The notes under the pieces: generated by a model
What the model was told of the DNA's origin: nothing
What the model saw: the letters and a program-made list of their open reading frames with translations, nothing else
Databases searched by the model: none
Position numbers and translations under genes: made by a program
Assembly (NCBI GenBank): GCA_035995165.1
Contig: DASYKU010000007.1
Coordinates: 1-36,624 of the forward strand
Direction of reading: 5' to 3'
DNA from: Mycobacteriales bacterium
GTDB lineage: Bacteria > Actinomycetota > Actinomycetes > Mycobacteriales > CADCTP01
DNA: 36,624 nucleotides
Part shown: positions 1 to 36,624 of the stretch, piece by piece
How the letters are laid out: each line of letters opens with the position of its first letter
How positions within the stretch are numbered: the stretch's first letter is position 1

Positions 1-762
<762 letters not shown>

Positions 763-780
763 TCCATCCGGTCTTCTGGG

Positions 781-806
781 GCCCGGGCACCTCGCGGTGC
801 CCGGGC
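781..806. terminator. Terminator-like perfect hairpin after katG
   Basis: An 11-bp perfect inverted repeat (781-791 with 796-806) closes a TCGC tetraloop 18 bases after the katG stop. No U-tract follows, as is usual for actinobacterial terminators. It could also stop transcription from the opposite-strand remnant ending at 847. Confidence 0.8.
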
Positions 807-846
807 CTCCGTGCGCCCGGGCACTCGTGGGTCCGGGCGCTACGTC

Positions 847-1176
847 TCAGGGGGACAGCGCCTGTGCGGTGGCGGTGAGGAGGGTGGGCCAGCGGGCGGC
901 GACCGTATTGCGGTCGCGGGCGACGACCCAGCAGTCGGGCTGAGGGTGCGGACGCGGCTCGGTCGGCAGGCGCGGTCGGGAGCGGACCGGGAAGCCGGTC
1001 GCGGCGGCGAGGCGGCCGATCTCGCCGATGGCCGCCAGCCAGGTGGCCGCGGTCGGCGTCAGGGTCACGGCGACCCGCCAGCCGCGGGCGAGCGCCGGCT
1101 CCACGTATCCCTCGCGGACCCCCTCGACCCCGCCGGCGGCGCAGCAGACCAGGCCGACGACCGGCTGAATGCCCAT
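847..1176 (-). pseudogene. Truncated flavoprotein (PPC decarboxylase-like) remnant
   Basis: From ATG 1174-1176 the minus strand reads 109 residues: MGIQPVVGLVCCAAGGVEGV, then a Rossmann-like stretch (ARGWRVAVTLTPTAATWL) and PDCWVVARDRNTVAARW, ending at position 847. The order of motifs resembles the N-terminal half of HFCD-type flavoproteins. In that family a VVAPAT-x-NT segment binds FMN. Here it reads VVARDRNT and the protein stops about 15 residues later, so the second half is missing. The sequence beyond the stop leads straight into the katG terminator. No convincing ribosome binding site precedes the ATG. I read it as a decayed or truncated gene; a short functional protein is less likely. 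Confidence 0.5.
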
Positions 1177-1343
1177 GTCCCGAGGATGCTGGACGGTTGC
1201 GGGGACGGGTGCGGGCCGCGCCCTGCTCGTCCGCAGCCGACCCGCAGGCGCCCGAGCTGCTCCGGACTGCGGACGGGCTGTGCCCCCGCATCGCCCACGC
1301 GCTCGACCCGGCCGACCGCCCCGATGCCGCGGCCACCCGGGAC

Positions 1344-1754
1344 CTACTGGGGTGAGACTGCGCGGACCTGGTTGTTGCGCGCGTCGTGAGTGAGCTCGGC
1401 CAGGCCGAGCTCCTCCAGCAGCGGCGGCAGGTACATGCCGAAGCGGCCGCGGTAGCCGTTGCGCAGGCCGTACCAGCCGCCGACCGGATTGTCGGACGAG
1501 CGGCCCCAGGCCTCGACGGTGCCGTCGGTGACCGGCTTCTTCTCGTCGGCCGCGCCGAGGTCGACCCAGCCGTCCTGCTTGCGCAGCCAATCGTGCAGGT
1601 CCTCGATGGCGCTGAGGTGGTATTTCAGTGTGGTCGAGCCGACCTGGCAGACCAGCGCGGGCGGGTCCGCAGCCGCGTCCTTGTACATCGAGTACTCCGA
1701 GGATCCCGGCGCCGTCTTCAGGATCCAGGGATCGTCCTTGCTGCCGACCGCCAT
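1344..1754 (-). CDS. Small conserved hypothetical protein (DUF6855-like)
   Basis: The product is 136 aa, ATG start at 1752-1754, with a purine-rich stretch (GAGGGGG) 8-9 bases upstream. It has a compact soluble composition with an N-terminal KDDPWILKTAPGSSEY segment, a central LHDWLRKQDGW helix, and a C-terminal run PVGGWYGLRNGYRGRFGMYL. There is no signal peptide or membrane segment. I recall near-identical short proteins across actinobacteria, grouped (as I remember) under DUF6855, but the function is unknown. The balanced composition and low arginine content, unlike the shadow frames around it, support a real gene. It stands alone: the asparaginase upstream on the same strand ends 50 bp before it. 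Confidence 0.85.
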   Translation of the reverse strand: MAVGSKDDPWILKTAPGSSEYSMYKDAAADPPALVCQVGSTTLKYHLSAIEDLHDWLRKQDGWVDLGAADEKKPVTDGTVEAWGRSSDNPVGGWYGLRNGYRGRFGMYLPPLLEELGLAELTHDARNNQVRAVSPQ

Positions 1755-1803
1755 CGCCGCGCCCCCTCGCCTCGGTGATCGGGCGGAGACCGTAACACAG
1801 AGG

Positions 1804-2817
1804 TTACCGATACGGCCACGTGTCCGCGTACCCGCCGGCGGCGCCGAAGGCGGCCCGGATCGTGGCGTCGTCGGCCCCGGCCGCGAGCAGGGTGTGCAGC
1901 AGCAGCCGGGCCTTGAACGGGTCGAGGAACCCGGCCCGGATCAGCCCCCGGCCGAGCAGGTCCGACTCCGAGCCCGCGAACGCGTACGTCGAGGCGACCA
2001 CCGACCCGGAGCCCGTCCGGGAGGCGAGCACCACCGGCATCCCCGCGGCGAGCTCGGTCAGCACCGGCACCAGCCGCTCGGGGACGTGCCCGGCACCGAG
2101 CGCGGCCAGCACCAGCCCGTCGACCCGCCCGGCCAGCCCGTCCAGCAGCACCCCGTCGTCGTCGAAGGCCATCGTCACCAGGGCGACGCGCGCGGGCCGG
2201 TCGCCGGCCGGGACGACCGTCCGCCGGCCGGGCCGGGACAGCAGCACCGGCCGGCCCTCGACGACATGCCCGAGCGGCCCGGTGTCCGGCGAACGGAACG
2301 TCCCGATGCTCGTCGTGTTGGTCTTGCGGACCCGCCGGGCCGCGTGGATCTCGTCCGCGAACACCACCAGCGCACCCAGTCCGACCGCGGCCGGACCGGC
2401 CGCGACCTGCACCGCGGCCAGCAGGTTCGCCGGTCCGTCGGCGCCGGCGAGGGTCGGGTTGCGCATGGCGCCGGTGACGACGACCGGCTGCGGACCCGGG
2501 TGCAGCAGGTCCAGCAGGTACGCGGTCTCCTCGATCGTGTCCGTCCCCTGGATCACGACCGCGCCGGTCGCGCCGGCGCCGAACGAGTCCGGCAGGGCGG
2601 CGAGCACCGCGGCCACGTCGGCGAACCCGACCGACGCGCCCGGCAGGCGGCGCAGGTCGACCACCTCCAGCTCGATCCCGGTGCGGTCGAGGCCCGGCAC
2701 CGCGGCCATCAGGTCCGCGGGCGAGAGGGACGGCACGACCCCGCCGGGTCCGGCCGCGCCCATCGAGATGGTGCCGCCCAGGCCGTACACGACGACCCGG
2801 CTGCTGGATCCGGTCAT
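1804..2817 (-). CDS. L-asparaginase (type I/II asparaginase family)
   Basis: The product is 337 aa. It should hydrolyse L-asparagine to aspartate and ammonia. Both catalytic threonine motifs are present: GGTIS at residues 14-18 (nucleophile Thr16) and VVIQGTDTIEE around residues 88-97 (GTD at 91-93). The conserved VVTGAMRNP segment and the C-terminal VLASRTGSGSV segment of this family also occur. Length matches bacterial asparaginases. No signal peptide is seen, so it is probably cytoplasmic. The ATG at 2815-2817 puts the first beta strand (RVVVYGLGGTIS) directly after a six-residue N-terminus. It diverges from the cold-shock gene across about 220 bp. The stop TAA (1804-1806) overlaps one arm of a GTAAC-N6-GTTAC inverted repeat (1792-1807). 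Confidence 0.93.
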   Translation of the reverse strand: MTGSSSRVVVYGLGGTISMGAAGPGGVVPSLSPADLMAAVPGLDRTGIELEVVDLRRLPGASVGFADVAAVLAALPDSFGAGATGAVVIQGTDTIEETAYLLDLLHPGPQPVVVTGAMRNPTLAGADGPANLLAAVQVAAGPAAVGLGALVVFADEIHAARRVRKTNTTSIGTFRSPDTGPLGHVVEGRPVLLSRPGRRTVVPAGDRPARVALVTMAFDDDGVLLDGLAGRVDGLVLAALGAGHVPERLVPVLTELAAGMPVVLASRTGSGSVVASTYAFAGSESDLLGRGLIRAGFLDPFKARLLLHTLLAAGADDATIRAAFGAAGGYADTWPYR

Positions 2818-3041
2818 GACCTCTTTCTACTGGCCGCGTGCGAGACAGGAACGATGGCGCCCACACGTGGTAGCGTCGTGATCGGTTGTGGTACGTAGTT
2901 CATTCTCTCGATCGTTTCGACGTTTGCGGGAAGTGACCGCGGCGTCGTCGTCTCTCTCAGTTCCTGGGATTCGGTGAAGCACTCCGCAACCAGCCGTAGC
3001 CGCAAGTGCGGCCCGCGGAAGTACTCACCAGGAGACAGTGA
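2818..3041 (+). promoter_or_regulatory. Divergent intergenic region with long leader of the cold-shock gene
   Basis: This 224-bp gap between the asparaginase and csp starts holds no credible ORF. From about 2890 it becomes T- and C-rich (TTCATTCTCTCGATCGTTTC), much less GC-rich than the genes. It ends in a clear ribosome binding site AGGAGA (3030-3035), six bases before ATG 3042. Long 5' untranslated leaders are typical of cspA-type mRNAs and act in temperature-dependent folding. I infer the same here but cannot place the transcription start. Confidence 0.5.
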
Positions 3042-3245
3042 ATGACTCAAGGCAGTGTGAAGTGGTTCAACGGCGAGAAGGGCTTCGGCTTCATCGCCCC
3101 GGACGGCGGCGGCGCCGACGTCTTCGTCCACTTCTCGGCCATCGACGCCAACGGCTACCGCAGCCTCGATGAGAACCAGCGGGTGGAGTTCGACATCACC
3201 CAGGGTCAGAAGGGCCCGCAGGCCGAGCACGTCCGGCCGATCTGA
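3042..3245 (+). CDS. Cold-shock protein (CspA family)
   Basis: The product is 67 aa, the full length of a single cold-shock domain. It opens with [18 protein letters not shown], containing the RNP1 motif KGFGFI at residues 14-19. RNP2 follows (VFVHF), then the C-terminal half ([21 protein letters not shown]). It binds single-stranded RNA and DNA as a five-stranded beta barrel and acts as an RNA chaperone in the cytoplasm. The AGGAGA site six bases upstream fixes the start. It is monocistronic: a strong hairpin lies 24 bp after the stop and the next gene has its own signals. Several paralogues are usual in actinomycetes, so no specific csp letter is assigned. Confidence 0.98.
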
Positions 3246-3268
3246 GCTTCTCAGCCACTGAGCTGAGC

Positions 3269-3308
3269 GTGCGGCGGTCCCGGCGTCACGACGTCGGGGC
3301 CGCCGCAC
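3269..3308 (+). terminator. Strong hairpin terminator after csp
   Basis: Arms 3269-3286 and 3291-3308 form an 18-bp stem with only G-T wobbles as irregularities, closed by a 4-base loop. It starts 24 bases after the csp stop. There is no U-tract. Confidence 0.85.
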
Positions 3309-3436
3309 AGCCATGTCCGGGGCCGGTCGTCGTCCACAGGTAAACAACTGCTTATGGCGCCGACGGACGGACGATGTCAGGATCACGCCTCCCGGTTGGT
3401 TCGTTGCCAATCGTGCCTCAGTGTGGAGGTTGAGCC

Positions 3437-4966
3437 GTGACGAGACGCCTGCAATGGTCCCGAGCACTCGGTGTGCTGCTGGGTCTGTTCCTGCTGGTCT
3501 TCGGGCTGCCGGCGACGGCGCAGGCGCAACCCGGACCGGGCCACGGGGCCCGTCCCGCTCCGGTCGCCGAGGATCCGGCCCCGACGGGTCCGGACTGCAC
3601 GACCACCGTCTCGACCACCCAGGCGGGCTACACGGTCGCCGACCCGCGCTGCGACTTCACCGGCGCGGCGTACTCCGGCGCCCGGTTCACGCCGACGCTG
3701 GACGCCCGCGGTCGGGCCGTCTCGCGCACGATGACCGGGATCGTGGCCGGCGCGCCGTACCGGATCGAGGTGCCGGACCACTGGAACGGCCAGCTCGCTC
3801 TGTACGCGCACGGCTTCCGCGGCAACGGCACGACCGTCTGGGTCGACAGCTCGCCGCTGCGGTCGTACTTCGTCGCGCACGGGTTCGCCTGGGCCGCGTC
3901 CGGCTACTCCACCAACGGGTACGACGTCGGGCAGGGTGCCCTCGATTCGCACACGCTGATCGCGCTCGTCGCGGGCAAGGTGCACCGCCAGGCCCGCTCG
4001 GTCTACATGACCGGCGCCTCGATGGGCGGCCAGATCACCGCGGTCGAGATCGAGCACTTCCGCGGCGACTTCGTCGGCGCGATGCCGGTCTGCGGCGTGC
4101 TCGGCGACAAGGAGCTCTTCGACTACTTCAACGACGCCAACGTCACGGCGGCCGCGCTGACCGGGACGGACGTCCAGTTCCCGACGACGCTGGAGGCCGG
4201 GCAGGCGTACGCGCCGACGTTCGACGCGCAGGTGCACTCCGAGCTGCCCAAGCTCGGCACCGGCTTCGTCACCGGCAACCCGGCCGCGGTCTCGCTGACC
4301 CCGACCGGGCAGGCCTGGGCCAGCGCGGTCGAGCAGCGGACCGGCGGCAACCGGCCCGGGTTCGCCAGCGGGTTCGCGTTCTGGTCCAGCACCAGCTTCG
4401 CGCCGCTGACCGACGTCCCGTTCCTGTTCGGGGTCAACCCGGCACTGTCCGGCGGGACCGAGGGGATCGCCGACGGCAACCTCGTCGACAACCGCTTCAC
4501 CGTGTACCGGATCGGTGACAGCGTCGGCCGGCTCACCGCGGCCGAGCGCGCGCTCAACCGCTCGGTGCTGCGGGTCGCGCCGACCACGCCGCCGTCCCGC
4601 CAGCTGAACGGCGTGCCCAAGGTGTTCGGCGACCCGCGGATCCCGGTGCTGTCCATGCACGACCTGGGCGACCTGTTCGTCCCGTTCTCGATGGAGCAGA
4701 TCTACGCTCAGCGGGTCGCCGCGCACGGCCAGTCGCGGCTGTTCGTCAGCCGGGCGATCCGCGGCGTCGGGCACTGCGACTTCACCCAGTCCGAGCTGCA
4801 GAGCGGGTTCTCCGACCTGGTGTCCTGGGTCGACCACGGTCGCCGGCCGGCCGGCGACCGGGTCACCGACGCTCGGACGGTCGCGTCGCCGACGTTCGGT
4901 TGCCGGTTCACCGACCGGACGCCGGGCGCGCACCTCGGGTTCGTCGGCGTCCCCTGCTCGTCCTGA
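3437..4966 (+). CDS. Secreted alpha/beta hydrolase
   Basis: The product is 509 aa from GTG 3437, chosen because GGAGG (3425-3429) lies seven bases upstream. Residues 1-30 form a Sec signal peptide: RR near the N-terminus, a leucine-rich core, and ATAQA before the likely cleavage. The mature part has an alpha/beta hydrolase fold with nucleophile elbow GASMGG (Ser195). Probable acid and base are the Asp in SMHDLGDLFVP and the His in RGVGHCDF. Pairs of Cys (54/72 and two near the C-terminus) suggest disulfides in an exported protein. It resembles extracellular esterase/amidase-like hydrolases, but the substrate cannot be read from sequence. It is flanked by terminators on both sides, so it is an independent transcription unit. 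Confidence 0.88.
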   Translation: MTRRLQWSRALGVLLGLFLLVFGLPATAQAQPGPGHGARPAPVAEDPAPTGPDCTTTVSTTQAGYTVADPRCDFTGAAYSGARFTPTLDARGRAVSRTMTGIVAGAPYRIEVPDHWNGQLALYAHGFRGNGTTVWVDSSPLRSYFVAHGFAWAASGYSTNGYDVGQGALDSHTLIALVAGKVHRQARSVYMTGASMGGQITAVEIEHFRGDFVGAMPVCGVLGDKELFDYFNDANVTAAALTGTDVQFPTTLEAGQAYAPTFDAQVHSELPKLGTGFVTGNPAAVSLTPTGQAWASAVEQRTGGNRPGFASGFAFWSSTSFAPLTDVPFLFGVNPALSGGTEGIADGNLVDNRFTVYRIGDSVGRLTAAERALNRSVLRVAPTTPPSRQLNGVPKVFGDPRIPVLSMHDLGDLFVPFSMEQIYAQRVAAHGQSRLFVSRAIRGVGHCDFTQSELQSGFSDLVSWVDHGRRPAGDRVTDARTVASPTFGCRFTDRTPGAHLGFVGVPCSS

Positions 4967-4971
4967 GGCGA

Positions 4972-5005
4972 GACACCCCCGCGGAGATTCTTCCGCGGGG
5001 GTGTC
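4972..5005 (+). terminator. Perfect 14-bp hairpin terminator
   Basis: Arms 4972-4985 and 4992-5005 (GACACCCCCGCGGA and its complement) are a perfect match with a 6-base loop, five bases after the hydrolase stop. It separates the two hydrolase genes. Confidence 0.9.
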
Positions 5006-5081
5006 GATCCCGGCGCCGGGTATTCGTAGCCAGGGTGAGAGACCGGCGCCGAGCCGGCCCCGAGTCGCCCCGGAGGACGAC

Positions 5082-5840
5082 GTGACCCAGCGCAACGGCT
5101 ACGCCGACGTCAACGGTCTGCACATGTACTACGAGATCACCGGCGAAGGCTCGCCGCTGGTCCTGCTGCACGGCGGCATCATGACGATCGACCTCAACTT
5201 CGCGACGCTGATCCCGACGCTGGCCGAGAAGCACACGGTCATCGGCGTCGAGCTGCAGGGCCACGGCCGGACCGCGGACATCGACCGCGAGATCTCCCCG
5301 GCCACGTCGGCGTCCGACGTCGTCGGCCTGCTGGACCACCTCGGCATCGACCGGGCCCACGTCCTGGGCCACAGCATGGGCGGTGCTGTCACGCTGGAGC
5401 TCGCGGTCAGCCACCCCGACCGGCTGCTCTCGATCGTGCCGATCTCGGCCAGTGTGCGCCCGGACGGCATGCACGAGGACCTGACGGACGTCAGCCGGCA
5501 CGCGACCTCGACCCGGATGCCGACCCAGGAGGACTTCGCCGGCATGCAGGAGGCGTACGCGCGGCTGTCGCCGCACCCGGAGCACTTCACCGAGTTCATG
5601 ACCGCGCTGTCGCAGAACCAGAACGACCTGAAGGGCTGGAGCGACGAGCAGCTGGCCGGCATCACCGCGCCCACGCTGATCGTCCTCGGCGACCACGACT
5701 TCATCACCATCGACCACGCCGCGGTGATGCAGCGCCTCATCCCCGGCTCGCGGCTCGCCGTGCTGCCCGGCACCACCCACATGCAGGCCACCCGCCGCCC
5801 CGAGCTCCTCCTCCCCATGCTCGCCGACTTCCTCGACTGA
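5082..5840 (+). CDS. Alpha/beta-fold hydrolase (cytoplasmic)
   Basis: The product is 252 aa. The frame is open further upstream, but GTG 5082 has GGAGGA (5072-5077) at ideal spacing and the earlier part reads through a terminator. The protein has the classic small alpha/beta hydrolase layout: oxyanion segment LLHGGI (28-33), nucleophile elbow GHSMGG (Ser98), Asp206 in LGDHDF and His233 in GTTHMQ. There is no signal peptide. It resembles the broad epoxide-hydrolase/esterase/haloperoxidase-like group, where substrate cannot be predicted from sequence alone. It converges with the sucrose-phosphorylase gene; only 47 bp separate the stops and no strong hairpin is seen between them. Confidence 0.92.
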   Translation: MTQRNGYADVNGLHMYYEITGEGSPLVLLHGGIMTIDLNFATLIPTLAEKHTVIGVELQGHGRTADIDREISPATSASDVVGLLDHLGIDRAHVLGHSMGGAVTLELAVSHPDRLLSIVPISASVRPDGMHEDLTDVSRHATSTRMPTQEDFAGMQEAYARLSPHPEHFTEFMTALSQNQNDLKGWSDEQLAGITAPTLIVLGDHDFITIDHAAVMQRLIPGSRLAVLPGTTHMQATRRPELLLPMLADFLD

Positions 5841-5887
5841 GACCGTTCGGCGACCGTCGATGCGGGCCGGCGGGTCGGGACGGGCGG

Positions 5888-7354
5888 TCAGTACGGGAGG
5901 TCGGCGACGTCGGTGAGGGTGTGGGTGCGGCCGGTGGCGGTGTAGGTGAGCTGGTAGCTCGCGTCGGTGAGGTCGACGGCGAGCAGGACCTCCTCGGCGC
6001 CGGACCGCCACTCCATCCGCAGCCGGCCGGCCGGGGTGTCGGGCAGGGTGAACTCGCCGCCGAAGGCCGGGTGCGCGTTGCGGAACCGGATCAGCCGGGT
6101 CAGCGCCCGCACCATCGGCTGCCGCAGCGCCTCGACGACCTGGGTCGAGGTGTAGTGCCGGCGGTTGATCTCGCGGCTGTCGGTGCCGAGCGGCTTGTCG
6201 ACGGCGTTGCGGCCGCCGAGCAGGCCCACGTAGTAGACCTGCGGGATGCCGGGCGTGCAGAACTGGATCAGCCGGGCCAGCAGGTAGCGCCGGTCGTCCG
6301 CGCCGACCGCGTCGTAGACGGTGCAGTCGACCCGGTAGAGCCCGCCGGTCGGGGTCTCCAGCGCCACCGCCGTACCGCCGCTGTTGCGGGAGATCCGGTT
6401 GGCCAGGCCGTAGAGCTCGCGCTCGGAGAGCAGGCCGACGGTGCCCTCGGCGGCGTAGTCCGGGCCGGCGTCGACCATGCCGATGCCGTCGTGCGTCTCC
6501 AGCACGGTCACGGTGTTGTGCGGCCGCATCGCCAGCCAGACCCGCAGCGGCTCGACGTCCCCGGCCAGCAACGCGTGCAGGATCAGCGGCGCCAGCGCGA
6601 AGTCGTAGACGCGGTCGACCTGCTCGGCCAGCTCGACGGCGTACCGGTGCGGAGCGTGCACCTCGGTGAGGACGGCCAGCCCGAGCCGGTGCGCCTCGTC
6701 GGTGAGGTCGGCGATGAACGCGTCGGTCTCCGGGGTGAGGAAGCAGGAGCTGCCGGCGGTCTTCACCGCGTACCCGATCGCGTCCAGCCGGACCATCCCG
6801 ACGCCGTGGTCGGCCAGCTGCCGCAGGATCGTGGCCAGGTATTGCCGGGCCGCCGGGTGGTGCACGTCGATGTCGACCTGGCGGCTGGTGAACGTCGTCC
6901 AGACCAGCGCGTGCCGGTCGCCGAGCACCATCGGCGTGAACGGCAGCCCCGGCCGCGGCCGGACGATCTGGACCAGGTCGGCCTCGGTCGCGCCGCCCGG
7001 GAAGACCCGGTCGAAGGTGAGGAACATGCCCGCGTGCGGCGCGGTGTCGCCCTGCTCGACGACCTCGCGGAACTCCGTGGTCGCGGCGGAGACGTGGTTG
7101 ACGATGAGGTCGACGACGGTGTCCCGGTCACGGCCGAGCGCGGCGACGTCATCCCAGGTGCCGAGGCGGCGGTCGACCCGGGTGTGGTCGACCGGGTCGT
7201 AGCCGGCGTCGGCCCCGTCGTACGGGACGAAGAACGGCAGCACGTGCACGCCGCCGAACAGGCCGTCCAGCGGGCCGTCCAGCAACCGGCCCAGCGCCGG
7301 CAGCGAGCCGCCCAACCGGTCGGCGTACGCGATCAGCTGGACCTCGTTGCGCAC
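5888..7354 (-). CDS. Sucrose phosphorylase-type GH13 enzyme
   Basis: The product is 488 aa, the size of GH13 subfamily 18 enzymes. These cleave sucrose or related glucosides with phosphate to give alpha-glucose 1-phosphate. Catalytic residues sit where expected: nucleophile Asp191 in VRLDAIGYAVK, acid/base Glu231 in LTEVHAPH, transition-state Asp289 in LETHDGIG. The subfamily hallmark VGLLGGRNAVDKPLG followed by REINRRHYT is present and distinguishes it from amylases. No signal peptide is seen, so it is cytoplasmic. Specificity within the subfamily (sucrose, sucrose 6'-phosphate or glucosylglycerate) is not decided by what I can see. No sugar transporter or LacI-type regulator lies nearby, so it looks like a single-gene unit. 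Confidence 0.9.
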   Translation of the reverse strand: MRNEVQLIAYADRLGGSLPALGRLLDGPLDGLFGGVHVLPFFVPYDGADAGYDPVDHTRVDRRLGTWDDVAALGRDRDTVVDLIVNHVSAATTEFREVVEQGDTAPHAGMFLTFDRVFPGGATEADLVQIVRPRPGLPFTPMVLGDRHALVWTTFTSRQVDIDVHHPAARQYLATILRQLADHGVGMVRLDAIGYAVKTAGSSCFLTPETDAFIADLTDEAHRLGLAVLTEVHAPHRYAVELAEQVDRVYDFALAPLILHALLAGDVEPLRVWLAMRPHNTVTVLETHDGIGMVDAGPDYAAEGTVGLLSERELYGLANRISRNSGGTAVALETPTGGLYRVDCTVYDAVGADDRRYLLARLIQFCTPGIPQVYYVGLLGGRNAVDKPLGTDSREINRRHYTSTQVVEALRQPMVRALTRLIRFRNAHPAFGGEFTLPDTPAGRLRMEWRSGAEEVLLAVDLTDASYQLTYTATGRTHTLTDVADLPY

Positions 7355-7425
7355 GTGCCCTCCCCCACCCGGTTCCGGTCACCCATCCTGGCCTGCGCGG
7401 ATGAGCCCGGGGTCGGGGGGTGGGG

Positions 7426-8178
7426 TCAGTGCACGGCGGTACGCTGCCGGAGCGGGGTGCGGGAGCGGGTGGTCAGCGGCAGCGCCCAGGCCGTGATCGC
7501 CAGCAGAGCGAGCGAGAACAGGAAGCTGGTGGAGGTGTCGGTCGGGTAGTGCATCCCGCGGTACATCCGGCAGGTCGCGACCGTGATCGGCACCAGGACG
7601 CCGACCACCAGCAGCAACGCCCGCAGCCAGACGTGCCGGGTGTGCCAGGCGATCACCAGCGCCGTCCCGACCCAGTACGCGGTGGACGCCGCGGTGTGCC
7701 CGGACGGGAAGCTCGAGGTCGGCGGCGAGTCGTCCAGGTGTGCCACCGGCGGCCGCTTGCGGTCGATGAGCAACGTCCCGACCAGGAAGATCAACGACTG
7801 ACCGATCACGCAGACGACCAGGAACACCGACTCGCGCCAGCGGTGGAACACGATCCGGAACACGACCACGGTGATCGCGGTGAGCCCGACGATCGTCACG
7901 GTCTCGCCGAACAGTGTCCCGATGTGGGTCAGCGTGTTGACGGTCGGCGTGCGATGCGAGGCGAACCAGCGGTCCACCCCCGCGTCGTCCTTCGCGAACC
8001 CGGTGTTCTCCACGACCTTCGTGATGAGCAGCCCGATCAGCACGACCACGACGCCGACCGCGACGAACCAGGGGACCGCCCGGCGGCCGGCCGCGCCCAG
8101 TTCCTGCCAGAGGGTGCGTTCGCCTGCCGGTCTGATGACGGTCACCACCGGCAGATACCCAATCGGCATTCCAACCAT
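7426..8178 (-). CDS. PAP2-family membrane phosphatase
   Basis: The product is 250 aa with about five or six hydrophobic segments. It carries the three phosphatase motifs of the PAP2/acid phosphatase superfamily: KRPPVAHLDD, PSGHTA (with the catalytic His) and RMYRGMHYPTD. Family members remove phosphate from lipid phosphates or polyprenyl pyrophosphates at the membrane. The actual substrate is unknown. The annotated ATG at 8176-8178 lies only 19 bp from the divergent methyltransferase start. Met4 (8167-8169) or a later GTG are possible alternative starts, and no clear ribosome binding site precedes any of them. Confidence 0.92.
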   Translation of the reverse strand: MVGMPIGYLPVVTVIRPAGERTLWQELGAAGRRAVPWFVAVGVVVVLIGLLITKVVENTGFAKDDAGVDRWFASHRTPTVNTLTHIGTLFGETVTIVGLTAITVVVFRIVFHRWRESVFLVVCVIGQSLIFLVGTLLIDRKRPPVAHLDDSPPTSSFPSGHTAASTAYWVGTALVIAWHTRHVWLRALLLVVGVLVPITVATCRMYRGMHYPTDTSTSFLFSLALLAITAWALPLTTRSRTPLRQRTAVH

Positions 8179-8197
8179 GTGTCACACTTCCCCGATC

Positions 8198-9217
8198 ATG
8201 CGGTACGGCCTACTCATCTCCCCCTCCGCGAATCGCGTCTATGCCGAGTCCTCCGTCGCGCTCACCCGCGCCGAGCTGGAGCTCTTCGGCCGGTCCGCGC
8301 TCGGCGACCGGATCACCGACACCGAGCTCAGCACCATCGGCGGGGTGCCGTACGTGACGTTCACGGCGGAGCTGACCGAGCGGGACGTCGCGTACCTGTC
8401 CAACCTGTCCTCGGTCTACGCGCTGTTCTCCTTCGAGGGCGAGCTGCTGCGACCGGTCCCGCTGCGCCCGCTGGACCGGTACGACGACGACCTCATCACG
8501 ATCCAGAAGTACTCCGGCAAGACCAACGAGCACTTCACCAAGCTGCTGCTCAACGTGACCGTGCTGTCCTCGGCGTTCGCGGGCGATCTGCTGGACCGGC
8601 GGCTGCGGGTGCTGGACCCGCTCTGCGGCCGCGGCACCACGCTCAACCAGGCCCTCATGTACGGCTTCGACGCGGCCGGGATGGACGTCGACGGCAAGGA
8701 CGTCGAGGCGTACTCGGCGTTCCTGTCGACCTGGCTCAAGCGGAAGCGGATCAAGCACCACATCGACACCGCACCGATCCGGCGCAACCGGCAGGTGGTG
8801 GCCCGGCGGGTGCACGCGACGCTGGCGGCGAGCCGGGAGGACCACAAGGCCGGCGCGACCCAGGACGTCGAGGTCATCGGCCAGGACACCGTACGGGCGC
8901 GGGAGTTCTTCCGGGCCGGGAGCTTCGACGTGATCGTGGCCGACGCGCCGTACGGGGTGCAGCACGGCAGCCGGACCGGCGCCGCGCTGGCCCGCAGCCC
9001 GTTGGAGCTGCTGGCCGCGGCCGCGCCGGTCTGGCGGGAGCTGCTGCGGCCGGGCGGGGCGGTCGGGATCGCTTGGAACACGCACGTGGCGAAGCGCGAG
9101 GACGCGGCCGGGCTGCTCGCCGACGCCGGGCTCGAACCGCTGCCGCTGGAGGGGTTCCGGCACCGCGTCGACCAGTCCATCGCCCGCGACATCCTCACCG
9201 CCCGGCGCCCCGCCTGA
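8198..9217 (+). CDS. Trm11/TrmG10-like RNA methyltransferase
   Basis: The product is 339 aa. The frame is open further upstream, but the upstream part is antisense to the PAP2 gene; ATG 8198 gives the natural N-terminus MRYGLLISPSANRVY. A KYSGKTNEHFTKLLLN segment (104-119) precedes SAM-binding motif I DPLCGRGTT (140-148). The catalytic motif IV is DAPYG (249-253). This arrangement, with the SGKTN box before motif I and D-x-PYG, is typical of N2-guanine tRNA methyltransferases of the Trm11/TrmG10 class. Those are mainly known from archaea and eukaryotes, with poorly studied bacterial relatives. No full THUMP domain is obvious. There is no ribosome binding site at the ATG, so the mRNA may be leaderless; Met at 8177 is an alternative start. 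Confidence 0.82.
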   Translation: MRYGLLISPSANRVYAESSVALTRAELELFGRSALGDRITDTELSTIGGVPYVTFTAELTERDVAYLSNLSSVYALFSFEGELLRPVPLRPLDRYDDDLITIQKYSGKTNEHFTKLLLNVTVLSSAFAGDLLDRRLRVLDPLCGRGTTLNQALMYGFDAAGMDVDGKDVEAYSAFLSTWLKRKRIKHHIDTAPIRRNRQVVARRVHATLAASREDHKAGATQDVEVIGQDTVRAREFFRAGSFDVIVADAPYGVQHGSRTGAALARSPLELLAAAAPVWRELLRPGGAVGIAWNTHVAKREDAAGLLADAGLEPLPLEGFRHRVDQSIARDILTARRPA

Positions 9218-9280
9218 ACCTCCCCGCCCACCCTCTCCCACTCCGCGCTCCCGCCGACGGCCGAGAGTCAGCGTCCGAGG

Positions 9281-9345
9281 GTCGGCGGCCGAGGGTCGGC
9301 GGCCGAGGCCCGGCGGCCCCGCGGCCCGAGGCCCGAGGCCCGAGG
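9281..9345. repeat. Short GC-rich tandem repeats
   Basis: The 179-bp gap between the convergent methyltransferase and HAD genes contains a 14-bp unit repeated twice exactly (GTCGGCGGCCGAGG, 9281-9294 and 9295-9308). It also contains CCCGAGG three times in tandem (9325-9345). No gene is seen here. Confidence 0.8.
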
Positions 9346-9396
9346 CCCGGCGATCTTCGCGGTGGCCGACGCCCCGACCGGGCCGGCGGTCCGGCG

Positions 9397-10062
9397 TCAG
9401 AGCAGGGACAGGATGTGGTCGAGGCCGCGCGGGCCGGTCTTGGCCGGCGGCGGCAGCAGGAACGCGTAGAGGCCGGCACCGACGGCGCCCGAGTCGGTCA
9501 GCGGGTTGTCGCCGACCATCAGGCAGCGGGCCGGGTCGACACCGAGCTGGTCGCAGGCCGTACGGAACACTCTCGGGTCCGGTTTGCAGACACCGTGCTC
9601 GAAGGACATCACCACTGTGTCCAGGTACGGCGAGATGCCCAGCTGGCCCATCGCCGGCCGCAGGTCGAACCCGGTGTCGCTGACCACTCCGATCCGCAAC
9701 CCCCGCTCCCGTACGGCCCGGAGCGTGGGCACGGTGTCGGGGAAGGCCTCCCAGGAGTCGGCGCTGATCGTCGACGCGTACAGGGCGTCGCTCAGGCCGG
9801 GGGTCAGGGTCTCGCAGCCGGCCTCGGTGTAGAGCGCGGTCCAGACCTCGCGGTGCCGGGCGCTGGAGAGATCGCGGCCCTTGGCCAGCTCCTCGGCCGT
9901 GCTGCTGCGGTCGAGCACCCGCCGCCAGACCTGCCGGACCCGATCCGGGTCGAGGGACGTGCCGAGCCGGGCCGCCGCCTCATGCAGCAGCGTCTCGCCG
10001 TTGCCGGACAGCCGGATCATCGTGTCGCCGGCGTCGAACAGGACGGCCTGGAAGTGACTCAA
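9397..10062 (-). CDS. HAD-superfamily phosphatase-like hydrolase
   Basis: The product is 221 aa with a HAD core and inserted helical cap (subfamily IA). Motif I is LFDAGDT (nucleophile Asp10), motif II lies in VVSDTG, motif III Lys in CKPDPRVF, and motif IV in MVGDNPLTDSG. In motif I the position two after the nucleophile, often the general acid, is Gly, as in some HAD enzymes. It probably removes phosphate from a small metabolite. It is the second gene of a minus-strand pair with the CDP-alcohol phosphatidyltransferase, whose reading frame overlaps its first 83 bases. Motif I starts so near the N-terminus that the start cannot be moved far. Its position beside the 10841-17623 operon suggests a role in the same pathway. 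Confidence 0.88.
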   Translation of the reverse strand: MSHFQAVLFDAGDTMIRLSGNGETLLHEAAARLGTSLDPDRVRQVWRRVLDRSSTAEELAKGRDLSSARHREVWTALYTEAGCETLTPGLSDALYASTISADSWEAFPDTVPTLRAVRERGLRIGVVSDTGFDLRPAMGQLGISPYLDTVVMSFEHGVCKPDPRVFRTACDQLGVDPARCLMVGDNPLTDSGAVGAGLYAFLLPPPAKTGPRGLDHILSLL

Positions 10063-10753
10063 GTCCGGGTCCCCTCAGAGCGCGGTGCCGCCAGAGCCAG
10101 ACGATGGACCGACCGAACGATTCGACCAGCAGGGCCAGCGCGACCGCCAGCATCACTACGTTCAGTGCCCGGGGCAACACGTCCGCGGCCGCGACCACGA
10201 GCGCGATGCCCTGGATCACGGCCACTGCCTTGCCCCAGAGACGCCCCGGCAGCGGGGCCCGCAGCCACGGGAGCGCCCAGCCGGCGGCGATGAACGCGTA
10301 CCGCATCGCGCCGATCGCGAGCACCCAGACGCCGGCCGGCCGGACCAGGTAGACGCTCAGCACGAGCAGCAGGTATGCGTCGACCTCGTAGTCGAAGCGG
10401 GCGCCGCGCTCGGACTCGGTGTGGGTCCGCCGGGCGACCCAGCCGTCGACCGAGTCGAGCGACAGCGCGAGCGCGGCCAGCGGGACCAGCACCGCCCGCG
10501 GCGCCGGGCCGGTCCCGGTCAGCGCGTCCACGGCCAGCGCGGTCACGCCGCCGACCAGCGTCGCCCGGAACAGCGTGACCCGGTCGGCCGGCCCGAGGGT
10601 CTGGTGGCGCAGGACGGCCCAGAGCTCGGCGCCGTACGCGATCCCGGCCAGCCAGGCCCACGGACCCAGACCGGTCGTCGCGGCCAGCGCCGCGAGGACG
10701 AGGATCTGCACAGCGAATCCGATCGCCGGACCGGTCCGAACCGTCGGCACCAT
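9980..10753 (-). CDS. CDP-alcohol phosphatidyltransferase
   Basis: The product is 257 aa, an integral membrane protein with about six hydrophobic helices. The signature DG-x2-AR-x8-G-x3-D-x3-D is exact: Asp103, Gly104, Ala107, Arg108, Gly117, Asp121, Asp125. Such enzymes transfer a phosphatidyl or similar phospho-alcohol group from a CDP-activated donor to an alcohol (inositol, glycerol phosphate or others), using the aspartates to bind Mg. The last about 28 residues (after WLWRHRALRG) are Arg-rich, hydrophilic and encoded inside the HAD gene in another frame, so they may be a read-through tail. It is divergent from the dehydrogenase operon across 87 bp and probably functions with it. Confidence 0.9.
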   Translation of the reverse strand: MVPTVRTGPAIGFAVQILVLAALAATTGLGPWAWLAGIAYGAELWAVLRHQTLGPADRVTLFRATLVGGVTALAVDALTGTGPAPRAVLVPLAALALSLDSVDGWVARRTHTESERGARFDYEVDAYLLLVLSVYLVRPAGVWVLAIGAMRYAFIAAGWALPWLRAPLPGRLWGKAVAVIQGIALVVAAADVLPRALNVVMLAVALALLVESFGRSIVWLWRHRALRGPGLESLPGRPVRRRRHDDPAVRQRRDAAA

Positions 10754-10807
10754 GCCTCCGTCACTAGAAGTGCCCCGCTCGATCTACACGGGGCCGGTCG
10801 CGGTTCG

Positions 10808-10829
10808 GTTCGGGAGCAGTTCGGGAGCG
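10808..10829 (+). repeat. 11-bp direct repeat before the dehydrogenase operon
   Basis: GTTCGGGAGCA (10808-10818) and GTTCGGGAGCG (10819-10829) are adjacent copies matching in 10 of 11 positions. The spacing equals one DNA helical turn. The ribosome binding site GGGAGGA (10829-10835) follows directly. It could be an activator site or chance purine repetition. Confidence 0.5.
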
Positions 10830-10840
10830 GGAGGACACCG

Positions 10841-11818
10841 ATGGCAGGCGAAGCCAAGGCGTTCTGGCTGCGCGAGCCCGGCGTCGGCGAGCTCCGGACC
10901 GTCCGGCTACCGGCTCGCGGCGACGCGGACGTGCTGGTCAGGACCCTGTTCTCGGGGATCAGCCGGGGCACCGAGACCCTGGTCTTCCGCGGCCAGGTGC
11001 CACCCGGTCAGTACGGGACCATGCGCGCTCCGTACCAGGAGGGCGACTTTCCGGCCCCGGTGAAATACGGCTACCTGAACGTCGGGGTGGTCGTCGAAGG
11101 TCCGCTGGCCGGCCGGACCGTGTTCTGCCTCTACCCGCACCAGAGCGCGTACGTGGTGCCGGCCTCGGCGGTGCTGCCGGTCCCGGACGGCGTCCCGGCC
11201 GGGCGGGCGATCCTGGCCGGCACGGTGGAGACCGCGGTGAACGCGCTCTGGGACGCCCGGCCGCTGCTCGGCGACCGGGTCAGCGTGGTCGGCGCCGGCA
11301 TGGTCGGCTGCTGCGTGGCTGCGCTGCTGGCCCGCATCCCCGGGGTCGACGTGCAGGTCGTGGACGCGGACCCGGGCCGGGCACCGGTCGCGGCCGCGCT
11401 CGGGGCCGGCTTCGCGCGGCCGGCCGACGCCACCGGCGGCCGGGACCTGGTCGTGCACGCGAGCGCGACCGCGGCCGGACTGCAGCGCTCGCTGGAGCTG
11501 CTGGCCCCGGAAGGCCGCGTGGTCGAGCTGAGCTGGTACGGCGACCGCGAGGTCACGCTCGCCCTCGGCGGCGCCTTCCACTCCGGCCGGCTCTCGATCA
11601 GCAGCAGCCAGGTCGGGACCGTGGCCCGGCCGGACCGGACGTACGCCGACCGGCTCGGGCTGGCGCTGGAGCTGCTGCGGGACCCGGCGTTCGACGTCCT
11701 GATCACCGGGGAGTCCGCGTTCGAGGAGTTGCCCGGCGTGCTGGCCGGGCTGGCCGCGGGGACGCTGCCGGCGCTCTGCCACCGCATCCGCTACGACACC
11801 AGCCACGACGGGGGATGA
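10841..11818 (+). CDS. MDR-family dehydrogenase without catalytic zinc ligands
   Basis: The product is 325 aa from ATG 10841, supported by GGGAGGA at 10829-10835. It has the medium-chain dehydrogenase/reductase layout: an N-terminal GroES-like part and an NAD(P)-binding Rossmann fold with VVGAGMVGCCVAALLA. The substrate region carries FSGISRGTET (about 37-46) where zinc alcohol dehydrogenases have their Cys ligand. This places it near BchC-like and related zinc-independent members. It is the first gene of the plus-strand operon: the QueD-like gene starts three bases after its stop, so the products are probably made together. Substrate unknown; in context it may reduce or oxidise the GTP-derived or sugar moiety. 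Confidence 0.88.
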   Translation: MAGEAKAFWLREPGVGELRTVRLPARGDADVLVRTLFSGISRGTETLVFRGQVPPGQYGTMRAPYQEGDFPAPVKYGYLNVGVVVEGPLAGRTVFCLYPHQSAYVVPASAVLPVPDGVPAGRAILAGTVETAVNALWDARPLLGDRVSVVGAGMVGCCVAALLARIPGVDVQVVDADPGRAPVAAALGAGFARPADATGGRDLVVHASATAAGLQRSLELLAPEGRVVELSWYGDREVTLALGGAFHSGRLSISSSQVGTVARPDRTYADRLGLALELLRDPAFDVLITGESAFEELPGVLAGLAAGTLPALCHRIRYDTSHDGG

Positions 11819-11821
11819 GCC

Positions 11822-12220
11822 GTGTTCAGCGTGACCGTCCGTGATCACATGATGATCGCCCACAGCTTCACCGGGGCGGTCTTCGGGCCGGCCCAGCGGC
11901 TGCACGGCGCGACGTACGTCGTGGACGCCACCTTCCGCCGGGGCGAGCTCGACCCCGACGGGCTGGTCGTCGACATCGGCGCCGCGTCCCAGGAGCTGGC
12001 CGCGCTGCTCGGCGCGCTGAACTACCGCAACCTCGACGACGAGCCCGACTTCGCCGGCACGAACACCTCGACCGAGGCGCTGGCCAAGGTCGTCGCCGAC
12101 CGGCTGGCCGACCGGATCCACGCCGGCGCGTTCGGTGAGCACGCGCGCGGGCTGGCCGGGATCCTGGTCACGCTGCACGAGTCACACATCGCGTGGGCGA
12201 GTTACGAGCGCGTCCTATGA
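11822..12220 (+). CDS. QueD/PTPS-fold protein lacking canonical catalytic residues
   Basis: The product is 132 aa from GTG 11822, three bases after the dehydrogenase stop. Aligned by eye to E. coli QueD (6-carboxytetrahydropterin synthase), the fold landmarks remain: MMIAHSF with zinc His14, RLHGATYVV with His28, [14 protein letters not shown], and LHES with substrate-anchoring Glu120. Several key residues are changed. The catalytic Cys27 position is Ala24, the third zinc ligand His33 is Ala30, and the Asp70-His71 pair is Asn67-Tyr68. It is therefore unlikely to perform the standard QueD or PTPS reaction, though it probably binds a pterin- or pyrimidine-like ligand. Database tools will probably call it 6-carboxytetrahydropterin synthase, which I would treat with caution. 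It shares an ATGA overlap with the next gene. Confidence 0.87.
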
Positions 12221-13245
12221 GGACCCTGCACGTCGTCCTGCCCAACGACATCGACGACCCCCGTACGCCGAGCGGCGGCAACGTCTACGACCGCCGGCTC
12301 CTGCGGGGCCTGTCCGCCCGCGGCTGGACCGTGGTCGAGCTGGCCGTCCCGGGCAGCTGGCCGGCCCCGTCACAGGACGAGCGGGCCTTCCTGGCCCGGA
12401 CCCTGGCCGCGCTGCCGGACGACGCGCTCGTGCTGGTCGACGGGCTGGTCGGCTCGGCCGCGCCGGACGAGCTGGTGCCGGCGGCGAAGCGGCTGCGGCT
12501 GGTCCCGCTGGTGCACATGCCGCTGGGCGACGACGCCGAGGCCAAGGTGCTCACCGCGGCCCGGGCGGTGGTCACGACCAGCCCGTGGACCCGTGACCTG
12601 CTCGACGTGCCGCCGCCGGTGACGGTCGCGACGCCCGGGGTGGACCCGGCCCCGCTGGCGCCCGGGTCGCCGGCCGGTTCCCGGCTGCTCTGCGTCGCCG
12701 CGGTGTCCCCGCACAAGGGCCACGACCTGCTCACCGACGCGCTGACCTCGGTCGGACAGCCGTACGAGTGCGCGTACGTGGGATCGCTGACGAGGGAGCC
12801 GGAGTTCGTCGCCGCGCTGCGGGACCGGGCACCCGGCACGATCCGGTTCGCGGGCCCACTGGTCGGCGCCGACCTCGACGCCGCGTACGCGCGGGCCGAC
12901 CTGCTCGTGCTCGCCTCCCGCGGGGAGACGTACGGGATGGTGGTGACGGAGGCGCTCGCCCGCGGCGTGCCGGTGCTCGCGACCGCGGTCGGCGGGCTGC
13001 CGGACGCGCTCGGCGAGGCCCCGGACGGCAGCGTGCCCGGGCTGCTCGTGCCGCCGGAGGACCCCGGCGCGTTGGCCGCGGCGCTGCGGCGCTGGCTGAC
13101 CGACGCCGACCTGCGGGCGCGGCTGCGGCGCTCGGCCGTGGCCCGACGGGAGACGCTCACCGGCTGGGACGTCACCGCCGGCATCGTCGCGGACGTCCTG
13201 ACCGGGATCCCGGCGGTCCCGGCCGGCTTCCCGGGTGACGCGTGA
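12217..13245 (+). CDS. GT4-type glycosyltransferase
   Basis: The product is 342 aa. The start is ATG 12217, which overlaps the preceding stop (ATGA). It has two Rossmann domains of GT-B type. The N-terminal domain begins [10 protein letters not shown] with a Gly-rich acceptor loop [10 protein letters not shown]. The C-terminal donor domain has [12 protein letters not shown] and the E-x7-E motif in [18 protein letters not shown], followed by VGGLPD. These are hallmarks of retaining GT4 enzymes using nucleotide sugars. No signal or membrane segments are seen; it works in the cytoplasm, perhaps at the membrane surface. Given its neighbours it may glycosylate a pterin/pyrimidine or lipid-linked intermediate. 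The acceptor is unknown. Its stop overlaps the next start (GTGA). Confidence 0.93.
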
Positions 13246-14012
13246 TCGACTTCGCGGACTGGCTGGCGCTGCGGGAGCCGGCCGACGCCGCCGCGCGCTC
13301 GACCGAGCTGGTCCGGCGGCTGCGGGCGCGGGCCCCGCTGGTGATCCACGACCTCGGCAGCGGGACCGGCTCGATGGTGCGCTGGCTGGCCCCGCAGCTG
13401 CCCGGCCCGCAGCACTGGGTGCTGCACGACCGTGACCCGGCGCTGCTGCGGCGGGCCGTCGCGAGCCTGCCGGCCGGGGTGACGGCCGAGACCCGGGGCG
13501 GCGACCTGACCCGGCTGACCGCCGCCGATCTGGCCGGCGCGTCCCTGGTCACCGCGTCGGCGCTGCTCGACATGCTCACGGCCGAGGAGGTCGAGCGGAT
13601 CGTCGGGGCCTGCGCCGGGGCGCCGGCGTTGCTGACGCTCTCCGTGATCGGCCAGGTCGAGCTGGACCCGCCCGACCCGCTGGACGCGGCGCTCGCGGCC
13701 GCCTTCGACGACCACCAGCGCCGGACGGTCGGGGGCCGCACGCTGCTCGGCCCGGACGCCGCCGCCACGGCCGCCGCGGCCTTCCGCCGGCGCGGCCGCC
13801 CGGTCGAGGTCCGGGACACCCCCTGGCGGCTGGGATCCGGCGCGCTGACCGAGGAGTGGCTCACCGGTTGGGTGGGTGCCGCGTGCGGGCAACGGATCGA
13901 GCTGACCGGGCGGGCGACGGCGTACGCGGCCCGGCGCAGGGATGACATGGCCGCGGGCCGGCTCGGCGTCGTCGTCGGCCACGCCGATCTCCTGGTGCCG
14001 GGAATCGTCTGA
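13242..14012 (+). CDS. SAM-dependent class I methyltransferase
   Basis: The product is 256 aa from GTG 13242 (4-base overlap with the glycosyltransferase stop). Motif I is VIHDLGSGTGSMVRWLAP, followed by an acidic strand end WVLHDRDPALL and a post-I region SLVTASALLDMLTAEEVE, matching a seven-strand Rossmann methyltransferase. It is soluble and has no recognisable substrate-specific domain. It sits in the middle of the operon and probably decorates the same intermediate as the glycosyltransferase. A 57-bp gap follows before the membrane protein gene, which has its own ribosome binding site. Confidence 0.88.
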   Translation: MIDFADWLALREPADAAARSTELVRRLRARAPLVIHDLGSGTGSMVRWLAPQLPGPQHWVLHDRDPALLRRAVASLPAGVTAETRGGDLTRLTAADLAGASLVTASALLDMLTAEEVERIVGACAGAPALLTLSVIGQVELDPPDPLDAALAAAFDDHQRRTVGGRTLLGPDAAATAAAAFRRRGRPVEVRDTPWRLGSGALTEEWLTGWVGAACGQRIELTGRATAYAARRRDDMAAGRLGVVVGHADLLVPGIV

Positions 14013-14069
14013 ACCCGGGTCCCGCTTCCGACGTGGATCCAGCAGTAAGTGCCGTTCGAGGGGAGACCG

Positions 14070-15200
14070 ATGACGAGCGCACCGGTGCTGCCGCCTCCGG
14101 CGCCGCCCGCCCAGAGACCCGGCCGCGGGCCGTCCCGCGCCGGGCTGAGGCGGCGGACGATCTGGGCCTGGGCCCGACCGCTGACCGGCCTGGCCATCCT
14201 CGCCGTCCTGGTCTGGCGGCTGGGGACCGGCCCGTTCCTGGACGCGCTGCGCCAGATCGACGCCGGCTCGCTGGCGGTGGCGTTCGCGATCGGGATCGTC
14301 ACCACCGTGGCCTCGGCCTGGCGGTGGAGCGTGGTCGCGGGTGGGCTGGGGCTCGCGCTCCCGCTGCGGACCGCGGTCGCCGACTGCTACCGGTCGATCT
14401 TCCTCAACTCGACGCTGCCGGGCGGCGTGCTCGGCGACGTGCACCGGGCGGTCAACCACGGGCGCGAGGTCGGCGATGTGTCCCGGGGCGTACGGGCTGT
14501 GGTCTGGGAGCGCACCGCGGGCCAAATCGTTCAGGTGGCCTTGATGGTGGTCGTCCTGTTCGCGTTCCCGTCGCCCGTGCGCTCGGCGATGCCGCTGGTC
14601 GCCGGCATCGGCGTCACGGTCGTGCTGGCCGTGGCGCTGCTGGTCTGGCTGCTCCCGCACAACGGCCTGTCCCGCTGGGCCCGCGGGGTCCGGACGGCCC
14701 GGGCCGACGTCCGTGACAGCCTGCTCGCCCGCCGGGTCTGGCCCCGCGCGCTCGTCGCGTCCGTGGTCGCGGTGACCGGGCATGCGGCAACCTTCCTGGT
14801 CGCCGCGCACGCCGCCGGGTCGCACGCGCCAATGAGGCTGCTCATCCCGCTCGCGCTGCTCATGCTCGCGGTGATGACCGTGCCGCTGAACGTGGCCGGG
14901 TTCGGCCCGCGCGAGGGCGTGGCGGCGTGGGCGTTCGGCGCGGCCGGGCTGACCGCGGCCCAGGGCGTCACCACCGCCGTGCTGTACGGGGCGCTGGTGC
15001 TGGTCGCGAGCCTGCCCGGCGCGGCGGTGCTGCTGAGCCGGCGGTTGCGGCCGCCGGTGGATCCGGCGGCGCGCCCGGCGCGCCCGGCGGCCGCGCTCGT
15101 ACCGAGCCCGCGAGAGACGACGTACCCGCGGACCTGGGCCGCCCGGACCGCCGCCGCGCGGCTCGTGCGTCCTCGGACCCAAGGCCTCGGCATTGACTGA
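14070..15200 (+). CDS. YbhN/AglD-type lysylphosphatidylglycerol synthase transmembrane protein
   Basis: The product is 376 aa. ATG 14070 follows GAGGGGAGA; an upstream in-frame ATG at 14049 lacks a site. After a Pro-rich cytoplasmic N-terminus there are about eight hydrophobic segments. Family landmarks include FLNSTLPGGVLGDVHRA, VWERTAGQIVQ and the MTVPLNVAGFGPREGVAAW motif, which are typical of UPF0104/LPG synthase_TM proteins. These resemble the flippase half of MprF, and many act near lipid-linked sugars. Here it may flip or handle a lipid-linked product of this operon (inference). Its last 8 bases overlap the GTP cyclohydrolase gene. Confidence 0.88.
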   Translation: MTSAPVLPPPAPPAQRPGRGPSRAGLRRRTIWAWARPLTGLAILAVLVWRLGTGPFLDALRQIDAGSLAVAFAIGIVTTVASAWRWSVVAGGLGLALPLRTAVADCYRSIFLNSTLPGGVLGDVHRAVNHGREVGDVSRGVRAVVWERTAGQIVQVALMVVVLFAFPSPVRSAMPLVAGIGVTVVLAVALLVWLLPHNGLSRWARGVRTARADVRDSLLARRVWPRALVASVVAVTGHAATFLVAAHAAGSHAPMRLLIPLALLMLAVMTVPLNVAGFGPREGVAAWAFGAAGLTAAQGVTTAVLYGALVLVASLPGAAVLLSRRLRPPVDPAARPARPAAALVPSPRETTYPRTWAARTAAARLVRPRTQGLGID

Positions 15201-15807
15201 GGCGCCCGCCGCGACGGTCCGCAGGCAGGTGACGGTCCCGCTCCGGTTTTCCGACGGCTACAGCACGACGGCTCGGGTGTTCACCTTCGACGGGCTCGTC
15301 GACGGCGAGGAGCACCTCGCGGTCGGCCTGGGCGAGCTCGCCGACGACACGGTCCCGCTGGTCCGCCCGCACAGCGAGTGCCTCACCGGCGACGTGTTCG
15401 GCAGCCAGCGCTGCGACTGCGGTCCGCAGCTGCGGGAGGCGGTCGAGCGGATCGCCGGCGTCGGCGGCTACGTGCTCTACCTGCGCCAGGAGGGCCGGGG
15501 CATCGGCCTCTACAGCAAGCTCGACGCGTACGCGCTGCAGGACGCGGGGCTGGACACGTACGAGGCGAACCTGGCGCTCGGGCACGGCGAGGACGAGCGC
15601 GACTACACGGCCGCCGCCCAGATGCTCGCGGCGCTCGGCATCGAGCGGATGGCCCTGTTGACCAACAACCCGGACAAGACCGAGCAGCTCGAGCACCTCG
15701 GCCTGACGATCACCGAGCAGGTGCCGACGGGCGTGCACCGCAGCCCGGCGAACGCCGCGTACCTGGCGGCGAAGGTCCACCACTTCACCCAGACACCGGT
15801 CCGCTGA
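15193..15807 (+). CDS. ribA: GTP cyclohydrolase II (RibA-type)
   Basis: The product is 204 aa from TTG 15193, overlapping the upstream gene by 8 bp. It opens the imidazole ring of GTP, releasing formate and pyrophosphate to give the diaminopyrimidine that starts riboflavin synthesis. Zinc ligands are Cys63, Cys74 and Cys76 in SECLTGDVFGSQRCDCG. The catalytic RQEGRGIGL is at residues 98-106. Tyr113 in DAYALQ is equivalent to E. coli Tyr105, whose replacement by Met in a Streptomyces paralogue gives a formylated product; keeping Tyr predicts genuine GCH II chemistry. It is stand-alone (no RibB domain) and has no other rib genes nearby. Lying in a glycosyltransferase/QueD-like operon, it is probably a pathway-specific paralogue. 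Confidence 0.94.
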   Translation: MTEAPAATVRRQVTVPLRFSDGYSTTARVFTFDGLVDGEEHLAVGLGELADDTVPLVRPHSECLTGDVFGSQRCDCGPQLREAVERIAGVGGYVLYLRQEGRGIGLYSKLDAYALQDAGLDTYEANLALGHGEDERDYTAAAQMLAALGIERMALLTNNPDKTEQLEHLGLTITEQVPTGVHRSPANAAYLAAKVHHFTQTPVR

Positions 15808-15823
15808 CAGACGAGGTCCTACG

Positions 15824-17623
15824 TTGTCCCTCCTGACCCGTTTCCGCCGCCCGGAGACCGAGGACGAGCCGGCCGCCGATGCCGTCGCCGTCCCGGCCGC
15901 CGGGACCGAGGACGCCGCCCCGGAGCCGGGGACCGAGGCGACGACGGACGCTGAATCGAGAGCGGAAGCAGCCGACGGCCAGGTCAAGCGGCGGGGCAAG
16001 GTCCGCGGCGGAATCCTGATCGTGCTCACCGTGCTGGCCGCGATCTTCGTGTTGTTCGCGCTCACCGTCCCGGACAACTACGGCCAGCTGCACGCGAAGT
16101 CCTTCCTCCGGATCCCGCTGGAGGCGCTGGTCGCGGTCGTCGTGCTGCTCGTGCTGCCCCGGCCCGTACGCCGGGTCGTCGCGGTCCTGCTCGGCGTCCT
16201 GCTCGGCCTGCTCACGATCATCAAGGTCATCGACATCGGCTTCACCGCCTCGCTGGCCCGGCCGTTCGACCTGGTGCTCGACTGGTTCCTGCTCGGCTCC
16301 GCGGCCGGGGTCGTGCAGGACTCGATCGGCACGTTCGGCGCGATCCTCGCGGTGATCGGCGCCTTCCTGCTGGTCATCGCGATCCTGACCCTGATGGTGC
16401 TGTCGATGCTGCGGCTGACCACGCTGGTGGTGCGGCACAACCGGGTCGCGGTCGGCGCGACCGCGCTGCTCACGGTCGCCTGGATCGCGTGCGCGGCGTT
16501 CGGCGCGCAGGTGGTGCACGGCGTGCCGGTCGCGTCCCGGGCGGACGAGCAGCTCGTCGTCAACCGCGCCCAGCAGATCCGTACCGGTCTGAACGACAAG
16601 GACGCCTTCCAGCAGGAGGCGGCGGTCGACCCGTTCAAGGACACGCCCGCCAACGAGCTGTTCACGGGGCTGAAGGGCAAGGACGTGGTGCTCACCTTCG
16701 TCGAGTCCTACGGCCGGTACGCGGTCGAGGACCCGACGTTCGCGCCGCCGGTGGACGCACAGCTCGACGCCGGGACGAAGTCGCTGGAGGCGGCCGGGTT
16801 CGCGGCCAGGAGCGGGTGGATCAGCTCCTCGACGGTCGGCGGCGGCAGCTGGCTGGCGCACGCCTCGATGCTGTCCGGGCTCTACATCAACAACCAGCAG
16901 CGGTACCGGTCGCTGACGTCAGGCAACCGGCTGACGCTGACCAGCGCGTTCAAGAAGGCAGGCTGGCACACGGTCAGCACCGAGCCGGTGATCGACCGCG
17001 CCTGGCCGGAGGGCCAGTTCTACGGCTACGAGACCGAGTACAACCTCAACAACCTGGGCTACAAGGGCCCGCACTTCAGCTACGCGACGATGCCGGACCA
17101 GTACACGTACCAGCAGTTCCAGCAGCGCTCGATGCAGCCGGGGCACGCGCCCTTGTTCGCGGAGATCACCACGGTCTCCAGCCACAGCCCGTGGACGCCG
17201 ATCCCGAAGATGGTCGACTGGGACAAGCTCGGCGACGGCTCGATCTTCAACGACCCGGCCAACCAGGCCGGCGGTGCGCCCGGGTCGATCATCGGCGACC
17301 CGAACAAGCTGCGGGCGTCCTACATCGGCTCGATCCAGTACTCGCTCAACGCGCTCATCTCCTACATCGAGACGTACGGCGACAAGAACCTGGTGCTGAT
17401 CTTCCTCGGCGACCACCAGCCGGCACCGGTGGTGACCGGGCAGGACGCCAGCCGGGACGTGCCGATCACGATCGTGGCCAAGGACCCGGCGGTGCTCGAC
17501 AAGATCTCGTCCTGGGACTGGACGGACGGGCTACGGCCGGCGCCGAACGCGCCGGAGTGGCGGATGGACGCCTTCCGCAACAACTTCATGACCGCCTTCG
17601 GCTCGACCCCGTCGACCCACTAG
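15824..17623 (+). CDS. Membrane-anchored LtaS-like sulfatase/phosphotransferase
   Basis: The product is 599 aa from TTG 15824, with GAGG at 15813-15816. A charged, Ala/Glu-rich cytoplasmic tail (1-55) is followed by about five transmembrane helices (60-230) and an extracellular alkaline-phosphatase-fold domain. That domain has TFVESYGR (Glu294/Ser295 in the metal/nucleophile region), VSSHSPW (452-458) and LGDHQP (Asp530-His531). The architecture matches LtaS and phosphoethanolamine/phosphoglycerol transferases, which move phospho-alcohol groups from lipids to glycans outside the membrane; the nucleophile here appears to be Ser rather than the usual Thr. It ends the operon and pairs naturally with the CDP-alcohol phosphatidyltransferase. 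A hairpin lies about 40 bp beyond the stop. Confidence 0.85.
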   Translation: MSLLTRFRRPETEDEPAADAVAVPAAGTEDAAPEPGTEATTDAESRAEAADGQVKRRGKVRGGILIVLTVLAAIFVLFALTVPDNYGQLHAKSFLRIPLEALVAVVVLLVLPRPVRRVVAVLLGVLLGLLTIIKVIDIGFTASLARPFDLVLDWFLLGSAAGVVQDSIGTFGAILAVIGAFLLVIAILTLMVLSMLRLTTLVVRHNRVAVGATALLTVAWIACAAFGAQVVHGVPVASRADEQLVVNRAQQIRTGLNDKDAFQQEAAVDPFKDTPANELFTGLKGKDVVLTFVESYGRYAVEDPTFAPPVDAQLDAGTKSLEAAGFAARSGWISSSTVGGGSWLAHASMLSGLYINNQQRYRSLTSGNRLTLTSAFKKAGWHTVSTEPVIDRAWPEGQFYGYETEYNLNNLGYKGPHFSYATMPDQYTYQQFQQRSMQPGHAPLFAEITTVSSHSPWTPIPKMVDWDKLGDGSIFNDPANQAGGAPGSIIGDPNKLRASYIGSIQYSLNALISYIETYGDKNLVLIFLGDHQPAPVVTGQDASRDVPITIVAKDPAVLDKISSWDWTDGLRPAPNAPEWRMDAFRNNFMTAFGSTPSTH

Positions 17624-17660
17624 GGGTCAGTCGGGGGCGAGCACGCTGCGGCTGCGGAGG

Positions 17661-17680
17661 GCGGCGTTCCCGGACGCCGC
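17661..17680. terminator. Hairpin between convergent operons
   Basis: GCGGCGT (17661-17667) and ACGCCGC (17674-17680) form a 7-bp stem with a 6-base loop in the 109-bp gap between the sulfatase gene and the convergent ABC permease gene. It may terminate both. Confidence 0.5.
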
Positions 17681-17732
17681 GAACCCGCACCAGGCGATCA
17701 GGTCCTCCACGGACGCCGACGGTAGGCGATGC

Positions 17733-18380
17733 TCAGGTCCGGTGCCGTGCGACGCGGTGGGCGACCGCGATCAACGCCGCCGCGAGCACCACCGTCTCGG
17801 CCGCGATCGCGGTCAGCGGCCAGGCCAGCGCGCCCGGGTGGTCGGCGTCGAAGAGCGTCAGCATCGGCCGCAGCGGCGGGATCGGCAGGGCCAGCTCCAG
17901 CAGCAGCGCCAGCGTCGCCCCGAACACGACGATGCTCAGCCGCGTCACCACCGGCCGGCTCAGCACCGCGCCGATCGCCACCCCGGCCACCAGCGTGATC
18001 GCGTGCGCGGCCGCCCCGGCGACGACCCAGCTCGGCCGGTCGGGGTTGCCCGCCACCGGCGACCAGATCAGCGCGCCGATCGCTAGGACGACGCACAGGA
18101 TCGCCGCGCACCACAGTTTCGCCAGCCGTACGCGCAGGGCGCCGCCCACGGTGACCGCGGTGACGTCCTGCTGCACCGGATCTTCGCTGTTGCTGACGGC
18201 CACGGTGAGCCAGACCGCGACCGGCAGCAGCACGGCGGCGGTGAAGCCGTAACAGGCCAGCGCGTCCCCGCCCTCGTCCGCGTTGAAGGCCGCGGTCGCG
18301 CCGAGGAACAGCAGCACCGGCGCCGCCCACCGCTCGGCCCGCAGCGAGTCCGCGGCGACGTAGCGCAGCAGCGCGGTCAC
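17733..18380 (-). CDS. ABC transporter permease (exporter type)
   Basis: The product is 215 aa with six hydrophobic segments and few charged residues, e.g. VLLPVAVWLTVAVSN and ALAWPLTAIAAETVVLAAAL. It matches the small ABC-2-like membrane subunits encoded with a single ATPase. ATG 18378-18380 overlaps the ATPase stop by four bases, so the two are translationally coupled and form a transporter. No binding protein is present, which fits export rather than uptake. The substrate is unknown. It is the last gene of the minus-strand CoA-metabolism operon. Confidence 0.8.
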   Translation of the reverse strand: MTALLRYVAADSLRAERWAAPVLLFLGATAAFNADEGGDALACYGFTAAVLLPVAVWLTVAVSNSEDPVQQDVTAVTVGGALRVRLAKLWCAAILCVVLAIGALIWSPVAGNPDRPSWVVAGAAAHAITLVAGVAIGAVLSRPVVTRLSIVVFGATLALLLELALPIPPLRPMLTLFDADHPGALAWPLTAIAAETVVLAAALIAVAHRVARHRT

Positions 18381-19174
18381 GACCGCACGCCCTCGACGAA
18401 CGACCAGCCCGTGGCCAACGCGGTCCGCAGCGTCTCGTCCGGATCGGCCGTGACCACGACCAGCAGTCCCCGCCCGGCGTCCCAGACCCCACCCGGCGGC
18501 GGCGCCGCATCCGCCCGGCCGCGCCGCAGCACCAGCCGGGTCCGGACCGCGGCCGGCGCGTCCACCGCGGCCAGGACCCCGCCGCGAACGGCGTACGTCG
18601 CGTCGGCCTCCGGGGAGACGGCGGTCTCGTGCCCGCTGAGCAGCACCGCCGCCCCGTGCTCGCGGGCGCCGAGCACCAGCCCGGTCAGCGCCGCCGCGGC
18701 CGCCGGGTCCAGCCCCGTGTACGGCTCGTCGAGCACGAGCAGCGCGGTCGGCGCCAGCAGCGCCTGGGTCAGCGCGACCTTCTGGCTGTTGCCCTTGGAC
18801 AGCTCCCCGACCGGGACGTCCGGCCCGGGCCGCAGCCCGAGCCGCTCGAACAGCTCCTCCGCCCGCGCCGTCACCGCCGGCGCGGGCAGCCCGCGCAGCC
18901 GGCCCATGTGCCGGACGTACTGCCGGGCCGTCATCCGCAGCTCGGCCGGCAGCCGCTCGGGCACGTACGCGGCCGGGCCGGCCGGGCGCAGCACCCGCCC
19001 CCGGGTCGGCGCCGACGCGCCCACGACCGTCCGCAGCAGCGTCGACTTGCCGGACCCGTTGCCGCCGACGACGAGCGTCACCGCCCCGGCCGCGAACGTG
19101 GCGTCGATCCCGTCGAGCACCCAGGGCTCGGCCCGCCCGAACCGCTTGCGGACGCCCTCCAGCCGCACGCTCAC
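18377..19174 (-). CDS. ABC transporter ATP-binding protein
   Basis: The product is 265 aa from GTG 19172-19174, which overlaps the stop of the MaoC gene (GTGA). Walker A is GGNGSGKST (37-45). The signature loop reads ELSKGNSQKV, a variant with Asn-Ser in place of the usual Gly-Gln. Walker B is LLVLDEPYTGLD and the switch His lies in LLSGHET. The ORF could be extended upstream, but that extension is antiparallel junk within the MaoC gene. It partners with the permease at 17733-18380. Its presence at the end of a CoA-thioester operon is unexpected; it may export or regulate a pathway compound, or simply share the promoter. Confidence 0.92.
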   Translation of the reverse strand: MSVRLEGVRKRFGRAEPWVLDGIDATFAAGAVTLVVGGNGSGKSTLLRTVVGASAPTRGRVLRPAGPAAYVPERLPAELRMTARQYVRHMGRLRGLPAPAVTARAEELFERLGLRPGPDVPVGELSKGNSQKVALTQALLAPTALLVLDEPYTGLDPAAAAALTGLVLGAREHGAAVLLSGHETAVSPEADATYAVRGGVLAAVDAPAAVRTRLVLRRGRADAAPPPGGVWDAGRGLLVVVTADPDETLRTALATGWSFVEGVRS

Positions 19175-19932
19175 GCCGGCTCCCAGCGCCCGGCCGCCGT
19201 CTGCCGGCCGCCCCGGTCGCGCACCGCGGCGGTCCCGTCCGGCGCCGCGGACACCCGCATCCCCTGGAAGTCGAACAACGGCGCCAGCAACCGGTACGAG
19301 AACGTGCCCCGCGGCCCCGCCCGCAGCGACCAGGCCATGGCCAGCGCCTGCAGCGGGCCGTGCGTGAGCAGCCCGGGGTATCCCTCGACGTCGCGCGCGT
19401 AGTCCCGGTCGTAGTGGATCCGATGCCCGTTGTACGTCAGCGCCGAGAACCGGAACAGCAGGGTCGGCGAGGTCTCGATCTCCCACTCCCGCGGCCCGGC
19501 CGGGACCGGATCATCCTGTACCCCAGGCAGTTCCGGGCCGGGCGCCCGGTAGACGACGTCCTGCTCCTCCACGATCACGGCCCGGCCGCCCTGCCTGATC
19601 TCGTGCGTCACGGTGACGAACGTGAGCGGGCCCGACGTCCCCTCTTTGTCCACAGTGGACGTCACCGCGCTGTTCCGGCGCGCCTCCTGTCCGAAGTGGA
19701 CGGAGCCGAGCACGCGGACCCGGCCGCCGGCCCACATCCGGCGCCGGCCCGGCCCCGGCGGCACCAGCGTGACCCCGCGGACCGGGTGCCCGTCCGGGCC
19801 GAGGTCGGCCTGCGGCGGCCGGTCGAGCAGGTAGACCCAGTGCCACAGCGGCGGCAGCTCAGCGGCGGGCGCGGGTACGCCGAGCAGGCCGGCCAGCGCG
19901 GCCGCCGGCCCCGGCGTGATCAGCTCATCCAC
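19171..19932 (-). CDS. MaoC/HTD2-type hydratase (FAS1-like dehydratase domain)
   Basis: The product is 253 aa with a double hot-dog layout. The N-terminal half contains LPPLWHWVYLLDRPPQADLG and GRRRMWAGGRVRV; the C-terminal half has the hydratase region FSALTYNGHRIHYDRDYARD followed by YPGLLTHGPLQA. This is the pattern of mesaconyl-C4-CoA hydratase and HTD2-like enoyl-CoA hydratases, which add water to a 2-enoyl-CoA. It is cytoplasmic. The start overlaps the CoA-transferase stop by 8 bp. With its neighbours (CoA-transferase, acyl-CoA dehydrogenase, MmgE/PrpD) it fits a CoA-ester degradation route. Confidence 0.88.
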   Translation of the reverse strand: MDELITPGPAAALAGLLGVPAPAAELPPLWHWVYLLDRPPQADLGPDGHPVRGVTLVPPGPGRRRMWAGGRVRVLGSVHFGQEARRNSAVTSTVDKEGTSGPLTFVTVTHEIRQGGRAVIVEEQDVVYRAPGPELPGVQDDPVPAGPREWEIETSPTLLFRFSALTYNGHRIHYDRDYARDVEGYPGLLTHGPLQALAMAWSLRAGPRGTFSYRLLAPLFDFQGMRVSAAPDGTAAVRDRGGRQTAAGRWEPA

Positions 19933-21163
19933 CGCGCTTGACCGCCTCGGTGTGCTCGCCCGGCGCCGGTACCGGCCCCAGCGACGGCGTCCAGCCCGCC
20001 ACCGTGACCGGCGGGAGCAGCGTCCGGACGGGACCGCCGGGGGTGTCCACCGACCGCCACCGGTCCCGGGCCGCGAGCTGCGGGTGGTCGGCGAGCTCGG
20101 CCGCCGTTCGCAGCCGCGCGTTGGCGATGCCGATCCCGTCCAGCCGTTCGGCGGCCTCGTCCGCGGTCATCCCGGCGAGGCCGGCCTCGATCCGGGCGGT
20201 GATCTCGTCGTCGTGGGCGACCCGGTCCGGGTTCGCCGGGAACCGCGCCGCCAGCGCCGGATCGTCCAGCAGCCGTGCGCACAGCACGGCCCACTCGCGG
20301 TCGTTCTGCACGCCGATGAACACCGCCGCCCCGTCCCCGGCCACGTACGGCCCGTACGGCGAGATCGACGCGTGCCGCGCGCCGACCCGGCGCGGCGGCG
20401 CCCCGCCGTACACGGAGAACAGCATCGGCTGGGTCATCCACTCGCCCAGTGCCTCCAGCATCGACACCTCGAACGAGCTGCCGTGCCCGGTGCGTTCCCG
20501 GTCGTAGAGGGCGGTGAGGATGCCGGTGTAGGCGTACATGCCGGCGGCGATGTCGGCGACGGAGATGCCGACCTTGGCCGGCTCGTCCGGGGTCCCGGTC
20601 ACCGACAGGACCCCGGCCTCGCACTGGACCAGCAGGTCGTACGCCTTCTTGGCGGCGTACGGGCCGCCGGCGCCGTAGCCGGAGACCGAGCAGGTGATCA
20701 GCCGGGGGTGCGCCGCGGTCAGCGTCGACGCGCCGAGACCGAAACGCTCGGCGACGCCCGGCTTGAGGTTCTGTACGAACACGTCGGCGCCCGCCAGCAG
20801 CGAGCGCAGTACGGCCAGGTCGGCGGGCACGGCGAGGTCGAGCGTCACGCTCTCCTTGCTCCGGTTGAGCCAGACGAAGTAGCTGGACTGGCCGCGCACG
20901 GTCGTGTCGTAGCCGCGGGCGAAGTCGCCGCCCGGGCGCTCGACCTTGATCACCCGGGCGCCGAGGTCGGCCAGCTGCCGGGTCGCGAACGGAGCCGCGA
21001 CGGCCTGTTCCAGCGCCACCACCGTCACGCCCGCCAGCGGCCCGGCCGCGCCCGCCGGCGCCCCGTCCCCGGCCAGCCGCCCGGCCGCACCCGCCGGCGG
21101 CGCCCCGTCCCCGGCCGGTGCCGGGCCCCCGGCCGTGTCGGGCGTCTTGCCCGGCGAGCTCAT
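19925..21163 (-). CDS. Family III CoA-transferase (CaiB/BaiF type)
   Basis: The product is 412 aa. The ATG at 21161-21163 overlaps the acyl-CoA dehydrogenase stop (ATGA), so this start is favoured. The core begins with GVTVVALEQAVAAPFATRQL and carries the catalytic Asp in AKKAYDLLVQCEAG, plus the conserved EVSMLEALGEWM. These enzymes move CoA between acyl-CoA and a carboxylic acid through an aspartyl-CoA thioester. The first about 48 residues are an unusual Ala/Gly/Pro-rich extension made of two near-identical repeats, absent from typical members, and probably disordered. The operon context suggests it activates the substrate acid for the following dehydrogenase and hydratase. Confidence 0.94.
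   Translation of the reverse strand: MSSPGKTPDTAGGPAPAGDGAPPAGAAGRLAGDGAPAGAAGPLAGVTVVALEQAVAAPFATRQLADLGARVIKVERPGGDFARGYDTTVRGQSSYFVWLNRSKESVTLDLAVPADLAVLRSLLAGADVFVQNLKPGVAERFGLGASTLTAAHPRLITCSVSGYGAGGPYAAKKAYDLLVQCEAGVLSVTGTPDEPAKVGISVADIAAGMYAYTGILTALYDRERTGHGSSFEVSMLEALGEWMTQPMLFSVYGGAPPRRVGARHASISPYGPYVAGDGAAVFIGVQNDREWAVLCARLLDDPALAARFPANPDRVAHDDEITARIEAGLAGMTADEAAERLDGIGIANARLRTAAELADHPQLAARDRWRSVDTPGGPVRTLLPPVTVAGWTPSLGPVPAPGEHTEAVKRGG
21036..21116. repeat. Approximate 39/42-bp tandem duplication
   Basis: Units 21036-21074 and 21075-21116 differ by one 3-bp insertion and a few substitutions. They encode the repeated GDGAP-AGAAG-LA segments in the N-terminal extension of the CoA-transferase. 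The frame is preserved. Confidence 0.8.
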
Positions 21164-22317
21164 CGGCCCGCCGGGTTACGCTTGATCAACTGGCGGGTGA
21201 TCACGGTCCGCTGGATCTCGTTCGTCCCCTCGCCGACGATCATGAGCGGCGCGTCCCGGAAGTACCGCTCGACGTCGAACTCGGTGGAGTACCCGTACCC
21301 GCCGTGCACGCGGACCGCGTCCAGCGCGACCTTCATCGCGGTCTCCGACGCGAACAGCTTCGCCATGCCGGCTTCCAGGTCGGCCCGCTCGCCGGACTCG
21401 TAGACCCGGGCCGCGTGCAGGACGAGCTGACGCGCCGCCTCCACCGAGGTCGCCATGTCCGCGAGCAGGTTGCCGACCGACTGGTGCTGCCAGATCGGCT
21501 GCCCGAAGCTCTCCCGCTCCTGGGCGTACCGCAGCGAGTCCTCCAGCGCGGCGGCGCCGACCCCGACCGCCCGGGCCGCGACCTGGATCCGGCCGATCTC
21601 CAGCCCTCGCATCATCTGGGCGAACCCGGACCCCTCGGCGCCGCCGAGCAGCGCGGACGCGGGCACCCGGAAGTCGTCGAAGGCCAGCTCGCAGCTCTCC
21701 ACGCCCTTGTAGCCGAGCTTGGGCAGGTCCCGGGAGACGGTGAAGCCGGGACCGTGCTCGACCAGCAGGATGCTCACCCCCCGGTGCGGCGGCGACGCCT
21801 CCGGGTCGGTCTTGCACAACAGCGCGACCAGCTGGGACCGGCGGGCGTTGGTGATCCAGGTCTTCGACCCGTTCACCACGTACGCGTCCCCGTCACGACG
21901 GGCTACGGTCCGCATCGCCTGCAGATCGGACCCGCCGCCGGGCTCGGTCAGCGCCATCGTCGCCCGGACCTCGCCGGTCGCCATCCGGGCCAGGTAGCGG
22001 TCCTGCTGCTCCTCGGTCCCGTACGCCAGCAGCAGCTTGGCCACCACGGTGTGCCCGCCCATCGCGCCGGCCAGGCTCATCCACCCCCGCGCCAGCTCCT
22101 CGGTCACCGCGGCGTAGCAGGGCGTGGACACGACCGCCTCGCCCCACGGCGCCGGGATCGCCAACCCGAAGATCCCCAGCTGCTTCATCCGCTCGATGAG
22201 CTTCTCCGGGTACGTGTTCTCGTGCTCCAGCTCCCGGACCACTGGCTTCACGTCGCGATCCACGAACTCACGCACCAGCGCGACGATCGCCGTCTCGTCC
22301 TCGGTCAGCTCGTTCAT
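21160..22317 (-). CDS. Acyl-CoA dehydrogenase
   Basis: The product is 385 aa, normal for the family. It introduces a 2,3 double bond into an acyl-CoA using FAD and passes electrons to ETF. Signature regions are ATMALTEPGGGSDLQAMRT (flavin/substrate), VNGSKTWITNA, and VHGGYGYSTEFDVERYFRDA. The probable catalytic Glu is in VGEGTNEIQRTVI. ATG 22315-22317 overlaps the MmgE/PrpD stop. It is the second gene of the minus-strand operon. The chain specificity cannot be read; the mix of neighbours points to a short branched or dicarboxylic acyl-CoA. Confidence 0.96.
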   Translation of the reverse strand: MNELTEDETAIVALVREFVDRDVKPVVRELEHENTYPEKLIERMKQLGIFGLAIPAPWGEAVVSTPCYAAVTEELARGWMSLAGAMGGHTVVAKLLLAYGTEEQQDRYLARMATGEVRATMALTEPGGGSDLQAMRTVARRDGDAYVVNGSKTWITNARRSQLVALLCKTDPEASPPHRGVSILLVEHGPGFTVSRDLPKLGYKGVESCELAFDDFRVPASALLGGAEGSGFAQMMRGLEIGRIQVAARAVGVGAAALEDSLRYAQERESFGQPIWQHQSVGNLLADMATSVEAARQLVLHAARVYESGERADLEAGMAKLFASETAMKVALDAVRVHGGYGYSTEFDVERYFRDAPLMIVGEGTNEIQRTVITRQLIKRNPAGR

Positions 22318-23537
22318 GCTGGTCCCTCGGGTAGGTGGGTGCGAAGCACATCGGCCGCGGTCGACCAGGTCACCGGGCCGATGTCCAGGCCGGCCGTGCA
22401 GTCGTCGATCTTGGCCTGCAGCTCGGCGCCGGTCGGCGGCCGTGCGGGCGAACCCGGCGGGAGCTGCTGGCTGACCCGCAGGGTCTGCGTCCCGGTCCGG
22501 ACCTCGGCCTCCAGCGACCCGGCCAGCAGCCCGTCCCCGCCCGGGCTCAGCTCGACCTCGACCCGCGAGACGAGCTCCCGGGCCGCAGGCCGGCGGGCGG
22601 CCGCGTCGGTGAACGCCTCGAACCCCGAGTACGGGTCGAGCAGCGCGGTCGCGGCCGCGTACTCCAGGCTGAACTTGGCCTGCAGCCCGGTCTCGGGCCG
22701 GTGGTGGATGAGCGGCGCGACCGTCGCCTCGGGAGTGCGCAGCACGATCCGGTCGACCGCGGCCGGATCGAGCCGGTCCCGCAGCGAGGCCAGCGCGCTG
22801 ATCGGCCGCTGCAACGCGTAGCAGCAGGGATAGACCTTGATCGCCAGCCCGCCGGGCACCGCCGGCCCGCCCAGATCGATCGCGCCCCGGCCGGGGTCGG
22901 CCAGGTCCGGCGGAGAAACCCCGCCGACCAGCGCGAACCAGGCGTCGACCGCGGCGAGGTCGGCCCCCGCGCCGGCCGCCGCGAGCCGCGCCGCCCGTAC
23001 CCCGGCGTCCACCGCGAACCCGACCTGCAGCGACTTCGCGTCGGTCCCGAACGCCCGCTGCACCCCGCCCGCGCCCGGCACCGCCAGCGCCAGCGCGGTC
23101 GCCGTCGCGTCCACGCCCAGACCGAGTGCGACCGAGGCCCCGGCCGCGGCCCCGAGCGCCCCGGCGGTGCAGGTCGCATGCCAGCCGGCCGCGTAGTGGG
23201 CCCAGCCCAGGGCGGCGCCGAGCCGCGCCATCACCCCGGCCCCGGCCAGGTACGCCCGGGCGTCACCGCCGGCTGACAGCACCGCCGGCACGCAGACCAC
23301 GCTCACGTGCGAGGTCGATTCCATGTGCAGGTCGTCGAAGTCGAGCACGTGCCCGGCCGCCGCCCACCGGCCGCCCGGCCCGAGCGCACCCGCGGCCAGC
23401 GCCGCCACCGGGTGGTCGCGGGCGGCCAGCGTCACCGCGACCGTGTCCCGCAGCGACCGGTCGGCCAGCTCGAGGTCGGCCGGGGTGGGCCGCAGCGCGC
23501 CGGCCCAGTCGGCGAGGTCGTACGCGATCGAGCCCAC
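22314..23537 (-). CDS. MmgE/PrpD family protein
   Basis: The product is 407 aa from GTG 23535-23537. It has the features of the family that includes 2-methylcitrate dehydratase: HVLDFDDLHMESTSHVS, a mainly helical N-terminal domain rich in Ala, FGTDAKSLQVGFAVDAGVRA, and KVYPCCYALQRPISA. Family members are dehydratases or isomerases of citrate- or itaconate-like acids; cis-aconitate decarboxylase is also related. It is the promoter-proximal gene of the operon. A TTGAAT hexamer (23550-23545 on the minus strand) lies seven bases before the GTG and no ribosome binding site is seen, so the transcript could be leaderless. Confidence 0.9.
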   Translation of the reverse strand: MGSIAYDLADWAGALRPTPADLELADRSLRDTVAVTLAARDHPVAALAAGALGPGGRWAAAGHVLDFDDLHMESTSHVSVVCVPAVLSAGGDARAYLAGAGVMARLGAALGWAHYAAGWHATCTAGALGAAAGASVALGLGVDATATALALAVPGAGGVQRAFGTDAKSLQVGFAVDAGVRAARLAAAGAGADLAAVDAWFALVGGVSPPDLADPGRGAIDLGGPAVPGGLAIKVYPCCYALQRPISALASLRDRLDPAAVDRIVLRTPEATVAPLIHHRPETGLQAKFSLEYAAATALLDPYSGFEAFTDAAARRPAARELVSRVEVELSPGGDGLLAGSLEAEVRTGTQTLRVSQQLPPGSPARPPTGAELQAKIDDCTAGLDIGPVTWSTAADVLRTHLPEGPA

Positions 23538-23728
23538 GCACCCGATTCAACCCCACCCGGGGCCGGGGTCAGCCCCTGGTGAGGACCAGCAGGAGCTGCC
23601 GGTGTCCGCCCGCGTCCTGACCGGACAGGTTCACCCGATCGGGCCGGAAATCACAATTGTCAGACGATCAGGTCCCGATCACGCCCCGAACTGCCGGTCC
23701 GTCCGTTCCGGATGCTTCCCTGGCCCGC

Positions 23729-24223
23729 GTGGAATTCCTCCTGCTGGGGCCGGTCGAGGTCCGCGACGGCCGGCGCCGCCTCGCGGTCGGCGGCCCGCAG
23801 GCCGTGAAGGCGCTGGCCGCGCTGCTGCTGGCCGGCGGCCGGGTGGTCGGACTGGACGAGCTCGTCGACGTGCTCTGGGACGGCCCGCCCCCGGCCACCG
23901 CCACCCACCAGGTGCACAAGCTCATCGGCCGGCTCCGGCAGCGGATCCCGCGGTCGATCGACACCGACGGCCGCGGGTACCGGTTCCGGCCGGACGCGCA
24001 CTCGCTGGACGTCGACCGCTTCACCGCGCTGTCGGCCGGGGCCGACACGCCGGAGCTGGCGGCCGCGCTCGCGCTCTGGCGCGGGCCCGCGCTGGCCGGT
24101 GTCGACAGCCTGACCCTGCGCGCCGCCGCGGCCGCGCTGACCGCCCAGCGGCTGGCGGTGGAGGAGCGGCTCGACCAGCTCCTGCAGGCGGATCCGGACG
24201 ACTTCCGAGCCGGCCACCGCTGA
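23729..24223 (+). CDS. Truncated SARP-like (AfsR/DnrI) regulator
   Basis: The product is 164 aa from GTG 23729, giving the usual SARP opening VEFLLLGPVEVRDGRR; an in-frame TTG at 23657 is the alternative. The OmpR-like winged-helix DNA-binding domain is complete: GGPQAVKALAALLLAGGRVV, LVDVLWDGPPPATATHQVHKL, YRFRPD. Only the first helices of the bacterial transcriptional activation domain follow. The protein stops at about EERLDQLLQADPDDFRAGHR, about 100 residues short of a normal SARP. No continuation is seen in the other frames before the cox promoter. It is divergent from the CoA operon and may regulate it or the cox-like genes, or be a decaying gene. Confidence 0.8.
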   Translation: MEFLLLGPVEVRDGRRRLAVGGPQAVKALAALLLAGGRVVGLDELVDVLWDGPPPATATHQVHKLIGRLRQRIPRSIDTDGRGYRFRPDAHSLDVDRFTALSAGADTPELAAALALWRGPALAGVDSLTLRAAAAALTAQRLAVEERLDQLLQADPDDFRAGHR

Positions 24224-24282
24224 CCCCGCGGCATCCACCCGCCCCCACGGTTCCCGCCCGGATCTCAGTGGCATAGTGAAAG

Positions 24283-24296
24283 CGGAGGTACCTCCG
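24283..24296 (+). promoter_or_regulatory. Perfect 14-bp palindrome upstream of the cox-like operon
   Basis: CGGAGGTACCTCCG is a perfect palindrome, 33 bp before the large-subunit start. It follows a -10-like GCATAGTG (24271-24278). Its position near the likely transcription start would suit a repressor operator; a GGTACC-centred hairpin in the leader is the alternative. Confidence 0.45.
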
Positions 24297-24329
24297 GGTA
24301 CGTCTCCCCGACATCGGCAGGAGGCCTTG

Positions 24330-26603
24330 GTGAGCATCCTCGGGACCCGAGTACTGCGGACCGAAGACCCGAAGTTCCTGACCACCGGGGGCGAGTACAC
24401 CGAGGATCTCGTCGACGAGCGGCTGACCGGGGCCGCGCACGTGTTCTTCGTCCGCTCCCCGGTCGCGCACGCCCGGATCACCGGCGTCGACCTGGACGCG
24501 GTCCGGGCCGCCCCCGGCGTGGTCGCCGCGTACACCGCCGCCGACCTGGCCGACCTGCCGCCGATCAAGCCGGGGATGGGCCTGAAGGACACGATGCCCC
24601 AGACGGTCCTGGCCGGCGACGTGGTCCGCTACGTCGGCGAGCCGGTCGCGATCGTCGTCGTCGAGGACCCGTACCAGGGTGAGGACATGCTCGAACTGGT
24701 CGGCGTCGACTACGACCCGCTGCCGGTGGTGGTCGACATGCGCGACGCCGCCAAGGACGAGATCGTCCTGTTCCCGGAGGTCGGCACCAACACGATCGTC
24801 ACGTACGGCGAGGAGCTCGACGAGCATCTCTTCGACGACTGCGAGGTCGTCGTCACCCGCACGATCCTCAACCAGCGGGTCGCGCCGGCGCCGATGGAGT
24901 CCCGCGCCGCGGCCGCGGTCTGGGGTGCGGACGGCCGGCTGACCACCTGGGTGCCGAACCAGGGCGCGCAGGGCACCAAGGCCGTGCTGGCCGGGATGCT
25001 CAACGTCGACGCGGCCCAGGTGCGCGTCATCACCCCGGACGTGGGCGGCGCGTTCGGCGCGAAGTTCGGCGCCGACCCCGAGCACGCCGCGGTCGCCTGG
25101 GTCGCGAAGGCCCTGGGCCGCCCGGCCCGCTGGGCGGAGACCCGGTACGAGAACCTGCTCGCGATGACCCACGGCCGGGCCCAGTACCAGACCGTGACGA
25201 TCGGCGGCCGGCCCGACGGCACCGTCCTGGCGTACCGGCTGGAGGTGCTGCAGGACGCCGGGGCCTACCCGCGGATCGGTGCGCTGCTGCCGTCGCTGAC
25301 CCGGCTGATGACGCCGGGGACGTACTACTTCCCCAAGGTCGAGTCGTTCGCGCGGTCGGTGGTCACGAACACGACGCCGATCGGGGCGTACCGGGGGGCC
25401 GGGCGGCCGGAGGCGACCGCCGCGGTGGAGCGGGCCATGGACCTGTTCGCGGCCGAGATCGGGATGGACCCGGCCGACGTACGGCGGCGCAACCTGCTCG
25501 AGCCCTTCACCGAGCCGCACGCGAACGGCTTCGGCGCGCTCTACGACAGCGGCGACTACCCGGGCGCGCTGGAACGGGCGCTGACCGCGGCCGGCTACGA
25601 GGAGCTGCGCAAGGAGCAGGCCGAGCGCCGCGCCCGCGGCGACGTCGTCCAGCTCGGCATCGGCCTGGCCAGCTACGTCGAGGTCACCGGCGGCGGCGCG
25701 GAGTCCGGCGCGCCGAACGAGAACGCCACCGTCGAGGTCCACCCGGACGGCAGCGCCACGATCCTCACCGGCACCTCGCCGCACGGCCAGGGTCACCAGA
25801 CGGCCTGGGCGATGCTGGCCAGCGAGCAGCTCGGCATCCCGGTCGAGAAGATCCGGCTCAAGTGGGGCGACACCGACCTCATCCCCAAGGGCGGCGGTAC
25901 CGGCGGGTCGCGCAGCCTGCAGCAGGGCGGCGCCGCGGTCCGGCAGGCCTCGATCGAGCTGCTCGACGTGGCCCGGGAGCGGGCCGCCGACGCGCTCGAG
26001 GCCGACCCGGGCGACCTCCGCTTCGACGTCGACCGGTCCTCGTTCACCGTGGCCGGCGTCGCCCAGGCCGCGGTCTCGCTGGCCTCGCTGGCCGAGCGGG
26101 AGCGGCTGTTCGTGCACACCGTCTTCACCGCGCCCGGGGCGACGTTCCCGTTCGGGGCACACGTCGCGGTGGTCGAGGTGGACACCGAGACCGGCCGGGC
26201 CGTGCTGCAGCGGCTCGTCGCGGTCGACGACGCCGGCGTCGTCCTCAACCCGCTGCTGGCCGACGGCCAGCGGCACGGCGGGATCGCCCAGGGCGTCGCC
26301 CAGGCCCTGCTGGAAGAGGTCGTGTACGACGCCGACGGCAACCCGCTGACCGCGAGCTTCGCCGACTACCCGTTCCTGTCGGCGACCGAGGTGCCCAACT
26401 ACGAGCTGGTCGACATGGTCACGCCGACGACGTACAACCCGCTGGGGGCGAAGGGGATCGGCGAGGCCGGCTCCATCGGCGCCACCCCGGCGGTGCAGAA
26501 CGCGGTCGTCGACGCGGTGTCCCACCTCGGCGTCCGGCACATCGACATGCCCACGTCCCCCCGCACGATCTGGCGGGCCATCGAGGAAGGGAGCGGCCGG
26601 TGA
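24330..26603 (+). CDS. Molybdenum hydroxylase large subunit (CoxL/XDH family, not form I CODH)
   Basis: The product is 757 aa. GTG 24330 has CAGGAGG (24318-24324) upstream. It is the molybdopterin-cytosine-dinucleotide-binding subunit of a three-part hydroxylase. Landmarks: [17 protein letters not shown] at the N-terminus, [11 protein letters not shown], the active-site loop [11 protein letters not shown] (about 352-362), [11 protein letters not shown], and the active-site Glu region [19 protein letters not shown]. True aerobic CO dehydrogenases (form I) carry AYXCSFR with a Cys that binds copper. Here the loop is AYRGAGR, so CO oxidation cannot be assumed; oxidation of an aldehyde, N-heterocycle or other substrate is equally possible. 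The operon order is large, FeS, FAD subunit, with 4-bp overlaps. Confidence 0.95.
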
Positions 26604-27064
26604 AGGTCGAGATCACCGTCAACGGCGAGACCCGGGTGGACGAGATCGAGCCGCGACTGCTGCTGGTCCACTACCTGCGCGAGCTCCGCGGGCTGCGGGC
26701 GGCCAACGTCGGCTGCGACACCACCTCCTGCGGCGCCTGCACGGTCCTGCTGGACGGGACGTCGATCAAGTCCTGCACCGTGCTCGCGGCCCAGGCCAAC
26801 GGCCGGTCGGTCACCACGGCCGAGGGACTGTCCACACCGGACGGTGAGCTGCACCCGGTGCAGCAGGCGTTCCGGCAGGAGCACGGGCTGCAGTGCGGCT
26901 TCTGCACGCCGGGCATGGTGATGGCCACGGTCGGGCTGCTGGCGGAGAACCCGCACCCGACCGAGCAGGAGGTCCGGGAGGGGCTGGAGGGCAACTTCTG
27001 CCGCTGCACCGGCTACCACAACATCGTGCGGGCCGTCCTCGCCGCGGCGGGTGAGCAGCAGTGA
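26600..27064 (+). CDS. Molybdenum hydroxylase [2Fe-2S] subunit (CoxS-like)
   Basis: The product is 154 aa from GTG 26600, overlapping the large-subunit stop (GTGA). Eight cysteines bind two [2Fe-2S] clusters: Cys39, 44, 47 and 59 in the plant-ferredoxin-like N-terminal domain ([10 protein letters not shown]), and Cys99, 102, 134 and 136 in the helical domain (CGFCTPGM and [10 protein letters not shown]). It carries electrons from the molybdenum site to the FAD subunit. The length is normal and no residue is missing. Confidence 0.97.
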
Positions 27065-27879
27065 TCCCTTCCCCCTTCGAGTACGTCGCGGCGCAGTCCG
27101 CGGACGAGGCCGTCGCCCTGCTGCAGCAGCACGGGGACGAGGCCAAGCTGCTGGCCGGCGGACACTCGCTGCTACCGATGATGAAGGTCCGGCTCGCGGC
27201 GCCGTCGGTGCTGATCGACGTCGGCGGTCTGTCCGACCTGGACTACATCCGGGTCGACGGTTCCTTCCTGGCCGTCGGGGCCACGACCCGGCACCAGGCC
27301 GTCACCAGCTCGGAGCTGGTCCGCGAGCAGGTGCCGCTGCTGGCCTGGTCGGCCGGCCTGGTCGGGGACCCGCAGATCCGGCACCGGGGCACGATCGGTG
27401 GCTCGCTCGCGCACGCCGACCCGGCCGCGGACCTGCCGATGGCACTGTCCGCTGTGGACGGACGAGTGGTCGTGCAGGGGCCGTCCGGACGGCGCGAGAT
27501 CGGCGTCGACGACTTCTTCCAGGGCTACTTCGAGACCGCGCTGGAGCCCGAGGAGATGATCGTCGAGCTGCGGATGCCGGCCCGGCCGGGGCAGCCCTGG
27601 GGCTACCAGAAGTTCACCCGCCGGGCCAACGACTGGGCCATCGTCGGGGTCGCCGCGGTCGGCGGGCGGGTCAGCCTGGCCAACATGGGCCCGCAGCCGG
27701 TACGGGCGGTCTCGACCGAACAGGCGGTGGCGGGCGGGGCGAGCGCGACCGAGGCCGCCGCCCTCGCGGCCGAGGAGGCCGAGCCGGCCGAGGACATGCA
27801 CGCCGACGCGCCCTACCGCCGGCACCTCGCGCGGGTCCTCACCAAGCGTGCCCTGGTCTCGGCGGGCGTCCCGGCCTGA
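27061..27879 (+). CDS. Molybdenum hydroxylase FAD-binding subunit (CoxM-like)
   Basis: The product is 272 aa, GTG 27061 overlapping the FeS-subunit stop. FAD motifs are [15 protein letters not shown] (36-50) and [16 protein letters not shown] (about 116-131); both are standard for the VAO/CO dehydrogenase flavoprotein family. It passes electrons to the respiratory chain or another acceptor. A 15-bp tandem repeat spans its stop codon. No XdhC/CoxF-like maturation gene follows; accessory CoxE/CoxD homologues lie convergently instead. Confidence 0.96.
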
Positions 27880-27900
27880 TCTCACCCGGCCTGATCTCAC
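27871..27900. repeat. 15-bp tandem duplication at the FAD-subunit stop
   Basis: CCGGCCTGATCTCAC occurs twice in direct tandem (27871-27885, 27886-27900). The first copy holds the TGA stop (27877-27879), so the second copy is noncoding. Confidence 0.9.
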
Positions 27901-27911
27901 CCCGTCAGGCC
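27888..27911. terminator. Weak hairpin between convergent cox genes
   Basis: GGCCTGA (27888-27894) pairs with TCAGGCC (27905-27911) around a 10-base loop. It lies in the 25-bp gap between the FAD subunit and the VWA gene, whose stop it includes. It may serve both directions. Confidence 0.4.
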
Positions 27912-29050
27912 GTGCGCAACACCGTGACGAGCTCGGCGAGCGCGGCGGCGGAGTGGCCGGCGACGAGCGCGTCGACGTACGGCAGCGCCGCCACCATCCC
28001 CGCCGTCTCCGGGCTGAACCCGTCCTTGCCCTTGTGCGGGTTGACCCAGACGACCGCGTGGGCGAGCCGGCGCAGCCGCTCGGCCTGCGTCCCGAGCAGC
28101 TCGGCCCCGCCGCGCTCCCAGCCGTCGGAGAAGATCACCACGACCGCGTTGCGGGCCGCCCCGCGCTGACCCCAGAGGTCCAGGAACGCCCGTAAGGACT
28201 CGCCCAGCCGGGTGCCGCCGCTCCAGTCCGGCACGGTCGCGGCCGCCGCCCGCAGCGCCGCCTGGGTGTCCCGCAGCCGCAGCGCCCGGGTGACCCGGGT
28301 CAGCCGGGTGCCGACCGTGAACACCTCGGTCGCGAAAGGACGGACCCGGACCGCGGCGTGCGCGAACAGCAGCAACCACTCCGCGTACGGCGACATCGAG
28401 CCGCTCACGTCCACCAGCAGCACCAGCCGGCGCGGCTTCTCCCGTTGCCGCCAGCGCGCCAGCACCAGCGGCTCCCCGCCGGCCCGCAGCATCGCCCGCA
28501 TCGTGCGGCCCCGGTCGATGCCGGCCCGGCCGCCCGGGCGGCGCCGCCGCGACCGCCGGGTGCCGACCGACGGGGCCAGCAAGGCGATCAGCCGCCGGAG
28601 CTCGGCCCGCTCGACCTCGGTCACCGCGGCCACGTCCCGGGTCCGCAGCACCTCGATCGCGGTCGCCGCGACCCGCTCCACCGCGCCGGTGCCGTCGGTC
28701 CCCGGCCCCGCCCCCAGCGGCGCCTCGACCGGGACGGGGGCCATGACCGGCACCGGCCGGGGCGGCGTCAGCCACTCCGCGAAGACCGCGTCGAAGCGGG
28801 GCAGGTCGTCCGGGTCGGAGCAGAGCGTGAGCCGGGCCGACCAGTAGACCTGGGCCGGGTCGAGCGGGTCGACGTGCGCCAGCGCGCCGACCGCGGCCGC
28901 CAGCCGGGACGCGTCCGCGGCCACCCCGGCCGCCCGCAGCGACCGCGCCAGCCCGGTCAGGCCGCGGACCGGATCCACGCCCGGGCCGGTGCCGGAGCCG
29001 CCGGCCGAGCGGGTGCCCGGGCCGGCGGCCTGGTTCTGGGCGGGGTCCAC
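27905..29050 (-). CDS. VWA-domain protein, CoxE-like
   Basis: The product is 381 aa, GTG start 29048-29050, six bases after the MoxR stop. The C-terminal half is a von Willebrand A domain with the metal-binding DVSGS motif (214-218), SGGTRLGESLRAF and VIFSDGWERGG. The N-terminal part is helical. Such proteins act with MoxR ATPases to mature or insert metal centres; in Oligotropha the CoxD/CoxE pair helps assemble the CO dehydrogenase active site. The convergent location beside the hydroxylase genes supports that role here. Confidence 0.92.
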   Translation of the reverse strand: MDPAQNQAAGPGTRSAGGSGTGPGVDPVRGLTGLARSLRAAGVAADASRLAAAVGALAHVDPLDPAQVYWSARLTLCSDPDDLPRFDAVFAEWLTPPRPVPVMAPVPVEAPLGAGPGTDGTGAVERVAATAIEVLRTRDVAAVTEVERAELRRLIALLAPSVGTRRSRRRRPGGRAGIDRGRTMRAMLRAGGEPLVLARWRQREKPRRLVLLVDVSGSMSPYAEWLLLFAHAAVRVRPFATEVFTVGTRLTRVTRALRLRDTQAALRAAAATVPDWSGGTRLGESLRAFLDLWGQRGAARNAVVVIFSDGWERGGAELLGTQAERLRRLAHAVVWVNPHKGKDGFSPETAGMVAALPYVDALVAGHSAAALAELVTVLRTA

Positions 29051-29055
29051 CCCGG

Positions 29056-29928
29056 TCAGCCCAGCCGGGCCAGCAGGTCCGGGAGCACGTCCCGCTCGAC
29101 CGTGACCTGGTCCTCGCGATACTTCAGCACCGTCCCCAGCGTCGCCGCCGCCGCGGCCGCGTCCAGCTCCCGCGCCCCCAGGATTTGCAGCGCGTACGCC
29201 CAGTCGATCGATTCCGCGATCCCCGGCGGCTTCACCAGCCCGGCCGCCCGCATCGCCCCGACCGCCGCGGCGACCTGAGCCGCCAGCCGCTCGGACAGCT
29301 CCGGCTGGTGCCGCTTGATGATCTCGACCTCCCGATCGAGGTCGGGATGGCTGACCCAGTGGTAGAGGCAGCGCCGCTTGAGCGCGTCGTGCACCTCCCG
29401 GGTCCGGTTGGAGGTGAGCACCACGATCGGCGGCTCGTCCGGCCGGATCGTGCCCAGCTCCGGGATCGTCACCGCGTTGTCGGCCAGCACCTCCAGCAGG
29501 AACGCCTCGAACTCGTCGTCGGCCCGGTCGATCTCGTCGACCAGCAGCACGGACGGGCTGTGCTCCAGGGCACGCAGGATCGGCCGGGCGATGAGGAAGC
29601 GCCGGTCGTACACGGACCGCTCGTCGCTGCCGCCACCCTCGGCCGAGCGCAGGTGCAGCAGCTGCCGCGGGAAGTCCCAGTCGTAGAGGGCCTGGCTGGC
29701 GTCGATGCCCTCGTAGCAGGAGAGCCGGACCAGCTCGGCCCCGGTGAGGTCCGCGAGCGCCTGCGCCAGCGCGGTCTTGCCGACGCCCGGATCGCCCTCG
29801 AGCAGCAGCGGCCGGCGCATCCGGATCGCCAGGTACGCGGCCGTGGCCACGCCCTGGTCCGGCAGGTAGCCGACCGCGTCGAGGGCCCGGGCCAGCTCCC
29901 CGATGTCGGCGAAGTCGCGGAAGCTCAC
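29056..29928 (-). CDS. MoxR-family AAA+ ATPase, CoxD-like
   Basis: The product is 290 aa. Walker A GDPGVGKT (45-52), Walker B LLVDEIDRAD, sensor LTSNRTREV and arginine-rich DALKRRCLYHW are all present. These are standard for MoxR ATPases, which act as chaperones for metal-centre assembly together with a VWA partner (the next gene). The GTG at 29926-29928 has a GGAGGG stretch almost touching it, closer than ideal, so the exact start is slightly uncertain. It probably forms an operon with the CoxE-like gene. Confidence 0.95.
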   Translation of the reverse strand: MSFRDFADIGELARALDAVGYLPDQGVATAAYLAIRMRRPLLLEGDPGVGKTALAQALADLTGAELVRLSCYEGIDASQALYDWDFPRQLLHLRSAEGGGSDERSVYDRRFLIARPILRALEHSPSVLLVDEIDRADDEFEAFLLEVLADNAVTIPELGTIRPDEPPIVVLTSNRTREVHDALKRRCLYHWVSHPDLDREVEIIKRHQPELSERLAAQVAAAVGAMRAAGLVKPPGIAESIDWAYALQILGARELDAAAAAATLGTVLKYREDQVTVERDVLPDLLARLG

Positions 29929-30019
29929 CCCTCCAGCATCACACCGGCCCTCCGGGCCACCCCGTGTGGGTCACCGTGAGGTGCGCCTGTCCCGCATGTC
30001 CGAATCGTAGCCAGCACGA

Positions 30020-30958
30020 TCAGCTCCCGTCCGGGAAACCGCCCCGGTGCGACACCATCGGGTAGCGCGGCAGCACCGCGGCCGGATCCGCGAGCAACGC
30101 CCTCGTCACCGCCGTGTACGGCGGGTGCGCCCGCCAGCCGTCCGGGTGCGGCGTCAGGCCCTGGCGCAGCTTCTCCGGATCCGCCAGCAGGCCTTTCAGG
30201 ACCGCCCGCAGCCGATCGTCCCGCTCGCCGCCGACGAGCCTTCGATATTTCGCCTGGGCCTTCTGGCCCTTCTCGGTGAGCCGGGCGACCCGGGCGACGA
30301 CCGTCACGCAATCGACCCGCTCGAGGAACCCGACCGAGACGCTGACGGCCTCCTTGGACACCCCGGTCCGTACCGGCAGGTCCCGCAGGGCGACCCCGTC
30401 CGGGGTCAGCGCCCGCAGCACGTTCGCGCTCACCGCCAGCGAGAGCCGCGACTCCCGCTCGTAGTCCCGCGCGTACGCCTGCAGGGTCTGGGAGAGCCGG
30501 CCGGGCAAGTCCGGGCCGAGGCCGCGGGTCCACACCGGACGGTCCACACGGGACGGTCCGGCGACCGGCAGGGCCCAGGGCAGGTCGGGATGCTCGCCGA
30601 GCGCGGCCCGCAGCGGGGTGAGGTCGCCGTACCGGACCTCCCAGCGGGCCTCGATCTCCTCCGGGAGACCGGTCCAGACCTTGTTCGCGGCCCGGCCGGC
30701 CCGGGTCAGCGTCACGCCGTCGTCCTCGACGTAGCTCCACCGCTTCAGGCCGCCTAGGTTGACCAGCTTCGCCTGGTCCGCGCCGTCCGGCAGCCAGCGC
30801 AGGTAGTTCTGCCACATCGGCAGGGAGACCAGCCACGGGCCGCGACCGGAGTGCGCCGCCGGGCCGCGCGCCGTCCGGTGCGGCATCCGGTGCTCGAACT
30901 CGTTGTCCAGCTCGATCGTGAACGCGACCAGCACCTGCGACAGCAACCCCGAGATCAC
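30020..30958 (-). CDS. Protein with two winged-helix-like modules (MarR-like C-terminus)
   Basis: The product is 312 aa, GTG 30956-30958, nine bases downstream of the tet-like gene stop, so probably co-transcribed with it. The N-terminal third (PMWQNYLRWLPDG, then LKRWSYVEDDGVTLTRAGR) looks like a winged helix with its wing. A second one, MarR-like, covers about residues 176-242: NVLRALTPDGVALRDL, TGVSKEAVSVSVGFLERVDC, ARLTEKGQKA. There is no membrane segment or enzymatic motif. It may be a transcription regulator, but no ligand or target is visible. I cannot assign a family by name. Confidence 0.82.
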   Translation of the reverse strand: MISGLLSQVLVAFTIELDNEFEHRMPHRTARGPAAHSGRGPWLVSLPMWQNYLRWLPDGADQAKLVNLGGLKRWSYVEDDGVTLTRAGRAANKVWTGLPEEIEARWEVRYGDLTPLRAALGEHPDLPWALPVAGPSRVDRPVWTRGLGPDLPGRLSQTLQAYARDYERESRLSLAVSANVLRALTPDGVALRDLPVRTGVSKEAVSVSVGFLERVDCVTVVARVARLTEKGQKAQAKYRRLVGGERDDRLRAVLKGLLADPEKLRQGLTPHPDGWRAHPPYTAVTRALLADPAAVLPRYPMVSHRGGFPDGS

Positions 30959-30967
30959 CCGGCCACG

Positions 30968-32920
30968 CTAGACCCGGCGGTTCACGTGCAGCAGGTACTC
31001 CTTGCGGTCCAACGGGTTCGCGTCGGTGCGGGACCGGCGCGGCGGCTCCCCCGGCGCCGGCCGGTACGAGTCGAACTCGGACTCCAGCACCGCCTCGCCC
31101 CGGCTCGGCGAGGGCAACGCCCGCTCCAGCTCGTGCAGCCGCGCGGCCGGCACCTCGCCCTCCAGCACCGCCGTCGCACCCAGGATCGCCGAGGCCAGCG
31201 GCACGCCACGGTGCGCGGCCAGTACCGCCGACACCGGGCCGATCGTGTCGGCCGGCAGCTCCAGCCGGAACCGCGCGATCGGCTCCTGCACCCGCGTCCC
31301 GGCCCGGCGCAGCGCCGCCATCAGCACCAACGGGGTCAGCCCGCGGAAGTCGGTGCCGGTGCTGGACATGCTCTTGTCGAACTTCTGGTGGGCGTGGCTC
31401 TGCCGCGGCGCGTAGCCGGAGTGCGTCATCGTGATCACGCAGTCGATCACCTGCCAGCCGTACAGGCCCTGGGCCAGGGTGCGCCGGACGGTGTCCTCGA
31501 CGTTGCGGAAAAACGCGTACGGCATCGAGCCGAGCTCGACCTCCAGCCGGAACCCGACCCCACTGTCCACTGTGGCCGGTTCGACCCGCAGCCCGACCGT
31601 GGCCAGGAACGGGTTCCCCTCGCCCATCAGCTCGTACGCCTCGCCGGTGCCGGTCGGCCGCTCCACGCAGATGGTCGTGGTCTCCCGGAAGGTGACCGCC
31701 AGGCCGTACTCGTCGGCCAGGGTGGCCTGGATGACCTCCTTCTGGACCTCGCCGTAGAGGGAGACGTACACCTCCTGGCGGACGTCGTCCTGGCGCAGGT
31801 CGATCAGCGGGTCCTGCTCGGCCAGCTGGCTGAGCGCCACCTGCAGCGCGGCCCGGTCCTCTCCCTGCTCCGGGACCACGACCGTCTCCAGCGTGGGCGG
31901 CGAGAAGTGCTCGGCCGGACCCGTGCGCGGAATCCCGATCGGGTCGCCGATCCGGATGTCGCGCAGCCCCCAGAGCTTGCCGATCTGTCCCGCGTGGACG
32001 GACGGGCGGGACTCGACGCCGCCGCGCGCGAACACCCCGACGCCGGTGACCTTCTGCTCCCCGTCCAGCCGGTCCCGCACCCGCAGGGTCCCCTCGAACA
32101 ACCGCGCGTACGCGATCTTCTCGCCGGCCGGCCCGCGCTCGACCTTGAAGACCGTGCCGGACACGGGCGCATCCGGATCGCCACCGCCGACCGGGAGCAG
32201 CTCGGCTATCGCCGCGGTCAGCTCGGGTACGCCGGCGCCGGTGATCGCGGAGCCGAAGAACACCGGGTGCACGCGGGCGTCCCGGGTCTGCACCGCCAGC
32301 TCCGTCCGCAACCGTCCGAACGGGACGGACCCGTCCCGGACGTACGCGGCCAGCAGCCGGTCGTCCGATGTGGACAGCCGGCTGAGCAGCCGGCCGGGCA
32401 GCTCCGGGTCATCGACCACCGCGGCGCGCCGGCGGCCTTCGTCCCGGACCGCGGTCATCGGGACCACGGCCGGGGTCAGCCGGTCAACGATCATCCGGAC
32501 CACCCGGTCGGTGTCGGCGCCGCCGCGGTCGATCTTGTTGACGAAGATCAGCGTGGGCAGCGCGAGCCGGCGTAGCGCCCGCATGAGCACCCGCGTCTGC
32601 GGCTGCACGCCCTCGACCGCGGAGACGACCAGCACGGCGCCGTCGAGCACGGACAGGACCCGTTCCACCTCGGCGATGAAGTCCGGGTGCCCGGGGGTGT
32701 CGATGAGGTTGACCGTCACGCCGCCGATCGCGAACGACACCACGGCCGACTTGATCGTGATGCCGCGCCGGCGTTCCAGTGCGAGCGAGTCGGTCTGCGT
32801 GCTGCCGGCGTCGACGCTGCCGATCTCGTCGATCACACCGGCGTCGTGCAGCAGCCGCTCGGTGAGGCTGGTCTTACCGGCGTCGACGTGCGCCAGGATG
32901 CCGAGATTGAGCAGAGACAC
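30968..32920 (-). CDS. TetM/OtrA-like ribosomal protection GTPase
   Basis: The product is 650 aa from GTG 32918-32920, the length and architecture of tetracycline ribosomal protection proteins (EF-G paralogues). GTPase motifs: AHVDAGKTSLTERLL (10-24), ERRRGITIKSA, DTPGHPDFI, and NKID. Domain IV/V shows STGTDFRGLTPLVLMAALRR and AGTRVQEP, corresponding to the ADFR-x-LAP-x-VL region specific to Tet proteins rather than EF-G. It probably displaces tetracycline-like drugs from the 30S subunit, either against environmental drugs or as an intrinsic housekeeping paralogue. Only a poor ribosome binding site (GAGGA, 11 bases upstream) precedes the GTG, and it lies in a hairpin under an overlapping leader ORF. 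No mobile element is nearby. Confidence 0.93.
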   Translation of the reverse strand: MSLLNLGILAHVDAGKTSLTERLLHDAGVIDEIGSVDAGSTQTDSLALERRRGITIKSAVVSFAIGGVTVNLIDTPGHPDFIAEVERVLSVLDGAVLVVSAVEGVQPQTRVLMRALRRLALPTLIFVNKIDRGGADTDRVVRMIVDRLTPAVVPMTAVRDEGRRRAAVVDDPELPGRLLSRLSTSDDRLLAAYVRDGSVPFGRLRTELAVQTRDARVHPVFFGSAITGAGVPELTAAIAELLPVGGGDPDAPVSGTVFKVERGPAGEKIAYARLFEGTLRVRDRLDGEQKVTGVGVFARGGVESRPSVHAGQIGKLWGLRDIRIGDPIGIPRTGPAEHFSPPTLETVVVPEQGEDRAALQVALSQLAEQDPLIDLRQDDVRQEVYVSLYGEVQKEVIQATLADEYGLAVTFRETTTICVERPTGTGEAYELMGEGNPFLATVGLRVEPATVDSGVGFRLEVELGSMPYAFFRNVEDTVRRTLAQGLYGWQVIDCVITMTHSGYAPRQSHAHQKFDKSMSSTGTDFRGLTPLVLMAALRRAGTRVQEPIARFRLELPADTIGPVSAVLAAHRGVPLASAILGATAVLEGEVPAARLHELERALPSPSRGEAVLESEFDSYRPAPGEPPRRSRTDANPLDRKEYLLHVNRRV

Positions 32921-32975
32921 GGAGCGTCATGTCCTCGAGGTAGGTCGAGTGGGTGGACATGAACGCAGCCGTCAT
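32874..32975 (-). CDS. Putative attenuation leader peptide of the tet-like gene
   Basis: ATG 32973-32975 has a perfect AGGAGG (32982-32987) six bases upstream, the best ribosome binding site in this area. It encodes 33 residues (MTAAFMSTHSTYLEDM..., ending in Arg-rich GARRRR) and stops at 32874, 47 bp inside the tet-like gene in another frame. Its strong signals contrast with the weak ones of the GTPase gene. Drug-sensitive leader translation controls many ribosome-targeted resistance genes; I infer the same here. Confidence 0.6.
   Translation of the reverse strand: MTAAFMSTHSTYLEDMTLRVSAQSRHPGARRRR
32928..32961 (-). promoter_or_regulatory. Hairpin masking the tet-like gene's ribosome binding site
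   Basis: On the minus strand CATGTCC (32961-32955) pairs with GGACATG (32934-32928), with an additional inner TCGA/TCGA pairing. The right arm overlaps GAGGA (32936-32932), the only candidate ribosome binding site of the GTG at 32920. The left arm lies in leader codons 5-8. A ribosome paused early in the leader would open it. Confidence 0.5.
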
Positions 32976-33164
32976 CGTGCTCCTCCTGGTCGTCGGTTCC
33001 CCGAGTCGACCAGGGCCCGTTCCCCACCGCAACAGAATTACCGCCCCCGGGGTCGACGCCCGCCGGACCAGCGCCGTCAGGCCTACCGCGTCGGCGTCCT
33101 CCAGCAGCGCCGCGGCGACCGCGTCCGCGCCTGGCCAGCGCCCGCTCGGCGCCTGCCGGGGCGG

Positions 33165-33188
33165 GTGTCGGCCCGCCGGGACCGACAC
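33165..33188 (-). terminator. Hairpin after nuoD
   Basis: GTGTCGG (33165-33171) and CCGACAC (33182-33188) form a 7-bp stem with further inner pairing, 12 bases downstream of the nuoD stop. It should separate nuoD from the tet-like unit. The 33-195 bp that follow up to the leader peptide hold no gene I can defend. Confidence 0.6.
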
Positions 33189-33199
33189 GCCGCCGGGAG

Positions 33200-34537
33200 T
33201 CAGCGGTCGACGCCGCCCATCACGGGGTCGATCGAGGCCAGCGCCGGGATCAGGTCGGCCAGCAGGCCGCCCTCCGTCATCGCCGGGATCGCCTGCAGGT
33301 TGATGAACCCGGGGTCGCGCACGTGCACGCGGAAGGGCCTGGTCCCGCCGTCGGACACCACGTGGTACGCGAGCTGCCCGCGCGGCGACTCGATCTGGGT
33401 GCTGACCTGGCCCGGCGGCACCCGGAACCCCTCGGTGACCAGCTTGAAGTGGTGGATCAGCGACTCCATCGACTGACCCATGATCTTCTTCACGTGGTCC
33501 AGCGAGTTGCCCAGCCCGTCCGGGCCGAGCGCGAGCTGCGCCGGCCAGGCGATCTTGCGGTCGGTGACCATGACCGGGCCGGGCTCCAGCCGGTCCAGCG
33601 CCTGGGTGACGATCCGCAGCGACTGGCGCATCTCCTCCAGCCGGAGCAGGTAGCGCGCGAAGCTGTCGGCCTCGGTCGCCGTCGGCACCTCGAACTCGTA
33701 CGTCTCGTAGCCCATGTACGGCTCCGTCTTGCGCAGGTCCCAGGGCAGCCCGGCCGAGCGCAGGACCGGACCGGTGACACCGAGCGCGAGGCAGCCCTCG
33801 ACCGACAGGTAGCCGACGCCCTGCAGGCGGCGCTTCCAGATCGGCTGGCCGGTGAGCAGCTTGTCGTACTCCGGCAGCTTGCCGTCCAGATAGCTGACCA
33901 GCTGCCGGATCGCCGACTCGGCGCCGGGCGGCAGGTCCTGCGCGATGCCGCCGGGGCGGACGAAGCCGTGATTCATCCGCAGGCCGGTGATCAGCTCGAA
34001 CACGTCGAGGATCTGCTCGCGCTCGCGAAAGCCCATCGTCATCGCGGTGAGCGCGCCGATCTCCATGCCGCCGGCCGCGAGGCTGACGATGTGGGAGGAG
34101 ATCCGGTTGAGCTCCATCAAGATGATGCGGATCGTGTTGGCGCGGCTCGGCGCCTCGATCCCGAGCAGCCGCTCGACCGACAGGCAGTACGCCGTCTCGT
34201 TGAACAGCGGGGACAGGTAGTCCATCCGCGTCACGAACGTCGTGCCCTGCGTCCAGGTCCGGTACTCGGTGTTCTTCTCGATACCGGTGTGCAGGTATCC
34301 GATGACCGGCCGGGCGCTGATGATCGTCTCGCCCTCGAGCTCCAGCACGATCCGGAGCACGCCGTGCGAGGACGGGTGCTGCGGGCCGAAGTTGAGCGCG
34401 ATGCGGTCCTCGCCCGCGGCCTCGGCCAGGAACTCGTTCCAGTCCCCGCCCGCGACCGTGTGCACGCGGCCCTCGGTGGTGTCCCGAGAAGCGGCGTAGA
34501 CGTCCGGTTCCTCGCGATAGGTGTCGCTGGTCGTCAC
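33200..34537 (-). CDS. nuoD: NADH-quinone oxidoreductase subunit D
   Basis: The product is 445 aa from GTG 34535-34537, with GAGGTG (34551-34546) upstream; the longer open frame runs into the divergent gene. It is the 49-kDa peripheral-arm subunit of respiratory complex I, forming part of the quinone pocket with NuoB. Typical regions: [62 protein letters not shown], and the C-terminal DPVMGGVDR. It is apparently intact. No other nuo gene flanks it, which is unusual because nuoA-N normally form one operon. It may be a second copy or part of a split complex I locus. Confidence 0.96.
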
Positions 34538-34614
34538 GGTGGTCACCTCGGCATACCGGGCTCGGGAAACGTTTCTCAAGCTATCACCGGCCGTGACGGC
34601 GACTGTCCTCGCCC

Positions 34615-34645
34615 TTGACCTCAACATATATGGAGGTTCTAGGCT
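34615..34645 (+). promoter_or_regulatory. SoxR-type promoter and operator
   Basis: -35 TTGACC (34615-34620) and -10 TAGGCT (34640-34645) are separated by exactly 19 bp, the overlong spacing that MerR-family activators correct by twisting DNA. The spacer holds the dyad ACCTCAACAT/ATATGGAGGT (34618-34637), 8 of 10 bp symmetric and close to the known SoxR box CCTCAAGTTAACTTGAGG. A SoxR gene lies two genes downstream. Transcription would start at about 34652, so the first mRNA may be leaderless. Confidence 0.88.
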
Positions 34646-34652
34646 CGGCGAG

Positions 34653-35576
34653 ATGAAGGCGATCCGGCAGTACGAGTTCGGCGACGCGGACACCCTGCGG
34701 TACGAGGACGCGCCCGATCCGGTCCCCGGGCCGGACCACGTGCGGATCCGGGTCGAAGCCGCCGGCGTGCACCTGATCGATGCGTCACTGCGGCGGGGAG
34801 AGCAGCCCGGGCCGCCGCTGCCCACGCTGCCGACGGTCCCCGGCCGGGAGGTGGCGGGCGTGGTCGACTCGCCCGGTCCCTGGTCCGGCCAGCGGGTCGT
34901 CGCGCACCTCGGCCCGGCCGGCGGCGGGTACGCCTCGCTCGCGGTCGCGCCGGTGTCCTCTCTCCACGAGGTCCCCTCGTCCTTGTCCCTTGCGGACGCC
35001 GTCGCGCTCGTCGGCACCGGCCGGACGGCGCTGGCGATCCTGGAGGACGCCGAGGTCATCCCGTCGGACGTCGTCCTGATCCCGGGCGCCGCGGGCGGTC
35101 TCGGCACACTGCTCACCCAGGCCGCGCACGACGCCGGCGCGATGACCGTCGGCCTCGTCGGCAGCCCGGCCAAGGCCGCGCAGGTGACCGCGGACCTCGT
35201 GATCGACTACTCGGTGCCGGACTGGCTTCGGCAGGTCCCGGACGCGACGGTCCTGCTGGACGGCACCGGCGGCGCGATCGGCCGGTCCCTGTTCGAGCGG
35301 GTACGCCCCGGCGGCCGGGTGATCATGTTCGGCTGGTCGTCCGGCACCCCCACCGAGTTCGGCGTCTGGGACCTCTACCGGCTGGGCCTGACGGTCTCGT
35401 GCTCGATCGGCGCGCGGATGGCAACCCGGACCGGCGGCCTGCACGGTCTCGCAGCGTCCGCGCTCGCCCGTACCTGGAAGCCGCTGATCACGTCGTTTCC
35501 GCTGTCCGACGCCGCCGGCGCGCACCGCGCGATGGAGGGCCGGCAGACGGTCGGGAAGACGGTGCTGATCCCGTGA
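34653..35576 (+). CDS. NADP-dependent MDR oxidoreductase, SoxR target
   Basis: The product is 307 aa from ATG 34653, which sits where transcription from the SoxR-type promoter should begin; only a poor ribosome binding site exists. It is a zinc-free medium-chain reductase of the quinone oxidoreductase type: [31 protein letters not shown], and nucleotide motif [16 protein letters not shown]. Such enzymes reduce quinones or enones with NADPH. In Streptomyces, SoxR controls a small set of genes including similar oxidoreductases and responds to redox-active secondary metabolites. The ATGs upstream in the same frame precede the promoter and are rejected. Its stop overlaps the soxR start (GTGA). 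Confidence 0.92.
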
Positions 35577-36022
35577 CGATCGTCGGCGGCCGCGAGCTCA
35601 CCGTCGGCCAGGTCGCCGCCCGCGCCGGCGTGGCGGTCTCCGCGCTGCACTTCTACGAGTCGCGCGGGCTGATCCGGTCCCGGCGTACGCCCGGGAACCA
35701 GCGGCGCTACACCCGCGACACCCTGCGCCGGATCGCGTTCATCCGCATCGCGCAGCGCGTCGGGATCCCGCTGGCCACGATCGGCTCGGCGCTGGCGTCG
35801 CTGCCCTCGGAACGCACGCCTACCGCCGCAGACTGGGCGACGCTGTCCGAGGATTGGCGGGCCGAGCTCGACGCCCGCATCGTCCGGCTGCAGCAGCTGC
35901 GCGACGACTTCACCGACTGCATCGGCTGTGGTTGCCTGTCCCTGGATCGCTGCCGCCTCGCCAACCCGGGCGACTCCTACGCCGCCCGCGGGCCCGGCCC
36001 GGGCCGCCTCGCCCTCGACTGA
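35573..36022 (+). CDS. soxR: Redox-sensitive transcriptional activator SoxR
   Basis: The product is 149 aa from GTG 35573, coupled to the oxidoreductase. MerR-type winged helix: LTVGQVAARAGVAVSALHFY and TPGNQRRYTRDTLRRIAFI. A dimerisation helix follows, then the [2Fe-2S] cysteines 116, 119, 121 and 127 in DCIGCGCLSLDRCRL, exactly spaced as in E. coli SoxR (119, 122, 124, 130). Oxidation of the cluster by redox-cycling compounds activates transcription. The short C-terminal tail past the cluster resembles other actinobacterial SoxR proteins. It shares an operon with its probable target, so it should be autoregulated through the 34615-34645 promoter. Confidence 0.96.
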   Translation: MTIVGGRELTVGQVAARAGVAVSALHFYESRGLIRSRRTPGNQRRYTRDTLRRIAFIRIAQRVGIPLATIGSALASLPSERTPTAADWATLSEDWRAELDARIVRLQQLRDDFTDCIGCGCLSLDRCRLANPGDSYAARGPGPGRLALD

Positions 36023-36047
36023 ACCGGGTCGCGAGGTCTGGTACCGT
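36019..36047 (+). promoter_or_regulatory. Possible promoter of the tRNA pair
   Basis: CTGAAC (36019-36024) and TACCGT (36042-36047) are spaced by 17 bp and end 28 bp before tRNA-Asp. The match to actinobacterial housekeeping promoters is moderate. Confidence 0.3.
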
Positions 36048-36075
36048 CATCGGGCGGTCAGTACGACCGTGTGTT

Positions 36076-36149
36076 GGCCCCGTAGCGCAGCTGGTTAGCG
36101 TGCCGCCCTGTCACGGCGGAGGTCGCGGGTTCGAGTCCCGTCGGGGTCG
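36076..36149 (+). tRNA. tRNA-Asp (anticodon GTC)
   Basis: 74 nt. Acceptor GGCCCCG pairs with CGGGGTC (36142-36148), with discriminator G. The anticodon stem is CCGCC/GGCGG with loop CTGTCAC, anticodon GTC at 36110-36112. The T arm contains GGTTCGAGTCC. No CCA is encoded. Confidence 0.97.
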
Positions 36150-36150
36150 C

Positions 36151-36224
36151 GGGCAGGTAGCTCAGTCGGTACGAGCGTCCGCCTGAAAAGCGGAAGGTCG
36201 GCGGTTCGACCCCGCCCCTGCCCA
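36151..36224 (+). tRNA. tRNA-Phe (anticodon GAA)
   Basis: 74 nt, one base after tRNA-Asp. Acceptor GGGCAGG pairs with CCTGCCC (36217-36223), discriminator A. D stem GCTC/GAGC, anticodon stem TCCGC/GCGGA with loop CTGAAAA, anticodon GAA at 36185-36187. T stem GGCGG/CCGCC with TTCGACC loop. No CCA is encoded. Confidence 0.97.
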
Positions 36225-36464
36225 CCCTTCTTGTGGTGCGTCTTCCCAGCTCACTGCCCTTACGGGCTCGTGTCCGGCGTTCTCCGCCGTTGACCCTTGG
36301 TCCCCGTCGCAGACCCCGTTTCGCCGCTGCCTGTTGCACGTGGAGCGCACGCGGCCCGCCCCTTGGCCGGCCGTCTCCCGTTTCCCCCGACAGGCGGGGC
36401 CGCCCGGTGGGCTAACACCGAACGGCCCCTTGATCCCGCACCTTCCTTGAAAGGGCGAGACCCA
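36225..36464. other. Noncoding stretch after the tRNA pair
   Basis: These 240 bp contain no ORF I consider real; open frames here are antisense to the tRNAs or Arg/Pro-rich. Composition is less coding-like (T-rich near 36225-36300). No att-like direct repeat of a tRNA 3' end is seen within the window. Confidence 0.5.
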
Positions 36465-36624
36465 GTGGCAGACAGTACTGAGCACCAATTCCGACTGGTG
36501 ACCTCCGGTCGGCGTGCACTCGTCGCCGCGTATGTCCGCGGGGCGACCCGTCTCCCCGTCCTCTACTCGGTGGCGTGGGCCGACGCCTGCGCCGCGCTCG
36601 TCGAGTCCGGCTGGCCGAACGCGT
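36465..36624 (+). CDS. 5' end of an unrecognised gene (truncated by window)
   Basis: GTG 36465 opens a frame that runs to the window end (53 residues): MADSTEHQFRLVTSGRRALV, then VRGATRLPVLYSVAWADACA. AAAGGG (36450-36455) lies about nine bases upstream. The mixed composition and high G/C third positions look genuine. I do not recognise the family. Because it follows tRNA genes it could belong to an integrated element or be an ordinary chromosomal gene. Confidence 0.6.
   Translation, partial: MADSTEHQFRLVTSGRRALVAAYVRGATRLPVLYSVAWADACAALVESGWPNA

Follow-up and report, generated by a model that had tools for sequence, protein, structure and literature searches.

A pathway-specific GTP cyclohydrolase II in a variant of the actinobacterial SCO6650-type gene cluster, and its alternation with a creatininase-family gene

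The stretch of DNA analyzed here, 36,624 nt long and hereafter called the window, comprises bases 1-36624 of contig C7 in an actinobacterial genome of 5.37 Mb and 162 contigs. On its plus strand we observe an operon that starts with a zinc-type (MDR) alcohol dehydrogenase-like protein (10841..11818), whose ADH_zinc_N match is below cut-off and whose gene is kept in nearly all loci of this kind. There follow a PTPS/T-fold protein orthologous to SCO6650 (11822..12220), a GT4 glycosyltransferase recognized by profile matches (12217..13245), a class I SAM methyltransferase recognized by profile and fold search (13242..14012), a flippase-like membrane protein of the LPG_synthase_TM family (14049..15200, starting at 14049 or 14070), a GTP cyclohydrolase II (GCH II; 15193..15807), and a membrane protein with a C-terminal alkaline-phosphatase/sulfatase domain (15824..17623). 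The intergenic gaps along this run are 3, -4, -4, 36, -8, and 16 nt from the dehydrogenase to the sulfatase-fold protein, and since the GCH II gene overlaps its predecessor by 8 nt and 16 nt separate it from its successor, we place it in a compact operon. Divergent from the operon is a CDP-alcohol phosphatidyltransferase family protein (9980..10753, minus strand) that is kept in most loci, and a HAD-family hydrolase (9397..10062, minus strand), which in L035, L067, and L161 likewise lies next to the cluster, is possibly part of it.

A structure model (mean pLDDT 85.7) points to an LtaS/LtaP/GacH-like fold for the last protein of the operon. Its nearest structures are the LtaS/LtaP lipoteichoic acid synthases and GacH, at Z 21-22 over about 270 residues, with 2w5q and 4uop at the top (Z 22.4 for both; rmsd 3.9 and 3.4 over 276 and 269 aligned residues). 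EptC and MCR-1 follow at Z 20-21, and because they trail by only one or two units, we assign the protein to a class and not to a substrate: judged by its model, it is predicted to be a membrane phosphotransferase, phosphoglycerol transferases being closest by fold. The fold search with the methyltransferase model (pLDDT 96) returned the general class I fold only, which is no guide to substrate. Elsewhere in the window, the frame at 8213-9241 (minus strand) has no family match, and the frame opposite to it, at 7871-9214 (plus strand), has a weak methyltransferase match. A tight minus-strand run at 19171-23537 encodes dehydratase-like, CoA-transferase family III, acyl-CoA dehydrogenase, and MmgE/PrpD proteins, and looks like acyl-CoA catabolism.

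The GCH II gene specifies 204 residues from a TTG start. Its product matches PF00925 at 191 bits (Pfam cut-off 23.3) and the RibA subfamily model PRK00393 at 256 bits (NCBIfam cut-off 148), and falls slightly below the cut-off of TIGR00505 (191.4, cut-off 205.85). Aligned to E. coli GCH II (2bz0), it keeps zinc-binding Cys54, Cys65, and Cys67 as C63, C74, and C76, Asp126 and Arg128 as D134 and R136, and the tyrosine that acts as a switch, Tyr105, as Y113. The Pfam and RibA matches together with this residue-level alignment rule out a chance open reading frame, and the alignment bears out an earlier note on this DNA, which had described all zinc and catalytic residues as kept, Tyr113 included. 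Having Tyr113, the enzyme does not fit the FAPy-forming type represented by SCO6655, in which Met or another residue replaces Tyr at the switch. Because the tyrosine is kept, and because clusters with a Tyr-type enzyme lack the creatininase-family gene that is present in every non-Tyr cluster (see below), we infer, as that note had supposed, that the product is the diaminopyrimidine of riboflavin synthesis.

The earlier note had also proposed that this GCH II is pathway-specific and lies outside a riboflavin operon, and had advised a search for a second ribA or ribBA, as a sole GCH II would simply be the housekeeping enzyme. The genome does encode a second GCH II, a RibBA fusion that sits beside riboflavin synthase, rpe, and fmt on contig C130; the window's gene is therefore not the only one and is ruled out as the housekeeping copy, and it stands in a conserved non-riboflavin cluster. 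The phylogeny that the note called for agrees. We built a tree of 106 GCH II rows, in which 33 of 37 Tyr-type cluster copies, the window's among them, group in one clade (support 99) that is distinct from both housekeeping RibBA and the 41 non-Tyr copies; the other four (L041; L123, L180, and L185) are placed elsewhere. The slot for GCH II in these clusters has therefore been filled by different lineages of the enzyme. One could still read the window's copy as a redundant extra RibA that raises riboflavin supply and whose position in the cluster carries no pathway meaning: its catalytic residues are all kept and could feed riboflavin, and several genomes have three to five GCH II genes. We find this improbable, however, as riboflavin is already served by RibBA, and the Tyr-type cluster copies both form a clade of their own and keep the same neighbors across many families. 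The window's GCH II is a real, pathway-specific enzyme in a variant of a cluster type that is already known though still unexplained.

That cluster type is recognized by the PTPS-fold protein, which matches SCO6650 of Streptomyces coelicolor (PDB 3d7j) over its full length (E 3.8e-67) and the Pfam PTPS family at E 1.1e-22, and scores 32 with the QueD model, under its cut-off of 89. QueD/PTPS enzymes have an HGH zinc motif and a catalytic Cys. In the window protein the motif reads HGA, and the relevant stretch contains no Cys. Of 168 distinct sequences, 167 have HGA and the remaining one HGV, His14, His28, and Glu120 are invariant, and these key residues do not differ between Tyr and non-Tyr clusters. 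The suspicion that a QueD-like neighbor lacks its normal catalytic site is thus confirmed, with both the third zinc His and the catalytic Cys gone. The paper on the SCO6650 structure is said to report a lost zinc site and catalytic triad and a retained pterin-binding pocket. From these residues, the kept Glu120 and the lost zinc site would fit a protein whose substrate is the product of GCH II or a derivative of it. The invariant Glu would also suit a pterin enzyme supplied by GCH I, with GCH II on a separate branch, but the loss of the third zinc His in all 168 sequences, the missing Cys in the window protein, and the repeated pairing of the PTPS-fold gene with GCH II or RibD_C in the neighborhoods we fetched make that arrangement very unlikely. 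The function of PTPS-V has been described as unclear (PMC5041015).

Because its PTPS-fold protein is orthologous to SCO6650, we assign the window's cluster to the SCO6650-SCO6655 type, whose MDR, GT4, and flippase-like neighbors are also present here. SCO6650 and SCO6655 have each been the subject of separate study, and the cluster type is known. Our literature searches found no paper on the SCO6650-SCO6655 cluster or its pathway; they returned one mention each of SCO6655 and SCO2687, in an expression table (PMC2853524), and one of SCO6652 (PMC3610822).

A scan with the PTPS-fold protein returned at least 549 related places. The best 80, those most like the window, were kept, and a further 100 regions were hand-picked from whole-genome matches; neither set is random. 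In sampled whole genomes the protein occurs in 129 of 397 from the order, 57 of 394 from the class, and 9 of 396 from the phylum. All loci were scanned with HMMs built from the first 80, and removal of identical PTPS sequences left 171 distinct loci, 49 of them without a GCH II in view. One genome (G783) has two PTPS orthologues on two contigs (L164 and L165), 77% and 71% identical to the window's, and two others (G581 and G594) each have five PF00925 matches, with several GCH II paralogues.

Most relatives examined combine a GCH II different from the window's with a creatininase-family gene, and the presence of that gene follows the switch residue closely. Before duplicates were removed, 92 loci had a residue other than Tyr (55 loci with Met, 29 with His, 6 with Leu, and one each with Cys and Gln), and a creatininase-family gene lay within the stretch read in 91 of these and in none of the 39 Tyr loci, the window included; for distinct loci the figures are 83 of 84 and 0 of 38. 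The sole non-Tyr miss, L196, has a creatininase about 13 kb from its PTPS gene, and five Actinomadura loci (L003, L004, L006, L008, and L011) all have one. Among loci in which no GCH II is seen, one carries a decayed creatininase with an in-frame stop (L145:12156-12534), two near relatives of it (L135 and L143) have neither gene, and Sciscionella marina has a creatininase (L060:13102-13569) with no GCH II within 10 kb on either side.

We also searched 59 chosen genomes in full, with the creatininase of the window's own genome as query. A close creatininase (54-65% identical) was present in all 21 genomes taken as non-Tyr (the residue was read in 20, all except the Streptomyces-group G984) and in 2 of 27 Tyr genomes, and was found in none of the 10 genomes with a GCH II-less cluster, nor in the one same-genus genome without the cluster. 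The two Tyr genomes are the window's and G674, and in both the gene is unlinked to the cluster. In the window's genome it lies on contig C3 (L203:4418-5107), is 60-63% identical to the cluster type, and is close to the genome's uvrA and to a frame resembling class IV aminotransferases. Contamination is unsupported: C3 looks native because it carries the genome's only close uvrA match (others are 42-50% identical). A formamidase might therefore exist in the window's genome after all. The G674 creatininase has a GCH II about 7 kb away (L214:17674-18522), but this enzyme is Tyr-type and stands among genes that look unrelated. A second creatininase of the window's genome, on contig C93 (L204, region 27000-46000), has SDR and TetR-like neighbors in what we take to be a mycofactocin region.

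Few independent switches lie behind this pattern. On a tree built from the two backbone proteins (91 rows, after the Streptomyces Met rows among 121 distinct loci were thinned to one in four), the Tyr/non-Tyr state and the creatininase change three times each, and the residue itself ten times. Supported branches hold 2 independent switches between Tyr and non-Tyr (3 in the best tree), concordant in 200 of 200 pairings, and the sign test on these switches is not significant (p 0.5). When GCH II loss is counted too (113 rows, 112 of them concordant; same thinning, with loci kept if 6 kb flanked the PTPS gene on each side, and L163 and L180 dropped), the best tree has nine changes of each trait, and 4 of 4 independent pairs on supported branches agree, fully so in 195 of 200 pairings and with one non-differing pair in the other 5; here, too, the sign test is not significant (p 0.125). 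L196 was entered by hand as creatininase-bearing in both tests, and the two trees were built quickly and have long branches. The association is thus nearly perfect, but its independent switches are few, and it is striking without being statistically proved.

What the creatininase might do is suggested by BrbF, a creatininase-family protein that deformylates FAPy, as a formamidase, in Sinorhizobium and Brucella, and whose FAPy-forming partner is described in that paper as undiscovered (PMC9478397). One cluster creatininase (L049) matches the creatininase Pfam family at 216 bits (cut-off 31.3), and the three tested stay under the NCBIfam equivalog cut-offs, with 35-39 bits for ArfB (cut-off 180) and 133-135 bits for MftE (cut-off 172). 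As no equivalog cut-off is reached and the scores are nearer MftE than ArfB, it is from gene context only that we call the protein a putative FAPy deformylase. SCO6655, with Met at the switch, reportedly makes FAPy, and changing the Met to Tyr is said to have restored formation of APy (Spoonamore and Bandarian, in 2006). If this chemistry is joined with deformylation by a BrbF-like protein, a non-Tyr GCH II plus creatininase should therefore equal a Tyr-type GCH II alone.

A competing explanation holds that the substrate of the creatininase is a different amide of the pathway, or a peptide as in the case of MftE, and not FAPy, so that Tyr and non-Tyr clusters would have different end products, based on APy and FAPy respectively. 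It draws on the scores nearest to MftE, below cut-off as they are, and on the division of the clusters into two groups by the switch residue, which extends to further neighbors: among loci seen completely, an LtaS-like gene is present in 27 of 33 with Tyr versus 14 of 82 non-Tyr ones. Yet the MDR, PTPS, GT4, flippase, and CDP-OH genes are common to both groups, as are the key residues of the PTPS-fold protein, and the creatininase is absent only where a Tyr would restore one-step deformylation or where GCH II is not in view (L060, with a creatininase and no GCH II in view, goes the other way). We therefore judge this explanation rather unlikely.

Deformylation of FAPy by the creatininase, the reading we prefer, can be followed one step further through the RibD_C genes: of the loci seen completely, such a gene is present in 30 of 33 with a Tyr-type GCH II and in 19 of 31 that have no GCH II. 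Four short RibD_C proteins that have no deaminase domain (L041, L198, L108, and L194) score 116-136 bits with the archaeal diaminopyrimidine reductase model (cut-off 186). Their presence and these scores suggest reduction of the ribosyl chain as the following step, and the RibD_C genes in GCH II-less loci suggest that the route may also draw on APy made elsewhere. The window's cluster and two Planosporangium loci have no RibD_C gene inside the cluster; the window's genome has other RibD_C genes.

We think it probable that a dedicated GCH II feeds a non-riboflavin pathway of the SCO6650 type, in which the Tyr enzyme does the work of a non-Tyr GCH II and a creatininase, and that the downstream steps follow from the neighboring genes; each reaction is inferred from the genes described above. 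The window's GCH II would convert GTP to 2,5-diamino-6-ribosylamino-4(3H)-pyrimidinone 5'-phosphate (APy) in one step, with loss of formate and pyrophosphate. In non-Tyr clusters the GCH II would stop at the formylated FAPy, and the adjoining creatininase-family protein would remove the formyl group to give APy. In many clusters a stand-alone RibD_C reductase would act next, by analogy with the Arf route of archaea. The PTPS-fold protein, devoid of its zinc site, may use its invariant Glu to bind this pyrimidine or one of its derivatives, completion of the molecule may fall to the dehydrogenase, methyltransferase, and glycosyltransferase, and the CDP-alcohol transferase, the flippase-like protein, and the LtaS-like enzyme may place the product in or across the membrane. 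More tentatively, and with somewhat less than even confidence, we suggest that many actinobacteria have an undescribed pathway from GTP to a glycosylated, possibly lipid-linked pyrimidine or pteridine, with an Arf-like start whose first two steps are interchangeable between a FAPy-forming GCH II with a creatininase-family formamidase and a Tyr-type GCH II. The exchange between Tyr and creatininase points to a precursor common to all variants, APy or its reduced form, and assigns the cluster creatininase a testable job.

Like bacterial RibA and RibBA, the window's GCH II has the fold family, zinc cysteines, and switch Tyr; unlike them, it is without a RibB domain, outside a rib operon, and in a clade separate from actinobacterial RibBA. 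The PTPS-fold protein shares its Pfam family and invariant Glu with QueD and 6-pyruvoyl tetrahydropterin synthase, but has HGA for HGH and no catalytic Cys. With the SCO6650-SCO6655 cluster of S. coelicolor the window shares the orthologous PTPS-fold protein, and the same neighborhood is seen in Streptomyces relatives; it differs in having a GCH II of another lineage with Tyr in place of the Met that SCO6655 is said to have, and in the absence of a creatininase from the cluster. Non-Tyr clusters with RibD_C would match archaeal ArfA, ArfB, and ArfC, at the start of riboflavin and F420 synthesis, in the order of reactions, with a FAPy-former, a deformylase, and a deaminase-less reductase. They differ in using a GCH II homologue in place of GCH III, which is not known to be related to GCH II, in a creatininase that scores far under the ArfB cut-off, and in a non-riboflavin setting. 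The likeness to BrbF is by description and at the level of the creatininase family; as that account has it, the FAPy-former of BrbF is undiscovered, whereas in non-Tyr clusters a GCH II adjoins the creatininase. These clusters show a probable FAPy-forming GCH II side by side with a putative formamidase in bacteria, and so the kind of partner missing for BrbF in rhizobia (PMC9478397).

Follow-up and report, generated by a model that had tools for sequence, protein, structure and literature searches.

What switches on a gene for a ribosomal-protection GTPase whose weakly marked start is crossed, in another reading frame, by a short open reading frame (ORF) with a strong Shine–Dalgarno (SD) sequence of its own? 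The question is raised by the minus strand of the window, the whole 36,624-nucleotide stretch of DNA analysed here, along which a WblC-like promoter, the motif AGGAGG, a 33-codon leader ORF, and the GTG of a 650-residue GTPase gene follow one another. A preliminary description had read this arrangement as a translational attenuator. Here, we weigh that reading against its rivals.

The locus and its GTPase gene

The features on which the argument depends are the following:

33004–33041, minus strand: predicted promoter of the WblC/WhiB7 type, matching the consensus at 11/13 scored positions and made up of GTAATT (33041–33036), 3 bp, the −35 element TTGCGG (33032–33027), 17 bp, and the −10-like element TCGACT (33009–33004)
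32982–32987, minus strand: leader SD AGGAGG, read directly in the sequence, 6 nt before the ATG
32874–32975, minus strand: leader ORF of 33 codons plus TAA, overlapping the GTPase gene out of frame by 47 nt
32955–32962, minus strand: 5′ arm of the hairpin, TCATGTCC, in leader codons 5–7, predicted from fold and covariation
32927–32934, minus strand: 3′ arm of the hairpin, GGACATGA, including part of the GTPase SD, predicted from fold and covariation
32932–32936, minus strand: GAGGA, the sole SD of the GTPase gene, 11 nt from its GTG and predicted to be fully paired
32876–32878, minus strand: GGT codon of GTPase Gly15, the T of which is base 1 of the leader TAA stop
30968–32920, minus strand: Otr(A)-like translational GTPase of the ribosomal-protection type, 650 aa, with its GTG start at 32920

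The product of the leader ORF is MTAAFMSTHSTYLEDMTLRVSAQSRHPGARRRR; it starts at ATG 32975 (MTAAF...) rather than at the internal ATG 32960 (MSTHS...) and stops at TAA 32876–32874. In the GTPase frame, a TGA stands directly upstream of GTG 32920, so that the gene can have no start further up. The preliminary description was thus accurate both in seeing a leader led by AGGAGG (32987–32982) run over the GTPase start in a different frame and in placing the only, weak ribosome-binding site of the GTPase gene (GAGGA, 32936–32932) inside a hairpin formed with leader codons, here codons 5–7.

The same description had called the gene a Tet-type ribosomal-protection gene; the type stands, although the product does not reach the cut-offs of NCBIfam. 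Its top model there is Otr(A) (NF000120), at 707.7 bits against a curated cut-off of 900, and the general ribosomal-protection model (NF012153) scores 659.4 bits against a cut-off of 775. Pfam GTP_EFTU, EFG_III, EFG_IV, and EFG_C exceed their cut-offs and EF-G_D2 lies under its own, an EF-G-like architecture, and the nearest solved structures in the PDB are Tet(O) and Tet(M) (E about 1e-104), far ahead of EF-G. Because Otr(A) is the best NCBIfam model and Tet(O) and Tet(M) are the closest structures, we regard the product, by descent, as a ribosomal-protection GTPase of the Otr(A)-like kind, with resistance as a putative function. It is the single gene of its type in its own genome, and a close copy was absent from the one further species of its genus that was analysed.

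Other genes of the window are noted for completeness. A gene for NADH-quinone oxidoreductase subunit D (33203–34480, minus strand) seems to stand alone, because it is the sole NuoD match above the family cut-off in the genome and NuoB is encoded on other contigs. The regions 27905–30836 (minus strand) and 24276–26603 (plus strand) encode a CoxE-like VWA protein, a MoxR/MadB-like AAA ATPase, a molybdopterin dehydrogenase large subunit, and a 303-aa ORF without a family match, a group that looks like a maturation cluster of the carbon-monoxide-dehydrogenase type. Adjoining genes for tRNA-Asp and tRNA-Phe occupy 36076–36226 (plus strand).

The published WblC consensus consists of GAAAWY, a −35 element TKGMNN, a 16–19 bp spacer, and TANNNT, and the tetM gene of S. 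coelicolor is a direct, tetracycline-induced WblC target (PMC7157823). In the window, the −10 element of the predicted promoter ends 28 nt before the leader ATG; across 142 leader-bearing loci, the best promoter score averages 9.7, as against 5.4 in shuffled sequence. The predicted transcription start (about 32997, some 20 nt before the leader ATG) lies upstream of the leader, which would remove the objection, foreseen in the preliminary description, that the transcript might begin downstream of 32975. Five WhiB proteins are encoded in the genome, one of them (on contig C96) combining the GVWGGE motif with an RGRP AT-hook at its C terminus, as is typical of WblC/WhiB7; its action at the putative promoter is a prediction.

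Two other kinds of regulatory element were considered and set aside. Attenuation through a terminator is out, there being no terminator-like site in 32700–33300 and the leader and GTPase ORFs overlapping; a described RNA family is out as well, the two tRNAs being the only matches in the window at the gathering score of Rfam 15.

The leader, its stop, and the hairpin in homologous loci

Homologous genes were gathered from related genomes and a named genome collection (168 non-redundant loci, including Tet(M)-type genes), and leaders were found by simple SD rules. An SD-preceded leader beginning with ATG CGN was present at 138 of these 168 loci, in an identical frame relative to the GTPase in 136 of the 138, with lengths that varied by whole codons; the leader is therefore conserved upstream of related GTPase genes. 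When ORFs were selected on SD strength and start codon alone (169 loci), 97 of the 100 obtained lay in the frame seen in the window and 89 had arginine at codon 2. As a like-for-like control, an SD-preceded out-of-frame ORF over the start was sought with a strict detector in 165 other genes from the collected loci and found in one. The same detector was positive at 84 of 132 loci of the OtrA set, which had been preselected for having a leader. Because the loci share descent, nominal p-values are optimistic, and more caution is built into the tests that use clusters or the tree. The notion that the leader is an N-terminal extension of the GTPase, or a frameshifted start of it, is ruled out by the constant frame offset in 136/138 leaders together with the TGA just upstream of the GTG.

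Met-Arg leaders with the same-frame overlap also occur in Rhizobiales, Chloroflexota, and Paenibacillaceae (loci L067, L069, L070, L073, L074, L077, L078, L080, and L096), their later residues being unrelated. In two loci with longer GTPase N-termini, which start 84–87 nt before the anchor (L087 and L093), the stop of the Met-Arg leader has shifted along with the GTPase start, and the overlap stays at about 38–41 nt. The overlapping leader is absent from the Tet(M)-type loci (L107–L117).

Codon 2 encodes arginine in 134/142 leaders (CGC 78, CGA 39, CGG 13, and CGT 4). Since arginine is written as CGG in 45% and as CGA in 4% of cases in the same genes, CGA (29%) is over-used and CGG (10%) under-used at this leader position; slow decoding of CGA is one idea of what the arginine codon may do. 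An arginine at codon 2 is no proof by itself, because its base rate in naive control ORFs is 18% (15/85). In close pairs, codon 2 varies at its third base alone (0/0/0.45 differences), a coding-type pattern is absent from codons 7–16, and the later peptide is not conserved; selection thus appears to act on the identity of the first leader codons, and what it keeps of the remainder is mainly the RNA and the open frame. The leader of the window has threonine at codon 2 and is an exception, and the codons that follow (AAFMS) agree with those of its relatives.

The stop of the leader is also placed with some regularity. Relative to the usual start position, it lies 47 nt inside the GTPase gene (GGT AAG, Gly15-Lys16) or, alternatively, 38 nt inside (GTT GAC, Val12-Asp13). 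Gly15 is written GGT in 95 of the 105 loci without the earlier stop and in none of the 31 with it, GGT making up 10% of the other glycine codons in the same genes and occurring in 6/19 EF-G-like genes at the equivalent position; this codon-usage test was run on a set conditioned on stop position and then repeated without that condition. On the tree, the early stop changes at least 12 times, and the six supported independent pairs divide into four in the predicted direction, none opposite, and two tied (p = 0.125; underpowered). The simplest reading of these patterns is selection for a leader stop well inside the GTPase gene, which, we infer, would keep a ribosome that terminates there from initiating anew at the GTPase start.

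In the window, TCATGTCC (32962–32955) and GGACATGA (32934–32927) form 8 perfect pairs over the GTPase SD; the local RNA fold is predicted at −47.6 kcal/mol (z = −2.0), and GAGGA has a predicted unpaired probability of 0.00 in free RNA. In a set of 59 equally long leaders, pairing at the six central positions is present in 87% of cells, compared with 24–46% when one arm was slid, and 0/2000 partner shuffles reached 87%. Compensating double changes are found (GGGTCC/GGACTC in L046 and TGGTCC/GGACCA in L057), and clusters without sequence similarity pair the SD with different leader strings (for example, ACUCCUCG/CGAGGAGU and UUCCACG/CGUGGAG). Pairing with the leader's own SD arm is stronger than with a foreign one (−9.9 versus −8.2 kcal/mol) and better in 36 of 51 sequence clusters (p = 0.001), and mean SD accessibility is 0.28 in native sequence versus 0.37 with shuffled leaders. 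An unbiased mutual-information scan for the hairpin yielded no information, since the arms hardly vary within the main clade; slide, shuffle, and arm-swap tests were used instead. The SD-sequestering hairpin suggested in the preliminary description is, by these comparisons, conserved in homologues.

An attenuator reading and its rivals

Since the leader and hairpin recur in about 140 related genes of several phyla, they very probably constitute a real antibiotic-stall switch for the GTPase gene. That the switch is, specifically, a translational attenuator operated by drug-stalled ribosomes and controlling the Otr(A)-like ribosomal-protection GTPase is the reading that we consider likely. The comparison brings out the leader ORF, its frame, the arginine at codon 2, the hairpin, the placed stop, and the promoter motif; from these, we infer translation of the leader, a drug as the signal, a stall site, and induction. 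The WblC-type promoter would yield a short mRNA with the leader as its first ORF. Without drug, ribosomes translating the leader would traverse the GTPase start out of frame and finish 47 nt inside the gene, too far in for re-initiation at the GTPase start, and between ribosomes the hairpin with leader codons 5–7 would mask the GTPase SD. A drug, most likely tetracycline, would stall a ribosome early in the leader, so that the 5′ arm would be covered and kept open; with no traffic over the GTPase start and the SD free, the protection protein would be made. Tetracycline arrests ribosomes at start codons (PMC13410324), and because the gene product is of the tetracycline-protection type it is the natural candidate for an inducer; any other drug able to stall early elongation could act in its place.

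This attenuator model is weakest where the stall site is concerned. With a ribosome modelled at codons 1–5, mean SD exposure rises from 0.28 (free) to 0.36–0.40, and the larger gain comes across codons 7–10, with 0.57–0.61 at codons 9–10; in the window, modelled exposure goes from 0.00 in free RNA to 0.16 at codon 1 and to at most 0.29 (codon 8). Exposure of the SD by an early stall is thus predicted in the expected direction, yet is modest for the earliest stalls.

More tentatively, and with rather less conviction than doubt, we suggest that the sensor might be translation start itself, with tetracycline holding a ribosome on Met-Arg at codon 1/2. The locus might then belong to a distinct and widespread class of attenuators of Otr(A)/Tet-type genes, common to Actinomycetota and to related genes of Chloroflexota, Rhizobiales, and Paenibacillaceae, in which the leader runs obligatorily out of frame over the gene start, traffic means off, and arrest means on.

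The layout can be accounted for in other ways. A strong leader SD, a weak and sequestered GTPase SD, and overlapping frames are equally what a constitutively coupled pair of genes would present, leader translation opening the hairpin for GTPase initiation as a positive coupler without any drug sensor. Coupled pairs, however, usually have the stop at or near the next start, whereas here it lies mostly 38–47 nt inside the gene, at a selected glycine codon; the near-invariant arginine at codon 2 would be left unexplained, and the gene stands behind a promoter type associated with drug response. We therefore think constitutive coupling unlikely. It is slightly less probable still that repression is due mainly to ribosomes occluding the GTPase start, with a secondary hairpin, and that any slowing of leader initiation or elongation, by drug or starvation, derepresses the gene: the most constant features are indeed the out-of-frame overlap and the placed stop, and early stalls open the hairpin only modestly in the model, but the arms co-vary with the SD across unrelated leaders, which occlusion alone would not require.

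That the WblC promoter alone induces the gene, with leader and hairpin as by-products of GC-rich overlapping sequence, has on its side the direct targeting of S. coelicolor tetM by WblC (PMC7157823) and the many long spurious ORFs of this GC-rich window. It is nevertheless very improbable, given that 164 of 165 control genes lack an overlapping leader and that the arginine codon, the hairpin, and the stop are all conserved. The attenuator reading of the preliminary description is therefore the one that we retain, although the layout that it called classic is so inexactly, since 47 nt of the leader lie within the gene.

Relation to known attenuators

The clinical Tet ribosomal-protection genes have their environmental relatives in genes of the Otr(A) type, on whose induction the searchable papers have little to say. 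A leader with known boundaries, a near-invariant codon 2, and defined hairpin arms opens the induction of Otr(A)-type genes to direct test and would provide a simple, natural means of sensing drugs that arrest ribosomes on the start codon. The preliminary description knew of no account of such control for this actinomycete gene type, and our search of open papers, most subscription journals lying outside it, likewise turned up no report of Otr(A)-type genes carrying an overlapping leader.

Among the Tet proteins, Tet(M) is controlled by transcription attenuation (Su et al. 1992) and Tet(Q) by translation attenuation (Wang et al. 2005), as stated in a later paper (PMC5418344). By that statement, the tet(Q) attenuator of Bacteroides resembles the system proposed here in that a ribosomal-protection gene responds to tetracycline through translational control; it differs in phylum and promoter. 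In the tet(M)/Tn916 attenuator, a homologous GTPase gene is likewise preceded by a leader peptide, but control is described there as acting at transcription via a terminator before the gene (PMC5418344), and the window has no terminator-like site at the corresponding place.

With ermC/ermCL, the window would share the release of a sequestered SD by a stalled leader ribosome, induction being predicted for the window. The stop of ermCL precedes the erm gene, and macrolides are sensed through the nascent peptide. In contrast to ermC/ermCL (PMC13410324; PMC10219788), the window's leader overlaps its gene, and conservation is mainly of Met-Arg. The leaders of Streptomyces ARE5 (ABCF) genes are, similarly, drug-responsive short upstream ORFs of actinomycetes with stalling at the start codon; they have been described as transcription attenuators with terminators in long 5′ regions (PMC12421871), whereas in the window the 5′ region is short, a terminator is not seen, and leader and gene overlap. 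Systems of this kind are known; what appears to be new is the overlapping Met-Arg design, together with its breadth.
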